From assembly GCA_002731275.1 (NCBI GenBank), contig PCBK01000189.1, positions 148,249 through 212,248 of the forward strand: DNA of 64,000 nt, given 5' to 3'. The notes below the pieces were generated by a model. That model had not been told where the DNA came from. It worked only from the letters and a program-made list of their open reading frames with translations, and ran no database searches. Below are positions 1-64,000 of this stretch, in pieces (the first letter of the stretch is position 1; each line of letters opens with the position of its first letter). Both the position numbers and the translations under genes were made by a program. The stretch comes from Deltaproteobacteria bacterium. Its GTDB lineage: Bacteria > Myxococcota_C > UBA6777.

Positions 1-980
1 AACGCCAACCACGACACATCCCCGCACGATACAACCTCGCAGCGGTGTATGAAGAGATGGGCAAATACAGATTGGCAGACCGGCTCCTCGGCCAGGTCCT
101 CCAAATGAACGAAAAACACAAACCTGCGCTGTATCGTCTCTCACAAGTCAAAGTTCGCCAAAAGCTTCATGGTGACGCGCTTCGTTTGTTTATGCGTTAC
201 CTTGAGCTCGATCCAAAGAGCAAAACAAAACCCAAAATGCTCGTGAACCTCGCATCACTTCAGCTTCAAAACGGCAACCACGAAGCAGCCTCCAACACCG
301 CACGCAGGATCCTGATCTACGATACAAAAAGTATCGCGGCCTACCGTATTCTCGCACGTGCGTATCTCAAACAACGTAAATATGCGGTCGTTCATCTCGT
401 GTTTCAGCTCGCCAAAAAGCTCAACAAAAAAGATGCGCGACTGCTCAACGTGACAGGCCTCGCCTACATCGGACAAAAGAAGTATCCACAGGCACTTTAC
501 CGATTTACACAGGCCACCACCCTCAATCCAAACCTCTTCGAAGCGCAGATGAACCTTGGCTCCCTTGCCCTAAACTACTCCGACTACGGACGCGCGCTGA
601 AAGCATTCTCACAAGCTGCGCAGCTACGCCCCTTCCACAAAGATGCTCTCCTCGCTTACGCCGTAGCCCTTCGTGCTAACGGTAAATACAAACAAGCAGA
701 AAACATCTACACCAAAAGGCTGCTGCCGCGGTACAGAAACGAGACACGTGCCAAGTACAACCTCGGACTGCTCTACCTCCGCTACCTCAAGCAGCCCAAA
801 AAAGCCAAAACCTATCTGCGACAATACATCGGTGATATGGGCAGCAGAATCAGCACAAGCCACGACTCCTATACTCTCATGAAGGAAGCCGATCAGATGA
901 TCAAAATGCAGGCCTACATGAAAAAGCAACAAGAAGAGATGAAAAAACAAGCCAAAAAGAAACCCGCCCCCAGAAAATAA
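1..980 (+). CDS. TPR-repeat protein, 5' end outside the window
   Basis: The open frame enters from the left edge (first whole codon at base 3) and the residues before the first possible start (GTG at 45) already read as a TPR helix, so the gene begins upstream. About 325 residues are visible, nearly all tandem 34-residue tetratricopeptide repeats (for example around residues 100-200, with the AYxxLGxxY and AxxxFxxAxxLxP patterns). The last 30 residues are a Lys-rich, probably disordered tail. TPR arrays bind proteins; no catalytic motif is seen. A likely terminator follows at 995-1044. Its place at the head of an AgmX/FHA/TPR-lipoprotein/beta-barrel cluster suggests a scaffold like the TPR proteins of the Myxococcus Glt machinery (GltD/AgmU or GltI type). 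That equivalence is inference; TPR sequence alone does not decide it. Confidence 0.85.
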   Translation, partial: RQPRHIPARYNLAAVYEEMGKYRLADRLLGQVLQMNEKHKPALYRLSQVKVRQKLHGDALRLFMRYLELDPKSKTKPKMLVNLASLQLQNGNHEAASNTARRILIYDTKSIAAYRILARAYLKQRKYAVVHLVFQLAKKLNKKDARLLNVTGLAYIGQKKYPQALYRFTQATTLNPNLFEAQMNLGSLALNYSDYGRALKAFSQAAQLRPFHKDALLAYAVALRANGKYKQAENIYTKRLLPRYRNETRAKYNLGLLYLRYLKQPKKAKTYLRQYIGDMGSRISTSHDSYTLMKEADQMIKMQAYMKKQQEEMKKQAKKKPAPRK

Positions 981-994
981 TCCTCCTCACGGAA

Positions 995-1044
995 CCAACC
1001 TGTCACAGTGTTGTCCATACACAGAGTGACGGGTGTGGTTTTTT
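995..1044 (+). terminator. Rho-independent terminator after the TPR gene
   Basis: A GC-rich stem pairs 995-1006 with 1026-1038 (core CTGTCAC with GTGACGG, one G-U pair and one bulge) and is followed by six T at 1039-1044. It lies 15 bases after the stop codon, so the TPR gene probably ends its own transcript and the AgmX-like gene at 1252 has its own promoter in 1045-1251. Confidence 0.65.
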
Positions 1045-1251
1045 GTCACACTCACTCATCCCCTCAAAAATCTGTTTGCGAGCACCGATTCACCGCGTGA
1101 TTCGTACTTACCCGCTGGTATCCTCACTTCGATCCGCGCAAGGCCGAGTTGCGTCCAAAAGAAGCCGACACAATTCAATGTAACCTATTGACGTTAAAGA
1201 ACAAAACACCTTTCCAACAGGCGTTACTGTAACGACCAAAAGGATACGAAC

Positions 1252-2661
1252 ATGGATACAGCGATCACTTCCCTCTCGGCCCTTGCTCACAACACTCCAT
1301 TTGTCCCATCAGAAGATGCTTTGGAGCTTCGAGTCTGGGTCTCAAAAACCCTCAAAGAACAACAACACTATTACAAAGCCCAAGAGATCACGTTTGGACC
1401 CAAAACATCACACGCAGTTCAATTGGACGCGAGCTTGTTTGGTTACCACGACGAAGAGTTGACGATATTGCGCCCCGAGAAGAACCGTTTATGGGTCTAT
1501 GTGACCGAGAAAATGAAGGGTTGGTTGCAGGTGGAAGATCGACTCTACTCACTCGATGAGATCGAGCAAAGCAACAAGGCAGAGCCCACAGAGGATGGAT
1601 TTCGCTTTGTGCTGCCACACCGCTCACGGTGCTCGATAGAGTTTGACGCGATCCGCATAGAGCTCGGCATTATCGCAGCTCCCAAGCGGTGGCCACTCCT
1701 GCAGTTGAACGCATTCGATGGACACATGGGGCGCGCATTGGGGATGTCGTTTGTCCTACATGGAGTGATCCTGTTGACGATGTTGATGAGTGATACAGCC
1801 CCTGAAAACCTAGGGGATCAGTACATTCGTCAGGGCAATCGCTTCGAAGCGTTGATTCTTCGCCCTGAGCAACCCAAACCACAACCCGAGAGACCACGCG
1901 CTGGCGGAAAATCCGCGAAAGGAGCCAAAGGAGAAGCCGGCCAAAAGGACGCCCCCAAGGTCCGTCAAAAGATGAGCTCTGTCGAGAAAAAAGTAAACGC
2001 CAACAGCCTGATCAACACCTCCAAGTTGGCAAACGATATCAAGCAAAAGATCCACAAGACAGGGCTCTTCAAGGGGATGGGAAAGTCTTTCAAGAGCCTG
2101 CTGACCTTGCGGGGGATGGGGGGACAAACGTTCGACGCGAGAGGGGGCTGGAGAGGTGTACAGATGGGAGAGAGTCGAGGCAATGGTGGCTTTGCGTTCC
2201 GAGGGGTGGGACCTGGAGCAGGTGCATTTACTGGCAATGGTGGAAGTTTTGCGACAGGTTCGCTGCTCGCATCAGGTGGAAAAGGACGTTTTCGTGGAAA
2301 AGGTAGGCTTCGCAAAAAGTCAGGGAAGCTCATCACAATCACAAAGGTCGGTCCAAGTCACTTCGCCGAATACCCTAAGGAGTTGATTCGTCGAACGATC
2401 AAGATGTACCGGGCGCAGATCCGATATTGCTATGAGAGAGAGTTGATCAAGCACCGACAGCTCAGAGGACAGGTCGCGCTTTTCTTCCAGATCAATCCGA
2501 CCGGATCGCTATCTCGTGTACGCATTCGCAAGAGCACGCTCAACAACGACAGGGTTGAAGACTGTCTCGTTAGGCGTGCGAGGTTTTGGAAGTTTCCTGC
2601 ACCAAAAAGTGCGGGGATCGTGCATGTTACATATCCCTTTTACTTCCAGCCAAGCCGCTAA
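1252..2661 (+). CDS. AgmX/PglI C-terminal domain (TonB-like) envelope protein without FHA domain
   Basis: 469 residues. In order: a domain at about 20-150 also found in the middle of the 893-residue protein at 4174; one membrane helix at about 160-182 (ALGMSFVLHGVILLTMLM); a Lys/Pro-rich linker; a Gly-rich stretch at about 285-350; and the AgmX/PglI-type C-terminal domain at about 375-469 with YCYEREL, two conserved Cys, and the ending WKFPAP...YPFYF. By analogy with TonB and Glt proteins, the N-terminal part is cytoplasmic and the C-terminal domain spans or faces the periplasm. It is a paralogue of the 4174 product but lacks that protein's FHA domain and Gln-rich region. It probably belongs to a Glt-like trans-envelope machine; membership is inferred from neighbours. 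Confidence 0.85.
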   Translation: MDTAITSLSALAHNTPFVPSEDALELRVWVSKTLKEQQHYYKAQEITFGPKTSHAVQLDASLFGYHDEELTILRPEKNRLWVYVTEKMKGWLQVEDRLYSLDEIEQSNKAEPTEDGFRFVLPHRSRCSIEFDAIRIELGIIAAPKRWPLLQLNAFDGHMGRALGMSFVLHGVILLTMLMSDTAPENLGDQYIRQGNRFEALILRPEQPKPQPERPRAGGKSAKGAKGEAGQKDAPKVRQKMSSVEKKVNANSLINTSKLANDIKQKIHKTGLFKGMGKSFKSLLTLRGMGGQTFDARGGWRGVQMGESRGNGGFAFRGVGPGAGAFTGNGGSFATGSLLASGGKGRFRGKGRLRKKSGKLITITKVGPSHFAEYPKELIRRTIKMYRAQIRYCYERELIKHRQLRGQVALFFQINPTGSLSRVRIRKSTLNNDRVEDCLVRRARFWKFPAPKSAGIVHVTYPFYFQPSR

Positions 2662-2784
2662 AACTTGTCAACTTCGTCCAGGGTTGTTAATCTGAAGAAG
2701 GAAGAGAACGTTTGGTGGAGGGTGACACGCTCTTACAATTTGTCATCCCCCTTGTCGACAGCAACCAGGACAGAGAGTACAAAA

Positions 2785-3363
2785 ATGGCACGAATCGAGT
2801 CAACAAAATCAACCGGCCTCGTTTGCGAGTCCGAAGACTTGAGAAGTAGAGCGTTGGAAGGTGATCCTACGCTTTTAAATGACTTGATTAATTGTTTTCA
2901 AGATGATCTGATTCGGTTTTTACAACATCGTTGTGGACATACAGGCGACGCTGAAGATGCGACCCAAGACACCTTCGAATCAGCGATTCGTTATCTCGAT
3001 GGATACAGGGGCGAGAGCTCACTTAAGAGTTGGCTGTATCGTCTCGCAAGCTCTGCTTGTGTCAAGATGCGTCGTGGACGCAAAAACGATCCGAAACTCC
3101 ACGAATCACTCGACGTTGACAAGGCGGAGCGAGCAAAGCAGCTCAGCCAGGAGATCGAGTCCATGCTCGAAGCGCGGTTGATGCCACTGGAAAAAGCCTT
3201 TGGCGAACTCGGACAAACCGACCGCAGTGTGTTGCTATTGCGAGATGGTGAGGAGCTCTCGATCGCAGAGATCGCCGAGAAGCTCGATCTGACAGAATCT
3301 GCGACAAAATCACGCCTCCACAGAGCCCGCAAACAGGTCCGCATCCTCCTCAATAACGAGTAA
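2785..3363 (+). CDS. ECF-type RNA polymerase sigma factor
   Basis: 192 residues from the ATG at 2785. The frame is open back to a TTG at 2665, but those 40 residues lie upstream of any sigma domain, and a purine-rich CAGGACAGAGAG precedes the ATG. Region 2 covers about residues 30-105 (DAEDATQDTFESA, with SWLYRLA in the promoter-melting part) and region 4 about 130-190 (LSIAEIAEKLDLTESATKSR helix-turn-helix). Region 3 is absent, as in extracytoplasmic-function sigma factors. There is no adjacent anti-sigma factor with a membrane segment. It sits between two envelope genes of the Glt-like cluster and may control them, but the sequence shows no proof. Confidence 0.9.
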   Translation: MARIESTKSTGLVCESEDLRSRALEGDPTLLNDLINCFQDDLIRFLQHRCGHTGDAEDATQDTFESAIRYLDGYRGESSLKSWLYRLASSACVKMRRGRKNDPKLHESLDVDKAERAKQLSQEIESMLEARLMPLEKAFGELGQTDRSVLLLRDGEELSIAEIAEKLDLTESATKSRLHRARKQVRILLNNE

Positions 3364-3807
3364 GCCTTTTCCATCCAAAGTCCAAAGACAACTCGCCGCA
3401 CCACCACTCACACAACATGTAACATCTTCACGTTAGACTCTCTGTCGATCCGATCTTTCGATCGACAGCAGACACACATCAAAGCAATCCAAGAGTCAGC
3501 CTCGGAGAAAAAAGACCGCTCTGCGATCATCTCGGAATGTTTTAAGGGTGCATTTGCGCGTACAGATTCGAAAAAATTTCGCAATGTTCCGCTCTCTGCA
3601 TCTTGTGACAGTTGTTTGTTTGTGCTAAAAAAGTGCTGCTTATGGATGTGTGGTGTTGTGGTTTTTGTATGAGAGAACACAGCACCCATTCATCAGACAA
3701 AACACGCAGGCAGGAGCCGATTTGCTAAGGACAAAAAGTCCAATCCCCCACGATATAGCAAGCCGTTTCAGCTTTCCCAAGCATACCCATAGAGGAGGTA
3801 CTTGACG
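3364..3807. other. 444-base intergenic region with one inverted repeat
   Basis: No convincing gene. At 3442-3450 and 3460-3468 the arms CTGTCGATC/GATCGACAG form a 9-bp stem with a 9-base loop, about 80 bases after the sigma factor stop. No T-run follows, so it could be a weak terminator, an RNA processing site or an operator. The rest should hold the promoter of the gene at 3808. Confidence 0.5.
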
Positions 3808-4080
3808 ATGAGACTTCCACTTTTTCTTGGTGTCTCTTTCTTGATCTTGGCCGCGATGGTCTGGGCGCCGACTTCGATCGCCCAAACAGGCAGCAAGGTT
3901 GGCGATCGTTTCTACCAGAAAAAAACCGTCTACGACTTCAGCAGTGATACAATTGCAGGTGACCTGACACGCCCGGATGGTGAGTACATTGAGGCTCGTC
4001 GTGGGATCAAACATCAACGTTTGATCAAATTGCGGGAACATTGGAAGAAAAAAATGGTCCAATCGATCAACGAACTGTGA
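3808..4080 (+). CDS. small periplasmic protein, GltF/CglF-like
   Basis: 90 residues. The ATG at 3808 is chosen over the TTG at 3802 because GAGGAGG ends 9 bases before it. Residues 1-25 are a signal peptide (hydrophobic LFLGVSFLILAAMVWA, cleavage near SIA-QTG). The mature part is about 65 residues and carries DxxxDxIxGDLTRPDGEYxEARRGxKHxxLIxLRxxW, a pattern I associate with small proteins encoded beside AgmX/PglI genes in myxobacteria, called GltF or CglF in gliding clusters. It lies just upstream of the FHA-AgmX gene, as expected for that cluster. The family link is from memory and the molecular role is unknown. Confidence 0.7.
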   Translation: MRLPLFLGVSFLILAAMVWAPTSIAQTGSKVGDRFYQKKTVYDFSSDTIAGDLTRPDGEYIEARRGIKHQRLIKLREHWKKKMVQSINEL

Positions 4081-4173
4081 TCACTTGATTTTCCCCACAT
4101 GGTTCCTGAATAAAAACGAGAAGTAGCACACCGCGAAAGGACATCTTTCGCCCATCGATTGGAGAGACGAATC

Positions 4174-6855
4174 ATGGCAAAGCTCAAAACCCCGATCCTA
4201 CTCGTGATCGAGCGAGAAGGAGAAGAGCGCCGCATCGAAGAGTTTCATGAAAATATCATCAAGATCGGTAAACTCACCACCGTGAACTTGAAATTGGATG
4301 ATCCTACGATCAACCGCATTCACGCAGTTTTGGAAGTCACCGGTCCAGAAGAAGCTCAAATCATCGATATGGGTTCCTCAAAAGGAACACGCGTCAATGG
4401 CAAACGTATCCACAAAACAAAGATCTCGACGGGCGATCAGCTGCTCCTCGGAAACACGAATATCACTGTGTACATCGGTGATACAGCTGTTGCACAGGCC
4501 CGCGTCGGTAACTTTGGCGGAGAAGCCCCCGCAGGAAACGAAGAGTCCACCGCGATCGCCCATATCAATCAAGTACAAGGTGCTCCAGCAGCCGCACCTG
4601 TTGCAGCCCCTGCTCCAGAGCCCGCTGCCGCACCAGCACCTGCCGTCGATCCAATGATGAACATGGAGCCTGTGACCGCAGCAGCCAACCTCGATGATCT
4701 GATGGGTTCCCTCGATCAACAACTTGGTGGTATCAGCGAGTCAACTGCGATCGTACAAAATCCCCTCTCCAATCCACAACAGTTTGGTGCTGAGAGCGCT
4801 CCTAGCGAGCCCGCTCAACAATGGGGTGCACAAGACAACGCGATGCAGCAATACACAGACTCCCCCGCGACGTCTATGGGACAGCCTGCGCAGCTCCAAG
4901 ATTTTTCTCAACAGCAAGCTCAACAGCCGATCCAAGCCCAACAACCTGTCCAACCTCAACAGCCCGTCCAGCCCCAACAACCTGCGCAGCCAGATCCTTA
5001 CGCTCAGCAAGGCTATCAACAGCCCCAAGCCACAGGTGGCTTCCAGGCACAGCCACAACAAGGCTACCAACAACCTCAAGCGACGGGTGGATTCCAACAA
5101 CCACAAGGCTTCCAACAGCCCCAAGCCACAGGTGGATTCCAGGCGCAACAACCACAGGGCTTCCAACAGCCTCAGGCGACCGGCGGGTTCCAACAGCCAC
5201 AAGGCTTCCAATCACAGTCACAGGCGCAGCTTCCCCAAGCCACAGGCGGATTTCAACAGCCTCAAGGCTTCCAACAGCCTCAAGCGACAGGTGGTTTCCA
5301 AGCGCAGCCACAACAAGGCTACGCACCACAATCACAAGCACAGCTTCCTCAGGCGGGTGGATTCCAACAACCACAACAAGCCTATCAACAGCCCGTCCAA
5401 CAGGCTCAGTCGGTTCCTTACCAGGCACCACAAGCGGCTCCGATGGCACCATTGGGCTTTGACAATGCGCAATACAACGACAGCCAAGAGGCACTTGAGA
5501 TTCGCGTGCTCTGGGGAAATAACATCCTCTACCACGAGCACTTCTACAATCCCAAGCGTATCACTGTCGGTGAATCCAACAAAAACACCTTTGCGATCAG
5601 CAGCGATGCGATCCCATCCGAATTTGACTCCTTTCCACTCATCGAGACCAGCGGTGATCGTCTGCACGTCAACTTCACGGACAGCATGGGTGGGATGGTC
5701 CAGATCAAAGACCAAAACTTCACCCTCGATCAAATCAAACAAAGCGCAAAGGTCCAGAAAACACACGTTGGCTACCAATTTGCGCTCCCTGCACAGTCAC
5801 GTGTTCAACTGACTGTTGGACAGGTCAACTTTGTCATCAGCTTTGTCCCTGCACCCAAAAAACTCGCGATGGGTGGCTTTAATCAGATGGACCACCACCT
5901 CGCACGAGCGATGGGCGCGTCCTTCTTGATCCACGGCATCGTCATCTTGTTGATGCTCTTCAGCGATGAAGACCCACAAGGACTTGATGACTCCTTCTTC
6001 AAACAACCCAACCGCTTCGCGCAGTTGATTATCCGTCCAGAAGAGCCGGAAAAGAAAAAGAAGAAGAAGAACGACGGTGGTGGCGCCAAAGCCAAAGGCA
6101 AAGAAGGCAAGATGGGCAAAAAGAAGAACGCCCCCAAAGTCAATCGCCGCGCAGGACAAATCAAAAAGAACCCCGACGGAACCGCTCCCATCGATATGCA
6201 AAAGGTCGAAAAGGCTTTGCAAGATAAGCTCGGTAAGAAAGGGATCTTGGGCTTGCTCGGTGGTGGAAACAAATCGTACGGTGCGATCCTCACAGCCAAA
6301 GGTTTTGGTGGTGATGATGCCGACGCCGTAGGTGGATTCAGTGGAGTCAAAGTCGGCGACGCAGCTGGTGGTGGAGGCCTGGGTCTTCGCAGTGGAGGCG
6401 GCGCTGGTGGCGGTGGCTTCAGCGGCAGTGGTGTCGGTATTGGACGACTCGGAACATACGGTCGCGGTGGTGGTAAAGGTGGTCGAGGCTGGGGTAAAGG
6501 TGGCCTGCGACGTAAACGCAAACGCGCAGTCGAGGTCTCCACAGGACCCCCCGTTGTCTTTGGTGCGCTTGACAAAGAGATTATCCGTCGCGTCATCAAC
6601 CAACACCGTGCCCAGATCAAATACTGTTACGAGCGCGAGTTGATCAAACACCCCAAACTTCAGGGTAAAATCAAAGTCTTCTTCGTGATCTCTGGTACAG
6701 GTCGAGTCTCCAAATCTAAAGTCTCACAGAGTACGATGAACAACGACCGCGTTGAAGATTGTATCGTCCGTCGTGTCCGCTTCTGGAAGTTCCCCGCTCC
6801 CAAAGGTGGTGGTGTCGTTCACGTCAACTATCCATTCTACTTCAAACCCTCCTGA
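4174..6855 (+). CDS. FHA-domain, Gln-rich, TonB/AgmX-like membrane protein (GltG/PglI-like)
   Basis: 893 residues from the ATG at 4174, which has GGAGAGA 6 bases upstream. Domains: FHA at about 5-105 (GKLTTVNLKLDDPTINRIH, then SSKGTRVNGKRI), which reads phosphothreonine; Ala/Pro linker; a Gln-rich repeat tract at about 245-430; a domain at about 435-565 shared with the protein at 1252; one membrane helix at about 577-600 (SFLIHGIVILLMLF); a Lys-rich stretch; a Gly-rich stretch at about 700-790; and an AgmX/PglI C-terminal domain at about 798-893 with YCYEREL and two Cys. In Myxococcus, GltG/PglI has the same cytoplasmic-FHA, TM, periplasmic-TonB-like plan and couples a proton-driven motor to the outer membrane. 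No motor (AglRQS/ExbBD) genes are in the window, so any energy source must be encoded elsewhere. Confidence 0.87.
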   Translation: MAKLKTPILLVIEREGEERRIEEFHENIIKIGKLTTVNLKLDDPTINRIHAVLEVTGPEEAQIIDMGSSKGTRVNGKRIHKTKISTGDQLLLGNTNITVYIGDTAVAQARVGNFGGEAPAGNEESTAIAHINQVQGAPAAAPVAAPAPEPAAAPAPAVDPMMNMEPVTAAANLDDLMGSLDQQLGGISESTAIVQNPLSNPQQFGAESAPSEPAQQWGAQDNAMQQYTDSPATSMGQPAQLQDFSQQQAQQPIQAQQPVQPQQPVQPQQPAQPDPYAQQGYQQPQATGGFQAQPQQGYQQPQATGGFQQPQGFQQPQATGGFQAQQPQGFQQPQATGGFQQPQGFQSQSQAQLPQATGGFQQPQGFQQPQATGGFQAQPQQGYAPQSQAQLPQAGGFQQPQQAYQQPVQQAQSVPYQAPQAAPMAPLGFDNAQYNDSQEALEIRVLWGNNILYHEHFYNPKRITVGESNKNTFAISSDAIPSEFDSFPLIETSGDRLHVNFTDSMGGMVQIKDQNFTLDQIKQSAKVQKTHVGYQFALPAQSRVQLTVGQVNFVISFVPAPKKLAMGGFNQMDHHLARAMGASFLIHGIVILLMLFSDEDPQGLDDSFFKQPNRFAQLIIRPEEPEKKKKKKNDGGGAKAKGKEGKMGKKKNAPKVNRRAGQIKKNPDGTAPIDMQKVEKALQDKLGKKGILGLLGGGNKSYGAILTAKGFGGDDADAVGGFSGVKVGDAAGGGGLGLRSGGGAGGGGFSGSGVGIGRLGTYGRGGGKGGRGWGKGGLRRKRKRAVEVSTGPPVVFGALDKEIIRRVINQHRAQIKYCYERELIKHPKLQGKIKVFFVISGTGRVSKSKVSQSTMNNDRVEDCIVRRVRFWKFPAPKGGGVVHVNYPFYFKPS
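5006..5370 (+). repeat. in-frame Gln-rich repeat (QQPQATGGFQ units)
   Basis: Inside the FHA-AgmX gene, units close to GFQQPQATGGFQ (codon mixture caa/cag, cca/ccc/cct) recur about nine times, with variants GYQQPQATGG and SQAQLPQATGG. Synonymous changes between copies show selection on the peptide rather than a fresh DNA duplication. The tract probably forms a flexible cytoplasmic linker between the FHA domain and the membrane part. It opens long spurious frames on both strands, which are not genes. Confidence 0.85.
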
Positions 6856-7013
6856 CGCCCACACCCCCCTCTTCTCCAACTCTCCCACACCAAAGAACCT
6901 CTTCGCACTGGACAAATCTGCTCGAATCTCTTAGGATGCGGCACATTTGAATGAACACACGTTTTCTCAGTGTATGATACCCCTTACACATGTGGATCAA
7001 AGGAGCTTTCACC

Positions 7014-8081
7014 ATGTCTTCTCGCTCTCTGCCACTCTTTCTTTTGCTCACGTTCATGATGGCGCCCTTCACACAAGGGTGCGACAGTGTCAAAAAGAAA
7101 CAAGCTCGTCGTCTCGCAGCGAAAGCCGTCAAAGATATTCGCAACGAATCCTACGTCGGCGCGACGGGTAAATTGAAAAAGGCGATCGAAATCTACCCCC
7201 ACGATGAATACACGCACTTTTTGCTCGCACGAACCTACGAATTGCGCAACGACCTACCCGCCGCAATCCAAGAATACAACCGGGCGATCTATCTTGGCCC
7301 CAACGCGACGCGCAAAGCTCAATCTTACTACTCTCTCGGTAACATCTACTTTAAAAATAAAGAGTTTGTGAAAGCCGCTCTCAACTTTGAGAAGCAACTC
7401 AAAGTCAGTGGAAGCGCCAAGCAAATCCAAAAGATCCGTCCCCTCGGCATGTACCACCTCGGAATGTGTTACCACAGGCTGAAAAAATACTCCGAGTCCG
7501 AAGACAAACTGCTCAAATCGATCTCGCTGAAACCCGACTTCATCGAGGCACACAACGCGACGATCGTGATGTACTACGATCAAGCTAAAGAGCAACCCGA
7601 TCCAGCGCAGTCCGCGCCCTACTTCAACAAATCGATCTCCGCAGCCAAAAAAGCGATCGCGACAGGTAAAGCGAACGATCGCACGTACAACCTCCTCGGA
7701 CTTGCACACCAACACTTGAAACAATTCCCACAAGCGATCGAGGCCCTCAACACAGCGAAGAACAAAAACCGCTACTCCGCGATCGCGGCGTATAACCTCG
7801 GCGCAACATACGATCTCTGGCTCGAAGAGTTGCTGACCAAAGCCAAAGAAGAGAAGAATCGCACAGAGCGCAAAAAGATCATGGATGAAGCCTCCCAGAT
7901 CCGCGACAAAGCGATCACTTCATTCAAAGCGTTCTTGCAGCTCAAAGGTGGCGACGGAGGACTCAAATCCGAGGTCCGCGTCAAGATCAAAAAGCTCAAC
8001 TTGATGAAAGACAAAGAGCTGTACGAAAAGCTCAAAAAACGCGGTCGTCGACGCGGTCGTCGACGTCGTCGTAGACGATAA
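7014..8081 (+). CDS. TPR lipoprotein, GltE-like
   Basis: 355 residues from the ATG at 7014, preceded by AAAGGAG at 9 bases; the ATG at 6990 is upstream of that site. Residues 1-23 are a lipoprotein signal ending in TQGC, so the Cys is the likely lipidation site. The rest is TPR repeats (about 30-310), with units such as YTHFLLARTYELRNDLPAAI and YNLLGLAHQHLKQFPQAIEA. The extreme C-terminus is a run of Arg (GRRRGRRRRRRR), coded by repeated cgt/cga and odd for an exported protein. Position directly after the FHA-AgmX gene and before an outer-membrane barrel matches the GltE (AglT) TPR lipoprotein of the Myxococcus Glt complex. Function inferred by synteny. Confidence 0.82.
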   Translation: MSSRSLPLFLLLTFMMAPFTQGCDSVKKKQARRLAAKAVKDIRNESYVGATGKLKKAIEIYPHDEYTHFLLARTYELRNDLPAAIQEYNRAIYLGPNATRKAQSYYSLGNIYFKNKEFVKAALNFEKQLKVSGSAKQIQKIRPLGMYHLGMCYHRLKKYSESEDKLLKSISLKPDFIEAHNATIVMYYDQAKEQPDPAQSAPYFNKSISAAKKAIATGKANDRTYNLLGLAHQHLKQFPQAIEALNTAKNKNRYSAIAAYNLGATYDLWLEELLTKAKEEKNRTERKKIMDEASQIRDKAITSFKAFLQLKGGDGGLKSEVRVKIKKLNLMKDKELYEKLKKRGRRRGRRRRRRR

Positions 8082-8274
8082 CCGGCTCTCAAAGCTCGAA
8101 AGAGTCCGCATCTCTCCTATAGACAGAAACGTTGCGATCCGCTATGATAGCGCAGATGCAACACGGGATCAGCGCCTTCCCCCTTCTCCGAGGGGTTTCG
8201 TGTGATCCTTCGCGAAATCGTTGTTTGAGAATGTCTTTGCAGGACATTTGCTATTGATGGAGTTTGTGATAACC

Positions 8275-8892
8275 ATGCTGCCGCGCATATTGATACTTGC
8301 ACTCGTCATGTCCATGTCGCTGTTGTGGTCCCCACAACAAGCCTCCGCACAGATCCTCGAAGAAGATGACAGCTCCTATGTCTACAAAGGCTTCTTTATG
8401 TCCGCGGAATATGGCCTCTACATATTCGCGCTCAAACCCGACAGCCTGATCCCGAATGCCGAAACAGGTCGTGGCGCAAGTGCAGATCTCCTCGGTGCAG
8501 TCAGTGGGTTTGACTTGGGCTTCGACCTCAACGAGATGTTCGCGCTTCAATTCTCCTTTGGAACCGTCAACGTCCGCGGAAGCACACAGGATGGTGGCGG
8601 GAGCACAGCCATGTTGTTTAACGGTGGTGTGAGCATCTTCTTCCTGAGAAGTAGACTCACGTTTTACGCCCGTGTTGGCGCTGGCCTCGCGGTGACAATG
8701 CCCACTGGTATTCTTCCCCTCGGCTTGATGGCGCATTTGGGGCTTGGTGTGCGGTACTTCACCCGTATGAAACACTTCTCCATCTCCTTCGAAGCTCGCG
8801 GACTTTTCCGTCCTCCTCTTGGAGATAACTCACAAGGCAGCACGATGAGCCTTGGTATCGGACTCCTGCCCTCCGTGACATACACCTTCTAA
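8275..8892 (+). CDS. outer-membrane beta-barrel protein, GltH/GltA-B-like
   Basis: 205 residues from the ATG at 8275; an in-frame ATG at 8257 and a TTG at 8221 are less likely because they push the signal peptide inward. Residues 1-23 form a signal peptide (ILILALVMSMSLLW, cleavage near ASA-QIL). The mature protein alternates polar and hydrophobic residues with Gly/aromatic turns (for example FDLGFDLNEMFALQFSFGTV) and ends in an aromatic residue (VTYTF), the classic C-terminal barrel signature recognised by BAM. Last gene of the Glt-like set, so it is the probable outer-membrane anchor of the machine. Which Glt barrel it matches cannot be told by eye. Confidence 0.78.
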   Translation: MLPRILILALVMSMSLLWSPQQASAQILEEDDSSYVYKGFFMSAEYGLYIFALKPDSLIPNAETGRGASADLLGAVSGFDLGFDLNEMFALQFSFGTVNVRGSTQDGGGSTAMLFNGGVSIFFLRSRLTFYARVGAGLAVTMPTGILPLGLMAHLGLGVRYFTRMKHFSISFEARGLFRPPLGDNSQGSTMSLGIGLLPSVTYTF

Positions 8893-8996
8893 GACCCCCC
8901 TCTTCTTCACATCTATCTCCTCATTTATTCACAAACATTCACATCCCATTCATCCTTCTCCCTCACGCCTTTGGTAACCTATATCCTCGAATCAAG

Positions 8997-9018
8997 TATT
9001 GTCGCGATATTGTCGCGA
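8997..9018 (+). promoter_or_regulatory. exact 11-bp direct repeat TATTGTCGCGA x2
   Basis: Two adjoining copies of TATTGTCGCGA lie 67 bases before the ATG at 9085. Each contains the palindrome TCGCGA, and the spacing of 11 bp places both on one face of the helix. This looks like a double operator for a dimeric regulator, but no regulator is known. Confidence 0.35.
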
Positions 9019-9084
9019 ATACAACACACTCCCGAGCAATCTCTCCTACATTGGGATCTGTTATTTCAGAAGAGGATACGGACA

Positions 9085-9666
9085 ATGTCACAAACCTTCG
9101 CACACTCACACACTGGGAAGTTAGTGCAAGAAGCACTCTACACCCCGTCATCATTCGTCGAAAAGATCTGTGAGGGTTCCATCATGGTATGGCTCCCCAC
9201 TCTCGTATTCGGCCTCGGTTGCTACGCGCTGTTTGGCATGAGCCTCGGATTTTTCCCACGAGGTCCTGGGCTCATTACAGGCACAATGCTCTTCCCACTC
9301 GTCTTCTTTGGAGCGCTTCTCATCGGCGTTCCGACTCTCTACATATTCCACTCTTTCTTGGGTTCCCAACTCAACCTTCGACAATTTCTGGCGATCGGGC
9401 TCGTCGGCCTGCTGCTTCCAGGCATACTGCTCGCAGGCTTTGCGCCGATCAACTGGTTCCTCGCGCTCAGCACCAAATCGGCCTTCCTCGCAAAAGCCGG
9501 ACAATATCAGGCGATCGCTCTCGCCTCTTTTTTCGGATACCGGGAGATCTTCGAATTACTCAAAACATTCGAGCCCGAACACAGCGCCATGCAACAAACG
9601 CTCATGCGTTTTTGGTGCCTTTTACATATCGGTATCCTACTCAAACTCACCCACCTGCTCACCTGA
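9085..9666 (+). CDS. multi-pass membrane protein (Yip1-like), unknown function
   Basis: 193 residues from the ATG at 9085, which has AGAGGA upstream; the open frame extends earlier only in non-conserved sequence. About four membrane helices lie at residues 37-60, 73-95, 107-125 and near the C-terminus. The loop FFPRGPGLITG between helices and the helix spacing recall the bacterial Yip1-like membrane family, but I cannot confirm it. It is 19 bases upstream of another membrane protein gene, so the two are probably cotranscribed with the coiled-coil protein at 10725. No catalytic residues are recognised. Confidence 0.7.
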   Translation: MSQTFAHSHTGKLVQEALYTPSSFVEKICEGSIMVWLPTLVFGLGCYALFGMSLGFFPRGPGLITGTMLFPLVFFGALLIGVPTLYIFHSFLGSQLNLRQFLAIGLVGLLLPGILLAGFAPINWFLALSTKSAFLAKAGQYQAIALASFFGYREIFELLKTFEPEHSAMQQTLMRFWCLLHIGILLKLTHLLT

Positions 9667-9684
9667 CATAAAGAGGGAACCAAC

Positions 9685-10725
9685 ATGTCCAAGACATTCA
9701 CCGCCCATAGTAGGCACACACGTAAAGCCCTTCAGAAAATGGCACAAAAACGTAAAATGCGGCAAAGCAAAAAAGAAACCAGCTCCGAACAAACGAGCAC
9801 ACAGACAGAGAACAAAGCCCATCCATCAACAGGAAAAGCAAGCCAAGCGGAAGCGCCAAATGAGCAGGACGGTAAGGGAGCACAGACAGAAAAACTGACG
9901 GACGCAGAGGCCGCAAAAGAACAAACACACAGCCCCAACACAAACAACCAAAACGCTGCCCCCAAGAGAGCTCCCACATCCCCCAAAAAGGCCCCTCCAA
10001 AGGAGCTCCCTCCCCCTCCCGAATCCATTGGTGGCTTATTTGGTTTGTTGGAGCTCTTGCTCAAACATCGCCCAAAACTCTTTAGTCTGATCGCACATGA
10101 ACGACATCTCTCCGATCTTATCCCAGGTTTGTTGTGGTTGACGTTGGTGTGTGCGTTCCCTGTCGGCGCGATCCTCGGGACATACACAGGAGGTTGGCAG
10201 ATCATCTACGCAGCGATCAAGATCCCGCTGTTGCTGCTATTTACCCTTGCAGCCTGCTTCTTTGCCTTTTGGACCTGGAGCCAATACTTCAGGACGGAGT
10301 TGAGTCCTGCACAAGTCGTCTCGCTGTCCCTCAGCGCGATCTCGATCACCAGCATCCTGCTGTTTGGTCTGACGCCGTTGTTATGGTTGTTTTTGGACGG
10401 TAGCTCCGGACATTATCACAGAGCGATTACAGGCCTTGTCTGTGTCTTTGGGCTCGCAGGACTCGGCGGTGTTGCGGTCCTCTACCAGGGACTCCGAATG
10501 CTCACATGGAAGACCTCTTCACGCCGCCGAGGGGGGACGACAGCGATCGCAGGGATCTGGATCACTATTTATGGCTTTGTCGGCATCCAAATGGTATGGA
10601 TGCTTCGACCCTATCTCTTCCACCCTTGGGCCAAAGGACGTCCCCTCACCTTCTTGCGTACCGTCGAAGGAAGCATCTATGACTCCATCCTCCGCACTCT
10701 CCTGACCGCCTTGGGGCTGCAATAA
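9685..10725 (+). CDS. membrane protein with disordered N-terminus, unknown function
   Basis: 346 residues; AGAGGGA lies 6 bases before the ATG. Residues 1-110 are a highly charged Lys/Gln/Thr-rich, probably disordered cytoplasmic region ending in Pro-rich KKAPPKELPPPP. Residues about 140-345 carry five or so membrane helices (for example LIPGLLWLTLVCAFPVGAI and LLLLFTLAACFFAFWTW), again with a Yip1-like feel. The stop codon overlaps the next start by one base (TAATG), so translation of the next gene is probably coupled to this one. Unrecognised function; the operon suggests a three-part membrane assembly. Confidence 0.7.
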   Translation: MSKTFTAHSRHTRKALQKMAQKRKMRQSKKETSSEQTSTQTENKAHPSTGKASQAEAPNEQDGKGAQTEKLTDAEAAKEQTHSPNTNNQNAAPKRAPTSPKKAPPKELPPPPESIGGLFGLLELLLKHRPKLFSLIAHERHLSDLIPGLLWLTLVCAFPVGAILGTYTGGWQIIYAAIKIPLLLLFTLAACFFAFWTWSQYFRTELSPAQVVSLSLSAISITSILLFGLTPLLWLFLDGSSGHYHRAITGLVCVFGLAGLGGVAVLYQGLRMLTWKTSSRRRGGTTAIAGIWITIYGFVGIQMVWMLRPYLFHPWAKGRPLTFLRTVEGSIYDSILRTLLTALGLQ

Positions 10726-11411
10726 TGCTATACGCCCTCATCGCATATGTGGCTTTGGGGCTTGGCTATGGCTGTTATACCACCTACCCCATCACCAAAG
10801 ATCCTCACACAAAGCTCGGGTTTCTTGGGCTGAGCGTTCTCTTTTGGCCACTGCTTGCCTCGATACACTCTCCCACACAACACCTCTCTCCCCAAGCAGA
10901 AGAAACCGCTCAACCAGGCCCCTACCACGACAGGATCGAGCAGCTCTTCGAACAGCTTCAGACTTTACCGATACGTCCCACCGAGCAGATCGTACACACA
11001 CTGCTCCACGATCATCAGATGCTCCCCGACATCAAAGCACAACTTCAACAGCTCGATCGGCAATTACTTGAGTTACAAGAATTAACGACAACACCGACAT
11101 TTCATGTAGAAGCGCTCCAAGCACGTCTCGACGCCATCCCAGAAGGCACACCGCCACGAACACGCAAGAGCTTGCAGATCCAACTCAACAACGCGAAGAC
11201 CTTGCAAGCGCTCCACACACAAAAAACCCACACCCTACAAGAATTACTCGGACTCCTCGAACAGCTGCACTCAGAGCTGACCCTTCTCCGCTTTACACAA
11301 AGCGACACAACGCACCTCCACACAGACATTGAGCACATCTTCGAGCTGCTCGATACCCTTCAGGAGCTTCCAGGCACATCCTCCCCAAAAAATAGCGAAC
11401 CTCTCCGGTGA
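10725..11411 (+). CDS. membrane-anchored coiled-coil protein, unknown function
   Basis: 228 residues, starting one base inside the previous stop codon. Two short hydrophobic segments at residues 3-20 and 30-48 form a hairpin-like N-terminal anchor. Residues 65-220 are strongly helical with Leu/Gln heptads (IKAQLQQLDRQLLELQEL), predicted coiled coil. No motif points to an enzyme. It is the last gene of the 9085-11411 operon; a 12-bp inverted repeat starts over its stop codon. Confidence 0.68.
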   Translation: MLYALIAYVALGLGYGCYTTYPITKDPHTKLGFLGLSVLFWPLLASIHSPTQHLSPQAEETAQPGPYHDRIEQLFEQLQTLPIRPTEQIVHTLLHDHQMLPDIKAQLQQLDRQLLELQELTTTPTFHVEALQARLDAIPEGTPPRTRKSLQIQLNNAKTLQALHTQKTHTLQELLGLLEQLHSELTLLRFTQSDTTHLHTDIEHIFELLDTLQELPGTSSPKNSEPLR

Positions 11412-11464
11412 TTGTGTCGTTTGATCTGTTGTATACACGAACAGTCATGTGTCGACACAATCAC
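11408..11464 (+). repeat. 12-bp perfect inverted repeat across the stop codon
   Basis: GTGATTGTGTCG at 11408-11419 pairs perfectly with CGACACAATCAC at 11453-11464, and the 33-base loop holds a nested 5-bp stem (CTGTT/AACAG) around GTATAC. No T-run follows. It could end the membrane-protein transcript or protect its 3' end. Confidence 0.55.
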
Positions 11465-11907
11465 AAAAGGACCCACACATGGACTCCCAACATCCCTTCC
11501 ATCAAGATGTTCAGCAGACGCACATGATGTGTGAATCGCTCTCCATCTCCCAACCCCTCCCGGCTTTCCTTCCGATCTATCCTGTACAATCCAACACATA
11601 TACTCTATATCAATGGGCGCAAGGCGCGTACGTCTGAGACGATCGCCTTTGTGCCTGCAAACCAACATAACACCTACAAAGTTCCTCTGACGTCAAAGAC
11701 ACCAACACAGTCGCGCTCGTGGGACTTTCATCCTCCTCTGAGACCAACGTAGTACGCGTGGTGTTCGTCTCTTTGTGTGCCACATCGATGCACTGTGACG
11801 AACCCCGGATAACGTATACGACTGAATAGATCTTGTCTCGACAAGACTCTGGTGGTATCAGGATGGGGTGCAATGATGTAGATAAAGGACCAATAAGGAA
11901 GAATAGA
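11412..11907. other. intergenic region before tyrS
   Basis: About 440 bases after the inverted repeat hold no coding sequence I would defend. I looked for a T-box leader, because this precedes an aminoacyl-tRNA synthetase, and found no T-box antiterminator or terminator. The tyrS ribosome binding site AAGGAAGAA lies at 11895-11903. Confidence 0.5.
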
Positions 11908-13359
11908 ATGAGTATCTTCGAAGAATTTAAGTGGAGAGGCCTTCTCAAAGACGCAACTGAAGGCCTGGAAGAACAACTCACAAGAGAAAAAACGATCGGC
12001 TACATTGGCTTCGATCCAACCGCCGACAGCCTACATGTCGGTTCGCTCTTGCCGATCATGTGCCTCGCCCGGTTGCAAACATTTGGACACGGTGCGCTCG
12101 CAATTATCGGCGGTGGAACCGGTATGATCGGCGACCCCAGCGGTAAAACACAAGAACGTCAGCTCCTCACACACGAGAAAGTCGAAGAAAACCTCAGAGG
12201 GATCAAAGGCCAACTCAGCCGCTTTCTCGACTTTGAAGACGCAGACAACCCCGCACAGATCATCAACAACGCTGACTGGCTCGGTGAGATTACCCTGATC
12301 GACTTTCTGCGTGACGCAGGAAAGCACTTCACGATCAACTACATGCTCTCCAAAGAGTCGGCAAAACGCAGACTCGAACAAGAGTCTGGGCTGTCGTTCA
12401 CAGAGTTCAGCTACATGCTGTTGCAAGCGTACGACTTTTTGGTCCTGTTTGACCGCTATGACTGTACGCTTCAGCTCGGCGGGAGCGACCAGTGGGGGAA
12501 CATCACGGCAGGCGCAGAGCTGATCCGTAAGCTTCGCCCGATGTCCTTCTCTCCGGCACAATGGGATGCATTTGTCGAACGCCACCCACACGCTCAAGAA
12601 GTCCTCGCGCCCGTCCTCTCAGAAAAAGACGGTCGCAAAGTCGTCGACTTCGAGAAGCTGGCCCAAGAGCAACGTGAAGCGCTCGGTGATGAGGTCCTTG
12701 GTGCCCTTCATCGACAGGGTCGTGCACACGGGATGGTCTTCCCGCTCGTTACGACAAGCGCTGGGATCAAGTTTGGTAAGACCGAAGCAGGCGCAGTATG
12801 GCTCGATGCCAACCGTACGTCTCCTTACAACTTCTACCAATTCTGGTTGAAGACAGATGACCGCGACGTGATCAAATACCTCAAGTACTTCACATGGCTC
12901 GATCAAGAAGAGGTCGCAACCTACGAAAAACAGGTGGAAGAAGAGCCCCACAAACGAAGCGCCCAAAAGCGCCTCGCCGAAGAAGTCACACGTATCGTCC
13001 ACGGAGAAGACCTGCTCCAACGCGCGATCTCCGCGTCCAAAGTTCTCTTTGGTGGTGAGCTCGATAACTTGAGCGCAGATGATATCGTCGACATCTTCAG
13101 CGATGTCCCCTCCAATGAAGTCACTCCCGCCGCCCTCGAAGGCGAAGGGATCGCGCTCGTCGATCTACTTGAGCAAAGTGGTCTCGTCAAATCCAAAGGG
13201 GAAGGACGCCGCTCGATCAAAGGTGGTGGTGTCTACCTCAACAACCAACGTGTCGAAGATGGCCAAAAAATGGTCACCTCCGAAGACGCCATCGAGGGAC
13301 GCTTCTTGATCCTCCGCAAAGGCAAAAAGAAGTACCACCTCGTCCGCGTCCAAGCGTAA
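11908..13359 (+). CDS. tyrS: tyrosine--tRNA ligase with an insertion
   Basis: 483 residues from the ATG at 11908 (AAGGAAGAA upstream). Charges tRNA-Tyr with tyrosine using ATP. Class I features: the HIGH-equivalent HVGS near residue 35, GDPSGK near 75, SDQWGN near 193, the KMSKS-equivalent KFGKT near 288, and a C-terminal S4 RNA-binding domain (about 415-480, SIKGGGVYLNNQRV). It is longer than the usual 420 or so residues because about 55-60 residues (roughly 212-270, Gln/Glu/Ala-rich and helical) sit between the tyrosine-binding half and the KFGKT loop, where the E. coli enzyme has a short link. The insertion keeps frame and flanks, so the enzyme is expected to work. Confidence 0.95.
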   Translation: MSIFEEFKWRGLLKDATEGLEEQLTREKTIGYIGFDPTADSLHVGSLLPIMCLARLQTFGHGALAIIGGGTGMIGDPSGKTQERQLLTHEKVEENLRGIKGQLSRFLDFEDADNPAQIINNADWLGEITLIDFLRDAGKHFTINYMLSKESAKRRLEQESGLSFTEFSYMLLQAYDFLVLFDRYDCTLQLGGSDQWGNITAGAELIRKLRPMSFSPAQWDAFVERHPHAQEVLAPVLSEKDGRKVVDFEKLAQEQREALGDEVLGALHRQGRAHGMVFPLVTTSAGIKFGKTEAGAVWLDANRTSPYNFYQFWLKTDDRDVIKYLKYFTWLDQEEVATYEKQVEEEPHKRSAQKRLAEEVTRIVHGEDLLQRAISASKVLFGGELDNLSADDIVDIFSDVPSNEVTPAALEGEGIALVDLLEQSGLVKSKGEGRRSIKGGGVYLNNQRVEDGQKMVTSEDAIEGRFLILRKGKKKYHLVRVQA

Positions 13360-13393
13360 GGCTATCAACACCCCCCTCCCCCTTCTTCGCCCT

Positions 13394-16156
13394 CTACGAA
13401 TGTTTGGACATACTGCTATCTTTTGTCTGCTCTGACACGAGAAGAGAGCGCATCGCGGTCTGCAAGATCCCACCATTTCGATAGTATGTCATCTCTGTCT
13501 GCGAATCGATTCGGCATCTCGCCATCCACGTCTGGACCACCCCTTCCTCAGAAGTCGATGTCACCTTGATGTGCTGTCCAGGCTGTAAGGTATCGTCCAG
13601 CTCGATGTCAAAACGTTCACGACCAGTCAGCTTGAGAGTCTCGGCATCTTCTCCTCGTACAAATTGGAGCGGAAGAATCCCCATGCCAATCAAATTGGAG
13701 CGGTGTATCCGTTCATACGAAGACGCGATCACTGCTTTGACGCCCAACAAATGTGGTCCCTTTGCCGCCCAATCACGACTTGAACCCATCCCGTAATCCT
13801 TCCCGGCGAGGATGATCGTCGGAATATTGTGGCGTTGGTACTTCATCGCCGCGTCAAAAATCCAGGCCACCTCGCCATACATGGGCGAAGCATCTGTCTC
13901 ATAACGAGCAAGCGCCACATCACCTTCATCGTCGGGACCGAGATACGTCGTGTGGCCTCCTTTGTGTCCGGCTGCGAGTTGGTTTTCAAAGCGGACATTA
14001 CCAAATGTCCCACGAACCATGACCTGATCGTTCCCACGCCTCGTTCCGTAGGTGTTGAGCTGGTAAGGTGTCACGCCCTGCTTGTTGAGATAAGACGCTG
14101 CGGGCGTCAGCAGCGCGATACTTCCGGCAGGACTGATGTGGTCAGTCGTCACAGAGTCGCCGGCCTTCACGAGACAACGCGCCCCCTTGATCGGCTTGAT
14201 AGATCGCTCTTCGTCGAATCCATCATCAAAAAAGGGTGGCTCTTGGATATACGTCGAATCCTCCTGCCAATCGTAGCTCTCGGCTTCACTTGTCCCCAGC
14301 TCGCTCCAAAGTGTCGAACCCACATAAGGATCGTTATATCGCTTGACAAATTGCTCACGGTGAAGAGCTTGGCCACGGATCTCTTCGATCTCCTCCTGTG
14401 TCGGCCAAAGATCCCGTAAGTACACGTCCTCACCTCCAGGTGTTTGTGCCAGGGGTTGTGTCGAGAAGTCGATATCGACTGTCCCTGCGAGTGCGTAAGC
14501 CACGACCAGCGGAGGGCTCGCGAGATAATTGCCCAGCGTGTGGGGACTGACACGTCCTTCAAAGTTGCGGTTACCAGAGAGCACAGACGTCACCTTGAGC
14601 CCTTGTTCGACGACCGCCTCTACGATATCTTCGTCGAGGGGACCAGAGTTACCGATACACGTCGTGCAACCATACCCCACGGTGAAGAAGCCTATGGCCT
14701 CCAGCGCCTTCTCAAGGCCGACTTTTTCGAGATAATCGGTCACGACACGCGACCCAGGAGCCAGAGAGGTCTTCACCCACGGTTTGGCCTTCAGGCCTCG
14801 TTGTTGGGCTTTTTGTGCGAGGAGACCTGCTGCGAGCATGACCTTTGGATTGGATGTGTTTGTGCAGCTCGTGATCGCAGCGATCACAACGGCACCGTCG
14901 TCGAGTTGAACAGATTCCCCGCCCCGCTTGATGGAGACACTGGTGACGGTGTCCTCATCGCGCTGGGAAAAGTCGCGCCAACTCGTCTTCATATCACGTA
15001 ACAAGACGCGATCTTGTGGTCTCTTGGGACCGGCAAGTGCCGGTTGGACATCCGACAAAGACATCTCGATCTGTTCTTGGAAACGTGCCCGCTTCATCTC
15101 CTCTGGTGCGTGCCACAACCCCTGGTATTTGCTGTACTCTTCGACGAGTTTGATGTGTTCATCCTCACGTCCAGTCAGGGATAAATACGCAAGGGTCTTC
15201 TCATCGACAGGAAAGAAACCCATCGTCGCGCCGTACTCAGGGGCCATATTTGCGATCGTTGCACGATCTTCCAGAGACAGGTGACGGACGCCCTCGCCAA
15301 AAAACTCGACGAACTTCCCGACGACGTTCATCGCTCGCAGCGTCTGTGTGATCCACAGGACGATATCCGTTGAGGTCGTCCCTTCAGGAGCTTCACCTGT
15401 CAATTCAACACCAATCACGTCGGGCAACACCATCGAGATCGGCTGTCCGAGCATACTCGCCTCCGCCTCGATCCCTCCGACACCCCATCCCATCACACCG
15501 AGACCATTGATCATGGTGCTGTGAGAGTCCGTCCCCACAAGTGAATCGAAGAACGCATAGGTCCGACCATCACGGTTCTCAGTCGCCACAATGGACGCGA
15601 GATATTCGAGGTTGACTTGGTGTACAATCCCGATCCCTGGAGGTACGAGAGACAGGCCTTCAAACGCTCCCGCTCCCCACTTCAAAAATCGGTATCTCTC
15701 CTCGTTCCTCTCAAACTCCCGTTGCTGGTTGTGTGAAAGCGCCCGCGCAGAACCAGCACGATCGACCTGCAAAGAATGATCGATCACCAGATCGACTTTC
15801 ATCGATGGATTGATCAAGGACGGAGACGCCCCCAAACGCTCGACAGCGCTCCTCATCGCCGCCAAATCGACCAGCGCAGGGACACCTGTCAGATCTTGCA
15901 ACAACACACGCGAAGGCAAAAAGGAGATGTCCTTTGGGGCATCTGCATCGTTCGAAAAGAAGGTCCGGGAAATCGCTTCACAGTCGACACTCTCGCCACT
16001 GTGACGGAGAACATTCTCCAACAAGATCCTGTGGCTGACAGGGAGCGCCCGGTGAGAACCATATCCAAGCGCTGAGAATGCGTTGAGGTCGTAGATATGA
16101 AAATTTCGTCCAGCTGTTGTTTTCCACACTCGTTGGGTCTGTTTTTGTGCACACAT
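13394..16156 (-). CDS. acnA: aconitate hydratase A
   Basis: 920 residues, typical for AcnA/IRP-type aconitase. It interconverts citrate and isocitrate in the TCA cycle using a [4Fe-4S] cluster. Visible signatures: SCTNTSNPKV and GCTTCIGNSGPL carry the three cluster Cys, and GTDSHSTM and the swivel-domain GMGSSRDWAAKG are family hallmarks. AAGGAGA sits 6 bases before the ATG. It is divergent from a LysR regulator with 175 bases between, the classic arrangement for LysR control, and converges with tyrS with only 34 bases between. Confidence 0.97.
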   Translation of the reverse strand: MCAQKQTQRVWKTTAGRNFHIYDLNAFSALGYGSHRALPVSHRILLENVLRHSGESVDCEAISRTFFSNDADAPKDISFLPSRVLLQDLTGVPALVDLAAMRSAVERLGASPSLINPSMKVDLVIDHSLQVDRAGSARALSHNQQREFERNEERYRFLKWGAGAFEGLSLVPPGIGIVHQVNLEYLASIVATENRDGRTYAFFDSLVGTDSHSTMINGLGVMGWGVGGIEAEASMLGQPISMVLPDVIGVELTGEAPEGTTSTDIVLWITQTLRAMNVVGKFVEFFGEGVRHLSLEDRATIANMAPEYGATMGFFPVDEKTLAYLSLTGREDEHIKLVEEYSKYQGLWHAPEEMKRARFQEQIEMSLSDVQPALAGPKRPQDRVLLRDMKTSWRDFSQRDEDTVTSVSIKRGGESVQLDDGAVVIAAITSCTNTSNPKVMLAAGLLAQKAQQRGLKAKPWVKTSLAPGSRVVTDYLEKVGLEKALEAIGFFTVGYGCTTCIGNSGPLDEDIVEAVVEQGLKVTSVLSGNRNFEGRVSPHTLGNYLASPPLVVAYALAGTVDIDFSTQPLAQTPGGEDVYLRDLWPTQEEIEEIRGQALHREQFVKRYNDPYVGSTLWSELGTSEAESYDWQEDSTYIQEPPFFDDGFDEERSIKPIKGARCLVKAGDSVTTDHISPAGSIALLTPAASYLNKQGVTPYQLNTYGTRRGNDQVMVRGTFGNVRFENQLAAGHKGGHTTYLGPDDEGDVALARYETDASPMYGEVAWIFDAAMKYQRHNIPTIILAGKDYGMGSSRDWAAKGPHLLGVKAVIASSYERIHRSNLIGMGILPLQFVRGEDAETLKLTGRERFDIELDDTLQPGQHIKVTSTSEEGVVQTWMARCRIDSQTEMTYYRNGGILQTAMRSLLVSEQTKDSSMSKHS

Positions 16157-16255
16157 TGTACTCTCCTTCAGATGAAGGTCGCTTGGCCTACCGGCGCTAT
16201 TGACCTGTAAAAAGAATCACTGACATCTGTAAGTTTAGAGAGCAAAACAGCATAC

Positions 16256-16275
16256 ATAAAATGAATTTATTTTAT
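16256..16275. promoter_or_regulatory. inverted repeat, candidate LysR operator
   Basis: ATAAAAT-N6-ATTTTAT is a perfect AT-rich inverted repeat in the divergent promoter of acnA and the LysR gene, 57 bases before the LysR ATG. LysR-type proteins bind AT-rich dyads of about this size, so this is the likely site for autoregulation and acnA control. Confidence 0.5.
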
Positions 16276-16331
16276 AAACATGATAAACATCTTTTATGAC
16301 ACGATCACATCCCTCTCGATTAGGAGTCGCC

Positions 16332-17228
16332 ATGGATCTCAACACATTGCGCGCGTTTGTTGTACTCGCAGAAGAAGAACACATGACCCGTGCAGCCGAA
16401 CGTTTGCATCTGACACAGCCGGCGATCAGCAACAAACTCAAACGACTCGAAGCAGAGCTTTCCCACCCGCTCTTTCACCGGACTCCCAAGGGACTGACAT
16501 TAACAGAGGCTGGAGAGATCTTTTTGGTGTACGCACAAGAAGCCATTCACACAGTGGAAAAAGGCGAGGAGGCGTTGCAAGCGCTTGGTGGATTACTGCG
16601 CGGCAAGCTCTCAGTCGGTGCTGGTGCCACTGCGACCCATTACCTCCTGCCCGCTTTGGTCGGAGGCTTTCACGCGGATTACCCTGGCGTACAGATGTTC
16701 ATCAAAGAACAAGGAAGCCAAACCACTCTGGAAGACGTTTTGGAGGGAAAACTCGACTTGGGGATCGTGACGCTGCCACGAGATGGACATGTGGAGAGGC
16801 GATTTCATCAACAGCTGCTGATCAGGGATTGGGTAAAGGATGAGCTCGTGTTGTATCTCCCTCGAAATCATGTCCTCATGACACAACAGACATTTCGCTG
16901 GGAAGATCTTCAGGACGAGAGAATGGTACTCTTTGAGGCCGGAAGTGCGGTGCGGGATATGATAGACACACAGCTCAAAAAGACGAACACAACACCTCAC
17001 GTCGTGATGGAGCTGCGCTCGATCGAGGCGAGCAAGAAGATGGTTGAGCAGGGCATTGGTGGGGCGTTCTTGAGCCGTTATGCGATGGACGAAGAGCACG
17101 TTCTCCATTGTGAAGATGCGAGCTTGACGAGACAACTCGCGATCATCCACAAGAAGAATCGCATAATGAGTCCAGCGGTCAAGACATTCTTGGGCTACAT
17201 GTTGGCCTCGAAAGGTCCTGAAGAGTAA
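16332..17228 (+). CDS. LysR-family transcriptional regulator
   Basis: 298 residues from the ATG at 16332 (TAGGAG upstream; 12 earlier codons rejected). The N-terminal winged helix (residues 1-60, LRAFVVLAEEEHMTRAAERL, TQPAISNKLKRLE) is canonical, and residues 90-295 form the periplasmic-binding-protein-like effector domain. The overall look (LSVGAGATATHYLLPALVGGF) resembles the CysB/CbbR/YeiE branch. It is transcribed away from acnA and so may sense a TCA or redox metabolite; the effector is not visible in sequence. Confidence 0.92.
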   Translation: MDLNTLRAFVVLAEEEHMTRAAERLHLTQPAISNKLKRLEAELSHPLFHRTPKGLTLTEAGEIFLVYAQEAIHTVEKGEEALQALGGLLRGKLSVGAGATATHYLLPALVGGFHADYPGVQMFIKEQGSQTTLEDVLEGKLDLGIVTLPRDGHVERRFHQQLLIRDWVKDELVLYLPRNHVLMTQQTFRWEDLQDERMVLFEAGSAVRDMIDTQLKKTNTTPHVVMELRSIEASKKMVEQGIGGAFLSRYAMDEEHVLHCEDASLTRQLAIIHKKNRIMSPAVKTFLGYMLASKGPEE

Positions 17229-17230
17229 GG

Positions 17231-18136
17231 TTACGCGACAGTGACAACCTTAGAAGCGAGCATAACGCCATCGCTCATGCGAGCGACAGTCATGATGTGA
17301 CGATCGCGTTCGCCTGAGGGGATACCAGACATGATGTTGTCATTCGAGAAGACAGTGTCGGGTTGTCCAAAGCCTTTGTAATCGTCGTGATCGGTGAAGA
17401 CCTCTTTGGTCACGTCTTCAGGAAAGAAGAGTTGGGAGATACGTGTGGTCTGCCCATTGACCTTTACCTGGAAGTGGATATGAACGGCGCGACCGCGATA
17501 CCATCCGGGAAAACAGCTATCAAAGTAGACAACACCATCACTGTCAGCTGTTCGTACCCCACGAAAGAAGTCATTCGAGGTGTACGATTGATCGGAGACG
17601 CACATATTGTTGTTGGGTGTTTGGCCGGAGTAGCTGCCTTCAAGGTTGGTGTGCCAGACCCTGACCAACGCACCAGAGAGCGGCTTACAAGAAGTATCGA
17701 CGACCTTGATGCCGAGGCGCAATGGGAGCCCCTTCCACCCTTCGGAGATGTCCTCTCTATCGAGGTCAGTGCTCGTTGTACATGGCCCTTCTGTCGTCGT
17801 CGCGACCAGCGAACAGGCCGTCAAGGCTGCAGTGAAGGGGTTGGGATAGTTGCTCTTCGCGGTCATCGCAGTTGTCCCACCCTTGGCCCAACTGTCCGCA
17901 GGTGTGACATCTGCGACCGTTGTTTCTTGACCACCACCATCTGTACCTGTTCCTGCGTCAGAGACTGTCGACGCCTCTTCGCCTGTTTTTTCGGTGGTTG
18001 TGGTGTTCTCCGTCTCATTCGTTTGACCAGCACACCCGATCAAGGGGAGCATCCCAGCCGTGGCGAGTATCCCAAGGACACGACGTCGGTTGTACTTTTC
18101 AGAGAGGAAACTGTCCGTTGTTTTCTTTGCCTTCAT
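17231..18136 (-). CDS. Tat-exported lipoprotein, intradiol ring-cleavage dioxygenase family
   Basis: 301 residues from the ATG at 18136, with AAGGGA 8 bases upstream; an ATG two codons earlier is too close to that site. The N-terminus has a twin-arginine motif (NRRRVLGIL) and a lipobox ending LIGC, so it is probably exported folded and lipidated. A Thr/Glu/Asp-rich linker follows. Residues 115-285 match the intradiol dioxygenase beta-sandwich: WHTNLEGSYSG with the first Tyr ligand, then GWYRGRAVHIHFQV with the second Tyr and two His, the four Fe(III) ligands. Substrate unknown; secreted members may act on lignin-like catechols or protocatechuate. Its stop is two bases from that of the convergent LysR gene. 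Confidence 0.85.
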   Translation of the reverse strand: MKAKKTTDSFLSEKYNRRRVLGILATAGMLPLIGCAGQTNETENTTTTEKTGEEASTVSDAGTGTDGGGQETTVADVTPADSWAKGGTTAMTAKSNYPNPFTAALTACSLVATTTEGPCTTSTDLDREDISEGWKGLPLRLGIKVVDTSCKPLSGALVRVWHTNLEGSYSGQTPNNNMCVSDQSYTSNDFFRGVRTADSDGVVYFDSCFPGWYRGRAVHIHFQVKVNGQTTRISQLFFPEDVTKEVFTDHDDYKGFGQPDTVFSNDNIMSGIPSGERDRHIMTVARMSDGVMLASKVVTVA

Positions 18137-18364
18137 CTTCATCTTCCCTTTGCAAATGGATTGACAGAACACCGAGAACGTTTGCAGAGTAAGTGAAGAT
18201 GAGTTCCAATTTGTTTTAAAATATTTTTGAAATATTTCTATCGAGCCACTGAGAGTAAGACAAAAGGATAATCCGTGAAAGGACATCTTTCACCCAAAGA
18301 GCTGCTCGTCTCATCGATCGTGTTTGGAAGGGAGTGTGTCAGAGGATAGTGTGTTTGCGTCATC

Positions 18365-18393
18365 CAATAACGTCTGTTGTGCAGACGTTATTG
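18365..18393 (-). terminator. 12-bp hairpin at the end of the lipoprotein gene
   Basis: The arms 18365-18376 and 18382-18393 (CAATAACGTCTG/CAGACGTTATTG) pair perfectly around a 5-base loop and include the stop codon of the minus-strand gene at 18388. No U-tract follows on either strand. It may be a Rho-independent terminator of the U-poor kind or a 3'-end stabiliser. Confidence 0.45.
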
Positions 18394-18930
18394 TGCTTTG
18401 GAGAGGGACATAGTGGAGGATTCAGTGCCTTTTCGCAGCTTGCCATTATTCAGCTGCTTGGTACCATCGTAAGAAGCAAAAATACGTACACTGTCGGCGC
18501 CTGTAAGGTTAAGCTCGCCATTGTCGAACTTCGTGCCGATTACCATAAAAGTGCCTTTGATCGCGAAGTTCTCGTACGTCTTGTCATCGGTGCTGAAAGT
18601 GCCTTTGACGTTGAGGAGCGTGCTATCGATGCAAGCATACGCGACAGGCAGCCAGCTCACAACACGTTGATCGCAGTTGATGCGCAACGTGCCCTCTTTT
18701 TCGCCAGTCGCTTCGGCTTGTTCAAGCTTCAAGGTAAACTTCACCTTCTCGCCACTTGCGTTCTCAAGCTCACCTTCATACGTCCCAAGAATCGCATTTT
18801 TTACGTCCGCACCCTCAAACTCGTACTCCGTCGCAGTTGTCCCGCCATCACCGCAACCGATGTACGGGTTCAACGCAAACGCGAGCACTGCGACCAACAT
18901 CATCGAGGACCACTTTCCAATCATTTTCAT
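18388..18930 (-). CDS. lipoprotein of unknown function
   Basis: 180 residues if the ATG at 18930 is used, which has GAGG 6 bases upstream; several earlier in-frame ATGs would bury the signal peptide. Residues 1-28 form a lipoprotein signal with hydrophobic MMLVAVLAFAL and a lipobox-like YIGC. The mature protein, about 150 residues, is rich in Thr, Gly and Lys with beta-like alternation (GTYEGELENASGEKVKFTLK), a lipocalin- or META-like appearance that I cannot assign. It is the gene upstream of the secreted dioxygenase on the same strand, 250 bases away, with a hairpin between, so a shared transcript is doubtful. Confidence 0.75.
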   Translation of the reverse strand: MKMIGKWSSMMLVAVLAFALNPYIGCGDGGTTATEYEFEGADVKNAILGTYEGELENASGEKVKFTLKLEQAEATGEKEGTLRINCDQRVVSWLPVAYACIDSTLLNVKGTFSTDDKTYENFAIKGTFMVIGTKFDNGELNLTGADSVRIFASYDGTKQLNNGKLRKGTESSTMSLSKAQ

Positions 18931-19115
18931 CACAAACCTCATCTTGTACATCGTAAACAAAACATACGTATCAATCTTTAAGACTGCCCTGCGATATTTT
19001 TTGTAAACGTAGAATGCAAAAAAAATATCGAGCAGACCATAAACGTATACAAACAAAAACAAAATGTAAAATGAATCCCTCTCTTTTTCAAGAGGAGACA
19101 GAACAGCACCGGGTA

Positions 19116-20318
19116 TCAGGACGATGGAGTCGTTTGTGAGGCTTTGTCTTTCGAGGAGGGCCAGAGGAGTGGTCCAAGGACACGCCGCTTCACGGCTTCG
19201 CGCTGTCGTTTTTTATACTCTTCGTGAGAAGCCCGCCCAGAGCGTGTCCGCGCGTAACTCTCTTTGTCCATGATCTGCACTTCATACGGGAAAAAGAAGC
19301 GGATCTCTTCCCTTTCCCCATTCCCTTCGAGGCTGTCGCGAAGAGGGATCGTATCGAGCGCAAGTCCAGGATCGAGAATGGGTCGTTCACTGAGGGCTTT
19401 CGCACGGATGAGCTGACGACAGGTAAACTGGATGGAGTGGTAATCACTTGAGCTGAAGCGGTTGCCCGCCTCAAAGTTCCCCAAGTTAGGATACCCTTGA
19501 TCCTCAAGACTCGCACGTAACGCTTCGCGCTGCTCGTCGAGTGAGATCCGCCCCTCTTCTTGGAGTGCGTTGAGTAAATCGAGTTGCTGTTTAAACAGAT
19601 CGAGATCGATGAGTGTGTTGCGTGAACGACTTGGTTTGATATTCGCGAACATGATCACGTGGTGTAAACGCAAGTAACGCACAACGAGCAGCGCGTCGAG
19701 ACGATCGTGTGTGATCAAACGAATCCCGATCCGATCGAAGATGTCCGTCGCGACATTTTCGACCTTATGCAAGAGTTTCATCATCACGGAGCGACGTGTC
19801 TTTGCCTGCTTGATCTCAAAGTGCGCGAGAGGCACAGCCTTCTCCCCTTTGCCGAGAAAGAGACCATCTGCACGTTCGTGGATATGTCCAGAGAAACGTT
19901 CGAGGATCTGCTCGCGGATCTGCACACCAAAGACGCGGTTGAAGTAATTGTCGCTGTGCGCAAGTGTGTGCATCACGCGAAGCAACGCACAACACCACTG
20001 CTGTCTGCGCGACACTCCCTTCTCGGACGCCCACAACATCCACTGACGTATATCTCGCTCAGATTGGATATACAGGGGAATCTCCAGCGCCTCCTCGCCT
20101 GGAAGGAATTCCTGTGCGAAGAACGTCATGGTCTCTTCCCGCAATTGAGAGAGCTCCTCGCGATGCTTCCAATCGCTCCAGATATATCCGTAAGATTCGA
20201 GAAATTCCTCGGCTTCTTCGAGCGTGTGAACATGCAGTCGCGGCACATCTATCGCCGAACGTCCCCCAATCACCGCATTAAGCGTCGCCCAAGGGAACTG
20301 TATTCTACCTTCAAACAT
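19116..20318 (-). CDS. TIGR04552-like protein with RelA/SpoT-like segment
   Basis: 400 residues, cytoplasmic, no signal peptide. The segment HKVENVATDIFDRIGIRLI resembles the nucleotidyltransferase core of RelA/SpoT synthetases, and overall it looks like the TIGR04552 family known from myxobacteria and Bdellovibrio. I do not see the complete set of (p)ppGpp synthetase residues, so an alarmone role is speculation. The C-terminus is basic (EEYKKRQREAVKRR). Only a weak GGA precedes the ATG. The next gene upstream on this strand ends at 20497, 178 bases away. Confidence 0.7.
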   Translation of the reverse strand: MFEGRIQFPWATLNAVIGGRSAIDVPRLHVHTLEEAEEFLESYGYIWSDWKHREELSQLREETMTFFAQEFLPGEEALEIPLYIQSERDIRQWMLWASEKGVSRRQQWCCALLRVMHTLAHSDNYFNRVFGVQIREQILERFSGHIHERADGLFLGKGEKAVPLAHFEIKQAKTRRSVMMKLLHKVENVATDIFDRIGIRLITHDRLDALLVVRYLRLHHVIMFANIKPSRSRNTLIDLDLFKQQLDLLNALQEEGRISLDEQREALRASLEDQGYPNLGNFEAGNRFSSSDYHSIQFTCRQLIRAKALSERPILDPGLALDTIPLRDSLEGNGEREEIRFFFPYEVQIMDKESYARTRSGRASHEEYKKRQREAVKRRVLGPLLWPSSKDKASQTTPSS

Positions 20319-20496
20319 CGTCCATCACACCATTACACATCGAACACCAACCTCCAAAACACTATGGTGACTGCACATTCCAAACAATTTGTGACAAAAG
20401 AATGATGTCTTACGGCAGATCATGGGAAATTGCAAGCGTTGGATGGATGGAGTGGAGTTGTTGTGGGGAGGAAGGTTAGGCTACACGATGTCCAGC

Positions 20497-21027
20497 TTAA
20501 TTGAGGAACATGCGAACAGAGGAGGCTTCGTCATAGGCATCTTCAAGGGTCGCGATACGCGCAAGAAGCTGCTGGTATCGCGCTGGTTCCTCTTGTTGAA
20601 AGGAGGCAGAGCCGAGACTCGCAGCACAAAAGCCACCACATCCTCCACACGCCATAAAGTGGAAAGGAAACGCCACAAGGCGCTCTCCTTGGCGGCGCAG
20701 TCCCCACCCCTGATGCTCAGGGGCCCGAATTAAAGGCGCTCCAAACACAGTCAGGACAGCCTCTTGAGAGCGATTGACGAAAGGAACATACGCTTCGAGA
20801 AACTCCTCGTAACGCTCCATATGACAGCGCTCGCGAACGTCGATCCAGACGCGGACAGAGGGAATAAAAAACGCCGGGACAATGGTCCCTTCATCATCAT
20901 TGAGCATCCCAGGAGAGTAGCGAAAGCGGACGCCCCAAGTGGTAAAGAAAGTCGCCCATTGGGCTTCAAGCTCGTTGCGAAAACGTGAGACGTCTCTTTG
21001 GGCAGGGATATCGACGAGTGTTAACAT
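20497..21027 (-). CDS. unknown protein with a degenerate PD-(D/E)xK-like segment
   Basis: 176 residues from the ATG at 21027 (AGGGGGA 5 bases upstream). Residues 15-65 follow the layout of small nuclease-like PD-(D/E)xK proteins (WATFFTTWGVRFRYSP, then PAFFIPSVRVWIDVR), but the expected catalytic PD and ExK are PA and DxR, so if related it is probably inactive or binds rather than cuts. A Cys-rich MACGGCGGFCAA lies near residue 130 and may bind metal. It follows the HTTM gene by 101 bases on the same strand and could be the last member of that operon. Function unrecognised. Confidence 0.65.
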   Translation of the reverse strand: MLTLVDIPAQRDVSRFRNELEAQWATFFTTWGVRFRYSPGMLNDDEGTIVPAFFIPSVRVWIDVRERCHMERYEEFLEAYVPFVNRSQEAVLTVFGAPLIRAPEHQGWGLRRQGERLVAFPFHFMACGGCGGFCAASLGSASFQQEEPARYQQLLARIATLEDAYDEASSVRMFLN

Positions 21028-21128
21028 GAGCATCCCCCTGTCTGTCCGGTGGTGAGAAGACATGCAGAGGAGCAGACAAAACGCACGATGTTGTCTTGGA
21101 TACAACCATTTTTGGCCATGATGGCCTC

Positions 21129-22520
21129 CTACGACTTGCGTCGAGCAGCGCTCGCGCTGGTTTGTAAAGGAACGATCCACCGCTTGGGTGCCCACCCACG
21201 AGGTTGGCGCGCAAGATCGACATGTGGATCGAGCAACCGCTGACGTGGCCGACCATTGAGTGAAGCGAATGCATCAGCATACACTTCGATACCAGGATAT
21301 CCTTTGCGTCTGAATCGTGCGGCGAGTTCGTGGGCAAAGGTCAAAATCATGTCTGGTTGTGTGGACATCATCTTGACTTGCAAGGGGGTCAAATACTGGC
21401 GCGGTGAGAGCACCCACCGCTTGCCACTGTTCGCGTCATGAAGGCGAAATTGAACGAAACCGGTCTTCTCGATCAGCATGACATGCCACGCAAACCGAAA
21501 CCCTTCTTCGCGCCAACAGACGTTGCCAGGATACAGATGATGTCGCAACGGCAACGCCAACTGTATCGCAAAAAACACACCAAGCACCACAAACCCAAAC
21601 CGACGCAAAGCTCGATCTTGTGAAACAGATGGAAGAGCCTCTACGGCAGGTGTGTCAGTCTGCACATCAGACCTCCACCACGTCCACAATCTCTTCGGCC
21701 AGTCAGGTTCGAAAAAGATCAACGCAAAGCCCGTCATCATCCAGGGAAACATCCCGATGTAGAAGAGACTTCCGGTGATCGTGTGAAAGACTATCACGAC
21801 CAAATATGCCCAAATACGGGTAGGCCGCCATAGCAAAAAGAAGACGACTGTCAAATCGAAGATCGCCCCACCCCAACTAAACGCCAGCGCGACAAATTGT
21901 GTCCGCATCCACGGACCCACAAGTGGGAGATATTCGAAGGTTGAGAGCCATATATGAAGAGGTTGCCCCATCAGCAGCCAATCACTTTTGAGCTTAGCGA
22001 CGCCAGCAAAAAAGTACACAAGGCCGATTTGCAAGCGCATCGCCCACAAACACCAACGCGGCACAGTCGAGGAAGGCGCAACAGCGCCACGCCAAACATC
22101 TAGCGACGCGGTCCGACCAAGTGGCAACCACAACATCAAAAAACATAGATAACTTACGAGGACATAATGATTGAGATAGTACGTCTTATCGAGCAGCTCG
22201 ACGTACAAAAAACCGATCAGAAAGAGCCCAACACTCCAACGATAAAACAAACCAAGCGCAATGCAGAGCGCAAGCAACGCCAGGAGCGCAAAGTGGATGT
22301 ACAGCCCCGTCTCAGACCAAGGCTTGACCCACGCGAAGCCAAAGTAATCAAAGTGAAAAGATGGTCTCACATAAAACTTGTAAATCCAGTCGTACAGAAA
22401 AAAGCGCACAATCCCCACAAACATCAAGAGACCAAAGAGCACCCGAAGCGCCACGAGAGACGCAGCATCCACAGGCGCAAGAAGATACTCTCTCCAGCCT
22501 TGTTGGGGTGTTGTTTCCAT
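21129..22520 (-). CDS. HTTM-domain protein, vitamin K-dependent gamma-carboxylase-like
   Basis: 463 residues. Residues 15-300 hold the multi-pass HTTM domain (about eight helices). Two landmarks of gamma-glutamyl carboxylases are present: NHYVLVSYL, aligning with the region of human His160, and YFFAGVAKLKSDWL, whose Lys aligns with the catalytic base Lys218. Residues 310-463 are a soluble C-terminal domain. In animals the family converts Glu to gamma-carboxy-Glu using reduced vitamin K; bacterial members are mostly uncharacterised. It is the fourth gene of an imelysin/di-heme/imelysin operon, 48 bases after the second imelysin, so its substrate may be one of those exported lipoproteins. That link is inference. 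Confidence 0.82.
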   Translation of the reverse strand: METTPQQGWREYLLAPVDAASLVALRVLFGLLMFVGIVRFFLYDWIYKFYVRPSFHFDYFGFAWVKPWSETGLYIHFALLALLALCIALGLFYRWSVGLFLIGFLYVELLDKTYYLNHYVLVSYLCFLMLWLPLGRTASLDVWRGAVAPSSTVPRWCLWAMRLQIGLVYFFAGVAKLKSDWLLMGQPLHIWLSTFEYLPLVGPWMRTQFVALAFSWGGAIFDLTVVFFLLWRPTRIWAYLVVIVFHTITGSLFYIGMFPWMMTGFALIFFEPDWPKRLWTWWRSDVQTDTPAVEALPSVSQDRALRRFGFVVLGVFFAIQLALPLRHHLYPGNVCWREEGFRFAWHVMLIEKTGFVQFRLHDANSGKRWVLSPRQYLTPLQVKMMSTQPDMILTFAHELAARFRRKGYPGIEVYADAFASLNGRPRQRLLDPHVDLARQPRGWAPKRWIVPLQTSASAARRKS

Positions 22521-22568
22521 TACATACCCTGCCTGAGCCAGCTTGTAGGTTGTTGGAAGGAGACCCTA

Positions 22569-23705
22569 TCAATCACCATCATTATCACTGAAGGTCACGG
22601 TCACACCGAGATGGGAAACAACATCGATTGAGAGCGTTTGTTCGACGAGTTTGATCGCGTCGTAGGCGGCTTTGACCGCATCGCGCTGCTCTGTGATCGC
22701 CTTCGAGAGAGGCACAGAGATCGCGTCGAGAGCCTTCAACGCGGCCTCTAGCTCTTGCTTGAGGCGCGTATCTGTCTCTGCATGCATATGCGCGACGAGC
22801 GCGCTCATTCCCTGCCCTTTGTTGGTCCCAAACTCGCCGAGGTAGAGGACTTTGAGACCGTTCATAAAGGCTTTGACATGTGCCAAAGAGGAGCCACTAC
22901 GTAAGGCTTCGAGTGCGTCGGGTTTGGGTGTCCCACCATCGTTGTTACCGAGGGGTTGCCCTAGCAGGACGTCTGAGGAGGTGTTTGCGATATAGATAAA
23001 TTCGTTGATGAGGTGATCGACCGCGCGATATTGAGGTCCAATGGCTGCGCTTTGTCCAGGGCTCGTGAAGTTCTCGATCACAGCCGCGCCAGCTTTGCCT
23101 TTCCAATCCGCAAGGATCAGCTCAACACGCCTCACGACACCGTGCGCCACACCGATCGCGAACGCACAACGCTGCTTGCCCTTGGCCTCTTTGATGTCCC
23201 ACAACGCGAGGATATCGTCATCGCTCTTCTCGTTGGAGAACATTAAATATTCGAGCGTCGCGAGACCACGACGACTCGAACCAAGCGCATCAATGGCCTT
23301 ATCATCCCAGGGCGTCGTCTTCTCAAGTTCTTGCTCGATCAAGTTGGTCTTGACGGGCCAGTCGTCGATATGTGCTTTCGCAGATAGGTACATCGCGGGG
23401 CCAAAACGAAACGCTTGCACTTGGCGCCAGATCTTCTTCGTCTCAAGCCACTGCTCCTGCAGCTTCTTTAAACCGTCTGCAGCAGGTCCCTGACAAAACG
23501 TTTTTGTCTCTTCTTCAAGAGCCGTCGCCTGCTTTGAAAAGGCTTCATACCCTGGAATCACGACATTCTTGGAGAGATCGAGAAACAACGTCTCACGATC
23601 AAATGATGACTTTGTATCTGTGCAAGAGATGACACCTCCACAGAAACCTATGAGCACCACACAGAGCAACGAAAAACGAACAAAACGACTTGCAAATAAA
23701 CCCAT
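22569..23705 (-). CDS. imelysin-family lipoprotein (second copy)
   Basis: 378 residues. Signal peptide with lipobox ending VISC, Cys at about residue 28, so an outer-surface or periplasmic lipoprotein. Residues 40-350 match the imelysin (peptidase M75-like) helical fold, with RFGPAMY and a C-terminal AxxIKLVE segment. At the GxHxxE site the sequence is GLATLEYLMF, which keeps Gly and Glu but not His, as in many imelysin-like partners. Imelysins are iron-regulated periplasmic proteins implicated in iron handling rather than proven peptidases. It starts 12 bases after the di-heme gene stop, indicating cotranscription. Confidence 0.9.
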   Translation of the reverse strand: MGLFASRFVRFSLLCVVLIGFCGGVISCTDTKSSFDRETLFLDLSKNVVIPGYEAFSKQATALEEETKTFCQGPAADGLKKLQEQWLETKKIWRQVQAFRFGPAMYLSAKAHIDDWPVKTNLIEQELEKTTPWDDKAIDALGSSRRGLATLEYLMFSNEKSDDDILALWDIKEAKGKQRCAFAIGVAHGVVRRVELILADWKGKAGAAVIENFTSPGQSAAIGPQYRAVDHLINEFIYIANTSSDVLLGQPLGNNDGGTPKPDALEALRSGSSLAHVKAFMNGLKVLYLGEFGTNKGQGMSALVAHMHAETDTRLKQELEAALKALDAISVPLSKAITEQRDAVKAAYDAIKLVEQTLSIDVVSHLGVTVTFSDNDGD

Positions 23706-23717
23706 CAGTGTTCCCGA

Positions 23718-25106
23718 TCAAATAGACTTCAAAAATGCGACAAGAGCGTCACGATCCGCTGCTGGTAGTTGGCGAAATGCCTCTTTAGAGGCTTCACCTT
23801 CACCACCATGCCACAAGATCGCCTCGGCGATATTACGAGCGCGACCATCATGTAACAAGAGTGTGTGTCGATTGACAATCTTCAAGAGGCCAATCCCCCA
23901 AAGTGGAGGGGTACGCCATTCTTTTCCTGTCGCTTCGAAGTCAGGACGGTTATCAGCGAGACCATCCCCCATATCGTGAAGCAAGAGATCTGTGTAGGGG
24001 TAGATCTTTTGATTGGCCAACTCGGGAAATCCATCGAGCTTGTCCGTTTTCCATTGCGCTTTGTGGCACTTTTGACAGCCAGCTTCGTAAAAGATCTTTT
24101 TCCCGCGTTGGACTTCGGGATCTTTCCAGTTTCGTCTTGCAGGGACAGCGAGCAGACGGACATATGCAGTCACTTGATCGATTTTTTCCTGTGGTACTTC
24201 TGGTGCCCCACCGTGCTTGGCGGATTTGCACTCTTTTTGTACATCGGTGCAATTTTCGTTGGGAAACAGGGGTGATGTAATACCGATATCACCGAGAAAT
24301 GCGCCTGCATTTTGTTGTTCAAGATTTGGCTGGTTGGCCTTCAACCCAAAGCGTCCAAGGACGATTTTTTTTGCTTTCACATCCCAAACCATGTTGGGAC
24401 GACCTGAGATACCGTCTTCATCTTTGTCGTCAGGATCAGCGTTCGCGAGGATATCTTTTTCAGCGATCGCTTCAAGCAATCCAAGTCCATATACGGGAGG
24501 TGCGACACGTGGAGAGAACAAGATGTTTTTGGGCATATCGCCAAACTTCAAGTCTTTAAACGTGTAGGTCGGTTTTTGTAATGTATAGGGCGTTCCGTCT
24601 GCGTATTGGCCTTTGATCTCTTCATAAGTTATCTCAACGTGTCCTTCGGGTGGGACGCCAGGGATGGCGTTATTGTTGAGCTGAAGACCATAGCGAGGTT
24701 CTGGATTGGGTCCACCATGTGGGCCTTTTCCGGGGATACTCAGGCGAACAAGCATGGAGAGCATGGGTTCACCCTTTTCGGGGGGACGGCCACGACCGTC
24801 GCGAAGGTGACAAGAGGTGCAGGCTTTGGCGTTGAACACAGGTCCAAGACCATCGCGTTTTCCTGTCGAAGCAGGCGCGATCACCCAGCCGTTGTTAAAG
24901 AAGGAGTTACCCACAAAGAAGGCCGTGTGGTGCTCATCTGTGTGGTTGGGCGAGATGTTTCCGTATGCGTTTCGCGTAACGTCTTCGACAGTAGTAAGGC
25001 CACCAGCGTAAAAGGAGTCTGGATCGAGTGAGTCGCCGGGCCCACCACAACATATCAAACCGAAAGACAACAGCAAACAAAGACTGGATAAAGAGAGAAA
25101 ACGCAT
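23718..25106 (-). CDS. di-heme c-type oxidoreductase lipoprotein (DUF1111, thiol-oxidoreductase-like)
   Basis: 462 residues. The lipoprotein signal ends LICC. Two CxxCH heme-c sites are seen: CTSCHLRDGRGRPP near residue 75 and CQKCHKAQ near residue 345. The C-terminal signature RTPPLWGIGL...LLHDGRARNIAEAILWHGGE is diagnostic of the DUF1111 family, related to MauG/cytochrome c peroxidases. These genes regularly lie between two imelysin genes, as here. A redox role in periplasmic iron uptake or release is the common guess; no substrate is established. Confidence 0.92.
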   Translation of the reverse strand: MRFLSLSSLCLLLSFGLICCGGPGDSLDPDSFYAGGLTTVEDVTRNAYGNISPNHTDEHHTAFFVGNSFFNNGWVIAPASTGKRDGLGPVFNAKACTSCHLRDGRGRPPEKGEPMLSMLVRLSIPGKGPHGGPNPEPRYGLQLNNNAIPGVPPEGHVEITYEEIKGQYADGTPYTLQKPTYTFKDLKFGDMPKNILFSPRVAPPVYGLGLLEAIAEKDILANADPDDKDEDGISGRPNMVWDVKAKKIVLGRFGLKANQPNLEQQNAGAFLGDIGITSPLFPNENCTDVQKECKSAKHGGAPEVPQEKIDQVTAYVRLLAVPARRNWKDPEVQRGKKIFYEAGCQKCHKAQWKTDKLDGFPELANQKIYPYTDLLLHDMGDGLADNRPDFEATGKEWRTPPLWGIGLLKIVNRHTLLLHDGRARNIAEAILWHGGEGEASKEAFRQLPAADRDALVAFLKSI

Positions 25107-25230
25107 ACTGTCACACCTCAGAAGAAGAAAAAACCCCGATATAGAAGGGAAAGAGATATGTTGTTCCCTTACTGAGCAATCCGGAAAACCCTCCTACATC
25201 GGGGAAAGAAAGGAAAAACAGAGGAAGACG

Positions 25231-26406
25231 TTAGTCCTCAAGCTCTGTAACAACTGTAATATTAAACAACTTTGCGACGGCAGCGATCGTGACGGCTTGG
25301 GCTTTCAACGCGTCGATAGCTGCCTTTACTTTTTTGCGGCCATCAGCGCTGTCATCGCCGACGATCGCCTGATCAAATGGGTTGGGGATCGCTTTGATCG
25401 CGGTCACTGTCGCTTCCAACTCGGACTTCAATTTATCCGCGAGCGTGGCGTCCTTTGCGCGGACGAGATCGTCGAGGCTCTTACCGCTTACGCTGCCGTA
25501 CTTTCCGAGGTAGACGTTTTGTACACCCATCGCGTTGTTGAGGATGTCCGCTCTGGTGTTGTCACTGAAGCAGGAGTGCTCCTCTTCTTGGTCTTTTTCG
25601 TTGTAGGGAGTGGTCATACGCTCACCAGCGAGCTCGCCGTTGCTCAATTTCCCCATCCCTGTGAGGATCTTTTTCAAGGCTTCGTTGACATCGCCATTGA
25701 CGAACTTGTCACGGAAATTTCCGCTTGTATCAGGTGTCCACTCTTTCATCACGTCTTGGAAGTCTTTGAGCAAGATAGAGACGACGAGTTTGAGGTATTG
25801 ACCACGACGCTCTTGATTTGAAGCCGTCCCGCTGCCGTCTGTGACGTAGTCTGTGTAAGGACGTGTACCAGGCGTTGTTTCGGAGAAATCTTGTCCCCAG
25901 AGCAAAAACTCAATGGCGTGAAAACCGAGGGAGATGTTCTTCTCGCCGCCCTTTTCATTGGCTCCTGTCAACGCGCTCTCGTCGATCGTGGGGTACGTCG
26001 TGGTGTCGTTGATGATGCCGGCTTTATCGTTATCTTTGACGTAATCGATAAAGTTCTCATCGATTGGCCATGGGTTGATACGCCCTTCGAGCCCACGATC
26101 GTCGTCGATGGGGCCTGCGTAGAAACGATAGACTTCTGTTTGTCCGTATGGATCGCGGACCTTCAACCATGCGTCTTTCGCGGCTTTCAGAGTCGCTTCG
26201 CTGGGGTTGGCCACGAGCTCATCTGTCGCCTTTTGCAGCGCTTTGAGTCCTGTCTCGACTTCTTGATAATTTGCGTATACCAACGCAGCGTAGTTTTCGA
26301 CATAAGCTTTGAGATCAGCGTCACTGCTCCCACCATCACCACACCCAACAAACAAGGGCGCCAAACATACAAACAGGGCCGACACATAAAACAATCTTTT
26401 CAACAT
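25231..26406 (-). CDS. imelysin-family lipoprotein (first gene of operon)
   Basis: 391 residues from the ATG at 26406; the open frame runs 96 codons further but those residues are Cys-rich and unlike the family. Signal peptide LFYVSALFVCLAPLFVGC gives a lipidated Cys near residue 22. The imelysin motif GxHxxE is intact (GFHAIEFLLWGQD), and the sequence resembles IrpA/EfeO-type imelysins. It heads the operon imelysin, DUF1111, imelysin, HTTM. The 124 bases between it and the di-heme gene include no clear terminator. Probably induced by iron starvation in life, but I could not find a convincing Fur box by eye. Confidence 0.92.
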   Translation of the reverse strand: MLKRLFYVSALFVCLAPLFVGCGDGGSSDADLKAYVENYAALVYANYQEVETGLKALQKATDELVANPSEATLKAAKDAWLKVRDPYGQTEVYRFYAGPIDDDRGLEGRINPWPIDENFIDYVKDNDKAGIINDTTTYPTIDESALTGANEKGGEKNISLGFHAIEFLLWGQDFSETTPGTRPYTDYVTDGSGTASNQERRGQYLKLVVSILLKDFQDVMKEWTPDTSGNFRDKFVNGDVNEALKKILTGMGKLSNGELAGERMTTPYNEKDQEEEHSCFSDNTRADILNNAMGVQNVYLGKYGSVSGKSLDDLVRAKDATLADKLKSELEATVTAIKAIPNPFDQAIVGDDSADGRKKVKAAIDALKAQAVTIAAVAKLFNITVVTELED

Positions 26407-27015
26407 CTTAGCTTGTACTCCAACAGGTCTCGCCGATGTGCTCAACACACGGTCGAAGATAGACGTATGTATCCAAACGCTTGCGCACGGGACATACAAA
26501 AAATCATAGGAAAAACAACGAGAACAGGCAGTGGAGGGATGAGTAGACGCGAGTACAGACAACCATGATGAACAAGTGACTTCGAGTATACAAAATACAC
26601 CGAAGCGAGGAACACCAGCACGAAGGCATCCCACAAGAAAAGAAACATTGTCATCAAACTGTTTCTTGTATCTCCCTTGTGAACAATAGACCAAAGGAGA
26701 TACACGAGGCAGTATGGCGTATCAAAAGAAATTCATCGCTGTACTCACGAGATACACAAACACCATCACATCGTTTTGGATGTTGTTCTGCACAGCTCGT
26801 GTTACGTTCTTCACGTTTGTGATGGGCTTTCTTTCTCACAGAGACACTCTGGTAAAGAAAACAAACCACAACCATGAGGTTACTTTGGTGAAATCACCCA
26901 TAGACACTTTTGGGTGATTTCAATTCAAACATATACAGCGGGGGTTTTCACTTGTCAAGGAAAGAAAGTCAAAGAAACAAAGAGGCTGACAACATGGACG
27001 TTTCAAGGAAAAGAC
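26407..27015. other. 609-base intergenic region upstream of the imelysin operon
   Basis: It must contain the leftward promoter of the imelysin operon. A 67-codon plus-strand frame (26714-26917) has a possible GAGG site 5 bases before its ATG and a hydrophobic middle, but nothing else supports it. At 26890-26921 is an 11-bp inverted repeat listed separately. Confidence 0.5.
26890..26921. repeat. 11-bp inverted repeat GAAATCACCCA/TGGGTGATTTC
   Basis: Arms 26890-26900 and 26911-26921 are perfectly complementary with a 10-base spacer. A further GGTGA at 26888 makes a second, tighter dyad with TCACC (GGTGA-AA-TCACC). No T-run follows on either strand. The three GGTGA/TCACC half-sites suggest a protein-binding site between the sigma factor gene and the imelysin promoter, though a weak terminator for the sigma gene is possible. 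Confidence 0.45.
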
Positions 27016-27585
27016 TCAACATCCGCACTGTTCTTTGGACCGTGGGGTCGCGTCGATCACACATCCACGACGATCGAACTCGAAGGCACAACACGCCATG
27101 ATCGAATCACGTAGCGCCTTACGTGCCCGTTGCACACGGGACTTGGCCCCAGACACAGACAACCCTGCTTGCTCCGCGTAATCTTTTTGACTGAGACCTC
27201 GGAGTTCGACATATTCGAGCGCTTCTTGGTAATGAGGGGGGAGATCGTGCATCCAAAACAGCAACCACGATTGCACCTCCTCCTCAAAAGAAGCGCCCTC
27301 AACTTCGCGCTCGTCGTACAACTCGACACCAAGCTCATCCGTCGGTGAAAAGGCAACCTGCTCGACGGCCCGCGCCCCCATCCTGTAGTGATCGATCAAC
27401 GCATTGCGCGCAACACGATACATCCACTGCACAGGCTCATCAGGCATACCGTGCTTTGAGAGGTGGCGATATAACTTGAGCAAAATCTCTTGTAACAAGT
27501 CATCGACATCTGCTTGTGTCTTGATTCTGCTACGCAGAAACGCCTCGATCCGCCGACGAGTCTCTTCCCAATGAAACGTATCCAT
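27016..27585 (-). CDS. sigZ: SigZ-like RNA polymerase sigma factor
   Basis: 189 residues from the ATG at 27585 (a GTG lies one codon before). Region 2 is at about 10-75 (DVDDLLQEILLKLYRHL, QWMYRVARNALIDHYR) and region 4 at about 105-160 (LSQKDYAEQAGLSVSGAKSRVQR). The C-terminal tail MACCAFEFDRRGCVIDATPR...CGC, rich in Cys, is the hallmark of the SigZ group and may bind metal, arsenic or thiol oxidants. It follows the ArsI-like gene directly (TAG then GTG/ATG with no spacer), so the two are translationally linked. That pairing points to a role in arsenic or soft-metal response. Confidence 0.87.
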   Translation of the reverse strand: MDTFHWEETRRRIEAFLRSRIKTQADVDDLLQEILLKLYRHLSKHGMPDEPVQWMYRVARNALIDHYRMGARAVEQVAFSPTDELGVELYDEREVEGASFEEEVQSWLLFWMHDLPPHYQEALEYVELRGLSQKDYAEQAGLSVSGAKSRVQRARKALRDSIMACCAFEFDRRGCVIDATPRSKEQCGC

Positions 27586-27588
27586 CAC

Positions 27589-28104
27589 CTAACAACACGC
27601 TCCTGTTTGCCCTCGGAAAGGCTGACAACACTCTTCCTTGGCGACTTCATCCTTTGGCTCGTCCTCTGTGCAACAATCATCACGCCCCACAACAGGACTG
27701 TATTGTTCGACATCTTCGTGGACACAGAAGATCTCCCACGCACGCCCATCGGGATCCGCCACCCAGGTCTTGTCCTGTAACGAGTAACAACAAGCGACTT
27801 GTTCCTCTGTATGGGACAACAAACCCTCCTGCTTGAAACGCTCGATCTCACGCATGACGGTCTCGACGTCTTGCACTTCGACCCCAAAGTGACCGACAGG
27901 ATCTCCGCTTGTGTCGACTTTATCGACGAGGTTAAGCGAGAGATTGACCGGCGCGTGAGCCACTTCAAACTTTGCGTAATTGTCCCTGCGCTTACTTGGC
28001 GTGGTCTGGAACAACAAGCTATAAAATGTGATGGACGCTTCGAGATCGGTGACGCCGATGGCAAGGTGGACACGTGATGAGATGGAAGTAGGTGCTTGAA
28101 ACAT
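27589..28104 (-). CDS. arsI: ArsI-like VOC-fold C-As lyase / CadI-type protein
   Basis: 171 residues from the ATG at 28104, with AAGGAG 7 bases upstream. Vicinal-oxygen-chelate (glyoxalase) fold. Metal ligands of ArsI are visible: His in RVHLAIGV, His in PVGHFGV and Glu in GRAWEIFCV, plus the substrate-binding Cys pair in ACCYSLQDKTWV. ArsI cleaves the C-As bond of trivalent organoarsenicals such as methylarsenite, using Fe(II) and O2. The last 35 residues hold three more Cys-Cys pairs (DDCC, EECC, GACC), which could collect arsenite. Upstream gene of the sigma factor at 27016. CadI (cadmium-induced) homologues share the fold, so the substrate is not certain. Confidence 0.85.
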   Translation of the reverse strand: MFQAPTSISSRVHLAIGVTDLEASITFYSLLFQTTPSKRRDNYAKFEVAHAPVNLSLNLVDKVDTSGDPVGHFGVEVQDVETVMREIERFKQEGLLSHTEEQVACCYSLQDKTWVADPDGRAWEIFCVHEDVEQYSPVVGRDDCCTEDEPKDEVAKEECCQPFRGQTGACC

Positions 28105-28252
28105 ATCGGACTCCTTATTGTTCTGCCGACAACACCAAAAGGTGCTGTTTGTGAAAGTGACTTCCTGGAAGCTCCAGGGGTGCTCACTCAGGCAGACGAC
28201 AGCCCTCCAAAAAGGACGCACGCTTCACCAAAAAAGTAGAAAAAAGCGACGC

Positions 28253-29404
28253 TCAATCTTCTTTTTTCTCGAATAGAGCGAGTGTTTCAACATGGTGAGT
28301 GTAAGGGAAAAGATCGTACAGTTGTAACTCTTTGAGGGTGTATTGTCCTGATTCGAGCAGCTGACGAGCCTCTTGTAAAAACGCTTTCTGGCCACAACTC
28401 ACGTAGATCAACCGCTGTGGAGGTGTCTCCAACAGTTGCGTGAGCAGCTCAGGATCGAGCCCCTTTCGTGGTGGATCGACGATCGTGACGTGTTCGGATG
28501 ACAACAACCACGCGAACTCTCCAGCCGTCCCTTCCATCACCTGGACATGTTCATCATCGAGAAGCGAGAGCGCGTGCAGTAACCCATCCATCGACGCAGG
28601 CGCGATCTCATTGAAGGTACAAGACGTCACCTTAGACAGGAGGCCCAAACCGATCGCACCACACCCTGCGTAATATTCGAGCAGTTGTGCTTTTTCGGGC
28701 ACCCATTCGTGGATCTGTTCGACGATCTCTTCGGCCAGCTCAAGGTGATTTTGACCGAATGCTCCAGGATGAAAAAACACTCTCGCCCCGGCGATCTGCT
28801 CTTCGACAAAGCCCTCCCCTTGCCACCGATGCCATCGAGCTCCAAGAATTTTGTTCCCTGTTTGGCTGTTCCCATTCCACCAAAGGCTATGCAACACGTC
28901 CCCTAAGGCCACAGAGAGCTTACTCGCGAGCTTTTGGGCGGGATGATGTGTTTCACTGTGACATACGAGCACGACCTGCGCCTTTTGCGTCTGGCGCTCG
29001 ATCACGATCTGCACGTAGCGAAGAAGACCTTCATGAAGGCGTTCGTCGTAGAGACTCGTGTGGGTCTCGCGGATGATTTGTTTGAGGGTCGCGGCGACCT
29101 GATTGATCAGAGGGTGGTGAATAAGGCACTTTGGGATGTCGACGACGTCGTGACTTCCTCGCGCAAACAGCCCAACTTGAGGTGCTTGTGTGCTGCCCCG
29201 TACGGCGAGCCGTGAGCGCATACGAAACCCTTCTTTTGCGCCCGTCTTCCAAGCAGGCTGCTCCACATCGAACTCACGGCAAAATGTGAGGAAGGTCTCC
29301 CACACCTCAGACGGTGGTGTCTCATCTCCAAGACGAGGACATCCAGGACAGGCTGGTTGATGTGGACATGATAAAGTCGAATTTACAGATTCTTTCTCGC
29401 TCAC
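28253..29404 (-). CDS. TrmA/RlmD-family RNA (uracil-5-)-methyltransferase
   Basis: 383 residues from a GTG at 29404, preceded by GGAGAG at 6 bases. Cys-x5-Cys-x2-Cys near residues 13-22, with a fourth Cys in IPKCLIHH near 92, is the [4Fe-4S] site of RlmD-type enzymes. The SAM-binding core begins YYAGCGAIGLGLL near residue 245, and VDPPRKGLD and YVSCGQ (catalytic Cys) follow. The family makes 5-methyluridine in 23S rRNA or tRNA. It lacks an N-terminal TRAM domain and has SCGQ instead of the usual SCNP, so the target cannot be assigned. Monocistronic by appearance. Confidence 0.88.
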   Translation of the reverse strand: MSEKESVNSTLSCPHQPACPGCPRLGDETPPSEVWETFLTFCREFDVEQPAWKTGAKEGFRMRSRLAVRGSTQAPQVGLFARGSHDVVDIPKCLIHHPLINQVAATLKQIIRETHTSLYDERLHEGLLRYVQIVIERQTQKAQVVLVCHSETHHPAQKLASKLSVALGDVLHSLWWNGNSQTGNKILGARWHRWQGEGFVEEQIAGARVFFHPGAFGQNHLELAEEIVEQIHEWVPEKAQLLEYYAGCGAIGLGLLSKVTSCTFNEIAPASMDGLLHALSLLDDEHVQVMEGTAGEFAWLLSSEHVTIVDPPRKGLDPELLTQLLETPPQRLIYVSCGQKAFLQEARQLLESGQYTLKELQLYDLFPYTHHVETLALFEKKED

Positions 29405-29536
29405 ACAGACTCTCCATCAAAAGCAAAAGGAACACTCAGAGTCAGCGAAAACGATACATCTGTCAAGAGCAAAGAGTTGGTGTAGAGGAGTATGGGAGCT
29501 GCGCTTGGAGGGGGTGTTATACAGGAGAGGAGATGA

Positions 29537-29983
29537 TTACTTGGACGCGTGACAGCCGAAACATCCTTTGGCACCACCTTCAGCGAAGTCGTTCCCCATC
29601 AGCTCGACCATTTTGGGAACGACCTTCTCACGCATAAAGGTCACCTCTGCCTGCTCTTCGCCGTCATACGAACCTTTGGTCAGAGGGTGAAGACCATTGG
29701 GCATCACGTACTTTTTGGATGCACCGTCTGCACCGTGGCAGGTCTCACAGGAAAAAGATTTGTACTTTTCTGCGTCATGTGCTTGAAAGAGTTTCTGCAT
29801 CGGGCCGTATAGTTCAGACCCCATAAAGGTGAGTTTACCGTCGTAGTCAAGGGCCTTCCAGGCCTCGCCCTTGGGATCAGGTGCGTCACCACACGCGGGC
29901 AACAAGGAAAACGAAAACAAAAGCAAAGACAAACACAAAAAGACGTAGCCAAGGGGATGACTTGAACGTTTGGATGAGAACAT
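29537..29983 (-). CDS. di-heme cytochrome c lipoprotein
   Basis: 148 residues; GGAGG sits 5 bases before the ATG. Signal peptide with FLCLSLLLFSFSLLPAC gives a lipidated Cys near residue 31. Two CxxCH sites: CETCHGADG near residue 79 and CFGCHASK at the extreme C-terminus. Periplasmic or outer-membrane electron carrier; partner unknown. The conserved spacing (CH-GADG, then MPNGLHPL with a possible Met/His axial ligand) fits small class I cytochromes. 132 bases upstream of the methyltransferase gene on the same strand. Confidence 0.88.
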   Translation of the reverse strand: MFSSKRSSHPLGYVFLCLSLLLFSFSLLPACGDAPDPKGEAWKALDYDGKLTFMGSELYGPMQKLFQAHDAEKYKSFSCETCHGADGASKKYVMPNGLHPLTKGSYDGEEQAEVTFMREKVVPKMVELMGNDFAEGGAKGCFGCHASK

Positions 29984-30435
29984 GAAACCTCCACGATTGG
30001 GTCAAAAGAACGAAACACCCACTCTTTGCATGTTGGCGCACACCAAAATCCTCTCGGTGCGTGGTGGGTCGTTGTCCCAACAATCCAGCCCCCGTAACAA
30101 ACGGAAGTAAGTAAAGATCTCCATTGGAACAACATAAACACATGACAGTCGTCGTATGTCCAAAGACGTTACACACTATTTGAAGAGATATTTGGGGAAA
30201 AAACAAGAAAACAGACCGACTTTGTACGCAGGCGTGTCCACCGAAGATCGGCAAAGTCAAGGATAACCTTCCTGTAGGCGTGTGTGAGGGTATGTTTTGT
30301 GTCCAGCCTCTACAACGCCCAACCTACCGATATTGATACGAGTGACAGCTTAATGGTATATTCCTCAGGTGCTCCAGGAGCGTCCCAAGAGTCAATCCCC
30401 ACAGCACACCAACTCCATCACCAAAGGACTGAGCA
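29984..30435. other. divergent intergenic region with a promoter-like site
   Basis: 452 bases between the leftward cytochrome gene and the rightward Cys-rich lipoprotein gene; no coding sequence I would support. TTGATA at 30333-30338 and TATATT at 30357-30362, 18 bases apart, form a good sigma-70-like promoter 74 bases before the ATG at 30436. Confidence 0.45.
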
Positions 30436-32946
30436 ATGCCCCGCACATCGTTTGTCAGCACTTTCTCAACCCACTCGAAGAGAAGAAGAGAGTGGACAAA
30501 GAAGGTCTTGTACTTCGCACTTTGTACCCTCTTCATGTACGGCCTTTTCGCGTGCAACAACGGTGAGAGACGCTGTGAGTCAGACGCAGACTGTGTCACA
30601 ACACAGACAGACATCTACTGCTACCAAGGATTTTGCAGCGCGACTCCTTGCCAGCCTGGGGACAGACAGACCTGCTACGAAGGTCCAGCAGGAACCCAAA
30701 ACCAGGGCGTCTGTCGAACAGGTCAGCAGATCTGTCTACAGGAGGGGAAATGGTCAGCCTGTACAGGGCAGATCACACCAACGCAAGAAGTGTGCGATCG
30801 CGTAGACAACGACTGTGACGGAAAGGTTGATATCGGTGATGGACTGGACTGCCTTTGCAAGGATGTACACGCAAAGAGACTCTGTTATCCAGGAAAACCA
30901 GAGACCCGCGACAAAGGGACTTGCACAACTGGATTTCAATACTGCTCGGAAGACGGTCGTTGGGGACCATGTCTGAACGCCATCTTGCCCATCGCCGAAA
31001 GCTGCGATGGCTTTGACAACGACTGCGATGGAAAAATCGACAACATCGAACGCTGTCGCTGCAAAGAAGGCACCCAAAAGCTCTGCTACCAAGGCCCTCT
31101 CAAAACCATCGGTGTCGGTCCATGCAAAACAGGTATACAAACTTGCCTCGCAGATGGGACGTGGGGAGCATGTGCCGGCGAAGTCCTTCCCTCCACACAG
31201 ACAGAAGGGTGCGGCGCTGGCGACACAAACTGTAATGGTGTTCCAAACGAAGACTGCCCCTGCAAACAAAACGAAAAACGATGTGATGAACGATGCGTCA
31301 ACATCAACCAAAACCCCCGGCACTGCGGTGAGTGTGGAAAGCGCTGTGAACAAAATCAGTTCTGTATCAAAGGTGTCTGTGTCGATGAATGTACGAAGGA
31401 TGCGCTATGTGGAAACAAATGCCTTGAGGACAATAGCATCTGTTGCAATGGCACAGAGATCACACTCACACAGCTCATGAACAACCCACAACATTGTGGA
31501 GGCTGTGGAGTGACATGTGACCAGAACGAAACATGTTGTAATGGTACGTGTCGCAACCTCAACACCGATCGCCTTCACTGTGGGGAATGCGGCAACACTT
31601 GTCCACTCCACCTGTTTTATTGCGTGGACAAGCAGTGCAAACAGTGTCCCAAAGGTGTTTCCTCTCCCTCAACCGAGATCTGTGACAAAAAAGATAATGA
31701 CTGTGATGGTCAAATCGACAACTTGTCATCTTTCTGCCGTAGAGAGTGTGGGCGACCTGGTATCCCCTTATGTCAAAGTGGGAAAGAGATCTGTACGCCG
31801 ACAACCACTGTGAACAAGACATGCAACGGCTTTGATGATGACTGTGACGGCATCGTTGATAAAGGTTGCTCTCCAATCCCCCGCGCATCGTTCACAATCG
31901 ACAGCAACGCCCCAAAATCCCCAAAAACAGACGAACCACAGAGAAGTGGGTTGTCCTTTATCAGCAAGCACACAACCTTGCTCGCGACACACGGGGTTGA
32001 CTTTCTTGTCTACGATGGAGTCGCAAAGTGGAGGTCCAACTCTCTCCAACCCATCCCAAGTGGCAAACCCACTTTGACAGGCATGTCTGCCTTCACAGAT
32101 ACCAATGGTGATACACAAGTCGCGCTCACCCGCAGAGGTGTACTCTCCTTACATTCGTTCAACGGAAAGACATTGACACTCCAAAGACAGTGGGGACGTA
32201 CCGACCTACAGAGTGGTAAGCCTGCAACCTTGACACTCCCCCACTACAACTTCGATGGAACACGGCTTGCGACAGCCTCCGAAAATGATGTCGATGTCTG
32301 GAACACAAAGACCTTGAAGGTCTCACACACAGTCTCGTTCAACACTCCCCAAAAGACGAAATCAGGACGAATCAGAGATCTCACATTCAGCCCCGATCGA
32401 GATATCTTGGCGTTTGTAACGACGTCAGAGCGCATCAAAGCCAACGGCGATCCAACAGGGCTCAAAACGCTCTGGGTATGGGATATCAAGCGCAACACAG
32501 CGCCTTACATTCAAGATCTCCCCGTCGAACGTATACCTCGGGTCATTACATGGCACCCTAATGGTCGCATCCTCGCGCTTATCGGAAAGAAAGTCACATT
32601 GTGGGATTTGACCCAACCCAATGCCCCCTCACTCATCGTACAAAAAGACCTGCAAAGTACAACACACACAGTACAAGACGCGGACTTCAATCGAGATGGT
32701 TCCTTACTCGCGATCGGCGTGAACACTGGCAATGCTATAGAGATCCACTACCTCAATGTCCCCAAAGAACTCTTCTCTGTCCCAGCCCAAGCCCAGAATT
32801 TTGCAAGCAAGGTCTCGTTTATCTTGCAAAAAACGACGATCCAGACACAGACACAAACACTCACAGATCTTCTCTGGCATCCTAGCGGCACACAACTCTT
32901 CGTCACACTCTCGCAAAGTCAACTCTTCATCATCAACGTGAAGTAG
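30436..32946 (+). CDS. surface lipoprotein with Cys-rich/DNDCDG repeats and WD40-like propeller
   Basis: 836 residues. The N-terminal signal (LYFALCTLFMYGLFAC) puts a lipidated Cys near residue 40. Residues 45-490 are Cys-rich, with at least four DNDCDG-type calcium/metal motifs (RVDNDCDGKVD, FDNDCDGKID, KDNDCDGQID, FDDDCDGIVD), the MopE-like 'putative metal-binding motif', and several xxHCGxCGxxC modules. Residues 540-836 are WD40-like beta-propeller blades (RDLTFSPDRDILAFVT, ITWHPNGRILALI). Many disulfides and metals suit an outer-surface location. A second protein of this architecture lies at 51348. Role unknown; binding of a ligand by the propeller is a guess. Confidence 0.87.
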   Translation: MPRTSFVSTFSTHSKRRREWTKKVLYFALCTLFMYGLFACNNGERRCESDADCVTTQTDIYCYQGFCSATPCQPGDRQTCYEGPAGTQNQGVCRTGQQICLQEGKWSACTGQITPTQEVCDRVDNDCDGKVDIGDGLDCLCKDVHAKRLCYPGKPETRDKGTCTTGFQYCSEDGRWGPCLNAILPIAESCDGFDNDCDGKIDNIERCRCKEGTQKLCYQGPLKTIGVGPCKTGIQTCLADGTWGACAGEVLPSTQTEGCGAGDTNCNGVPNEDCPCKQNEKRCDERCVNINQNPRHCGECGKRCEQNQFCIKGVCVDECTKDALCGNKCLEDNSICCNGTEITLTQLMNNPQHCGGCGVTCDQNETCCNGTCRNLNTDRLHCGECGNTCPLHLFYCVDKQCKQCPKGVSSPSTEICDKKDNDCDGQIDNLSSFCRRECGRPGIPLCQSGKEICTPTTTVNKTCNGFDDDCDGIVDKGCSPIPRASFTIDSNAPKSPKTDEPQRSGLSFISKHTTLLATHGVDFLVYDGVAKWRSNSLQPIPSGKPTLTGMSAFTDTNGDTQVALTRRGVLSLHSFNGKTLTLQRQWGRTDLQSGKPATLTLPHYNFDGTRLATASENDVDVWNTKTLKVSHTVSFNTPQKTKSGRIRDLTFSPDRDILAFVTTSERIKANGDPTGLKTLWVWDIKRNTAPYIQDLPVERIPRVITWHPNGRILALIGKKVTLWDLTQPNAPSLIVQKDLQSTTHTVQDADFNRDGSLLAIGVNTGNAIEIHYLNVPKELFSVPAQAQNFASKVSFILQKTTIQTQTQTLTDLLWHPSGTQLFVTLSQSQLFIINVK

Positions 32947-32996
32947 TGTCCAATATCTGTCCAAGAGGAGGTGTCCAAATATTGGACACCTGTCCA
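32947..32996 (+). repeat. TGTCCA half-site cluster with 10-bp palindrome
   Basis: AGGTGTCCAA-ATA-TTGGACACCT (32969-32991) is a perfect inverted repeat directly after the lipoprotein stop. Four direct TGTCCA copies (32947, 32958, 32972, 32991) and the inverted TGGACA lie within 50 bases. No T-run follows. It could be a terminator stem or an operator for the FHA gene 180 bases downstream. Confidence 0.5.
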
Positions 32997-33173
32997 TATC
33001 CAAGACACACCCCGCCGCGCACAGAAAGATCTCAAACAACAATAAAAACAAAGACTTTGCAGTGACAACCGAAAACATCCCCCCTACCACACAGCGCAGG
33101 CACTCTCTTTGCATTGACGACCCCCATCACTCATATGACACCTCCTGTCACCAACACGATGGAGAAGAACAAG

Positions 33174-33812
33174 ATGTATGTCGTCACAATCCAAAAAAAA
33201 GATGGTCAGCCCCAACAACTCCCCATCCAAAAGCCCGAACTCTCCATTGGTCGTATCAAAGATAACGACATCGTCCTGCCCGAACCAAACGTCTCCAAAC
33301 GCCACGCAAAGATCGTCCAAAAAGAAGGCCATTTTATCGTCTACGATCTACAAAGCACCAACAGAACGTTCGTCAACGGCAAAGCCATCCCTTCTTCAGC
33401 GCCCAAAATGCTTGGCAAACAAGATCACGTCATCATCGGCAATTACCGTCTCTCAATCGAAGAAAAAGCTCCACAACAAGCCCCCCAAGCACACATCCCC
33501 CCAGGGATACCACCACAACCCATCAGACAAGGAAGAACGGCACCACCGCCAGGACCACAACAGATGACAGGTGGCCCTTCACTCGGAACACCACCTCCAG
33601 TCGGGCTTCCCAAACAAAATCCCCCTGCCATACATCCACCACGAATGCCACCACAAGCGCCGGCTGTTCGACAGGCACAATGGCAACGAGTGGACGCCCC
33701 GTCAGGTCCATCTTATCAGTACTTGGCGATCCCCCACGGCTGGCTCCTTTGCTCACCACAAGGCGCATTTGTCTTCATCGCAGATCCCCAACACACCCAC
33801 CCACCGGCCTAA
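33174..33812 (+). CDS. FHA-domain protein with Pro-rich tail
   Basis: 212 residues from the ATG at 33174 (GGAGAA 9 bases upstream; in-frame ATGs at 33159 and earlier are less well placed). Residues 1-100 form a canonical FHA domain: LSIGRIKDNDIVLPEP with the binding Arg, NVSKRHAKI with Ser/His, and STNRTFVNG. It binds phosphothreonine peptides, probably products of Ser/Thr kinases such as the one at 38407. Residues 105-170 are Pro/Gln-rich; the last 35 residues form a small hydrophobic tail domain (LAIPHGWLLCSPQGAFVFIA). Ends overlapping the convergent response regulator by 4 bases. Confidence 0.87.
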   Translation: MYVVTIQKKDGQPQQLPIQKPELSIGRIKDNDIVLPEPNVSKRHAKIVQKEGHFIVYDLQSTNRTFVNGKAIPSSAPKMLGKQDHVIIGNYRLSIEEKAPQQAPQAHIPPGIPPQPIRQGRTAPPPGPQQMTGGPSLGTPPPVGLPKQNPPAIHPPRMPPQAPAVRQAQWQRVDAPSGPSYQYLAIPHGWLLCSPQGAFVFIADPQHTHPPA

Positions 33813-34216
33813 AGTCCCAAGAAGTACGAAGTGAAGCCTTCGGGTTTGAGAGGCTTATTTGCAAACGAATAGATCAGAGGGTGATCTTCTGCACGTTGCC
33901 GTTCGAGAGGGTTCATGGACGTCGTGAGCATGATCACCTTCGGAAACAATCGAGAGCTGTCAGAGAATAGACTCGCAAGCTCCTCCACAAATTCCCACCC
34001 ATTCGTCCCTGGAAGATTGAGATCCAAGAAGATAAATGAAGGTAGAGAGTCCTCATTCGTGAGACGCTCACGCAAGGCTTGTAAAGCCTGATCAGCCGTT
34101 TCCTCTACCATGACATCACAGGGGAGCTTTGTCTTGCGGATATTTCTTTGGTGGATCATGTTGTCAATCTCACAGTCATCGATCAACATCACGGTCAACG
34201 GGGAATCACTTTGCAC
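33809..34216 (-). CDS. CheY-like single-domain response regulator (Rcp1 type)
   Basis: 135 residues, from a GTG that overlaps the upstream stop by one base (TAGTG), with AGAGAGG 8 bases before. Receiver hallmarks: acidic pair in LIDDCEID, phospho-acceptor Asp in IFLDLNLPGTNGWEF, Thr in MLTTSMN, Lys in ANKPLKP. The DLNLPGxxGxE pattern is that of Rcp1-like partners of phytochrome-type or PAS kinases. Translational coupling makes it the likely phosphate acceptor of the large kinase at 34216. It has no output domain, so the target is another protein. Confidence 0.92.
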   Translation of the reverse strand: MQSDSPLTVMLIDDCEIDNMIHQRNIRKTKLPCDVMVEETADQALQALRERLTNEDSLPSFIFLDLNLPGTNGWEFVEELASLFSDSSRLFPKVIMLTTSMNPLERQRAEDHPLIYSFANKPLKPEGFTSYFLGL

Positions 34217-37200
34217 TACAAGACCTCTCTTTCTGATTGCTGAAAGTATCGACTCGGTACGATTGGAAGTGTGAAATAAAACGTACTCCCTTTTCCAGGT
34301 GTCGACTCCACCCAGATCTTTCCTTTGTGCAGCTCTACAATTTTGCGACAGTTAGCCAAGCCAATCCCCAACCCTTCGTACTCTTTTTTGGTATGAAGCC
34401 GCTGGAAGAGTTGAAAAATCCTCTCTTTAAATTCTTGTTTGATACCAATCCCGTTGTCTTCGACCGAAAACAACCATACACCTTCGTTTTTTTTGGCAGA
34501 GATATGGATCGTGAGATCGACATCGCGCTTTCTGTATTTGATGGCGTTTGTGATCAGATTCTGGAACAGTTGGTACAACTCTGCACTGACACCTACCACA
34601 TGCGGCATTGTACCGATCTTCAATGTTGCGCGTGCTTGGTCGATTTGATAACGAAGTCCCTCCTCGACCTCCTCCAGCAATAGGGTACAGTCAACAGCTC
34701 CAATCTCACGCTCTCGACCGATCAGAGAATAATCGAGTAGTCCCTTGATCATCCTGCTCATGTTACTGGCTGATTGGATGATAATATCGAGTAACTTCGT
34801 GACATCCTCACTAAGACCCTCTCTGTAATCCTCAAAGATCACCTCTGTCAAGCTGGTCAAATTGCGCAGAGGTTGTTGGAGGTCATGCGCGACGATATAT
34901 GCAAACTGCTCCAACTCCTTATTGTTATGTTCGAGTTTGTTACGCACTTCTTCTTCCAAGAGGCTCAACTCAGAGACCTCTTGGCTCAACACACAAACCC
35001 CCGAAAACTCGTCACCAACCATCACAGGGCTCATAATGTGGTAGTACTCTTTTCTCTCACCAAGGGGTGTCGCATAGGCATTGTCGTACAATACACTCTG
35101 CCTGGTTTGCGAGACCGTTCCGATATGTTCACGCACCTGCATGCCAAGATCGGGAGGGAGCCAGTCATAGATAGACGAACCCAAATAATCGTCGAAAGCG
35201 ATCCCTTCGACGAGACGATTCACATACATGACAGTTCCTTGTGGATCGAGCAAAGTAAACACTGTGGGTAGGCTCTCGGCGAGCGTCCCAAGAACAGCTT
35301 CGCTCTTCCTTCTCTCGCTCTCGGCGCGCTTACGTGCGTCAATATCTCGGACCGTTGCAAACACCCTCACCGCCTCCCCCTCGTGATCATAGAAGATGTT
35401 GCCCTCCGTCACAACGTAGATGACCGTCCCATCCTTACGACGCACCCGGTACTCAAAAGGAGTGAGCTTTCCATCTTTTGCGGCCATGCACTTTTGCAGC
35501 CATTCTTGAATGCGCTCTTCATCTGGTGTTTGATGCATCTCTGCGTAGACACGATCGATATCGATATCTTCCTCAGGCTCGTAACCAAGAAGTCTATACA
35601 TCCCTTTTGACCACTCGATCTTTCCGCTCTTGACATCCCAAGTCGTGCTCCCCATCCGTGCGATTAACTGGGCCTCCTCTAGCCGTCGTTCGCTCTCTTT
35701 AAGAGCCTGCTCCATGCGCTTGCGTTCGGAGATATCCACAAAACTGAGGACCACACCGCGCACCTCGCGTTGATAATTGTGGTATGGATCGATCTGCAAT
35801 AGGAACCAGCTCTGCTCTTTTGAACACACCTCTGTGTGAAAGGACTGCCCCTTTCTGAGGACCAATTCGCATTTCTTCAGAATATCACCGCTGACCTCGT
35901 CCTCAAACACGCTCGTAAAGTGATAGATAGGACGACCAATATCACTCTCCTGAAGGTTAAACTGCCTCTGAATGGACGGTGTGATCATACGAATTCGCAT
36001 ATGCAGATCGAGAAACAACGTGCCGATGTGCGTGCTCTTCATGAGATTATCGAGCTCAATGTGCAACTGTTCGAGCTCATCGAGCTTGAGCTGATACTCG
36101 TGATTGACCGTGTACAACTCCTCATTCACACTTTGCAATTCTTCGTTGGTACTTTGCAGCTCTTCGTTGGTCGCGAGTAACTCCTCGTTACTCACCTGCA
36201 TCTCCTCATTGCTCGACTCGATCTGCTCGATCGTCGCCTGGAGACTGAGACGACTATCTTCCAGCTCGGCTTCCAATACAGCGACTCGTTGCTGAAGAAC
36301 CTCATCGGATTGTTCTGGACTCTGCTCAAGTGCTTCCTGCCTAACCGCTTTCGGCACAAAGATCACCAGAAATGCGTGGGGCGCAACGCCCATGATCGTC
36401 TCATGAGGTGTGACCATCATGTGGAAGGACATCACCTTCTCATCACTCTCAACGCTCACATGGGCATAGGAGATCTGTTTGCCTGTATGTTTGGCCTTGT
36501 ACAAAGCTGTTCGCACAGTGGTCGCAAGTTTGGCAGGTAACAACTTGAGCAAATTTGTACTGAACCCTTGCTCGGGAAACTGGGCAAAATGGCGAAAACT
36601 CCCCACCACATGTTTGATTTGGAATTGCTCATCCACCAACACCGCAGCGACTTGTAACTCTTTTGCCACCGACTCGTTGACGCTCTCCAAGATACGCCGC
36701 TCTTCGACGAGACGTGGCGAGCCCTGCCGCTCAACTGAAGGCTCCACCACCACAGGAGAGAAAGAAAGTCCCCCTCTCTCCAGCTTGCGAATGGGCTCGA
36801 CATTTTGAAAGATTCGCTCCTTTCGATGGATCTCTCGCAAAGAGACATTATGCCCACCGATCGTCTCGCTACTCCCTAGGACCAAAAAGCCTCCTGGATT
36901 CAGCGCGTAATGAAGGGAGTGCAAAATCTTGCGTTGAAACACAGGTCGAATGTAGATGAGCAGATTGCGACATTGTACAATATCCATCCTGCTCAGAGGC
37001 GTCTCTGAGAGGATGTTGTGCCTGGAAAATACAACCATACGACGAATGGCATCGATAACTTGGTACTTATCCCCTCTTGGCACAAAGAACCGCTCCAGTC
37101 GCTCAGGAGAAACATCAGCGACAATACTCGCGGGATACACCCCTCTGCTCGCATACTCTAACGAATGGGTGTCGATGTCCGTCGCAAAAATACGCACCTG

Positions 37201-38199
37201 CAGCTCCCTCCCTTGCCGCTCCAGCTCCTCCGCGATCAGGATCGCCAAACTGTACGCCTCCTCTCCTGTGCTACAACCGACGATCCAACCCTTCAACAAC
37301 CCATCCTTGGGATTCTTCTTTTGAACAAGGCCAGGGATGAGTTGCTCCCTCAATATATGCCACATCCCCTCATCACGAAAGAACTTCGTCACCCCAATCA
37401 AAAACTCGTTCGCGAGGATATTCACCTCTCTCTCTTTCTCAAATAAGACGTCCAAGTATCCCCCAAGATCACTGACTTTGTTCACGTTCATCCGCCGGGC
37501 GATTCGCCGCAACAAAGTCGCCCTCTTATACATCGAAAAGTCGAGCCCTACGAGTTGCTTGACCTGAGAGAGGATCTTGTCTGCTGTCTGTTTATCTTCG
37601 TCGAGCTGATGGATCATCGCATCTTTCGAAGAGGGGTTCTCGATGAATGTAAAGAGCTCTTCGGGCATCTGCTCGATCTGCAGCACAAAGTCGACCAGCC
37701 CTGTGTGGATGGCGCTCAAAGGCATCCCATCAAACTTCGCTTGCGTCGGCTCCTGCACCATCACCATCCCACCAGCCTCTTTGATCGCCCTCACCCCTCT
37801 CGTCCCATCACTCCCTGAGCCCGTTAAAATGACGCCGATCGCTCTCTCGCCTTGGTCTTCCGCAAGAGAACGAAAGAAAATATCAATCGGCAAGTTCAGG
37901 CTCCGTGTATCCTTCTCCTTCAAATAGAGAACATTGTTTTCAATGGAGATGTTCATACGCGGCGGCAACAAGTAGATGGCCCCGCCCTCGATCACCATCC
38001 CATCTTTTACTTCGTGGATGGTGAGCTGTGTGTTCTTCGCGAGCAGATCCGCCATCAAACTTTTGTGGTCAGGTGAGAGGTGCTGGATCACCACAAAGCT
38101 ATGTGGACAATCTGCCGGGACGTGATCAAAAAATAGCTTTAACGCCTCTAAGCCACCGGCACTTGTACCTACACCTATCACATAGAAATCTTTGCTCAC
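34216..38199 (-). CDS. CheB-CheR-PAS-histidine kinase fusion
   Basis: 1327 residues from a GTG (GGGGA 7 bases upstream). Domains: CheB methylesterase about 1-190 with Ser in GTSAGG, His in QHLSPDH and Asp in GSGSDGTRG; CheR methyltransferase about 205-470 with [11 protein letters not shown] and the CRNLLIY signature; coiled coil about 645-725 (repeated SNEE/TNEELQS heptads); three PAS domains at about 730-850, 865-985 and 990-1100; HisKA about 1110-1180 with the phospho-His in [11 protein letters not shown]; HATPase about 1215-1320 ([29 protein letters not shown]). No membrane segment, so it is a cytosolic sensor. No chemoreceptor or CheA is nearby, so the CheBR part may serve a non-chemotaxis signal pathway. 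Confidence 0.93.
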
Positions 38200-38406
38200 A
38201 AGTCTGTCCCCACATGAAGGGTTCTTAGGCTGCCGGATGGAAAAAAGGAAACGGAAAAAAAGCGAAGGCAGCCTTCATGGATATTTGAGAATCAATAGAG
38301 TATACCCCCCCACCCCCTAACAGATCAAGCATGTTCACCTTAAACATCAGAAAAAATCTGACCACCTACCAAAAAGCTTGATCGAGTATAGTGTAGAGGG
38401 TGATGT

Positions 38407-40464
38407 GTGTTCGACTTGTGTTTCTCAAACCATCGTGAGGTTGGTGTGTTTGCATTGGGTGCCTTTGACATAGAGACGTTAATCGGCCGCGGCGGCGTCT
38501 CAGAGGTGTGGCGTGGACAACACCAACACACCGGTGAACAGGTCGCGATCAAGATCGCCCACCACACAGATCTTGGCACGACCCCACACGCCCACTCCTT
38601 CCGCGAAGAAGCACGCCTCATGGCCTCTCTTCATCACCCAGGTATCATCAGCCTCTACGATTACGGTCGCCTCCCCGCAGACATCGAAGAGACCTCGCAA
38701 GGAATGCTCTTCGCAGGTAGCCCCTACCTGATCTTGGAGCTCGCCTCCAACGCTCTCCATCACTACAGCGGGCAACTCGACTGGCCAACGATGTACAGAG
38801 TCCAAATGGCGATCCTCGACGCCCTCGGCTATATCCACGCAAAAGGTCTCCTCCACCGCGACATCAAACCCTCCAACCTGCTCATCTCCAAAACCCTCCA
38901 GCAAGTCAAAATATCCGACTTCGGAATCGCCGCGACTTACGCCTGGCACGACGATCTTCACACCTCGCGTCTCGTCATGGGGACACCTTCCTATATGGCC
39001 CCCGAACAATTCCACGGAAACTTTCGCGACTTTGGCCCCTGGACCGACCTCTATGCCTTCGGTTGTACCATCTACGAATTGCTCACAGGTTCTCCTCCCT
39101 TTGGACATATGAACATCCTCGAATCGATGAGAGAAGCCCACCTATACTGGAATCCCCCCGGTCTCCCCGTAGAATGTGATGTCCCTCCAGGATACCAAGA
39201 GTGGCTCGATCGGCTCCTCACCAAATCCCCTGCGATGCGCTTTCAACGCGCCGCAGACGCCGCCTGGACTCTCGCAAAACTGCAGGCACAGGCCGAACAC
39301 CAAGACCCCACGACATTCTCCCTCGCCTTGCCACAGCTTCCACAACCATTAAAACTTGAAAAGCTCCCAACACTCGTCGACACACAACCTCTTGAGACCT
39401 TTCGTACAACAGGTGGAGCCCCACTCCCATGTGACGTCGAAGGGCGCGCCCCTGCTGCAACAGGACATCATCCACGTCTTCCACAAACAGGCGACTTTCC
39501 CACCATCGAGGTCGACGTCCTACAACTCCCCACACTCCAAAGAGAACCCCCTCCAATGCCACAGACATGGCCCCAATACGCCGAATACACAACCACACCT
39601 TTCCAATTCGAAGGTCTCGGTCCCGAGTCGCTAAGAGAGCAGCCTCTGTTTGGACGCGAACAAGAACAACATACACTCTGGTCAGCGTTGCAAAGAGTTC
39701 ACAACACAAGACGACCGCGTATGGTGTGTATCCGAGGCGCCGCTGGCACAGGAAAGACTCGTCTGGCCCGATGGCTTTGTCAGGTCGCTCACCAGACAGG
39801 ACAAGCACACATCCTCACACCTCCCCACCCCGAACAAGAACAGCAAGGACAGAGCTTGCGTTCGATGCTGTTGCACTTTGTGATGGGAGAGACGCTGGAG
39901 GCACGCTCGCTCTCTTATCAACTTCATACGAGGACACCCCATCCACACCTAGCACCACCGGAGACATGGGAACCGCTCGCACATTGGCTGCTCGACGAGC
40001 CACCCTTTGAGAGGGCGCAAGAGACACAGCACCTGTTGCGTCCATTCTTCGAGGCTATCGCCAAAGAGCGCCCTTGTATTGTGTGGTTGGATGAGTTGAT
40101 GTGGGACGTCGAAGCTCTTGAATGGCTTCGTGATGTGTTAGATAAGTGGCACAATCTCCCGATACTCTGTGTTGTCAGCCTGACACCAACGACGTCAGCT
40201 CTACTCCAGGAGAGTGTCACTTTGCTCGCGACACTTCTTGAGCATCAAGAGACCGACATCATAGAGTTAGAGACATGGGAGAAAGAGACATATAGTCAGT
40301 TTGTGCAGCACCTGTTAGATGTAGACGAAGCTCTCATTGAACCACTCTACACACAAACCAAAGGACATCCACGTATGACCATTGAACAGTTGATATACTG
40401 GCTTCGTCACAAACAATTGAAAAAAACACGCTCAGGATGGACGCAACAAGAAAAATCGCAGTGA
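38407..40464 (+). CDS. serine/threonine protein kinase with C-terminal ATPase domain
   Basis: 685 residues. Kinase domain about 17-285: Gly loop GRGGVSEVWRG, Lys in VAIKIA, catalytic HRDIKPSNLL, DFGIA, and APEQF. Residues 290-400 are a Pro/Thr-rich linker. Residues 415-600 hold an AAA/STAND-type ATPase: Walker A GAAGTGKTRLA and Walker B IVWLDEL. The linkage resembles PknK-like kinases. Start uncertain: GTG 38407 (GAGGG 6 bases before) or GTG 38446 (GTGAGG 5 bases before), which begins just before the kinase fold. Soluble, no membrane helix. It may phosphorylate FHA partners at 33174 or 45522. Confidence 0.9.
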   Translation: MFDLCFSNHREVGVFALGAFDIETLIGRGGVSEVWRGQHQHTGEQVAIKIAHHTDLGTTPHAHSFREEARLMASLHHPGIISLYDYGRLPADIEETSQGMLFAGSPYLILELASNALHHYSGQLDWPTMYRVQMAILDALGYIHAKGLLHRDIKPSNLLISKTLQQVKISDFGIAATYAWHDDLHTSRLVMGTPSYMAPEQFHGNFRDFGPWTDLYAFGCTIYELLTGSPPFGHMNILESMREAHLYWNPPGLPVECDVPPGYQEWLDRLLTKSPAMRFQRAADAAWTLAKLQAQAEHQDPTTFSLALPQLPQPLKLEKLPTLVDTQPLETFRTTGGAPLPCDVEGRAPAATGHHPRLPQTGDFPTIEVDVLQLPTLQREPPPMPQTWPQYAEYTTTPFQFEGLGPESLREQPLFGREQEQHTLWSALQRVHNTRRPRMVCIRGAAGTGKTRLARWLCQVAHQTGQAHILTPPHPEQEQQGQSLRSMLLHFVMGETLEARSLSYQLHTRTPHPHLAPPETWEPLAHWLLDEPPFERAQETQHLLRPFFEAIAKERPCIVWLDELMWDVEALEWLRDVLDKWHNLPILCVVSLTPTTSALLQESVTLLATLLEHQETDIIELETWEKETYSQFVQHLLDVDEALIEPLYTQTKGHPRMTIEQLIYWLRHKQLKKTRSGWTQQEKSQ

Positions 40465-40483
40465 TGAACACCACCTCTGATGT

Positions 40484-40597
40484 TAAGTGGTCCTCTGGCG
40501 AAGTAAGCGTATGAGCATGATGTTGCATTTTCCCCGTAGGGTCGGGCCTTGTGTCCGACCTCGATGTTGTATGTCTTTTTCGCGAGAGGACCACTTA
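40484..40597 (+). repeat. 114-base imperfect palindrome with nested hairpin
   Basis: The 19-base arms 40484-40502 and 40579-40597 (TAAGTGGTCCTCTGGCGAA and its near-complement) pair with one mismatch. The 76-base interior has a second stem GGTCGG/CCGACC (40540-40545 and 40555-40560) and two direct copies of GATGTTG(C/T)AT. It lies between the kinase gene and the oxygenase gene at 40730, with no ORF of its own. A structured leader RNA or a small non-autonomous element are both possible. Confidence 0.6.
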
Positions 40598-40729
40598 GGT
40601 CTGCTATCCCCAACAGTTGAGTCGCTTCGGAGAAGGACAAAAGCAGGCAAAACATCTTTGAACTTTTTGCATGTCTCCTCGTATCTCCCCCAAGATCCAC
40701 CGTTTCGTTTACACACCACGAGGTACATC

Positions 40730-41965
40730 ATGCAACCCCACCGCCAAGAACGTTCCCGTTTGTTCTCCGAAGCCTATCGCGAGGTCGAATCCTTCCTCAC
40801 CTCCACCAACTCGCTCTCTGAAGAGTCGACAAAGACTTTACTGGAGACATTGCAAACACAATTTCCAACGCTCCGGATAACGGAGGGCTGGTTGCTCTCT
40901 TCGATCAAGCAATTGCAACGACAACAACAAAGACTCACCCGTCCACGTACACCAGACGAATGGGACAAGATCTTTCCACGCTACCCCATCGAAGCAGACG
41001 GCTTCGCCCGCGCCTTCACCCCCAACCAAGAAGAAGACATCCGTGAGACGATGAAACATTACGGACTTGTCGTCATTCATGTCTTTGATGAGGCGACCTG
41101 TGAGCGGGCCAAAGAGGCGATGTTTGAAGAGCTCAACAGCATCCCAAACCCACGACGCCAGATGTTACTTTCACCGGAGAAACCAGAGAGCTGGGAGGCC
41201 TGTAATTGGCCATCAGAGAGGAAGTTTTTGCTCTCCGATCCAGCATTCCATCAGGTCGCGTTTGACAACGCAACACATGAGACCATCCACCGTGTCTATG
41301 CGCATCTTTGGCAAGAGGAACGTCTCATGGTCAGCATCGATCGTTGGGGCATTGCACGTGGGACAAAAGGGCTGCGCTTCCCACAACCCGACGGAACATA
41401 CACCACGCAAGACCGAGCTGATTGGCAACTCTCATTGAGTAAACATTGGGATTACAACCCCTGGCTGTTTGTCCAAGAACGCAAACAAGGTATCGAACCT
41501 GGATACCAAGGCTTCGTCGCTTTTGCCGATCACGATATCGAGACAGGTTGTCATCTCACATTACCTGGTGGCGCGAACTTCCTCAAACAGTGGTGCCTGG
41601 AAAATGAACATCCCACTTCACTGGGAATGAAACGTCGTAGTTACCGACCCAAAGAAAACGATCCAATCCTTCAACATATGCAACCCATCCCCGTACGCCA
41701 AGGCGATATGCTCATCTGGTCGTGGGGACAGCTTCACTCCACAACCCCCAATGACAACCACAAGATGAGGTTACATCAGTATATTCGGATGTTCCCAGCA
41801 CCAATCGTCAACCCTCAATATGCACATCAGGATAACTTCTCACCCAAGAAGATCTTGCATCAGTACAGAGAAAGCACACCACTCAAAGACATCCAACTCT
41901 CACCACTCGGACAGACACTACTAGGCTACTTCGAGGAAAACCCCCAAGACCTTGATCAGGATTGA
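40730..41965 (+). CDS. phytanoyl-CoA dioxygenase-like 2OG-Fe(II) oxygenase
   Basis: 411 residues from the ATG at 40730 (CGAGG upstream). The first 90 residues are helical and variable; the double-stranded beta-helix core follows from about 115 (YGLVVIHVFDEATC). Iron ligands of the PhyH-type facial triad are visible: HWD in SLSKHWDYNPW and the distal His in WSWGQLHSTTPND, with an Arg 11 residues later (KMRLHQ) for 2-oxoglutarate. Substrate unknown. The 3' end of the gene already resembles the first degenerate unit of the 42-bp repeat array that follows. Confidence 0.8.
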   Translation: MQPHRQERSRLFSEAYREVESFLTSTNSLSEESTKTLLETLQTQFPTLRITEGWLLSSIKQLQRQQQRLTRPRTPDEWDKIFPRYPIEADGFARAFTPNQEEDIRETMKHYGLVVIHVFDEATCERAKEAMFEELNSIPNPRRQMLLSPEKPESWEACNWPSERKFLLSDPAFHQVAFDNATHETIHRVYAHLWQEERLMVSIDRWGIARGTKGLRFPQPDGTYTTQDRADWQLSLSKHWDYNPWLFVQERKQGIEPGYQGFVAFADHDIETGCHLTLPGGANFLKQWCLENEHPTSLGMKRRSYRPKENDPILQHMQPIPVRQGDMLIWSWGQLHSTTPNDNHKMRLHQYIRMFPAPIVNPQYAHQDNFSPKKILHQYRESTPLKDIQLSPLGQTLLGYFEENPQDLDQD

Positions 41966-41968
41966 GAG

Positions 41969-42346
41969 CTTTTACACACAAAACCTCAAGACCCTGATCA
42001 GGATCGTAAGCTTTTGCACGAGAAAGTAGGCCACCAAAATTTCCACCTAGCGCTTTCACACATGAAAGTAGACCACCCAGATTTTGACCTAGTACTTTTG
42101 CACACAAAAGTAGACCACCCAGATTTTGACCTAGTACTTTTACATGCAAAAGTAGACCCCTCAGATTTCGACTGAGTGCTTTCGCATGTGAAAGTAGGCC
42201 ACCAAAATTTCCACCTAGCGCTTTTACACACAAAAGTAGGCCACCAAAATTTCCACCTAGTACTTTCGCACATGAAAGTAGACCACCCAGATTTTGACCT
42301 AGTACTTTCACACATGAAAGTAGGCCACCCAGATTTTGACCTAGCA
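41969..42346. repeat. 42-bp tandem repeat array, eight full units plus one degenerate
   Basis: Perfect-length 42-base units start at 42011, 42053, 42095, 42137, 42179, 42221, 42263 and 42305; a diverged copy fills 41969-42010, and a still weaker one overlaps the oxygenase gene end. Each begins with a 16-base mini-hairpin CTTT-Y...R-AAAG, followed by TAG-R-CCACC and one of two cores (AAAATTTCC or CAGATTTTG) and CCTAG. The fifth stem pair changes in step: C-G in four units, T-A in three, T-G in one. 42 is a multiple of 3, so two minus-strand frames stay open across the array, but subtype differences are not synonymous in either. No spacers, so not CRISPR. Confidence 0.9.
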
Positions 42347-42553
42347 CTTTGAGGAAGACAAGTTGATGAGCAGAAACACAAGAGGGTCCATTCTCCCTTC
42401 ATCATCAAGAAAATAGAGAGACCTTCAAAAAAAGTTGTCACAAAGAACACGAGAGGGGCGTTCTACATGCAACAACGGCACACGATGTCCAGCCCCAACC
42501 GAATACAGGTCTATCTACACACTCGTTCGTCTATCACAGAAGAGGAGAATCTG

Positions 42554-44011
42554 ATGAGAAAACAGCGCAACGCCACCCGTGTATCTTCACGACGCATCAT
42601 CTGTATCCCCCTGCTCATCCTCTCTTTATCCTTCGGCTTCACGGCCTGTAATGACTATCCAATCCAACGTCTACAGGTCAACAACTACACAGAAGTCACG
42701 GACATCGTCAACGTCGTAGGTGAAAGAAAAGTCGACATCTTATTTGTGATTGACAACTCAGATTCGATGAAAGAAGAGCAAGACAAGCTCAAAAAGAACT
42801 TCACACACTTTATCAACAAACTCGTCGATAAAATCACCGATTACCAGATCGGTATCATCACAACAGACATGGACAGCGCGCTTGGACAAGGACGACTACA
42901 AGCAGCAGAAGGTGTCCCCAAGATCATTCGCGGTCTCGACATGACCCGCCAACAGGTGATCGACGCGTTTGTGAAGAACTCGACGATTGGAACAGGAGGT
43001 TCGTCCTATGAGCAAGGTCTCGCGGCGATGAAAGCCGCCCTGTCTCCAGCCCTCCTCAATACATCCAACAAAGGCTTCTTACGTGACGGCGCGATGCTCG
43101 TCGTGCTCTTTGTCAGCGATGAAGAAGATTGTTCCCACGGTGGCCGCATCAAAGGACGGTGGGTACCGGATGTTTGCTGGACACCTCCCACAGAGGTCAT
43201 GAAATACGATCGAACAGATGAACCGATCAAAGATCCTTACAACCCGGACCAAGATCTTCATGGTAAACGTCACCTCCTCGAACCAGTCGATCACTACGTC
43301 GATTTCCTGAAGGGTCTCAAAGACACGAGAGGGAGAAGTCGCACAGTGTTGGTCTCAGGGTTGATTGGGAATCCCAAGGTCCAGATCAAAGATCCAGCCA
43401 ACCCAAACACCTCCAGACTTATCGATCCAGCAGGTGGATGTGGAAGTGATGCCGAGTGCAGCACAAATGGCGCGCAGCACTATTGTGGCTTTATCGATGA
43501 TACAGGCACCAAGCGCTGTGGGGGATGTCGTTCAGATGACGCCAACGCGAGACAACTGGGGATGAGATACTATCAGCTTATTCAAGCGTTCACACCGGGC
43601 GTCGCGGCTGACTTATTGTGGTACCCCATTTGTGGAAACAACGACGACTTTCAGTCTGCGATGTTGCGCTTCGCAGGGCAGATCAGCGATCGGTTTGATT
43701 ATGTCGTCCTCTCCAAGTCTCCACAGCTCGACACGACGACAAGCAACCCCTACTTGAGCGTCACGATTATCAAACAGGATGGTACAAAACAGCCGATATC
43801 ACAGGCACCAGACACAGAGAAGCGATGTACACGCAATGAAGACTGTACAGAGGGGTATCTTTGCAACGCGAGGAGTGTGTGTGTTGGAGATGGCTGGGTA
43901 TATTATCCGACGATTGTTGGCGGATCACAGGCGAGGATTCGCTTGAGCGGGACAGCACGCGAACTATCCGCAGGTGGTGCCCTCCACGTGACCTATGTCC
44001 CCACAAAGTGA
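42554..44011 (+). CDS. von Willebrand factor A-domain lipoprotein
   Basis: 485 residues from the ATG at 42554 (AGAGGAGA upstream); earlier ATGs at 42467 and 42485 precede the ribosome site. Signal IPLLILSLSFGFTAC gives a lipidated Cys near residue 31. The vWA fold starts VDILFVIDNSDSM, whose DxSxS is the MIDAS metal site; LFVSDEEDCSHGG is a later family segment. Two Cys-rich inserts follow (CGSDAECSTN...YCGF and CTRNEDCTEGYLC). Myxococcal proteins of this type are surface adhesin-like. It lies 208 bases after the repeat array and converges with the DUF2164 gene 7 bases away. Confidence 0.9.
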   Translation: MRKQRNATRVSSRRIICIPLLILSLSFGFTACNDYPIQRLQVNNYTEVTDIVNVVGERKVDILFVIDNSDSMKEEQDKLKKNFTHFINKLVDKITDYQIGIITTDMDSALGQGRLQAAEGVPKIIRGLDMTRQQVIDAFVKNSTIGTGGSSYEQGLAAMKAALSPALLNTSNKGFLRDGAMLVVLFVSDEEDCSHGGRIKGRWVPDVCWTPPTEVMKYDRTDEPIKDPYNPDQDLHGKRHLLEPVDHYVDFLKGLKDTRGRSRTVLVSGLIGNPKVQIKDPANPNTSRLIDPAGGCGSDAECSTNGAQHYCGFIDDTGTKRCGGCRSDDANARQLGMRYYQLIQAFTPGVAADLLWYPICGNNDDFQSAMLRFAGQISDRFDYVVLSKSPQLDTTTSNPYLSVTIIKQDGTKQPISQAPDTEKRCTRNEDCTEGYLCNARSVCVGDGWVYYPTIVGGSQARIRLSGTARELSAGGALHVTYVPTK

Positions 44012-44018
44012 GACCGCA

Positions 44019-44267
44019 TCAAGGCTTCCAACGTGTCGCTTCAGGGATCCAAAAGGCACCATCGAGATCTTCGACCTTATCGCGAAAGTAACCTTGTGCG
44101 TCTGAGATCGCTTGATTATAGATACTCGGACCGATCGTTTTCAAACAAAAATCGAGCACCTGTTGCGCACGCAGCTCCCCCATCTCATCATCCATTTCCT
44201 CTCGAAAAAACAACTGTATCGACGATATCAACTGTTGCTGTGTCTCTTTTGGTAGCTTGACGGACAT
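44019..44267 (-). CDS. DUF2164 family protein
   Basis: 82 residues, typical for the family. The pattern LPKETQQQLISSIQLFFREE then EMDDEMGELRAQQVLDFCLK and GPSIYNQAI matches DUF2164, small cytoplasmic helical proteins without known function. AGGAGAGAG ends just before the ATG. It starts 9 bases after the metallo-hydrolase gene stop and is surely cotranscribed with it. Confidence 0.88.
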   Translation of the reverse strand: MSVKLPKETQQQLISSIQLFFREEMDDEMGELRAQQVLDFCLKTIGPSIYNQAISDAQGYFRDKVEDLDGAFWIPEATRWKP

Positions 44268-44276
44268 CTCTCTCTC

Positions 44277-45233
44277 CTAAGACTGTAGTGCTTCCCAAAG
44301 CTCGGCATCTCGTTCAGCGGTCCAGATGGAAGGCTCTTTGAGACCTTTCAACTCGTCGACAGCACGGCTCACGTTAAATGGAATGCAGTGCTCGTAGATC
44401 GGCCACTCGCCGTATTTCGGGGTCATCTCGGCATACACAGCGTCGAAGATCTCTTTGAGCGTCGCGTCTTTCTTCTGCATCGCGCGATCACAACCTCCGA
44501 GCAGATCGTCGAGGAAGCCGCGCGTCGAATCGATCGCCTTGCGAACATTCTCCTCACCGATGATCGCATCACCACGTCCAGGGACGACGACACGGGCGTT
44601 ACGCGCAGCCAATCGCTCAAGTGTCTCCCTCCACTCGTGGAGATAGGCGTCTCCACAATAAAGCGCGCAACGATCTTCGATCAGATCGCCAGAAAACAGG
44701 ACGCGATGTTCGGGCAGCCACGCGACACTATCTCCACGAGTGTGACCGCTCCCGAGGTGTTCGAGGTGGATCTCTTGATCACCCATGTAGAGGATCGTCC
44801 GTTGGGGGAAGGTTTGATCGGGCCACGTCAACCCTTCGACTTCTTCGACGGCTTCAAACAGTCGGGGGAAGCGTCGGACCTCGGACTCGAAATCAAACGC
44901 CCCACGTTCATCGATGAGTGCACGTGTGCCTTCGCTGCACAAGACGGTGTGGACGTCTGTAAAGGCAGCACGACCCATCACGCGGACGGCGTGGTAATGG
45001 GTCAAGAATAAACGCGTGATGGGGGCGCTGTTGACCTGCTTGATCTCGATGAGCATCTCGTTGGCGAGACGGGGTGTCGCGCGACAATCGATCGCCAGCC
45101 CCTCTCCTCCTCCAAAGATCATCCCAGTGTTGGGGTCAAAATCACTGATATATCCATAGACATCTGGTGCCAATTCAACGAGACGGGCTTTTTGATGATG
45201 GGTATCTGCAGAGCTCGCAAAGGGTTTGGACAT
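44277..45233 (-). CDS. metallo-beta-lactamase-fold hydrolase (HYHAVRV subfamily)
   Basis: 318 residues from the ATG at 45233, with GGAGAG upstream; two earlier ATGs are less well placed. Beta-lactamase-fold landmarks: LTHYHAVRVMG (HxH only; the usual HxHxDH Asp and His are replaced), SGHTRGD, FSGDLIEDR and PGRGDAI in place of PGHG. This altered set together with RFPRLF...GLTWP is typical of a subfamily seen beside sulfur-oxidation and PQQ-dehydrogenase genes, so the changes are not decay. It probably binds a single metal or uses a different ligand set. Substrate unknown. Confidence 0.85.
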   Translation of the reverse strand: MSKPFASSADTHHQKARLVELAPDVYGYISDFDPNTGMIFGGGEGLAIDCRATPRLANEMLIEIKQVNSAPITRLFLTHYHAVRVMGRAAFTDVHTVLCSEGTRALIDERGAFDFESEVRRFPRLFEAVEEVEGLTWPDQTFPQRTILYMGDQEIHLEHLGSGHTRGDSVAWLPEHRVLFSGDLIEDRCALYCGDAYLHEWRETLERLAARNARVVVPGRGDAIIGEENVRKAIDSTRGFLDDLLGGCDRAMQKKDATLKEIFDAVYAEMTPKYGEWPIYEHCIPFNVSRAVDELKGLKEPSIWTAERDAELWEALQS

Positions 45234-45521
45234 CACACTCTCCATAGTCAAAGTCAAACAGAACCCAACGTATACACCAGCAGTGAGACTCGGAGCAAGC
45301 CGTATCGTTTGCCAACTCTGTCAACTTCGAAGTTGGAAGAAATGGGATAGATGTCGAGCCTACAAAAGACCTCCCTATTCACAAAGAGACGGATTCGGGG
45401 TATGCTTCATCAGGAAGGAAGGAATGTGACCCGGCATCCGCATCGCCTTGTCTCCACAATGGACGGAGGAGACACCATCAAGAAACTGTGTATGCCCGAA
45501 TGCTACGATGAAATGTGACCC

Positions 45522-46163
45522 ATGATGACCAAAGAAGAGAAGGAATCCCTGGTGATCCGTATGATCGCCGGCGCGGTTCCAGCCGATCAAACCGAAGAAG
45601 TCAAACAGATGATCAAGGAAGATCCATCTTTAGAACGCCTGTACACGCGTCTTCAGGCTCTCTACGAGATCACAGAGGACGAAGGCGGCCAAAACTTGCG
45701 CGGCGCAACGAAGCGCTACGACAACATCCTATTGGCCTCCAAGTTGCGGGCAGGAGGGACTTCAGACACATCCTCTCCACCACCTCAAACCGCATCACCA
45801 GCTTTGCGCTGGCGCGCTCACCTCGAAGACCAAATGACAGAAAAAGTCCTCGGGGAATTCAAAAGCGGTGCCACCCTACTCGGTGCTGTGCGTCCTTGTC
45901 GCATTCGCATCGAAGACAGTCAGGTCTCTGGCGTCCACGCCCGCTTTCTGTTTAGTGAGAGCACTGGCGATTTGTGGATCGAAGATCTCGACTCCACCAA
46001 CGGCACCTACATCCTCCAAGGAGAAGAGAAAGTCAGGCTCGCTCCCCCCGCCCAAGTCGAAGGCCGTGACTACTGGCTCCCCTGTCCAACCAACCTACGC
46101 AACGGCGACCGCCTCGTCATCGGAAAGACAACCATGGCCGTCCGCATCACCAGATCATCCTGA
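45522..46163 (+). CDS. FHA-domain protein with N-terminal helical domain
   Basis: 213 residues. Residues 1-75 are helical and acidic, like zinc-finger-less anti-sigma or adaptor segments (ADQTEEVKQMIKEDPSLERL). The FHA domain lies at about 115-205: TLLGAVRPCRIRIEDSQVSG, VHARF and DLDSTNGTYIL with the conserved Ser-x-x-Asn-Gly; the usual first Arg is replaced by Ala (LLGA), so phosphopeptide binding may be altered. No strong Shine-Dalgarno is seen before the tandem ATGs at 45522/45525. Third FHA protein of the window. Confidence 0.82.
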   Translation: MMTKEEKESLVIRMIAGAVPADQTEEVKQMIKEDPSLERLYTRLQALYEITEDEGGQNLRGATKRYDNILLASKLRAGGTSDTSSPPPQTASPALRWRAHLEDQMTEKVLGEFKSGATLLGAVRPCRIRIEDSQVSGVHARFLFSESTGDLWIEDLDSTNGTYILQGEEKVRLAPPAQVEGRDYWLPCPTNLRNGDRLVIGKTTMAVRITRSS

Positions 46164-46227
46164 GCTGTATGGACTTCTACCACACACGCCCTCTCCACTC
46201 CCTGTCATCCCATGAGGTCTCTACGAT

Positions 46228-47157
46228 ATGAGCGGAAAAGTCGCATTCCTCGGAATGGGTGGCGCGATCACCACTGCCGCCTTCTGGACTCTCTACAAAC
46301 ACAACGTCAATATTGTCGGCCTCGTCAAACCCTACCCCTTCTACGAAAAAGACCCCCCCACCAAAACACGCCACCACAGAGGTCACTGGTGGAAAAAAGT
46401 CATGCACGAAGAGCCCTTCCTTGACGCTCACTCGATGAGACAGGTGATCCCACCACTCGGTATCGACATGCTCGAAACAGTCAACGCCAATCACCCCCAC
46501 GTCATCGGCTGGCTCAAACGACGCAAGCCGGACGTCATCTGCGTGGCTTCTTACCCACATATCTTCAAAAAAGACCTGCTCGCGGTCGCAAAGAAAGGCT
46601 TCATCAACTTTCATCCCTCGCCGCTGCCATACTACCGTGGCCCCAACCCGCTGTTTTGGATGTTTAAGCAGGGCGCCAAAGAAGCCGGCGCCACCATCCA
46701 CTTTCTCGACAGAGGCATCGACACAGGCGCGATCATCCATCAAGTCAAGCTGCCCATCGAAGACGGCATGAGAGGTCGTGACCTCAACAAACAGCTCGCC
46801 GAACATGGTGCCCCACTCTTCCTACAGGCCGTCCTTGAAACACTCAACGACACAGTACAAAGTCATCCACAGATCAAAGCTGAAGGAAGCTATCAAACAC
46901 GTGCCTCCGACGATGATTGCAAACTCGACCCTTCGGAACCTGCACAGACACTCTACAACTTTGTCAGAGGTGTCTCCCAATGGATGCCCCTCACCTACGA
47001 GCTCGAAGAGCACAAGTTCGTCGTGATCGACGCGATCAGTGTACATAAAGGCGAACACATTCCCGGTGAGTTCTTGTTCTTTGACAACGTCCTTACACTC
47101 CAATGTCCCGACGGGATCGTCAAACTCAAAGCCAACACAGCCTACCCAACAATCTGA
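46228..47157 (+). CDS. formyltransferase-family protein (Fmt-like)
   Basis: 309 residues. Rossmann-like formyl-transferase fold beginning KVAFLGMGGAITTAAF; the catalytic His is in INFHPSPLPYYRG and the Asp in RGIDTGAII, as in Fmt, PurN and ArnA. The C-terminal 80 residues resemble the FMT C-terminal barrel, but the SPWPGA signature of true methionyl-tRNA formyltransferases is SQWMPL. The N-terminal insertion around residues 35-55 (KDPPTKTRHHRGHWWKK) is unusual. It is 31 bases ahead of hutG, and substrate transfer of a formyl group in that context is unproven; a sugar-nucleotide or amino-acid acceptor is possible. Confidence 0.85.
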   Translation: MSGKVAFLGMGGAITTAAFWTLYKHNVNIVGLVKPYPFYEKDPPTKTRHHRGHWWKKVMHEEPFLDAHSMRQVIPPLGIDMLETVNANHPHVIGWLKRRKPDVICVASYPHIFKKDLLAVAKKGFINFHPSPLPYYRGPNPLFWMFKQGAKEAGATIHFLDRGIDTGAIIHQVKLPIEDGMRGRDLNKQLAEHGAPLFLQAVLETLNDTVQSHPQIKAEGSYQTRASDDDCKLDPSEPAQTLYNFVRGVSQWMPLTYELEEHKFVVIDAISVHKGEHIPGEFLFFDNVLTLQCPDGIVKLKANTAYPTI

Positions 47158-47188
47158 CCTATCCCCCATCACCCAAAGGAGGTCCTGC

Positions 47189-48001
47189 ATGTCTTCTCTA
47201 TTCACAATCACCCCGGCACAAGGCACACCACAGCCTATCCTGCTCAGTGTCCCCCACTGTGGCACGGACTTCCCACCTGAGGTGCGCGAGCAGTTCCTCA
47301 CCAAACACATCGATCATCCCGATGATACAGATTGGTTTGTCCAGCAGCTCTATGACTTCGCACCAGCCATGGGGATCACGATGATCCACGCGCACGTCAG
47401 CCGCTACGTGATCGACCTCAACCGCGACCCCGAGAATAAACCTCTTTACGACGATGGTCGCGTCATCACAGAACTTTGCCCAACGAAGACCTTCTTCGAT
47501 GAGCCGCTCTATCACGAGCCTCCCTCTCACGAAGAGATTGAGCGTCGTAAGGCCGCCTACTACCAGCCTTATCACGACGAAATCGCCAAGCAATTACGCG
47601 AACTCCAACAAACACACTCCCACGTCTTACTCTGGGAAGCCCACTCGATCCGTCGTCTTGTCCCCACGATCAGAAAAGACCCCTTCCCCGATATGATCCT
47701 CGGCGATCAAGAAGGCCGCACTGCTGACAAACGACTGATCGAGACAGCGCTCACACAACTCCGCGCTGGAACGAGCCAGATCAATCACAACGATCCATTC
47801 AAAGGCGGCTATATCACACGTTCATTTGGCCAACCTGAGAAAAATATCCACGCGCTACAGCTCGAAATGACCAAAGATCACTACATGGACGAAGAGACGA
47901 CCACCTACCTCCCAGAGCGCGCAGAGATCACACGCCAATTGCTGCAGCAGACACTACGCGCGCTCTGTGAGACGCTCACGACCCTCAACAAAAGCGCGTA
48001 A
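47189..48001 (+). CDS. hutG: N-formylglutamate deformylase
   Basis: 270 residues, the usual size, from the ATG at 47189 (AAAGGAGG 6 bases upstream). It hydrolyses N-formylglutamate to glutamate and formate, the last step of the five-step histidine degradation route. Visible motifs: SVPHCGTDFP (metal His), DDTDWFVQQLY, VSRYVIDLNRDP, LLWEAHSIR and LQLEMTK. HutF, which makes its substrate, follows 13 bases downstream. hutH, hutU and hutI are not in the window. Confidence 0.93.
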   Translation: MSSLFTITPAQGTPQPILLSVPHCGTDFPPEVREQFLTKHIDHPDDTDWFVQQLYDFAPAMGITMIHAHVSRYVIDLNRDPENKPLYDDGRVITELCPTKTFFDEPLYHEPPSHEEIERRKAAYYQPYHDEIAKQLRELQQTHSHVLLWEAHSIRRLVPTIRKDPFPDMILGDQEGRTADKRLIETALTQLRAGTSQINHNDPFKGGYITRSFGQPEKNIHALQLEMTKDHYMDEETTTYLPERAEITRQLLQQTLRALCETLTTLNKSA

Positions 48002-48014
48002 AAGGGAGGTCTTC

Positions 48015-49385
48015 ATGGCCAGATTCTACGAGTTTGATGCCCTGTTACAAAAAGAAGGATGGTTATCACCGGCCTTTGTAGGTCTCGACGACGAAGGCAA
48101 CATCACCTACCTCTCAGACCAACCTTATCCCAACGCCGCGCTCGTCGAAAAGATCGAAGGTTATGTGGTGCCAGGCTTCCAAAACGCCCACTCACACGCC
48201 TTCCAATACGCGATGGCTGGACTCGCAGAACACCTGCCTAAAGGCGCGGCGAGTGATGACTTTTGGAGTTGGCGAAACGCCATGTACGACCTCGCGCTCC
48301 ATACGACGCCCGAGCAGATGAAGGCGATCGCGACGATGCTCTACGCCGAGATGTTGCGTCACGGCTACACCTCGGTCGCGGAGTTCCACTATCTCCATCA
48401 CGACCCAGATGGAAATGCTTACGAAGACCTCGCCGAGATGGGCCATTGCTTGATGCAAGCCGCACAGGACGTGGGCATTCGTATCACGTTGGTCCCGATC
48501 TATTACCAACTGGGAGGCTTTGAGACACCTGCGACGCCCAAACAGAGGCGTTTTCTCAGCCAATGTCCCGAGGAGTACATGGCCCTCCTCGACGCCACAC
48601 AGAAGGCCGCGTCACACTATCCACTCGCACGTGTTGGAATGGGCATTCACTCGATGCGCGCAGTCCCTCCGGAGTATATCGTCCAGCTATATCAACAGCC
48701 AATGGCGCTCCCCAGACATATCCACATCGCTGAACAACAAAAAGAGATCGACGCCTGCCTCGCACAGCTCAAACAACGCCCTGTCGAATGGCTCCTCGAT
48801 CACGTCGAGTTAGGTACACAAGACCATCTCGTCCACGCAACACACATGGATGAACAGGAGTGTGACAGACTCGCAGCCTCCGGCGCACACGTCGTCCTCT
48901 GTCCTTCGACAGAGGGAAACTTGGGCGATGGCTTGTTCCCACTCAAGCGCTATGTCCAACAAGGAGGACACTGGAGTATCGGGACGGACAGCCACGTCGG
49001 GCTCAATCCACACGAAGAATTGCGTTGGCTGGATTATGGACAACGTCTTCACTTTGAACGACGCAACATCCTCTGCCAAAGAGAGGGTGATGACAGTGGC
49101 GAGTATGCCTTCTTTGAGTCTTTATTCTCAGGGCGGCGCGCGATGGGCGATATGCGTACGACGTGTTTCTCGATCGGAGAATCGTTCGACGCAGCGATCT
49201 ACGATGCAACACATCCTTTACTCGCGTGCGCCCCTGCAGCGCGTCGTCTCTCGACGATTGTATATGCGCTCGACGCACACGCCCTCTTAGGGACGATGGT
49301 GCAAGGCGTATGGCGCATCCGAGAACAGAGACACCCACAACAACAACAGATCAGAGCATCTTTTGTCCGTGCGTTGTCTGGCTAA
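48015..49385 (+). CDS. hutF: formimidoylglutamate deiminase
   Basis: 456 residues from the ATG at 48015 (GGGAGGT upstream). Amidohydrolase-fold enzyme that releases ammonia from N-formimino-L-glutamate, yielding N-formylglutamate for HutG. Metal ligands: HSH in PGFQNAHSHAFQ, His in PRHIHIAEQ, and Asp in GTDSHVGLNPHEELRWLDY. The signature and length match HutF. Operon fmt-like, hutG, hutF; the three together handle C1 groups at the formimino and formyl oxidation level. Confidence 0.93.
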   Translation: MARFYEFDALLQKEGWLSPAFVGLDDEGNITYLSDQPYPNAALVEKIEGYVVPGFQNAHSHAFQYAMAGLAEHLPKGAASDDFWSWRNAMYDLALHTTPEQMKAIATMLYAEMLRHGYTSVAEFHYLHHDPDGNAYEDLAEMGHCLMQAAQDVGIRITLVPIYYQLGGFETPATPKQRRFLSQCPEEYMALLDATQKAASHYPLARVGMGIHSMRAVPPEYIVQLYQQPMALPRHIHIAEQQKEIDACLAQLKQRPVEWLLDHVELGTQDHLVHATHMDEQECDRLAASGAHVVLCPSTEGNLGDGLFPLKRYVQQGGHWSIGTDSHVGLNPHEELRWLDYGQRLHFERRNILCQREGDDSGEYAFFESLFSGRRAMGDMRTTCFSIGESFDAAIYDATHPLLACAPAARRLSTIVYALDAHALLGTMVQGVWRIREQRHPQQQQIRASFVRALSG

Positions 49386-49564
49386 AAAGAACGAAATCCC
49401 ATGAGTGCATTGATTTTCAAGCGCAGTTTCGTTATACCGACAGGGCAAAGAAGACCAAGAAGGTCCTAAAGAAAAACGAACGTTATGGCCACGTCGCCTG
49501 AGAGAAAAGAGAGCAGACACGGCCAGAATCACACCCCACGCGTCCTTTGATTTGGAGACGATAT

Positions 49565-51250
49565 ATGAGTCAAGACGGTAACAAAGTCATCTATTCGATG
49601 ATTCGAGTCAGCAAACACCACAACAAGAAACCTATCCTGAAGAACATCTCTCTGTCATACTTTTACGGTGCAAAGATCGGTGTCCTCGGATTGAACGGTT
49701 CGGGTAAGAGTACCTTGTTGCGCATCCTCGCGGGCGTGGATCAGGACTTTGAAGGTGAGACCGTCCTCTCTCCAGGTCATACCATCGGTTATCTCGAACA
49801 AGAGCCACCTCTTGATGAGAGCAAGACCGTCAAAGAGATCGTCCAACAAGGGATCCAGGAAGCGGTCGACTTGATGGAAGAGTACGACAAGATCAACGAG
49901 AAGTTCGCCGAGCCGATGTCAGACGAAGAGATGACCGCGTTGATCGAGCGTCAGGGCGAAGTCCAAGATAAGATCGACGCGCTCGACGCGTGGGATCTGG
50001 ACTCTCGTCTGGAGATGGCGATGGATGCGCTTCGCTGTCCACCTGCAGACGCCTCCATCAAAGTCCTCTCTGGTGGTGAAAAGCGCCGCGTCGCCCTGTG
50101 TCGCCTGCTCCTTCAGAAGCCGGACATCCTCTTGCTCGACGAACCAACCAACCACCTCGACGCCGAGACGGTCGCGTGGCTGGAACACCACCTGCACCAG
50201 TACGCGGGAACTGTCATCGCTGTCACACACGACCGCTACTTCCTGGATAACGTCGCTGGCTGGATCCTCGAATTGGATCGTGGTCACGGGATCCCCTGGA
50301 AAGGCAATTACTCCTCATGGTTGGACCAAAAACAAAAACGTCTGGCGCAAGAGGAGAAACAAGAGAGCGATCGCCAAAAGACCCTCCAGCGCGAGCTTGA
50401 GTGGATTAAGATGAGCCCCAAAGGGCGACGCAGTAAGTCCAAGGCGCGCATCAACTCATACGAATCGCTCCTCAACCAGGACACCAACGAGCGTCTCAAA
50501 GATCTCAAGATCTACATCCCACCAGGACCACGTCTGGGGAAAACAGTGATCGAAGTCGACCACGTCAGCAAAGGGTATGGTGATCGCCTGCTCGTCGACA
50601 ACATGGACTTCAAGATCCCTCCCGGCGCGATCGTCGGGATTGTCGGTCCAAACGGTGCCGGTAAAACCACACTCTTCCGCATGATCACAGGTCAAGAGCA
50701 ACCCGACTCAGGTGAAGTCCGCATCGGTGAGACCGTGAAGCTCGCATACGCAGATCAGCTTCGTGACACTCTTGACCCCGAAAAAACCGTATGGGAAGTC
50801 ATCTCGGATGGTGAAGAGAACATCGATCTGGGGAACAGACAGGTGAATTCGAGGGCCTATGTCTCTCGATTCAACTTTGCAGGTGGGGATCAACAAAAGA
50901 AAGTCGGCGTGCTCTCCGGTGGTGAAAGAAACCGCGTTCACCTCGCGTGTATCTTGAAATCATCCTCCAACGTGTTGCTGCTCGATGAGCCCACAAACGA
51001 CCTCGACGTCAACACGATGCGCGCACTCGAAGAAGCGGTTGAGAACTTCGCAGGTTGTGCGCTGGTGATCAGCCACGACCGCTGGTTCCTCGACCGCGTC
51101 GCCACACACATCATCGCCTTCGAAGGAAACTCCGAGGTCGTGTGGTTTGATGGAAACTACTCCGAATACGCAGCTGACCGCCGCAAACGTCTCGGCGCTG
51201 ATGCAGACGTCCCCAAACGCATCAAATACAGACAACTCACCCGCGCCTGA
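49565..51250 (+). CDS. ettA: energy-dependent translational throttle protein EttA (ABC-F)
   Basis: 561 residues from the ATG at 49565 (GGAGA 7 bases upstream), normal for EttA. Two ABC domains: Walker [10 protein letters not shown] and GPNGAGKTT, signatures LSGGEKRR and LSGGERNR, Walker [12 protein letters not shown] and [11 protein letters not shown]. The linker between contains the long P-site tRNA-interaction region ([29 protein letters not shown]). The arm at about 90-145 and the lack of membrane parts fit EttA, which binds the ribosomal E site and gates the first elongation steps by ATP level. Confidence 0.95.
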
Positions 51251-51347
51251 TCCCCACTCCCCAGCTTCCGCATTCCTCTTCGTCTCCAGCGGCCTTTTGT
51301 CCGAGTGTTATCTTGTGTCTTCTTTTCGTGAGAGGAGCATTTGCACC

Positions 51348-52922
51348 TCAAGGTGCACAACGCAAGATACGAATCCCATCCGCCCCACCCGTCACAAGTA
51401 GGTCTCCCTTCGCTCCAAACCCCACACCATGAACTTCGCCTTTATGGTAGGTATATTCCCGCGCGACCGTCGCCTGTTTCCAATCCCACAGGAGGACTCT
51501 CTTGTCATCAGAGACGGTCGCCAGAAAGAGGCCTTTCGGTTCCATCGCGATACGATCGACAGAGGCGCTGTGGCTTTTGAGTGCTGGTAGATGTACCTTC
51601 TTGCTACGATCCCAGGCCCGCACATAGCCGTCATCGGTGGAGTAGAGTACAAACAGGTTATCAGGCGAGAAGGCCACACCCCTTAACTTTCCGGCATAAC
51701 TGGGTTGTGCGATGACGGTCTTCGTCTTCAGCTCCCAAATATAACAAAAGCCATCATCCGAGGTCGACGCGAGAATACCGCCCGTACTATCAAAGTCGAT
51801 CCCTCTTACGACCCCCCTGTGTTTATCGAGAGAGTACAAAAACGCCTTGCTGGCGACATCCCATAACCTGACCTTGTTATCTGCCGCACCTGACGCGAGC
51901 AGCTTGCTATCATCGGAGAAGGACAACGCGTGAACAGCCGCAGTATGTCCAGTCATTGTCGCGTAGGATTGATGATCCGAGACAGTCCACAGCATAATGG
52001 TCCCATCAGCGAGTCCTGCAGCCAGATACTTACCATCAGGAGAAAATGCCACACTCCACACCTCTTGGGAGAGCGTGTGTGTCTTCACCTCTTTGCCACT
52101 CATATCGATGAGCTGGACAGTCTTTTGATCCGTCACATAACCAACGATACTTCCATCGGGATGGACGGCAACATCACGTACATTGTGTGTCTCTGAACGA
52201 TACAACAGCTTTGTCGGCACACATTGCGCGCAGCCTTCGTCAATCTCACCATCACAGTCATCATCGACCCCATCACAACTATCTTTTGATGCTGGTTTTA
52301 CGTCTGTCTGACAATCGAGCTGCCCATCTTTACAGAGACTTTTTCCCTCTGCACACACACCCTTCTTGTCGGGGATCGTGCAGGCGGCATTTTGCTCAGG
52401 CCACTGTTCATCGACTTGTCCGTCACAGTCGTCATCTTTACCGTTACAGAGTTCTTCGGAGGGCGTCACACATCCTTTATCAGGGAGGTTATCTTGCCCA
52501 CCGGCGTCACGACTGTCGATGGCAGGTTCGACACTGCCGGGCTCATCTTTATCGGCGATCTTTTCGATGGTTTTTTCACCACTTTGGCAGGTACAGTCCC
52601 CCCAGGCGACATTTACGAGGTATGTGGGTGCACAAGTCTGTGTCCCCTGACATGTACCATCGACGCGTTGGCAACTTCGCGTCTCTCCTTGTGTCTTGCA
52701 AAATTCACGCGCACGGACGACGCACTTTTGGCTGACACAGCGGCCTTCGTAGGTCTGGTTGTTACAATCACAATCAGCCGTACAAGGACTTCCAGACGGA
52801 TCAAGTGTCAGATCCGATACACCTGCGTCGCTACAGTACGTTTTCGGGCTACACGCTTCACCTGCCCAAAGGAGTGGAAGCAGGCAAAGACACAAACATG
52901 ACACACGCCATAGATGGGACAT
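51348..52922 (-). CDS. surface lipoprotein with DDDCDG motifs and WD40 propeller
   Basis: 524 residues from the ATG at 52922 (AGAGG 8 bases upstream). Signal SCLCLCLLPLLWAGEAC lipidates the Cys near residue 24. Residues 25-225 are Cys-rich with two calcium-like motifs (NGKDDDCDGQVDE and GVDDDCDGEIDEGC). Residues 230-520 are about seven WD40 blades, for example VWSVAFSPDGKYLAAGLADG and VHALSFSDDSKLLASGA. Same architecture as the protein at 30436, with cleaner WD40 repeats and fewer Cys modules. A short inverted repeat (TGCACCT/AGGTGCA) surrounds its stop codon. Divergent from creB by 216 bases. Confidence 0.9.
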   Translation of the reverse strand: MSHLWRVSCLCLCLLPLLWAGEACSPKTYCSDAGVSDLTLDPSGSPCTADCDCNNQTYEGRCVSQKCVVRAREFCKTQGETRSCQRVDGTCQGTQTCAPTYLVNVAWGDCTCQSGEKTIEKIADKDEPGSVEPAIDSRDAGGQDNLPDKGCVTPSEELCNGKDDDCDGQVDEQWPEQNAACTIPDKKGVCAEGKSLCKDGQLDCQTDVKPASKDSCDGVDDDCDGEIDEGCAQCVPTKLLYRSETHNVRDVAVHPDGSIVGYVTDQKTVQLIDMSGKEVKTHTLSQEVWSVAFSPDGKYLAAGLADGTIMLWTVSDHQSYATMTGHTAAVHALSFSDDSKLLASGAADNKVRLWDVASKAFLYSLDKHRGVVRGIDFDSTGGILASTSDDGFCYIWELKTKTVIAQPSYAGKLRGVAFSPDNLFVLYSTDDGYVRAWDRSKKVHLPALKSHSASVDRIAMEPKGLFLATVSDDKRVLLWDWKQATVAREYTYHKGEVHGVGFGAKGDLLVTGGADGIRILRCAP

Positions 52923-53138
52923 CAACACATCACCTCTATTTTGTAAGGCTACTGCAAGGAAAAAAGGATACGGAAAATACCAGATTTTGAGTCTAGAATG
53001 TTGCAAGAGGGCTGTCAAGACCAGCAACAGGGCTCACAAAGAGACTTGCGAAGAGACGTGAGAAGTTTGCAAATTCCCGGCGTATTGTCTACATTTGGAG
53101 GAGTTGTTCGAAGAAACATGACAGAGGAGAGCCGTGAC

Positions 53139-53855
53139 ATGGCAAAAGAATTGATTTTGGTGATCGAAGATGAGCGAGCGATCGCAGATACAACCGTGTA
53201 CGCGCTCGAACGTGAGGGCTTCGACACACACTGGAGCGCAACAGGGGCTGATGGATTGCTGCAATTGGAGAACAAGTCCCCAACCATGATCATCCTGGAT
53301 ATTGGACTTCCAGACACCAACGGGCTCGATCTCTGTCGCCAAATCAGACAGGACTCACAAATCCCCATCATCTTCCTCAGCGCACGCAACGAAGAGCTCG
53401 ACCGCATCCTAGGCCTTGAACTTGGTGGAGATGATTACATCACCAAACCATTCTCTCCAAGAGAGCTCGTCGCGAGAGTCCGCTCTGTCTTACGACGACA
53501 CCATACCTCCGCAATGTACGCCGCAAACCACGCTGAAGACACAAGCGAAGTCCACACAGTTGGACCTTTCGAGGACGACGCCGAGCAAATGAGAATCCGC
53601 TACAAAGGCGAATCACTCGACCTCTCTCGCTATGAATACCGCTTGCTCTCCCTGCTCCTCTCACGTCCCAACAAAGTCTTCAGTCGCGAAGAGATCCTCG
53701 AACGCGCGTGGGAAGAGCCCGAAATGACCACGGACCGAACGGTCGACGCACACATCAAGTCGATCCGCAAAAAACTCAAAGAAGTCGACGCAGAGTCCGA
53801 CCCCATCAGAACAGTCCGGGGTGTCGGCTATGCGATGGAGACGAGTATTTTCTAA
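53139..53855 (+). CDS. creB: response regulator CreB-like (OmpR family)
   Basis: 238 residues from the ATG at 53139 (AGGAG 9 bases upstream; an ATG at 53118 is worse placed). Receiver domain 1-120: acidic VIEDERAIAD, phospho-Asp in MIILDIGLPDTNG, Ser in FLSARN, Lys in ITKPFS. Winged-helix DNA-binding domain about 140-235 (LSRYEYRLLSLLLSRPNKVFSREEIL, TVDAHIKSIRKKL). Linked to the CreC-type kinase 77 bases downstream, which makes it CreB by partner. CreBC responds to metabolic state and cell-wall stress in gamma-proteobacteria. Confidence 0.9.
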   Translation: MAKELILVIEDERAIADTTVYALEREGFDTHWSATGADGLLQLENKSPTMIILDIGLPDTNGLDLCRQIRQDSQIPIIFLSARNEELDRILGLELGGDDYITKPFSPRELVARVRSVLRRHHTSAMYAANHAEDTSEVHTVGPFEDDAEQMRIRYKGESLDLSRYEYRLLSLLLSRPNKVFSREEILERAWEEPEMTTDRTVDAHIKSIRKKLKEVDAESDPIRTVRGVGYAMETSIF

Positions 53856-53932
53856 AGAGAGCGTCCCCTTATCTATGTCTTTTTTCCATCCAACTGCCTA
53901 AACCTCAGCTCCTTCCACCCTCGGATAAATAC

Positions 53933-55423
53933 ATGACATTACGTATCAAAGTGTTGGTTATCTTGATATTGATCTGCTTAGGAGGTGGCTACCTCGGCTA
54001 CAACTGGGTGAATGACAACCTTCGCCCCCAGTTCCTACGTATCATGGAAGACGGGATGGTCGATCATGCCTTTGTCCTCGCGCGGATCATCGAATCCTCC
54101 CTACCAGATAAAGGTCATCAACAAGCCATCCGCCACCTCTCCTTCGGGAAAGTGCTCGCACGTTCGCGAAACCAACAGATCCGCGCACGCATCTACGAGT
54201 GGGAGAAGCGACGACTGAACTTTCGAGTCTATGTGACAGATGCCCGAGGTATTGTGCGTATGGACTCAGAGCATGGCAACGCTGTTGGACAAGATTATAG
54301 CCGCTGGAATGACGTCTACCTCGCACTGCGAGGTAAGTATGGTGCACGCTCAAGCCGCGAGCAAAACAGCCGCGGGAAGAATGTCAACGCGATGTACGTA
54401 GGACTTCCACTCTACAAAAAGGACGCCAAAGGCCACAAAAAGGTCATCGGCGTGCTCACGCTCTCCAAATCAAAGGCTTCTTTGACGGGGTGGGCAGAGC
54501 GCGCACAGGCCAAACTCTGGCAAGGTGTCCTGCTCGGCGCGCTCGGACTCTTCCTGCTCGCATGGTTCGCCACACAGCTCGCGCTTCAACCGATCTTCCG
54601 TTTGACACAGTACGCACGCGCGATCACCGCAGGACGACGTGTCCCTCCCCCTCCCATCAGCAGCGATGAGATCGGAACGCTCACGCAGTCGTTCATCGAG
54701 ATGAAGGAGTCCTTGTGGCAACGACAGGACATTGAGAGCTTCGTCACACAGCTCACACATGAACTAAAATCGCCGATCTCCGCGATACAAGGTGCCGCTG
54801 AGCTGCTCGAAGATCCTGAGATGCCCGAAAAGACCAGGGCGCGATTCATGCAAAACATCAAAGAACAGACCAGACGCATGAACGATATTGTCCAAAGACT
54901 CCTCACCCTCGTCTCACTCGAACAGAAAGAAGAACTCGATAAGAAGGAAGATATCGAGCTCGACCCCTGGCTGAAAGACCTCAGAGGACGCTTCACCACA
55001 CAAGCACACAAAAAGAACATCACGCTGCTCGCAACACGCGATGATGACACCCCCACTCACCTCACAGGTGAACGCTTTCTACTCGAACAAGCGATCGCCA
55101 ACCTCTTACAAAACAGCTTCAACTTTACCCCCAAAGATGGACACATCACCCTCCACATCGATCGCTCCCCCGAAGAACAACGCCTCAATATCTGGGTAAC
55201 AGACACAGGTCCAGGCATTCCAGACTACGCGATAGACCGTGTCCTTGAACGCTTTTACTCACTCGAACATCCAGACACAGACAGCAAAGGTACGGGTCTT
55301 GGCTTGCCCTTTGTTAAACAAGTCGCGCTGCTACATGGTGGGGACTTCTCCATCCAAAACGGCCCCGAAACAGGAACGATCGCCCACTTCTGGCTGCCCC
55401 AAACAGACGCCAAACGCACATAG
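53933..55423 (+). CDS. creC: sensor histidine kinase CreC-like
   Basis: 496 residues from the ATG at 53933. Membrane helices at about 6-24 and 195-215 border a periplasmic sensor domain whose RVYVTDARGIVRMDS...SRWNDVYLALRGKYGARSSR is the signature of CreC. HAMP-like segment about 216-265, HisKA with the phospho-His in FVTQLTHELKSPISA near 280, HATPase about 370-490 (NLLQNSFNF, DTGPGIP, GTGLGLPF). Pairs with creB. No creA or creD in the window. Ends 26 bases from the convergent exporter fusion gene. Confidence 0.93.
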   Translation: MTLRIKVLVILILICLGGGYLGYNWVNDNLRPQFLRIMEDGMVDHAFVLARIIESSLPDKGHQQAIRHLSFGKVLARSRNQQIRARIYEWEKRRLNFRVYVTDARGIVRMDSEHGNAVGQDYSRWNDVYLALRGKYGARSSREQNSRGKNVNAMYVGLPLYKKDAKGHKKVIGVLTLSKSKASLTGWAERAQAKLWQGVLLGALGLFLLAWFATQLALQPIFRLTQYARAITAGRRVPPPPISSDEIGTLTQSFIEMKESLWQRQDIESFVTQLTHELKSPISAIQGAAELLEDPEMPEKTRARFMQNIKEQTRRMNDIVQRLLTLVSLEQKEELDKKEDIELDPWLKDLRGRFTTQAHKKNITLLATRDDDTPTHLTGERFLLEQAIANLLQNSFNFTPKDGHITLHIDRSPEEQRLNIWVTDTGPGIPDYAIDRVLERFYSLEHPDTDSKGTGLGLPFVKQVALLHGGDFSIQNGPETGTIAHFWLPQTDAKRT

Positions 55424-55449
55424 TCAGCCCTTCCAGAGAATCACTCTCC

Positions 55450-58400
55450 TCACTGTTTCTTGCATAGCAAGGTGACATTGCCTGTCATGTGGGACAGTTC
55501 GTCTTCAAGGCGTCGGACAACAAATCCCCTCGCCTCCAGGAATACCTCGATCTCTTTGGCCGAACGAAAACGGATCTCCCCTTGTGCCTGATTAAAACCA
55601 AAGAATGTCGAAAAACGCTCCGTCCAGCCGTTCACTTTGTCGTGACCAGTGTCGGGATCTGTGTCACGCAAGATAAACAGCCCTCCAGGCCTGACAGCGG
55701 CAATCGCGCGACGTAAGATCTCGTCCTGAAGCTCTCGCTCCCAATAGTGAAGGATGTCGATCAACATCACGACGTCATACGTCTCCTCTGACGTCCACGA
55801 GCGCAGATCGCGCCGCGCAAATGAGAGCGCCTCAACGTCATTGGCGCTCGCCTGTGCGACCTCGATCTTCCCGGCATCATAATCCACTCCAAAGATCGTA
55901 CGTTCTCGCCGCCGCAGGTGTAAATAATGTGCCAGAAAACCATACCCACACCCCAAATCGAGGATCGAACATGCCTTCGGTATATAGGGTTCGATGAACG
56001 TTGGAAATGGATCGATTCGCAGCTTCCAATACGCGTACTGTTCGACATACGGACCGATATACGCATATTGTCGAAGCACCTCTAAGCGCGAAACTGCCGG
56101 CAACCAACGTACAAATTCTTGTGATACATCTTCGTACGTCTCTTTGATCACAGCCTGGACGTGCTTGCGTAGTTTTCTGTGAGAGCTGTATACCTCCTGC
56201 TCATCAGCCGTTATCCGCGGACCAATCTGTGCGATAAATGAGAACTCTCCGACCCGGACTGTTCCCCGACGAAAACATGAGCGCGTGTTGTAAAACACCA
56301 CAGGTAGAATATCCGCCCCAGTCTCCACAGCCAGACGAAACGCTCCAGAATGAAATCGACCGATGTCACCGTAGAGAGAACGTGTCCCTTCAGGAAAAAT
56401 CATGATCGAGCTTGACGCATCGAGCGCTTCTTTTGCGTGCTGTATAACATCTGCAGGGTCACCATCTTCTGGCGAATCAGGTACGAGGATCATCTCGGAC
56501 AATCGCACAAGTGGGCCCATCACGGGCATATCCCAGACCCATCTCTTGACCACCATCCTCAAATCATAAGACAACCGCAGCGCCATAGGGATATCAGCCA
56601 TCGACTGATGGTTGGCGACGAGAATTGCAGGCTTCTCCGGCGATGTATCAAGCTCAATCCACCGCCGTCGTCCGGACGGAAAGTACACGATCAGCAAATC
56701 GGAGACCATCCGCATCAACCCGCGCAGCCTCTTGGGGACGCCCGGAAACAACTTGTGAGCAAGCCACAACAGGGGCAACGCGAAAAAACTCAGCAGCAAC
56801 CAACCAAAAAACCAACCCAACCCCACAAGACTTACGACCCATCTCTTGAAGCTCATCGGACCACCGATCTTGCCCTTTTTTACGACAAAACGCGTGAGCA
56901 TTGGCGTGAGCATCATCGTGGCGCACAACACAGAGACGATCCCGATCAACGCAACGACCCCTACGGAGTAGAGCAGAGGGTGTCGCGCAAAGACCAACGT
57001 TCCCATTCCGAAGATCGTCGTCATCGCAGAGATCAATACAGAGGTCATCGCGTTCTCGACCTCCTGCTCGCCGGTGTAAAGATCGTGGATACTCTGCTTC
57101 ATAAAGAACAGACTGAAATCCACACCAAGCCCCAGCACAAAGATCGACACGACGACATTCAGGAGGTTAAACGAGATCCCCAACCACCCCATCAACCCCA
57201 GTGTCCACAAAAAAGCGAGCAGCAACGGCACGATCGTCGCGAAGACCAGATCGAGATGAAGGCAGCCCAAAAAAACGACAAGGCACACGACGAAGAGCGC
57301 GACCCAGGCGATCACACGAACATCTCGCTGCACCCATGACATGACGTGTTCGACGAGCTGACGGCTCGATAACACAGAAGCATCGGGATACTCTTGTCGA
57401 ATCAACGTCGAGAGCTGAGACGCCGACGTCCCTTCATATGGGCGAATCAATGTCAAAATGTAAAACGCGCCGGCTTCTCGTTGGACACGTTCGGAGAGAA
57501 AGAGTTTTCCGAGGCGAGACGACGCCCGAATAGAAGGCATTGAGACCGTCGAAGCTTTGATATCCGAGAGAACAGGTGCGAAGGTGTTTGGGTGAAAACC
57601 ATACTTCTTGGACGCCTTTGCGAAGGCCTCCTGTAAAGACTTCAAACGCGCCTTGGACCAAAAGCGCCTCCAACGCTTCATTCGGCGTGAGCGCGTATCC
57701 TGAGATGGCCACAGTGGCGCAATCGAGGAAAACCACTTCAACTTTTTTTGTGCTTGAAGACGCTGAAGATGTCGATATACCAAGTCGTTGGCGAACAACG
57801 CCTCCTGTAAGCTGTCCCCCTTCACGACGACTTGCATACTCCCTCTGGGATCGCCCCACACACGACGGAATCGTGCCTCCGCACGCTTTGTATCTGCAGC
57901 GAGCGCCTGCAGCGCGTACACATCCCCTTCAAACCCCACACGTGAGAGCCCCCAGAGTGAGCCAAGAGTGAGGACAAACACAACGCCCCAGATCCAGGTG
58001 GCGTGGGAATCACGCCATCTCGTCAGCTTGTGAGCAAAGGACTTGACGGAGACAAAAGGTAGACGCTCGGCTTTCCCGATACGTTCGAGCAGTGGGGGGA
58101 GCAGAAACAACGTAAAAAAGAGCGCAGCCCCCAGGCTTAAAGCAGCAAAAACACCGACTGTATGTTGCGCACGAAACTCGGCAAAGAGCAAGCAGCCGAA
58201 TGCCGCCATGCTCGTCAGTGCCGCAAGGAGCAAGATCGGCAAGAGTCGCCTGACGAGCACTTTTACGGAGCCTTCGTGTTGTTCAAAGTGTACGCACAAG
58301 TGGATCCCATAGTCGACGGCGATCCCGAGCAGGATCGAACCAAAGGCGAGCGGGATAGCGGACATCTGCTGTTTCCAAAGACCGAGCAAGGCGACCGCGA

Positions 58401-59316
58401 CGACACCACCAAAGACAGGAGGAAGGAGCGCGACAAATAACAGCAGAGGTTGTCGAAAGACGAGCAAAAACAAAAGCACGATCGCAAACAAAGAGAGCGA
58501 AACCGTCAACGCAACGTCCCGCTTGATCTGGCTGCTGTTGTCGTGTGTCCCTCGGTGCCCACCAATCGAGTCGATCGAGACATCAGGATGCACCCTCTTC
58601 GCATCAGCGAAAATGCCGGACAGCTGTTTGAGGAAAGAACCAAGCGCAGCCGTTCGGGTCGTGTCCACAGTCGGTTCAGCGAGTATAAGCAGGTGCCTTT
58701 TGTCCTTGGAGAACCAGTAACCGAGATGAGGATGGATAGAGAAGCCTGCACCGAGCGCTTTGAGCTTTGTGGTGAGGGCTTTACGCCACTGAAAAGGATC
58801 ACGGAGGAGCTGTCTCTTGACCATCAAGCCAGAGGGGAGTCGTAGCTGTTGGAGTACACCTGCGACGGCATGCTCAGCCATTTGGTCGGCTGATTGAGCT
58901 GACCACTCTGTTAGCTGTGTACCTGTAAATAGAACGGCACGTTGTCGCCAAAGTTCTCGCTGAAGCGCGAGCGCATCGGTCATCTCGACGCGGTACATGA
59001 CCCGCTGAAAGACGTTACTTTGCTTGAGAGCTGTTGCGAGTCGATCGGCGACGTTGATCAACGATTGGGGTTTTGCTGGCTGTGAGGAGGGAGTGCGTAG
59101 ATGGATCAACAACCGCTTCATCACGCGAAAACGTCGGAGGGTATCCTTTACATCGGTCAACACAGGATCGTGTTGAGGGAGCATCGAGAGCAGATCTTCG
59201 CGAAACTCAATGCGTGAGACCCCCCATATAGACACCCCAAGCATACACAAGACAAAGACCACCCGCCACCCAAGACGCATCCTCGAATTCGTCGCTGCTT
59301 GTGCTGTTTTGCTCAT
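55450..59316 (-). CDS. RND/MMPL exporter fused to acyltransferase and methyltransferase
   Basis: 1288 residues from the ATG at 59316 (GGAGG 6 bases upstream), which overlaps the upstream stop in ATGA. Residues 1-840: MMPL-type RND exporter with two sets of about six helices and GLGVDFSLFFMKQ and GIAVDYGIHL, typical of HAE3/MMPL transporters. Residues about 870-1080: lysophosphatidate-type acyltransferase with NHQSMADI (NHxxxxD) and FPEGTRS. Residues about 1130-1288: SAM methyltransferase with ILDLGCGYGFLAHYL. All three activities occur as separate genes in aryl-polyene and related lipid clusters; here they are one chain. No stop or frameshift interrupts the joins. Confidence 0.92.
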   Translation of the reverse strand: MSKTAQAATNSRMRLGWRVVFVLCMLGVSIWGVSRIEFREDLLSMLPQHDPVLTDVKDTLRRFRVMKRLLIHLRTPSSQPAKPQSLINVADRLATALKQSNVFQRVMYRVEMTDALALQRELWRQRAVLFTGTQLTEWSAQSADQMAEHAVAGVLQQLRLPSGLMVKRQLLRDPFQWRKALTTKLKALGAGFSIHPHLGYWFSKDKRHLLILAEPTVDTTRTAALGSFLKQLSGIFADAKRVHPDVSIDSIGGHRGTHDNSSQIKRDVALTVSLSLFAIVLLFLLVFRQPLLLFVALLPPVFGGVVAVALLGLWKQQMSAIPLAFGSILLGIAVDYGIHLCVHFEQHEGSVKVLVRRLLPILLLAALTSMAAFGCLLFAEFRAQHTVGVFAALSLGAALFFTLFLLPPLLERIGKAERLPFVSVKSFAHKLTRWRDSHATWIWGVVFVLTLGSLWGLSRVGFEGDVYALQALAADTKRAEARFRRVWGDPRGSMQVVVKGDSLQEALFANDLVYRHLQRLQAQKKLKWFSSIAPLWPSQDTRSRRMKRWRRFWSKARLKSLQEAFAKASKKYGFHPNTFAPVLSDIKASTVSMPSIRASSRLGKLFLSERVQREAGAFYILTLIRPYEGTSASQLSTLIRQEYPDASVLSSRQLVEHVMSWVQRDVRVIAWVALFVVCLVVFLGCLHLDLVFATIVPLLLAFLWTLGLMGWLGISFNLLNVVVSIFVLGLGVDFSLFFMKQSIHDLYTGEQEVENAMTSVLISAMTTIFGMGTLVFARHPLLYSVGVVALIGIVSVLCATMMLTPMLTRFVVKKGKIGGPMSFKRWVVSLVGLGWFFGWLLLSFFALPLLWLAHKLFPGVPKRLRGLMRMVSDLLIVYFPSGRRRWIELDTSPEKPAILVANHQSMADIPMALRLSYDLRMVVKRWVWDMPVMGPLVRLSEMILVPDSPEDGDPADVIQHAKEALDASSSIMIFPEGTRSLYGDIGRFHSGAFRLAVETGADILPVVFYNTRSCFRRGTVRVGEFSFIAQIGPRITADEQEVYSSHRKLRKHVQAVIKETYEDVSQEFVRWLPAVSRLEVLRQYAYIGPYVEQYAYWKLRIDPFPTFIEPYIPKACSILDLGCGYGFLAHYLHLRRRERTIFGVDYDAGKIEVAQASANDVEALSFARRDLRSWTSEETYDVVMLIDILHYWERELQDEILRRAIAAVRPGGLFILRDTDPDTGHDKVNGWTERFSTFFGFNQAQGEIRFRSAKEIEVFLEARGFVVRRLEDELSHMTGNVTLLCKKQ

Positions 59317-60755
59317 GCACGACCTCCAGCATCTTCTGTGCTGGTCTTGCGGATAAACTGCATGAGAATATAGGATGAGAGGCCGAGTAACAAACCGACA
59401 AGGACGGCGAGGAGCATACTTCCAAGTAACCAGGGGACGACTTTTGCGCTGGCAAATGCCCATATAGACGACCAAGTTGAAAAGTCTCCCAACCACGCAC
59501 CTGTCGTCTGCCCTGTCAGCAAAAAGTGTCCAATCCACAGCGAAGCCATCGTGATCGGGATAGGCATGGGACCAAAAGAGATGTTGCTTGCGGCGAGCAC
59601 GACGATCTTGTTCATCTTGAAGATGTGCGCGAGGTAGGCGGCGACGAGCATCTGGTAGCCCCAAATGGGAACGATCCCCATAAACGCACCGAATCCGACG
59701 GCGACGGCGAGCTCTGCGTTAGATTGCTTTGCGCTCTCCACCTCTCCACGCCAAAAAGCGAGCATCTTTTGATGAAATGTCAACTCTTGTTGAGGTGCAA
59801 AGCGCAGCTTCACCTTCTTTTTGGGCAGTGGAGAGAGTAAGCGAAAGAACAGGAAGGAGTTGAGCAAGCTGATACGCAAAAAATCACGGATGGTCCGAAA
59901 GTGAGAGATACGTTCTTCCTTGGGTGGGTAGTAGACATCGATTGGGACGGCTCTCAGTGGGATACCTGCCCAAGCAGAACGTACGAGAACTTCAACTTCA
60001 AACTCGTAGCGCCCTGTACGACACTGAAGCGCGAGGATATGGGGCACGGGATAGGCCCTGAATCCGCTCTGTGAATCGGGAAGTGGTCGCCCGGCGATCA
60101 CACGTAGCCAAAAGTTGGAGAAGCCTCGTCCAAAGCGGCTCTTCCAGGTAATATTTTGATTCTTCCCAAAATGTCGGCTCCCCACGATAAGCGCGTCGGG
60201 TTCTTGTCGTATCTTATCGAGGAAAGTTGGGATGTCATCGGGATCATGTTGTCCATCGGAGTCGATCGTAATGGCGACGTCCCAACCGAGCTCGTGAGCA
60301 CGTTTGAAGCCAGCCATCAACGCACCACCTTTCCCCTGATTGGACGAGAGGCGTATGACTTCAACACCGATCTCTTCAGCATGTGCTTCGAGCAAGGTTG
60401 CCGTCTGATCCGTCGAACCATCGTCTACAACGATCACATCATCAAGGTAACGCTTTGCACCACGCAAGACATCGAGCAGAGTGCCACCGTGATTGTATGT
60501 CGGCACAAGGACACCCACACGAACGTCGTGTTCAATGGGCTCTTGGATAGGAGCTGTAGACTCTACGCCTTCGACGCTTGAAGGGTTTGTACCTTCACCT
60601 TGTTTCTGTGCATGTTCAACCGTGGCTCTTTTGTTTGCGGTCTCTCGCAAAACGCTCTCCTCTATCGATAGAGATGGGATACATTGGCTCTTCCCAACAT
60701 AAGGCCGTCGGAGCCAAAAAAGAATGGGGGAAATGAGACGTACACAAGAGGGCAT
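59313..60755 (-). CDS. glycosyltransferase family 2 with DUF2062 domain
   Basis: 480 residues. GT-A fold at about 75-300: VLVPTYNHGGTL, DVIVVDDGSTD and the DSDGQHDPDD metal-binding DxD region; the sequence resembles polyisoprenyl-phosphate sugar transferases. Residues 320-465 are the membrane-embedded DUF2062 domain (VAVGFGAFMGIVPIWGYQ, four helices). The fusion GT2-DUF2062 is characteristic of aryl-polyene-type clusters. The ATG at 60755 lacks a good ribosome site, so the true start could be further in; the first 70 residues are variable. Stop overlaps the next start by 4 bases, so translation is coupled. Confidence 0.87.
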   Translation of the reverse strand: MPSCVRLISPILFWLRRPYVGKSQCIPSLSIEESVLRETANKRATVEHAQKQGEGTNPSSVEGVESTAPIQEPIEHDVRVGVLVPTYNHGGTLLDVLRGAKRYLDDVIVVDDGSTDQTATLLEAHAEEIGVEVIRLSSNQGKGGALMAGFKRAHELGWDVAITIDSDGQHDPDDIPTFLDKIRQEPDALIVGSRHFGKNQNITWKSRFGRGFSNFWLRVIAGRPLPDSQSGFRAYPVPHILALQCRTGRYEFEVEVLVRSAWAGIPLRAVPIDVYYPPKEERISHFRTIRDFLRISLLNSFLFFRLLSPLPKKKVKLRFAPQQELTFHQKMLAFWRGEVESAKQSNAELAVAVGFGAFMGIVPIWGYQMLVAAYLAHIFKMNKIVVLAASNISFGPMPIPITMASLWIGHFLLTGQTTGAWLGDFSTWSSIWAFASAKVVPWLLGSMLLAVLVGLLLGLSSYILMQFIRKTSTEDAGGRA

Positions 60756-60876
60756 ACTAGGCCGCGATGTGGAAAATGTCGACCTTTTTTAAAGATACAT
60801 TCCCCCCTGCCGTCTTTCTCAACGTTGTCCACCTTCTTTGAAGTCAACAATTGGGGTTGCGAATTGTCCGTAACTG

Positions 60877-60892
60877 TTCTATTCTCATAGAA
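60877..60892. promoter_or_regulatory. TTCTAT-TCTC-ATAGAA inverted repeat
   Basis: A perfect 6-bp dyad in the 191-base divergent region between the glycosyltransferase gene and the gene at 60947, 55 bases before that ATG. Candidate operator; weak evidence. Confidence 0.3.
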
Positions 60893-60946
60893 TCATGCTG
60901 ACATCATCTGTCACCCTTGTAGTGCTTGCATCTTGGAGCGTTTTTC

Positions 60947-62059
60947 ATGATTTGGAAGAAATTGTGTTGTGTTATGATCTTTGTCTCGACATATGTGTCG
61001 TATTCACCGACCTCATACGCCCAAGAGCAGTGGAAGACCAACCACTATATCAACATGGCGCGAGAGGCACTTGCGCTCGGTGAGACCAAAAAGTGGGAGA
61101 ACGCCTTACGGCAGGCAGAGCGAACATTTGAGGCTGAGAAAGGTCGCATGAACTTCTCAGAACGCAACAACTTCAAGCTCTGGTTGTCTCTCTTTTGGTC
61201 CAAATACCACCAATTTAAAGGGACTCCCCCTGCGGTCAAAAACGTTCGTCAGTTTGAAAATCTCTCCACTTTCTCTGCCTACATCAAAAAGCTAGAGAAG
61301 AGCATCGCACACCTGCAAAAAGGGATGAAGCACATCAAATCCTACAACTTGATGTATATGCAGATCGCGCAGCGTTCGAACTTTCAGCAGCAAATCTACC
61401 TACAAGCATCGCTCAGCCAAGAGCGCGACCTCGAAGGTCAGATACGCTCAAACAAGATCTATCTCGCCTTTCTCAAGTACGCACTCGCCGACAAACAGGG
61501 GAAAGCCAAGACACAAAAGCGCATCAAGTTGACAGACAAACAGCTACAGCAGCTCAAGCAACAGGCGAGAAAAGCACGTGAGCGCTATACTGCGCTCAAA
61601 GAAGGACAAGACAAGCTCGGCAAAAAGATCGCCCAGGCACAGACCAAGTTCTCGGCGCTTCAAAAGAGCATCAACGGACGCGCCGCGACCTCCGCAGTCC
61701 TCACTTGGACAGGTGTCGCCATGGCAGTGATCGGCGCTGGAGGGGTGGGGGTTGGGATCTACTTCATCATCGAAGGCAACAATACAGCGTACAACGCTGC
61801 TCAGCGTCAACAATACTCGGACATTGGCCTCTACACCACCATCGGCGCTGGTGGTGGGTTTGTCCTTGGACTGACGACCATGTTGATTGGGATCGCGACA
61901 AGCCCTGGCAAAAAAGTTCGAGAGCGCGCGGTCATCGACTCACACAATGTCCACCTCGACACCCCCAAATCGATCAGCCTCTTTCGCCCAACCCCCTCTC
62001 ACCTTCACAGGCACCTCCCCCCACACAGCCCAAACACACAGACCTTCGGCTCTTGGTAA
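60947..62059 (+). CDS. exported coiled-coil protein with two membrane helices, unknown function
   Basis: 370 residues from the ATG at 60947, with TTGGAG 9 bases upstream; an earlier TTG at 60926 precedes it. Signal peptide to about SYA-QEQ near residue 25. Residues 30-250 are helical, Lys/Gln-rich, with a coiled coil at about 185-245 (KLTDKQLQQLKQQARKARER). Two Gly-rich membrane helices at about 255-275 (VLTWTGVAMAVIGAGGVGVG) and 300-320 (IGAGGGFVLGLTTMLIGI), and a Pro/His-rich end. Layout resembles PEGA/TPR envelope proteins of myxobacteria, but I see neither domain. Unrecognised. Confidence 0.75.
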   Translation: MIWKKLCCVMIFVSTYVSYSPTSYAQEQWKTNHYINMAREALALGETKKWENALRQAERTFEAEKGRMNFSERNNFKLWLSLFWSKYHQFKGTPPAVKNVRQFENLSTFSAYIKKLEKSIAHLQKGMKHIKSYNLMYMQIAQRSNFQQQIYLQASLSQERDLEGQIRSNKIYLAFLKYALADKQGKAKTQKRIKLTDKQLQQLKQQARKARERYTALKEGQDKLGKKIAQAQTKFSALQKSINGRAATSAVLTWTGVAMAVIGAGGVGVGIYFIIEGNNTAYNAAQRQQYSDIGLYTTIGAGGGFVLGLTTMLIGIATSPGKKVRERAVIDSHNVHLDTPKSISLFRPTPSHLHRHLPPHSPNTQTFGSW

Positions 62060-62212
62060 GCGTTTGGCGCCCCACAGCTCTATTCTGGCACACTCTCGCG
62101 ATCATTTGGACGTATTTTCGTCGCGATTAGATACAATCGTTGACTTCTTGCGTTTAAACCTGAAAGATATCCTGGGAAGCACGCAAACCCACAAACAAAG
62201 GAAGTCGAAATC

Positions 62213-63028
62213 ATGAACACGCTCTTCAGACTCGTGAATACGCTCTTTTTGCTTATTTGTGTAAGCAGTTTGGCCCTCGCAGACGTCGCACCACCAAAGA
62301 TCATACAAAAGCCACAACGTCCACTTCTTCTCCAAAAAAGAACGCCTGTCAAACACAAAATCCGTGCATTCAAGAGTGCCAAACTTACCTTAAAGAGTCG
62401 TGCACTGCGCGTTCACAAACAGACCGTTTCCTTTCATCCCGATGCGAGACGACGCAAGCGTCGTTACAAGGTCTACCACTTTCGTAAACAAGCCTTCTTC
62501 AAACGCTTCTCCTCTCTGAAGGCCGCTGATGGTCAAACGATCAAGGTGATCATCCAACACACACGCACCAAGCGGGCACAGATCCCAGTTGGCACCATTA
62601 CAACCATTCACCATCAATGTATGATTGTCCCCAAAAAGCCTGCATCCAAGCGCGCTATCCCCAAAGCATCCAAGCCAACGTTGTACATCCTCCCACAACA
62701 AAAATACAGACTGCTACGTGACAACGTTGTCGGAAAAATGGCGAGCCTTCCGATCGAGCAAGGTAAGGCGGTCACCTTTAAAGGCGCGCCTATGATGTCA
62801 TTTAACCTGATCTCACCATATCGTCGCAGTGCTGTGTATATGAAAGTCCTCCTCCCAAAGGCCGCGTATGACAAAACACGCAAGCAATCCCCCAAGGCGA
62901 GTGTGCTGTTGATCCAATTCACAAAAGTCCACAAACGCAGATATCAACCCCCTCGCGGCCTGCCCTCCCCCAGAGGTGGCTTCCTCCATGTAAAATATGT
63001 GGCAAATATCATCAAAGTTATCAAGTAA
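62213..63028 (+). CDS. exported basic protein, unknown function
   Basis: 271 residues; AAAGGAAG lies 8 bases before the ATG. Signal peptide LVNTLFLLICVSSLALA, cleavage before DVAPP. The mature protein is unusually basic throughout (for example KRTPVKHKIRAFKSAKL, PDARRRKRRYKVYHF) with one Cys and beta-like C-terminal segments. No family recognised. 153 bases after the coiled-coil gene, so it may share its transcript. Confidence 0.7.
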   Translation: MNTLFRLVNTLFLLICVSSLALADVAPPKIIQKPQRPLLLQKRTPVKHKIRAFKSAKLTLKSRALRVHKQTVSFHPDARRRKRRYKVYHFRKQAFFKRFSSLKAADGQTIKVIIQHTRTKRAQIPVGTITTIHHQCMIVPKKPASKRAIPKASKPTLYILPQQKYRLLRDNVVGKMASLPIEQGKAVTFKGAPMMSFNLISPYRRSAVYMKVLLPKAAYDKTRKQSPKASVLLIQFTKVHKRRYQPPRGLPSPRGGFLHVKYVANIIKVIK

Positions 63029-63188
63029 AATCAAACACCTGCCATTCTCCCTCAAAAAAAGTAAAGAAAAAGTGAACTCCTGTTGAACGCCAGCCGTAGA
63101 CACATACAGAACGAGAGAGAACACTCAAACAATCACAGTCAAGAGACTCTCTTTTCTTTTGTATTCCAAGAAGTAACAGGATAAAACA

Positions 63189-63305
63189 ATGACGAGCGTA
63201 TCATATCACTCCACAACAAACACCTCCCCCGCTTTCACTTCCGTGAACACCAAGGGTCGTGCTCGTCGTAAACGTCGCCTCAAACGGAGACGTAGAAAAC
63301 AGTAA
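63189..63305 (+). CDS. 38-residue Arg/Lys-rich ORF, leader peptide or tiny basic protein
   Basis: ATG at 63189 with CAGGA 7 bases upstream; stop TAA at 63303-63305. The first 21 residues are Ser/Thr-rich (MTSVSYHSTTNTSPAF), the last 17 are KGRARRKRRLKRRRRKQ, with ten Arg/Lys codons in the final 13. It is below usual annotation size. The last base of the stop codon is the first base of a hairpin that competes with a terminator (63305-63374), the layout of an amino-acid attenuator leader. The alternative is a small ribosome-associated basic protein such as bacterial COX24-like peptides followed by its own terminator; the N-terminal half does not match those. Confidence 0.6.
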   Translation: MTSVSYHSTTNTSPAFTSVNTKGRARRKRRLKRRRRKQ

Positions 63306-63354
63306 GACGGTATCCAATTCCATCCACACAACGTGATGAGAACTGATACCGTCT
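63305..63354 (+). promoter_or_regulatory. antiterminator-like hairpin, mutually exclusive with the terminator
   Basis: AGACGGTATC at 63305-63314 pairs perfectly (10 bp) with GATACCGTCT at 63345-63354. The last six bases of the 3' arm are also the 5' arm of the terminator stem, so both cannot form together. A ribosome ending on the 38-residue ORF would cover the 5' arm and favour termination; one stalled in the Arg/Lys codons would leave it free and favour readthrough. Confidence 0.6.
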
Positions 63355-63374
63355 GAGACCCAGACGGTTTTTTT
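63348..63374 (+). terminator. Rho-independent terminator
   Basis: Stem ACCGTCTG (63348-63355) with CAGACGGT (63361-63368), 5-base loop, then seven T in total (63368-63374), the first of which pairs in the stem. The strongest intrinsic terminator in the window. Confidence 0.85.
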
Positions 63375-63788
63375 GTATCCAATCCCCAAACATAAAACAT
63401 AACATATGAGTTGCTTCGGCGGACATCACACAGAGGCTAAAACCTCGGACAAGTGAACAGTTTGTTTTTATTTGTCTATCCTTTGTGACATCCAATGATT
63501 GACTTCAGTCGGAATATTCTCCGCGCCTCCAAATGTGGAAGGATGCCTGATAGCCTTGTCTTCGGGCGCAGCGAAGACAAGCGAGCTGCACGTCATAAAG
63601 CAACGTTCTGCTACGGCGGACATCGTACTTGAGGTCAGAATAAGCGCCCTATACGGGTTGATTCGTCTGCTCATTTGCGACATCCACATCGACGAACCTT
63701 ATCTCCATCCCTTTGGAGAGTAAAAGGATGATTACGCCGATGCACCAGAGCAACCAACGCAACTCATATATCATATTACTCTGATTTC
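63375..63788 (+). other. intergenic leader between terminator and tRNA array
   Basis: 414 bases without a supported gene. A 10-bp hairpin CTTGTCTTCG/CGAAGACAAG (63555-63564 and 63572-63581, 7-base loop) is followed by no T-run. A 15-base direct repeat GCT(T/A)CGGCGGACATC occurs near 63413 and 63610. AT-rich CATATATCATATTAC just before the first tRNA may be its -10 region. Confidence 0.5.
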
Positions 63789-63860
63789 GGGTCCGTAACT
63801 CAACGGCAGAGTACCTGGCTTTTAACCAGGGAGTTGTGGGTTCAAATCCCACCGGGCCTA
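63789..63860 (+). tRNA. tRNA-Lys(TTT), copy 1
   Basis: 72 bases without encoded CCA. Acceptor GGGTCCG/CGGGCCT with G-T at the terminal pair and T-G at the fourth; D stem ACTC/GAGT with a 7-base loop; anticodon stem CCTGG/CCAGG around CTTTTAA, giving anticodon TTT; variable loop GAGTT; T stem GTGGG/CCCAC with TTCAAAT. All arms close. The weak terminal pair is unusual. Confidence 0.9.
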
Positions 63861-63871
63861 CTTACATTTCT

Positions 63872-63944
63872 GAGTCCGTGGCCGAATGGTTGAGGCACCA
63901 AACTTTTAATTTGGGTGATGTGGGTTCGAGTCCCACCGGGCTTA
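63872..63944 (+). tRNA. tRNA-Lys(TTT), diverged copy 2
   Basis: 73 bases without CCA. Acceptor GAGTCCG/CGGGCTT (same G-T and T-G pairs as copy 1); D stem GCC/GGC with a 10-base loop containing GGTT; anticodon stem CCAAA/TTTGG around CTTTTAA, anticodon TTT; T arm GTGGG-TTCGAGT-CCCAC. The T arm matches copy 1, the D arm and anticodon stem do not. The 11-base spacers before (CTTACATTTCT) and after (CTAACATTTCC) are near-identical, so the array grew by tandem duplication. Confidence 0.85.
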
Positions 63945-63955
63945 CTAACATTTCC

Positions 63956-64000
63956 GGGTCCGTAACTCAACGGCAGAGTACCTGGCTTTTAACCAGGGAG
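63956..64000 (+). tRNA. tRNA-Lys(TTT), copy 3, cut by the window end
   Basis: The 45 visible bases are identical to the first 45 bases of copy 1, through the anticodon arm. The remaining T arm and acceptor lie beyond the window, as may further copies. Confidence 0.85.

Follow-up and report, generated by a model that had tools for sequence, protein, structure and literature searches.

What purpose is served by a short open reading frame (ORF) that closes with a run of arginine and lysine codons, whose stop codon runs into a potential RNA switch, and which is followed by an array of tRNA genes? This question is raised by a locus at the end of a 64,000-nt stretch of DNA from a deltaproteobacterium, hereafter called the window. 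We consider it likely that this ORF encodes a leader peptide through which a Lys/Arg tRNA array is controlled by ribosome-mediated transcription attenuation, and that the locus belongs to a family of similar units, although no expression or ribosome data are available. The existence of the units, the matching of leader composition to array content, the geometry of the switch, its alternative pairing, and the redundancy of the tRNAs are shown below.

A probable leader ORF and switch ahead of a tRNA array

The features of the locus are collected in Table 1. The leader peptide ends in KGRARRKRRLKRRRRKQ, and with its Shine-Dalgarno sequence the ORF fulfills one expectation for an attenuator of this type, which is a translatable short ORF with a ribosome-binding site 5' of the controlled genes. 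The first-pass annotation had described a 38-codon ORF whose stop codon overlaps the 5' arm of a perfect 10-bp hairpin that excludes a T-tailed terminator, and this description held. Its count of ten Arg or Lys codons among the last thirteen was only partly correct, as there are 11. The tRNA-Lys array that it placed 414 bases downstream was confirmed, with the first tRNA at 63789 and with Arg tRNAs also included. Every Lys and Arg codon of the leader can be read by anticodons of this array.

The ORF matches no family in Pfam or NCBIfam. Searches for orthologues at the DNA and peptide levels returned only its own second copy along with low-complexity or short chance matches. There is no second genome of the same genus among those compared, and the window leader is left without an orthologue for comparison.

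Table 1. Coordinates of features at the locus (positions in the window)
Feature	Position	Strand	Remarks
Promoter-like site TGAACT-N16-CGTAG	63073-63099	+	ECF-sigma-like -35 GAAC and -10 CGTA
Shine-Dalgarno AGGA	63178-63181	+	Direct sequence reading; seven bases 5' of leader ATG
Leader ORF, 38 codons	63189-63305	+	Arg/Lys-rich C-terminal end; translation MTSVSYHSTTNTSPAFTSVNTKGRARRKRRLKRRRRKQ
Arm A, AGACGGTATC	63305-63314	+	Antiterminator 5' arm; starts on final base of stop codon
Small hairpin within A:B loop	63318-63342	+	Between stop codon and terminator
Arm B	63345-63354	+	Pairs with A (antiterminator), or 63348-63355 with C (terminator)
Intrinsic terminator, B:C stem and T-run	63348-63374	+	ACCGTCTG-AGACC-CAGACGGT-TTTTTT
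Spacer	63375-63788	+	414 nt, terminator to first tRNA
tRNA-Lys(UUU)	63789-63861	+	
tRNA-Lys(UUU) variant	63872-63945	+	Related to tRNA-Arg(UCU) of the array
Third tRNA-Lys	63956-64000	+	Truncated by contig end

Arms A and B form the perfect 10-bp inverted repeat (63305-63314 with 63345-63354). Arms A and C are near-copies of each other, and therefore pairing of B with one excludes pairing with the other. The minimum-energy fold of the segment is the A:B form (-25.5 kcal/mol, z -4.6), and its A:B pairing stands out against that of shuffled leader ends (p = 0.008). When the RNA is masked to 12 nt beyond the stop codon, as a mimic of a terminating ribosome, the predicted structure becomes the terminator fold.

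The array and its assembly

The window terminates within the tRNA array at the end of contig C178. Its last 60 nt overlap exactly with the start of another contig of the same genome (G000:C62), on which the array continues as Lys-Arg(GCG)-Arg(UCG) before the sequence leaves the array. So far as it has been assembled, the window array consists of Lys and Arg tRNAs only. Positions 56359-63906 were assembled twice, as these 7.5 kb are also present on G000:C193 at 99.97% identity, with divergence beginning inside the tRNA array. The variant array on that contig reads Lys-(interrupted tRNA)-Arg(GCG)-Arg(UCU)-Arg(GCG). Such double assembly may point to strain variation or to recombination in array content.

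The interruption on G000:C193 (L038) is an insert of ~150 nt, at about 287-448, that splits a tRNA in its anticodon region and has imperfect inverted ends (ATTGTTGGATGTC / GACATTCGGCAAT). Ends resembling these occur twice in the spacer of the window, at 63412-63494 and 63609-63686. The repeated spacer ends form two pairs, with CGGCGGACATC at 63412 and 63609 and GACATCCA at 63479 and 63671, and they could be traces of short insertions. The L038 insert and the similar ends in the window have the look of short mobile elements, an identification that remains tentative. The 414-nt spacer in its entirety has no second copy in the genomes of the phylum.

Farther upstream, the minus strand of the window (55450-60755) encodes a glycosyltransferase-DUF2062 protein and a 1404-amino-acid MMPL/acyltransferase/methyltransferase fusion. 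These genes resemble an aryl-polyene or flexirubin pigment operon, and the relatives of the fusion are mostly from Bacteroidota.

Equivalent units across the phylum

Clusters of tRNA genes were gathered from five genomes of the phylum (G000-G004). All five are drafts in many pieces, and some of the arrays were put together from the overlapping ends of contigs. The resulting set is large but, for the four relatives, incomplete. A fixed terminator pattern proved too strict for finding units. A uniform scan covered 77 tRNA clusters and called for a hairpin of -12 kcal/mol or lower beside T6, together with an ATG-started ORF ending nearby.

Sixteen of the 77 clusters carry an ORF and a hairpin/T6 unit, and 14 of these show the leader pattern. 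Two single-tRNA scan matches with weak hairpins (L118 and L156) appear to be spurious, and no qualifying hairpin at T6 was found at the remaining 61 clusters. At one locus (L163) the longest-ORF rule chose the wrong frame, and we used a different ORF there, the one that shows the standard spacing of 56 nt. Thirteen arrays besides that of the window are thus preceded by a leader ORF and a terminator, whereas the housekeeping tRNA operons of the five genomes lack a leader-terminator unit.

The correspondence between leader and array is often evident by eye. Six tRNA-Ser genes lie behind the leader MNMTTQHTNTLVTNCIVFMQTGSSLSSSSSSSSSSCATV, which has ten consecutive serines, and every Ser codon in it can be read by anticodons of its own array. 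An array of Gln-Glu-Pro-Thr-Asn-Gly-Pro-Thr-Cys-Gly-Leu-Leu-Arg follows the leader MTMYINIQPATPNTLGQQNTNGNGCGNGFTFPVCGCLCTPVVLPEGPEFGGLCERLREHGSGG, and the leader of a Cys-Arg-Trp-Arg array carries GRRWRRWCRRCCC. Upstream of Tyr-Lys-Ile-Ala-Ala-Val-Gly-Gly is a leader rich in those six amino acids, upstream of Phe-Gln-Leu-Met-Met one rich in Phe, Gln, Leu, and Met, and a leader rich in His, Asn, Asp, Pro, Glu, and Leu precedes an array of those six tRNA kinds. Near the end of contig C98, the composition of a leader rich in Ala, His, Val, Leu, and Thr agrees with the overlap between contigs C98 and C200. The distance from terminator to first tRNA in these other units is 8-152 nt, or 373 nt in the Ser unit, and the 414-nt gap of the window is atypical.

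One further cluster (L133, on G000:C160) has two tRNA-Tyr genes, seemingly after an interrupted third. The ORF upstream of it ends in SSYYPSYRKPKSYQG, and there is no T-run terminator. Conceivably this is a degenerate leader unit that lacks its T-run.

Most units share a promoter-like element, GAAC-N16/17-CGTA, a putative promoter similar to those recognized by ECF sigma factors. It is found 5' of 13 of the 14 leaders, with a variant form at the 14th, and in most cases lies about 83-129 nt 5' of the start codon. The strict form has eight distinct sites in the 10.75-Mb genome, four of them at leader arrays and the other four with no tRNAs close by. The notion that this promoter is specific to leader arrays was dropped because the element also occurs near some housekeeping tRNA operons. 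A separate cluster of some eleven CAU-anticodon tRNAs (tRNA-Met; L100, G000:C121:35682-36561) has GAAC-N16-CGTA on its 5' side, without a leader unit or terminator.

Leader composition follows array content

Leaders and arrays were compared by a score. For each array, this is the share of a leader that consists of amino acids carried by the array, expressed relative to the leader mean. In every one of the ten independent units, the leader devotes a larger fraction to its own set than other leaders do. Among these ten units the true pairing of leaders with arrays outscores every alternative assignment, and none of 500,000 permutations reached it. Substituting the other orthologue of each pair left this result unchanged. 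When the C98 and window arrays are limited to the contig of the leader itself, the pairing is still reached by none of 300,000 permutations, but it ceases to be the sole optimum. The match of the Lys-Asn-Arg-Met unit is weak when taken alone. As a group, the units satisfy the expectation that leader codons correspond to what the controlled genes make or need.

Matching residues are not spread evenly along the leaders. They are densest 7-18 codons 5' of the stop codon, where their fraction is 0.67-0.72 versus a background of 0.22. A ribosome stalled at this location would leave arm A free.

Geometry of the proposed switch

Each of the 11 units from genera g1 and g2 has 54-62 nt between its stop codon and the T-run, and arm A is located at -25 to +7 relative to the end of the stop codon. 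Complementarity of the stop region to B exceeds that of shuffled sequences (Fisher p = 5e-7 over eight independent units). The Ser, C98, and G001:C370 units, each considered by itself, show only weak A:B pairing. For the stage of transcription at which B but not yet C exists, the predicted pairing of B with the leader end has a mean probability of 0.64-0.90 in the ten other units. The window is excluded from these figures because automatic placement of B failed there. Most other units also have hairpins comparable to the small one between the stop codon and the terminator of the window.

A mutually exclusive antiterminator and intrinsic terminator are therefore present in the window and, when taken as a group, in the g1 and g2 units. 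This property is weak in three units and is not met in genus g3. Likewise, the stop codon in g1 and g2 units is placed to hide the 5' arm of the antiterminator when translation terminates and to leave it free upon stalling, whereas the g3 leaders (G002:C34 L066, G002:C200 L065, and G004:C63 L064) stop inside the terminator loop. Arm A was sought in the g3 units of G002 and G004 and was not found. If a ribosome at the stop codon blocks the hairpin, g3 geometry might predict a different or even opposite response.

Several predictions of the first-pass annotation can be evaluated by comparing units. It had argued that a lack of compensatory changes in the upstream stem would refute the switch. 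Such changes were found, not in orthologues of the window copy, but as covariation of arms A, B, and C between units: AGACGG/CCGTCT/AGACGG in the window corresponds to AGGTGG/CCACCT/AGGTGG in G003:C69, with GC or GU versions elsewhere. It had also held that conservation of the leader peptide sequence, together with abundant stable protein, would count against attenuation, and the sequence part of this was not borne out, as two of three divergent orthologous pairs are little conserved. These same-genus pairs share composition, with identical residues in only 26 of 86 and 18 of 93 aligned columns (19-30%); the third pair is more alike (22 of 69). Composition is kept in two of the three pairs while sequence is little kept, and thus the peptide itself is apparently not the target of selection. 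Codon content rather than peptide is probably what is conserved in the leaders, on the strength of these two pairs. For one leader pair, from G002 and G004, there is a synonymous excess (p = 0.0007). Finally, the link between switch and tRNAs, which the first-pass annotation had offered as inference, gains support from the Lys/Arg-only array and from the 13 further composition-matched units. Regulation itself is still inferred.

Array tRNAs form a second set

When compared with the housekeeping tRNA of like anticodon, most array tRNAs show just 45-67% identity. Exceptions are one Ser tRNA (72%) and two others (83-84%). Among themselves, array tRNAs are up to 97% alike. Each genome therefore possesses an auxiliary, diverged tRNA set that is split among several operons, whose control by leaders is likely and remains an inference.

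Arrays of tRNAs have previously been proposed as anti-defence devices (PMC12803027), and there is a tRNA-cleaving immune system that targets tRNA-Lys(UUU) (PMC12409363). One hallmark of anti-defence arrays, redundant tRNAs that are diverged from the housekeeping set, is present here. A role in rescue from tRNA cleavage is a reasonable guess for which there are no biochemical data. An unrelated oddity is a tRNA predicted by ARAGORN at G000:C5:45742-45815 (L117), whose UUA anticodon would read the UAA stop codon.

Proposed mechanism

We propose that transcription would start at the promoter near 63099 and that a ribosome would trail the polymerase through the leader. When all kinds of Lys- and Arg-tRNA encoded by the array are plentiful, the ribosome would reach the stop codon and cover A, leaving B to pair with C and ending transcription 5' of the tRNAs. 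When one of these kinds is scarce, the ribosome would stall in the Arg/Lys run and A would remain free. A:B would then form before C is synthesised, and polymerase would continue into the tRNA genes. Scarcity of a tRNA would in this way turn on genes for that tRNA. Because the array tRNAs are a second, strongly diverged set, such a feedback loop would replace exactly the missing tRNAs. In vivo translation of the leader, the stall, and the read-through are inferred from sequence alone, as is any shortage, which could come from limited charging or from tRNA-cleaving toxins.

A bolder reading is that the units constitute a phylum-wide system of tRNA replenishment, in which a diverged second set is distributed over several operons whose leaders test the supply codon by codon, possibly for rescue from tRNA-cleaving toxins or defences. 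We see no more reason to accept this extension than to reject it.

Alternative explanations

Several observations weigh against control by the attenuator. Genus g3 has another geometry, A:B is weak by itself in three units, and the arrays of eleven tRNA-Met and of two tRNA-Tyr genes have no unit. The terminator and the array are separated by ~370-420 nt in the window and in the Ser unit, and an internal promoter might be located in this gap.

More broadly, the ORF might be an ordinary gene for a small basic protein with its own terminator, followed by an independent tRNA array with its own promoter. The good Shine-Dalgarno sequence and terminator, the 414 nt to the first tRNA, and the lack of a leader orthologue for comparison are all compatible with this view. 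We judge it unlikely given that 13 other tRNA arrays have the same layout, with leader composition that tracks the array and usually 8-152 nt between terminator and tRNA. Moreover, the ORF matches no protein family, and two of the three divergent pairs of orthologous peptides show little conservation.

Alternatively, the response might have the opposite sign, such that a completed leader keeps the terminator open and arrays are made when tRNAs are plentiful, as in growth coupling. In its favor, the leaders of G002 and G004 end in the terminator loop, so that a ribosome terminating there would mask the 5' arm. This option is also improbable, since in the window and ten other units the stop codon is placed 54-62 nt before the T-run and the end of the leader resembles the 3' arm of the terminator, an arrangement in keeping with the classical sign.

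Ribosomes are known to be slowed by nascent chains of poly-Arg/Lys, and the leaders could be translated sensors that act by nascent-chain stalling (poly-basic or poly-Ser) or through Rho-dependent termination rather than by codon-specific stalling, but this is very unlikely because leader composition varies with the tRNAs, including mixed sequences without an obvious stalling motif, and because the terminators throughout the units are intrinsic.

Significance and comparison with known systems

If attenuation by tRNA supply is correct, the loop would be direct, because the quantity sensed (decoding of given codons) is also what the operon repairs. It would offer a possible reason for the divergent, redundant tRNA arrays of bacteria that are usually labelled as anti-defence or of unknown function. 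Leader composition could also be used to predict the content of an unassembled array, as the C98 leader and C200 overlap illustrate.

Mycobacterial plasmids and phages carry tRNA array units (PMC12803027), and phage tRNAs can counteract defences that cleave tRNAs, such as PARIS (PMC12409363). In both cases, as here, the tRNAs are clustered, redundant, and unlike the chromosomal set. The paper on the M. avium array mentions no leader or promoter (PMC12803027), and no leader units were seen before the tRNAs of a Myxococcus phage, a Pseudomonas phage, and one Acidiphilium plasmid cluster. The E. coli tyrT transcript holds a protamine-like, Arg-rich small ORF called Tpr. The resemblance lies in having a small, Arg-rich ORF on the transcript of tRNA genes, but Tpr is located 3' of the tRNAs and outside any attenuator. 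T-box riboswitches similarly sense tRNA status and control transcription termination, whereas sensing here would proceed through translation and not by direct tRNA binding. An Rfam scan of the window revealed only tRNAs and no T-box, and G000:C193 likewise lacks one.

Leader-peptide attenuation is not known to have tRNA genes as its output. The open-access literature, whose coverage is incomplete, yielded attenuators of biosynthesis and synthetase genes and none controlling tRNA genes. With this caveat, what is new is likely to be the target of ribosome-mediated attenuation, along with unusually broad leaders that match their arrays. The units resemble the trp, his, leu, ilv, and thr attenuators, which likewise combine a short ORF enriched in the amino acid under control with alternative antiterminator and terminator structures and a stop codon beside the 5' arm. 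They resemble in the same way the attenuators of aminoacyl-tRNA synthetase genes, such as E. coli pheST and the hisS paralogues of bacilli (PMC2965389). Usual attenuator targets, which are not strictly part of the definition, are genes for amino-acid biosynthesis and aminoacyl-tRNA synthetases, and here they are replaced by tRNA arrays. Unlike those attenuators, the units described here have leaders that can match up to nine amino acids simultaneously, and several units in one genome share out most amino acids among them.
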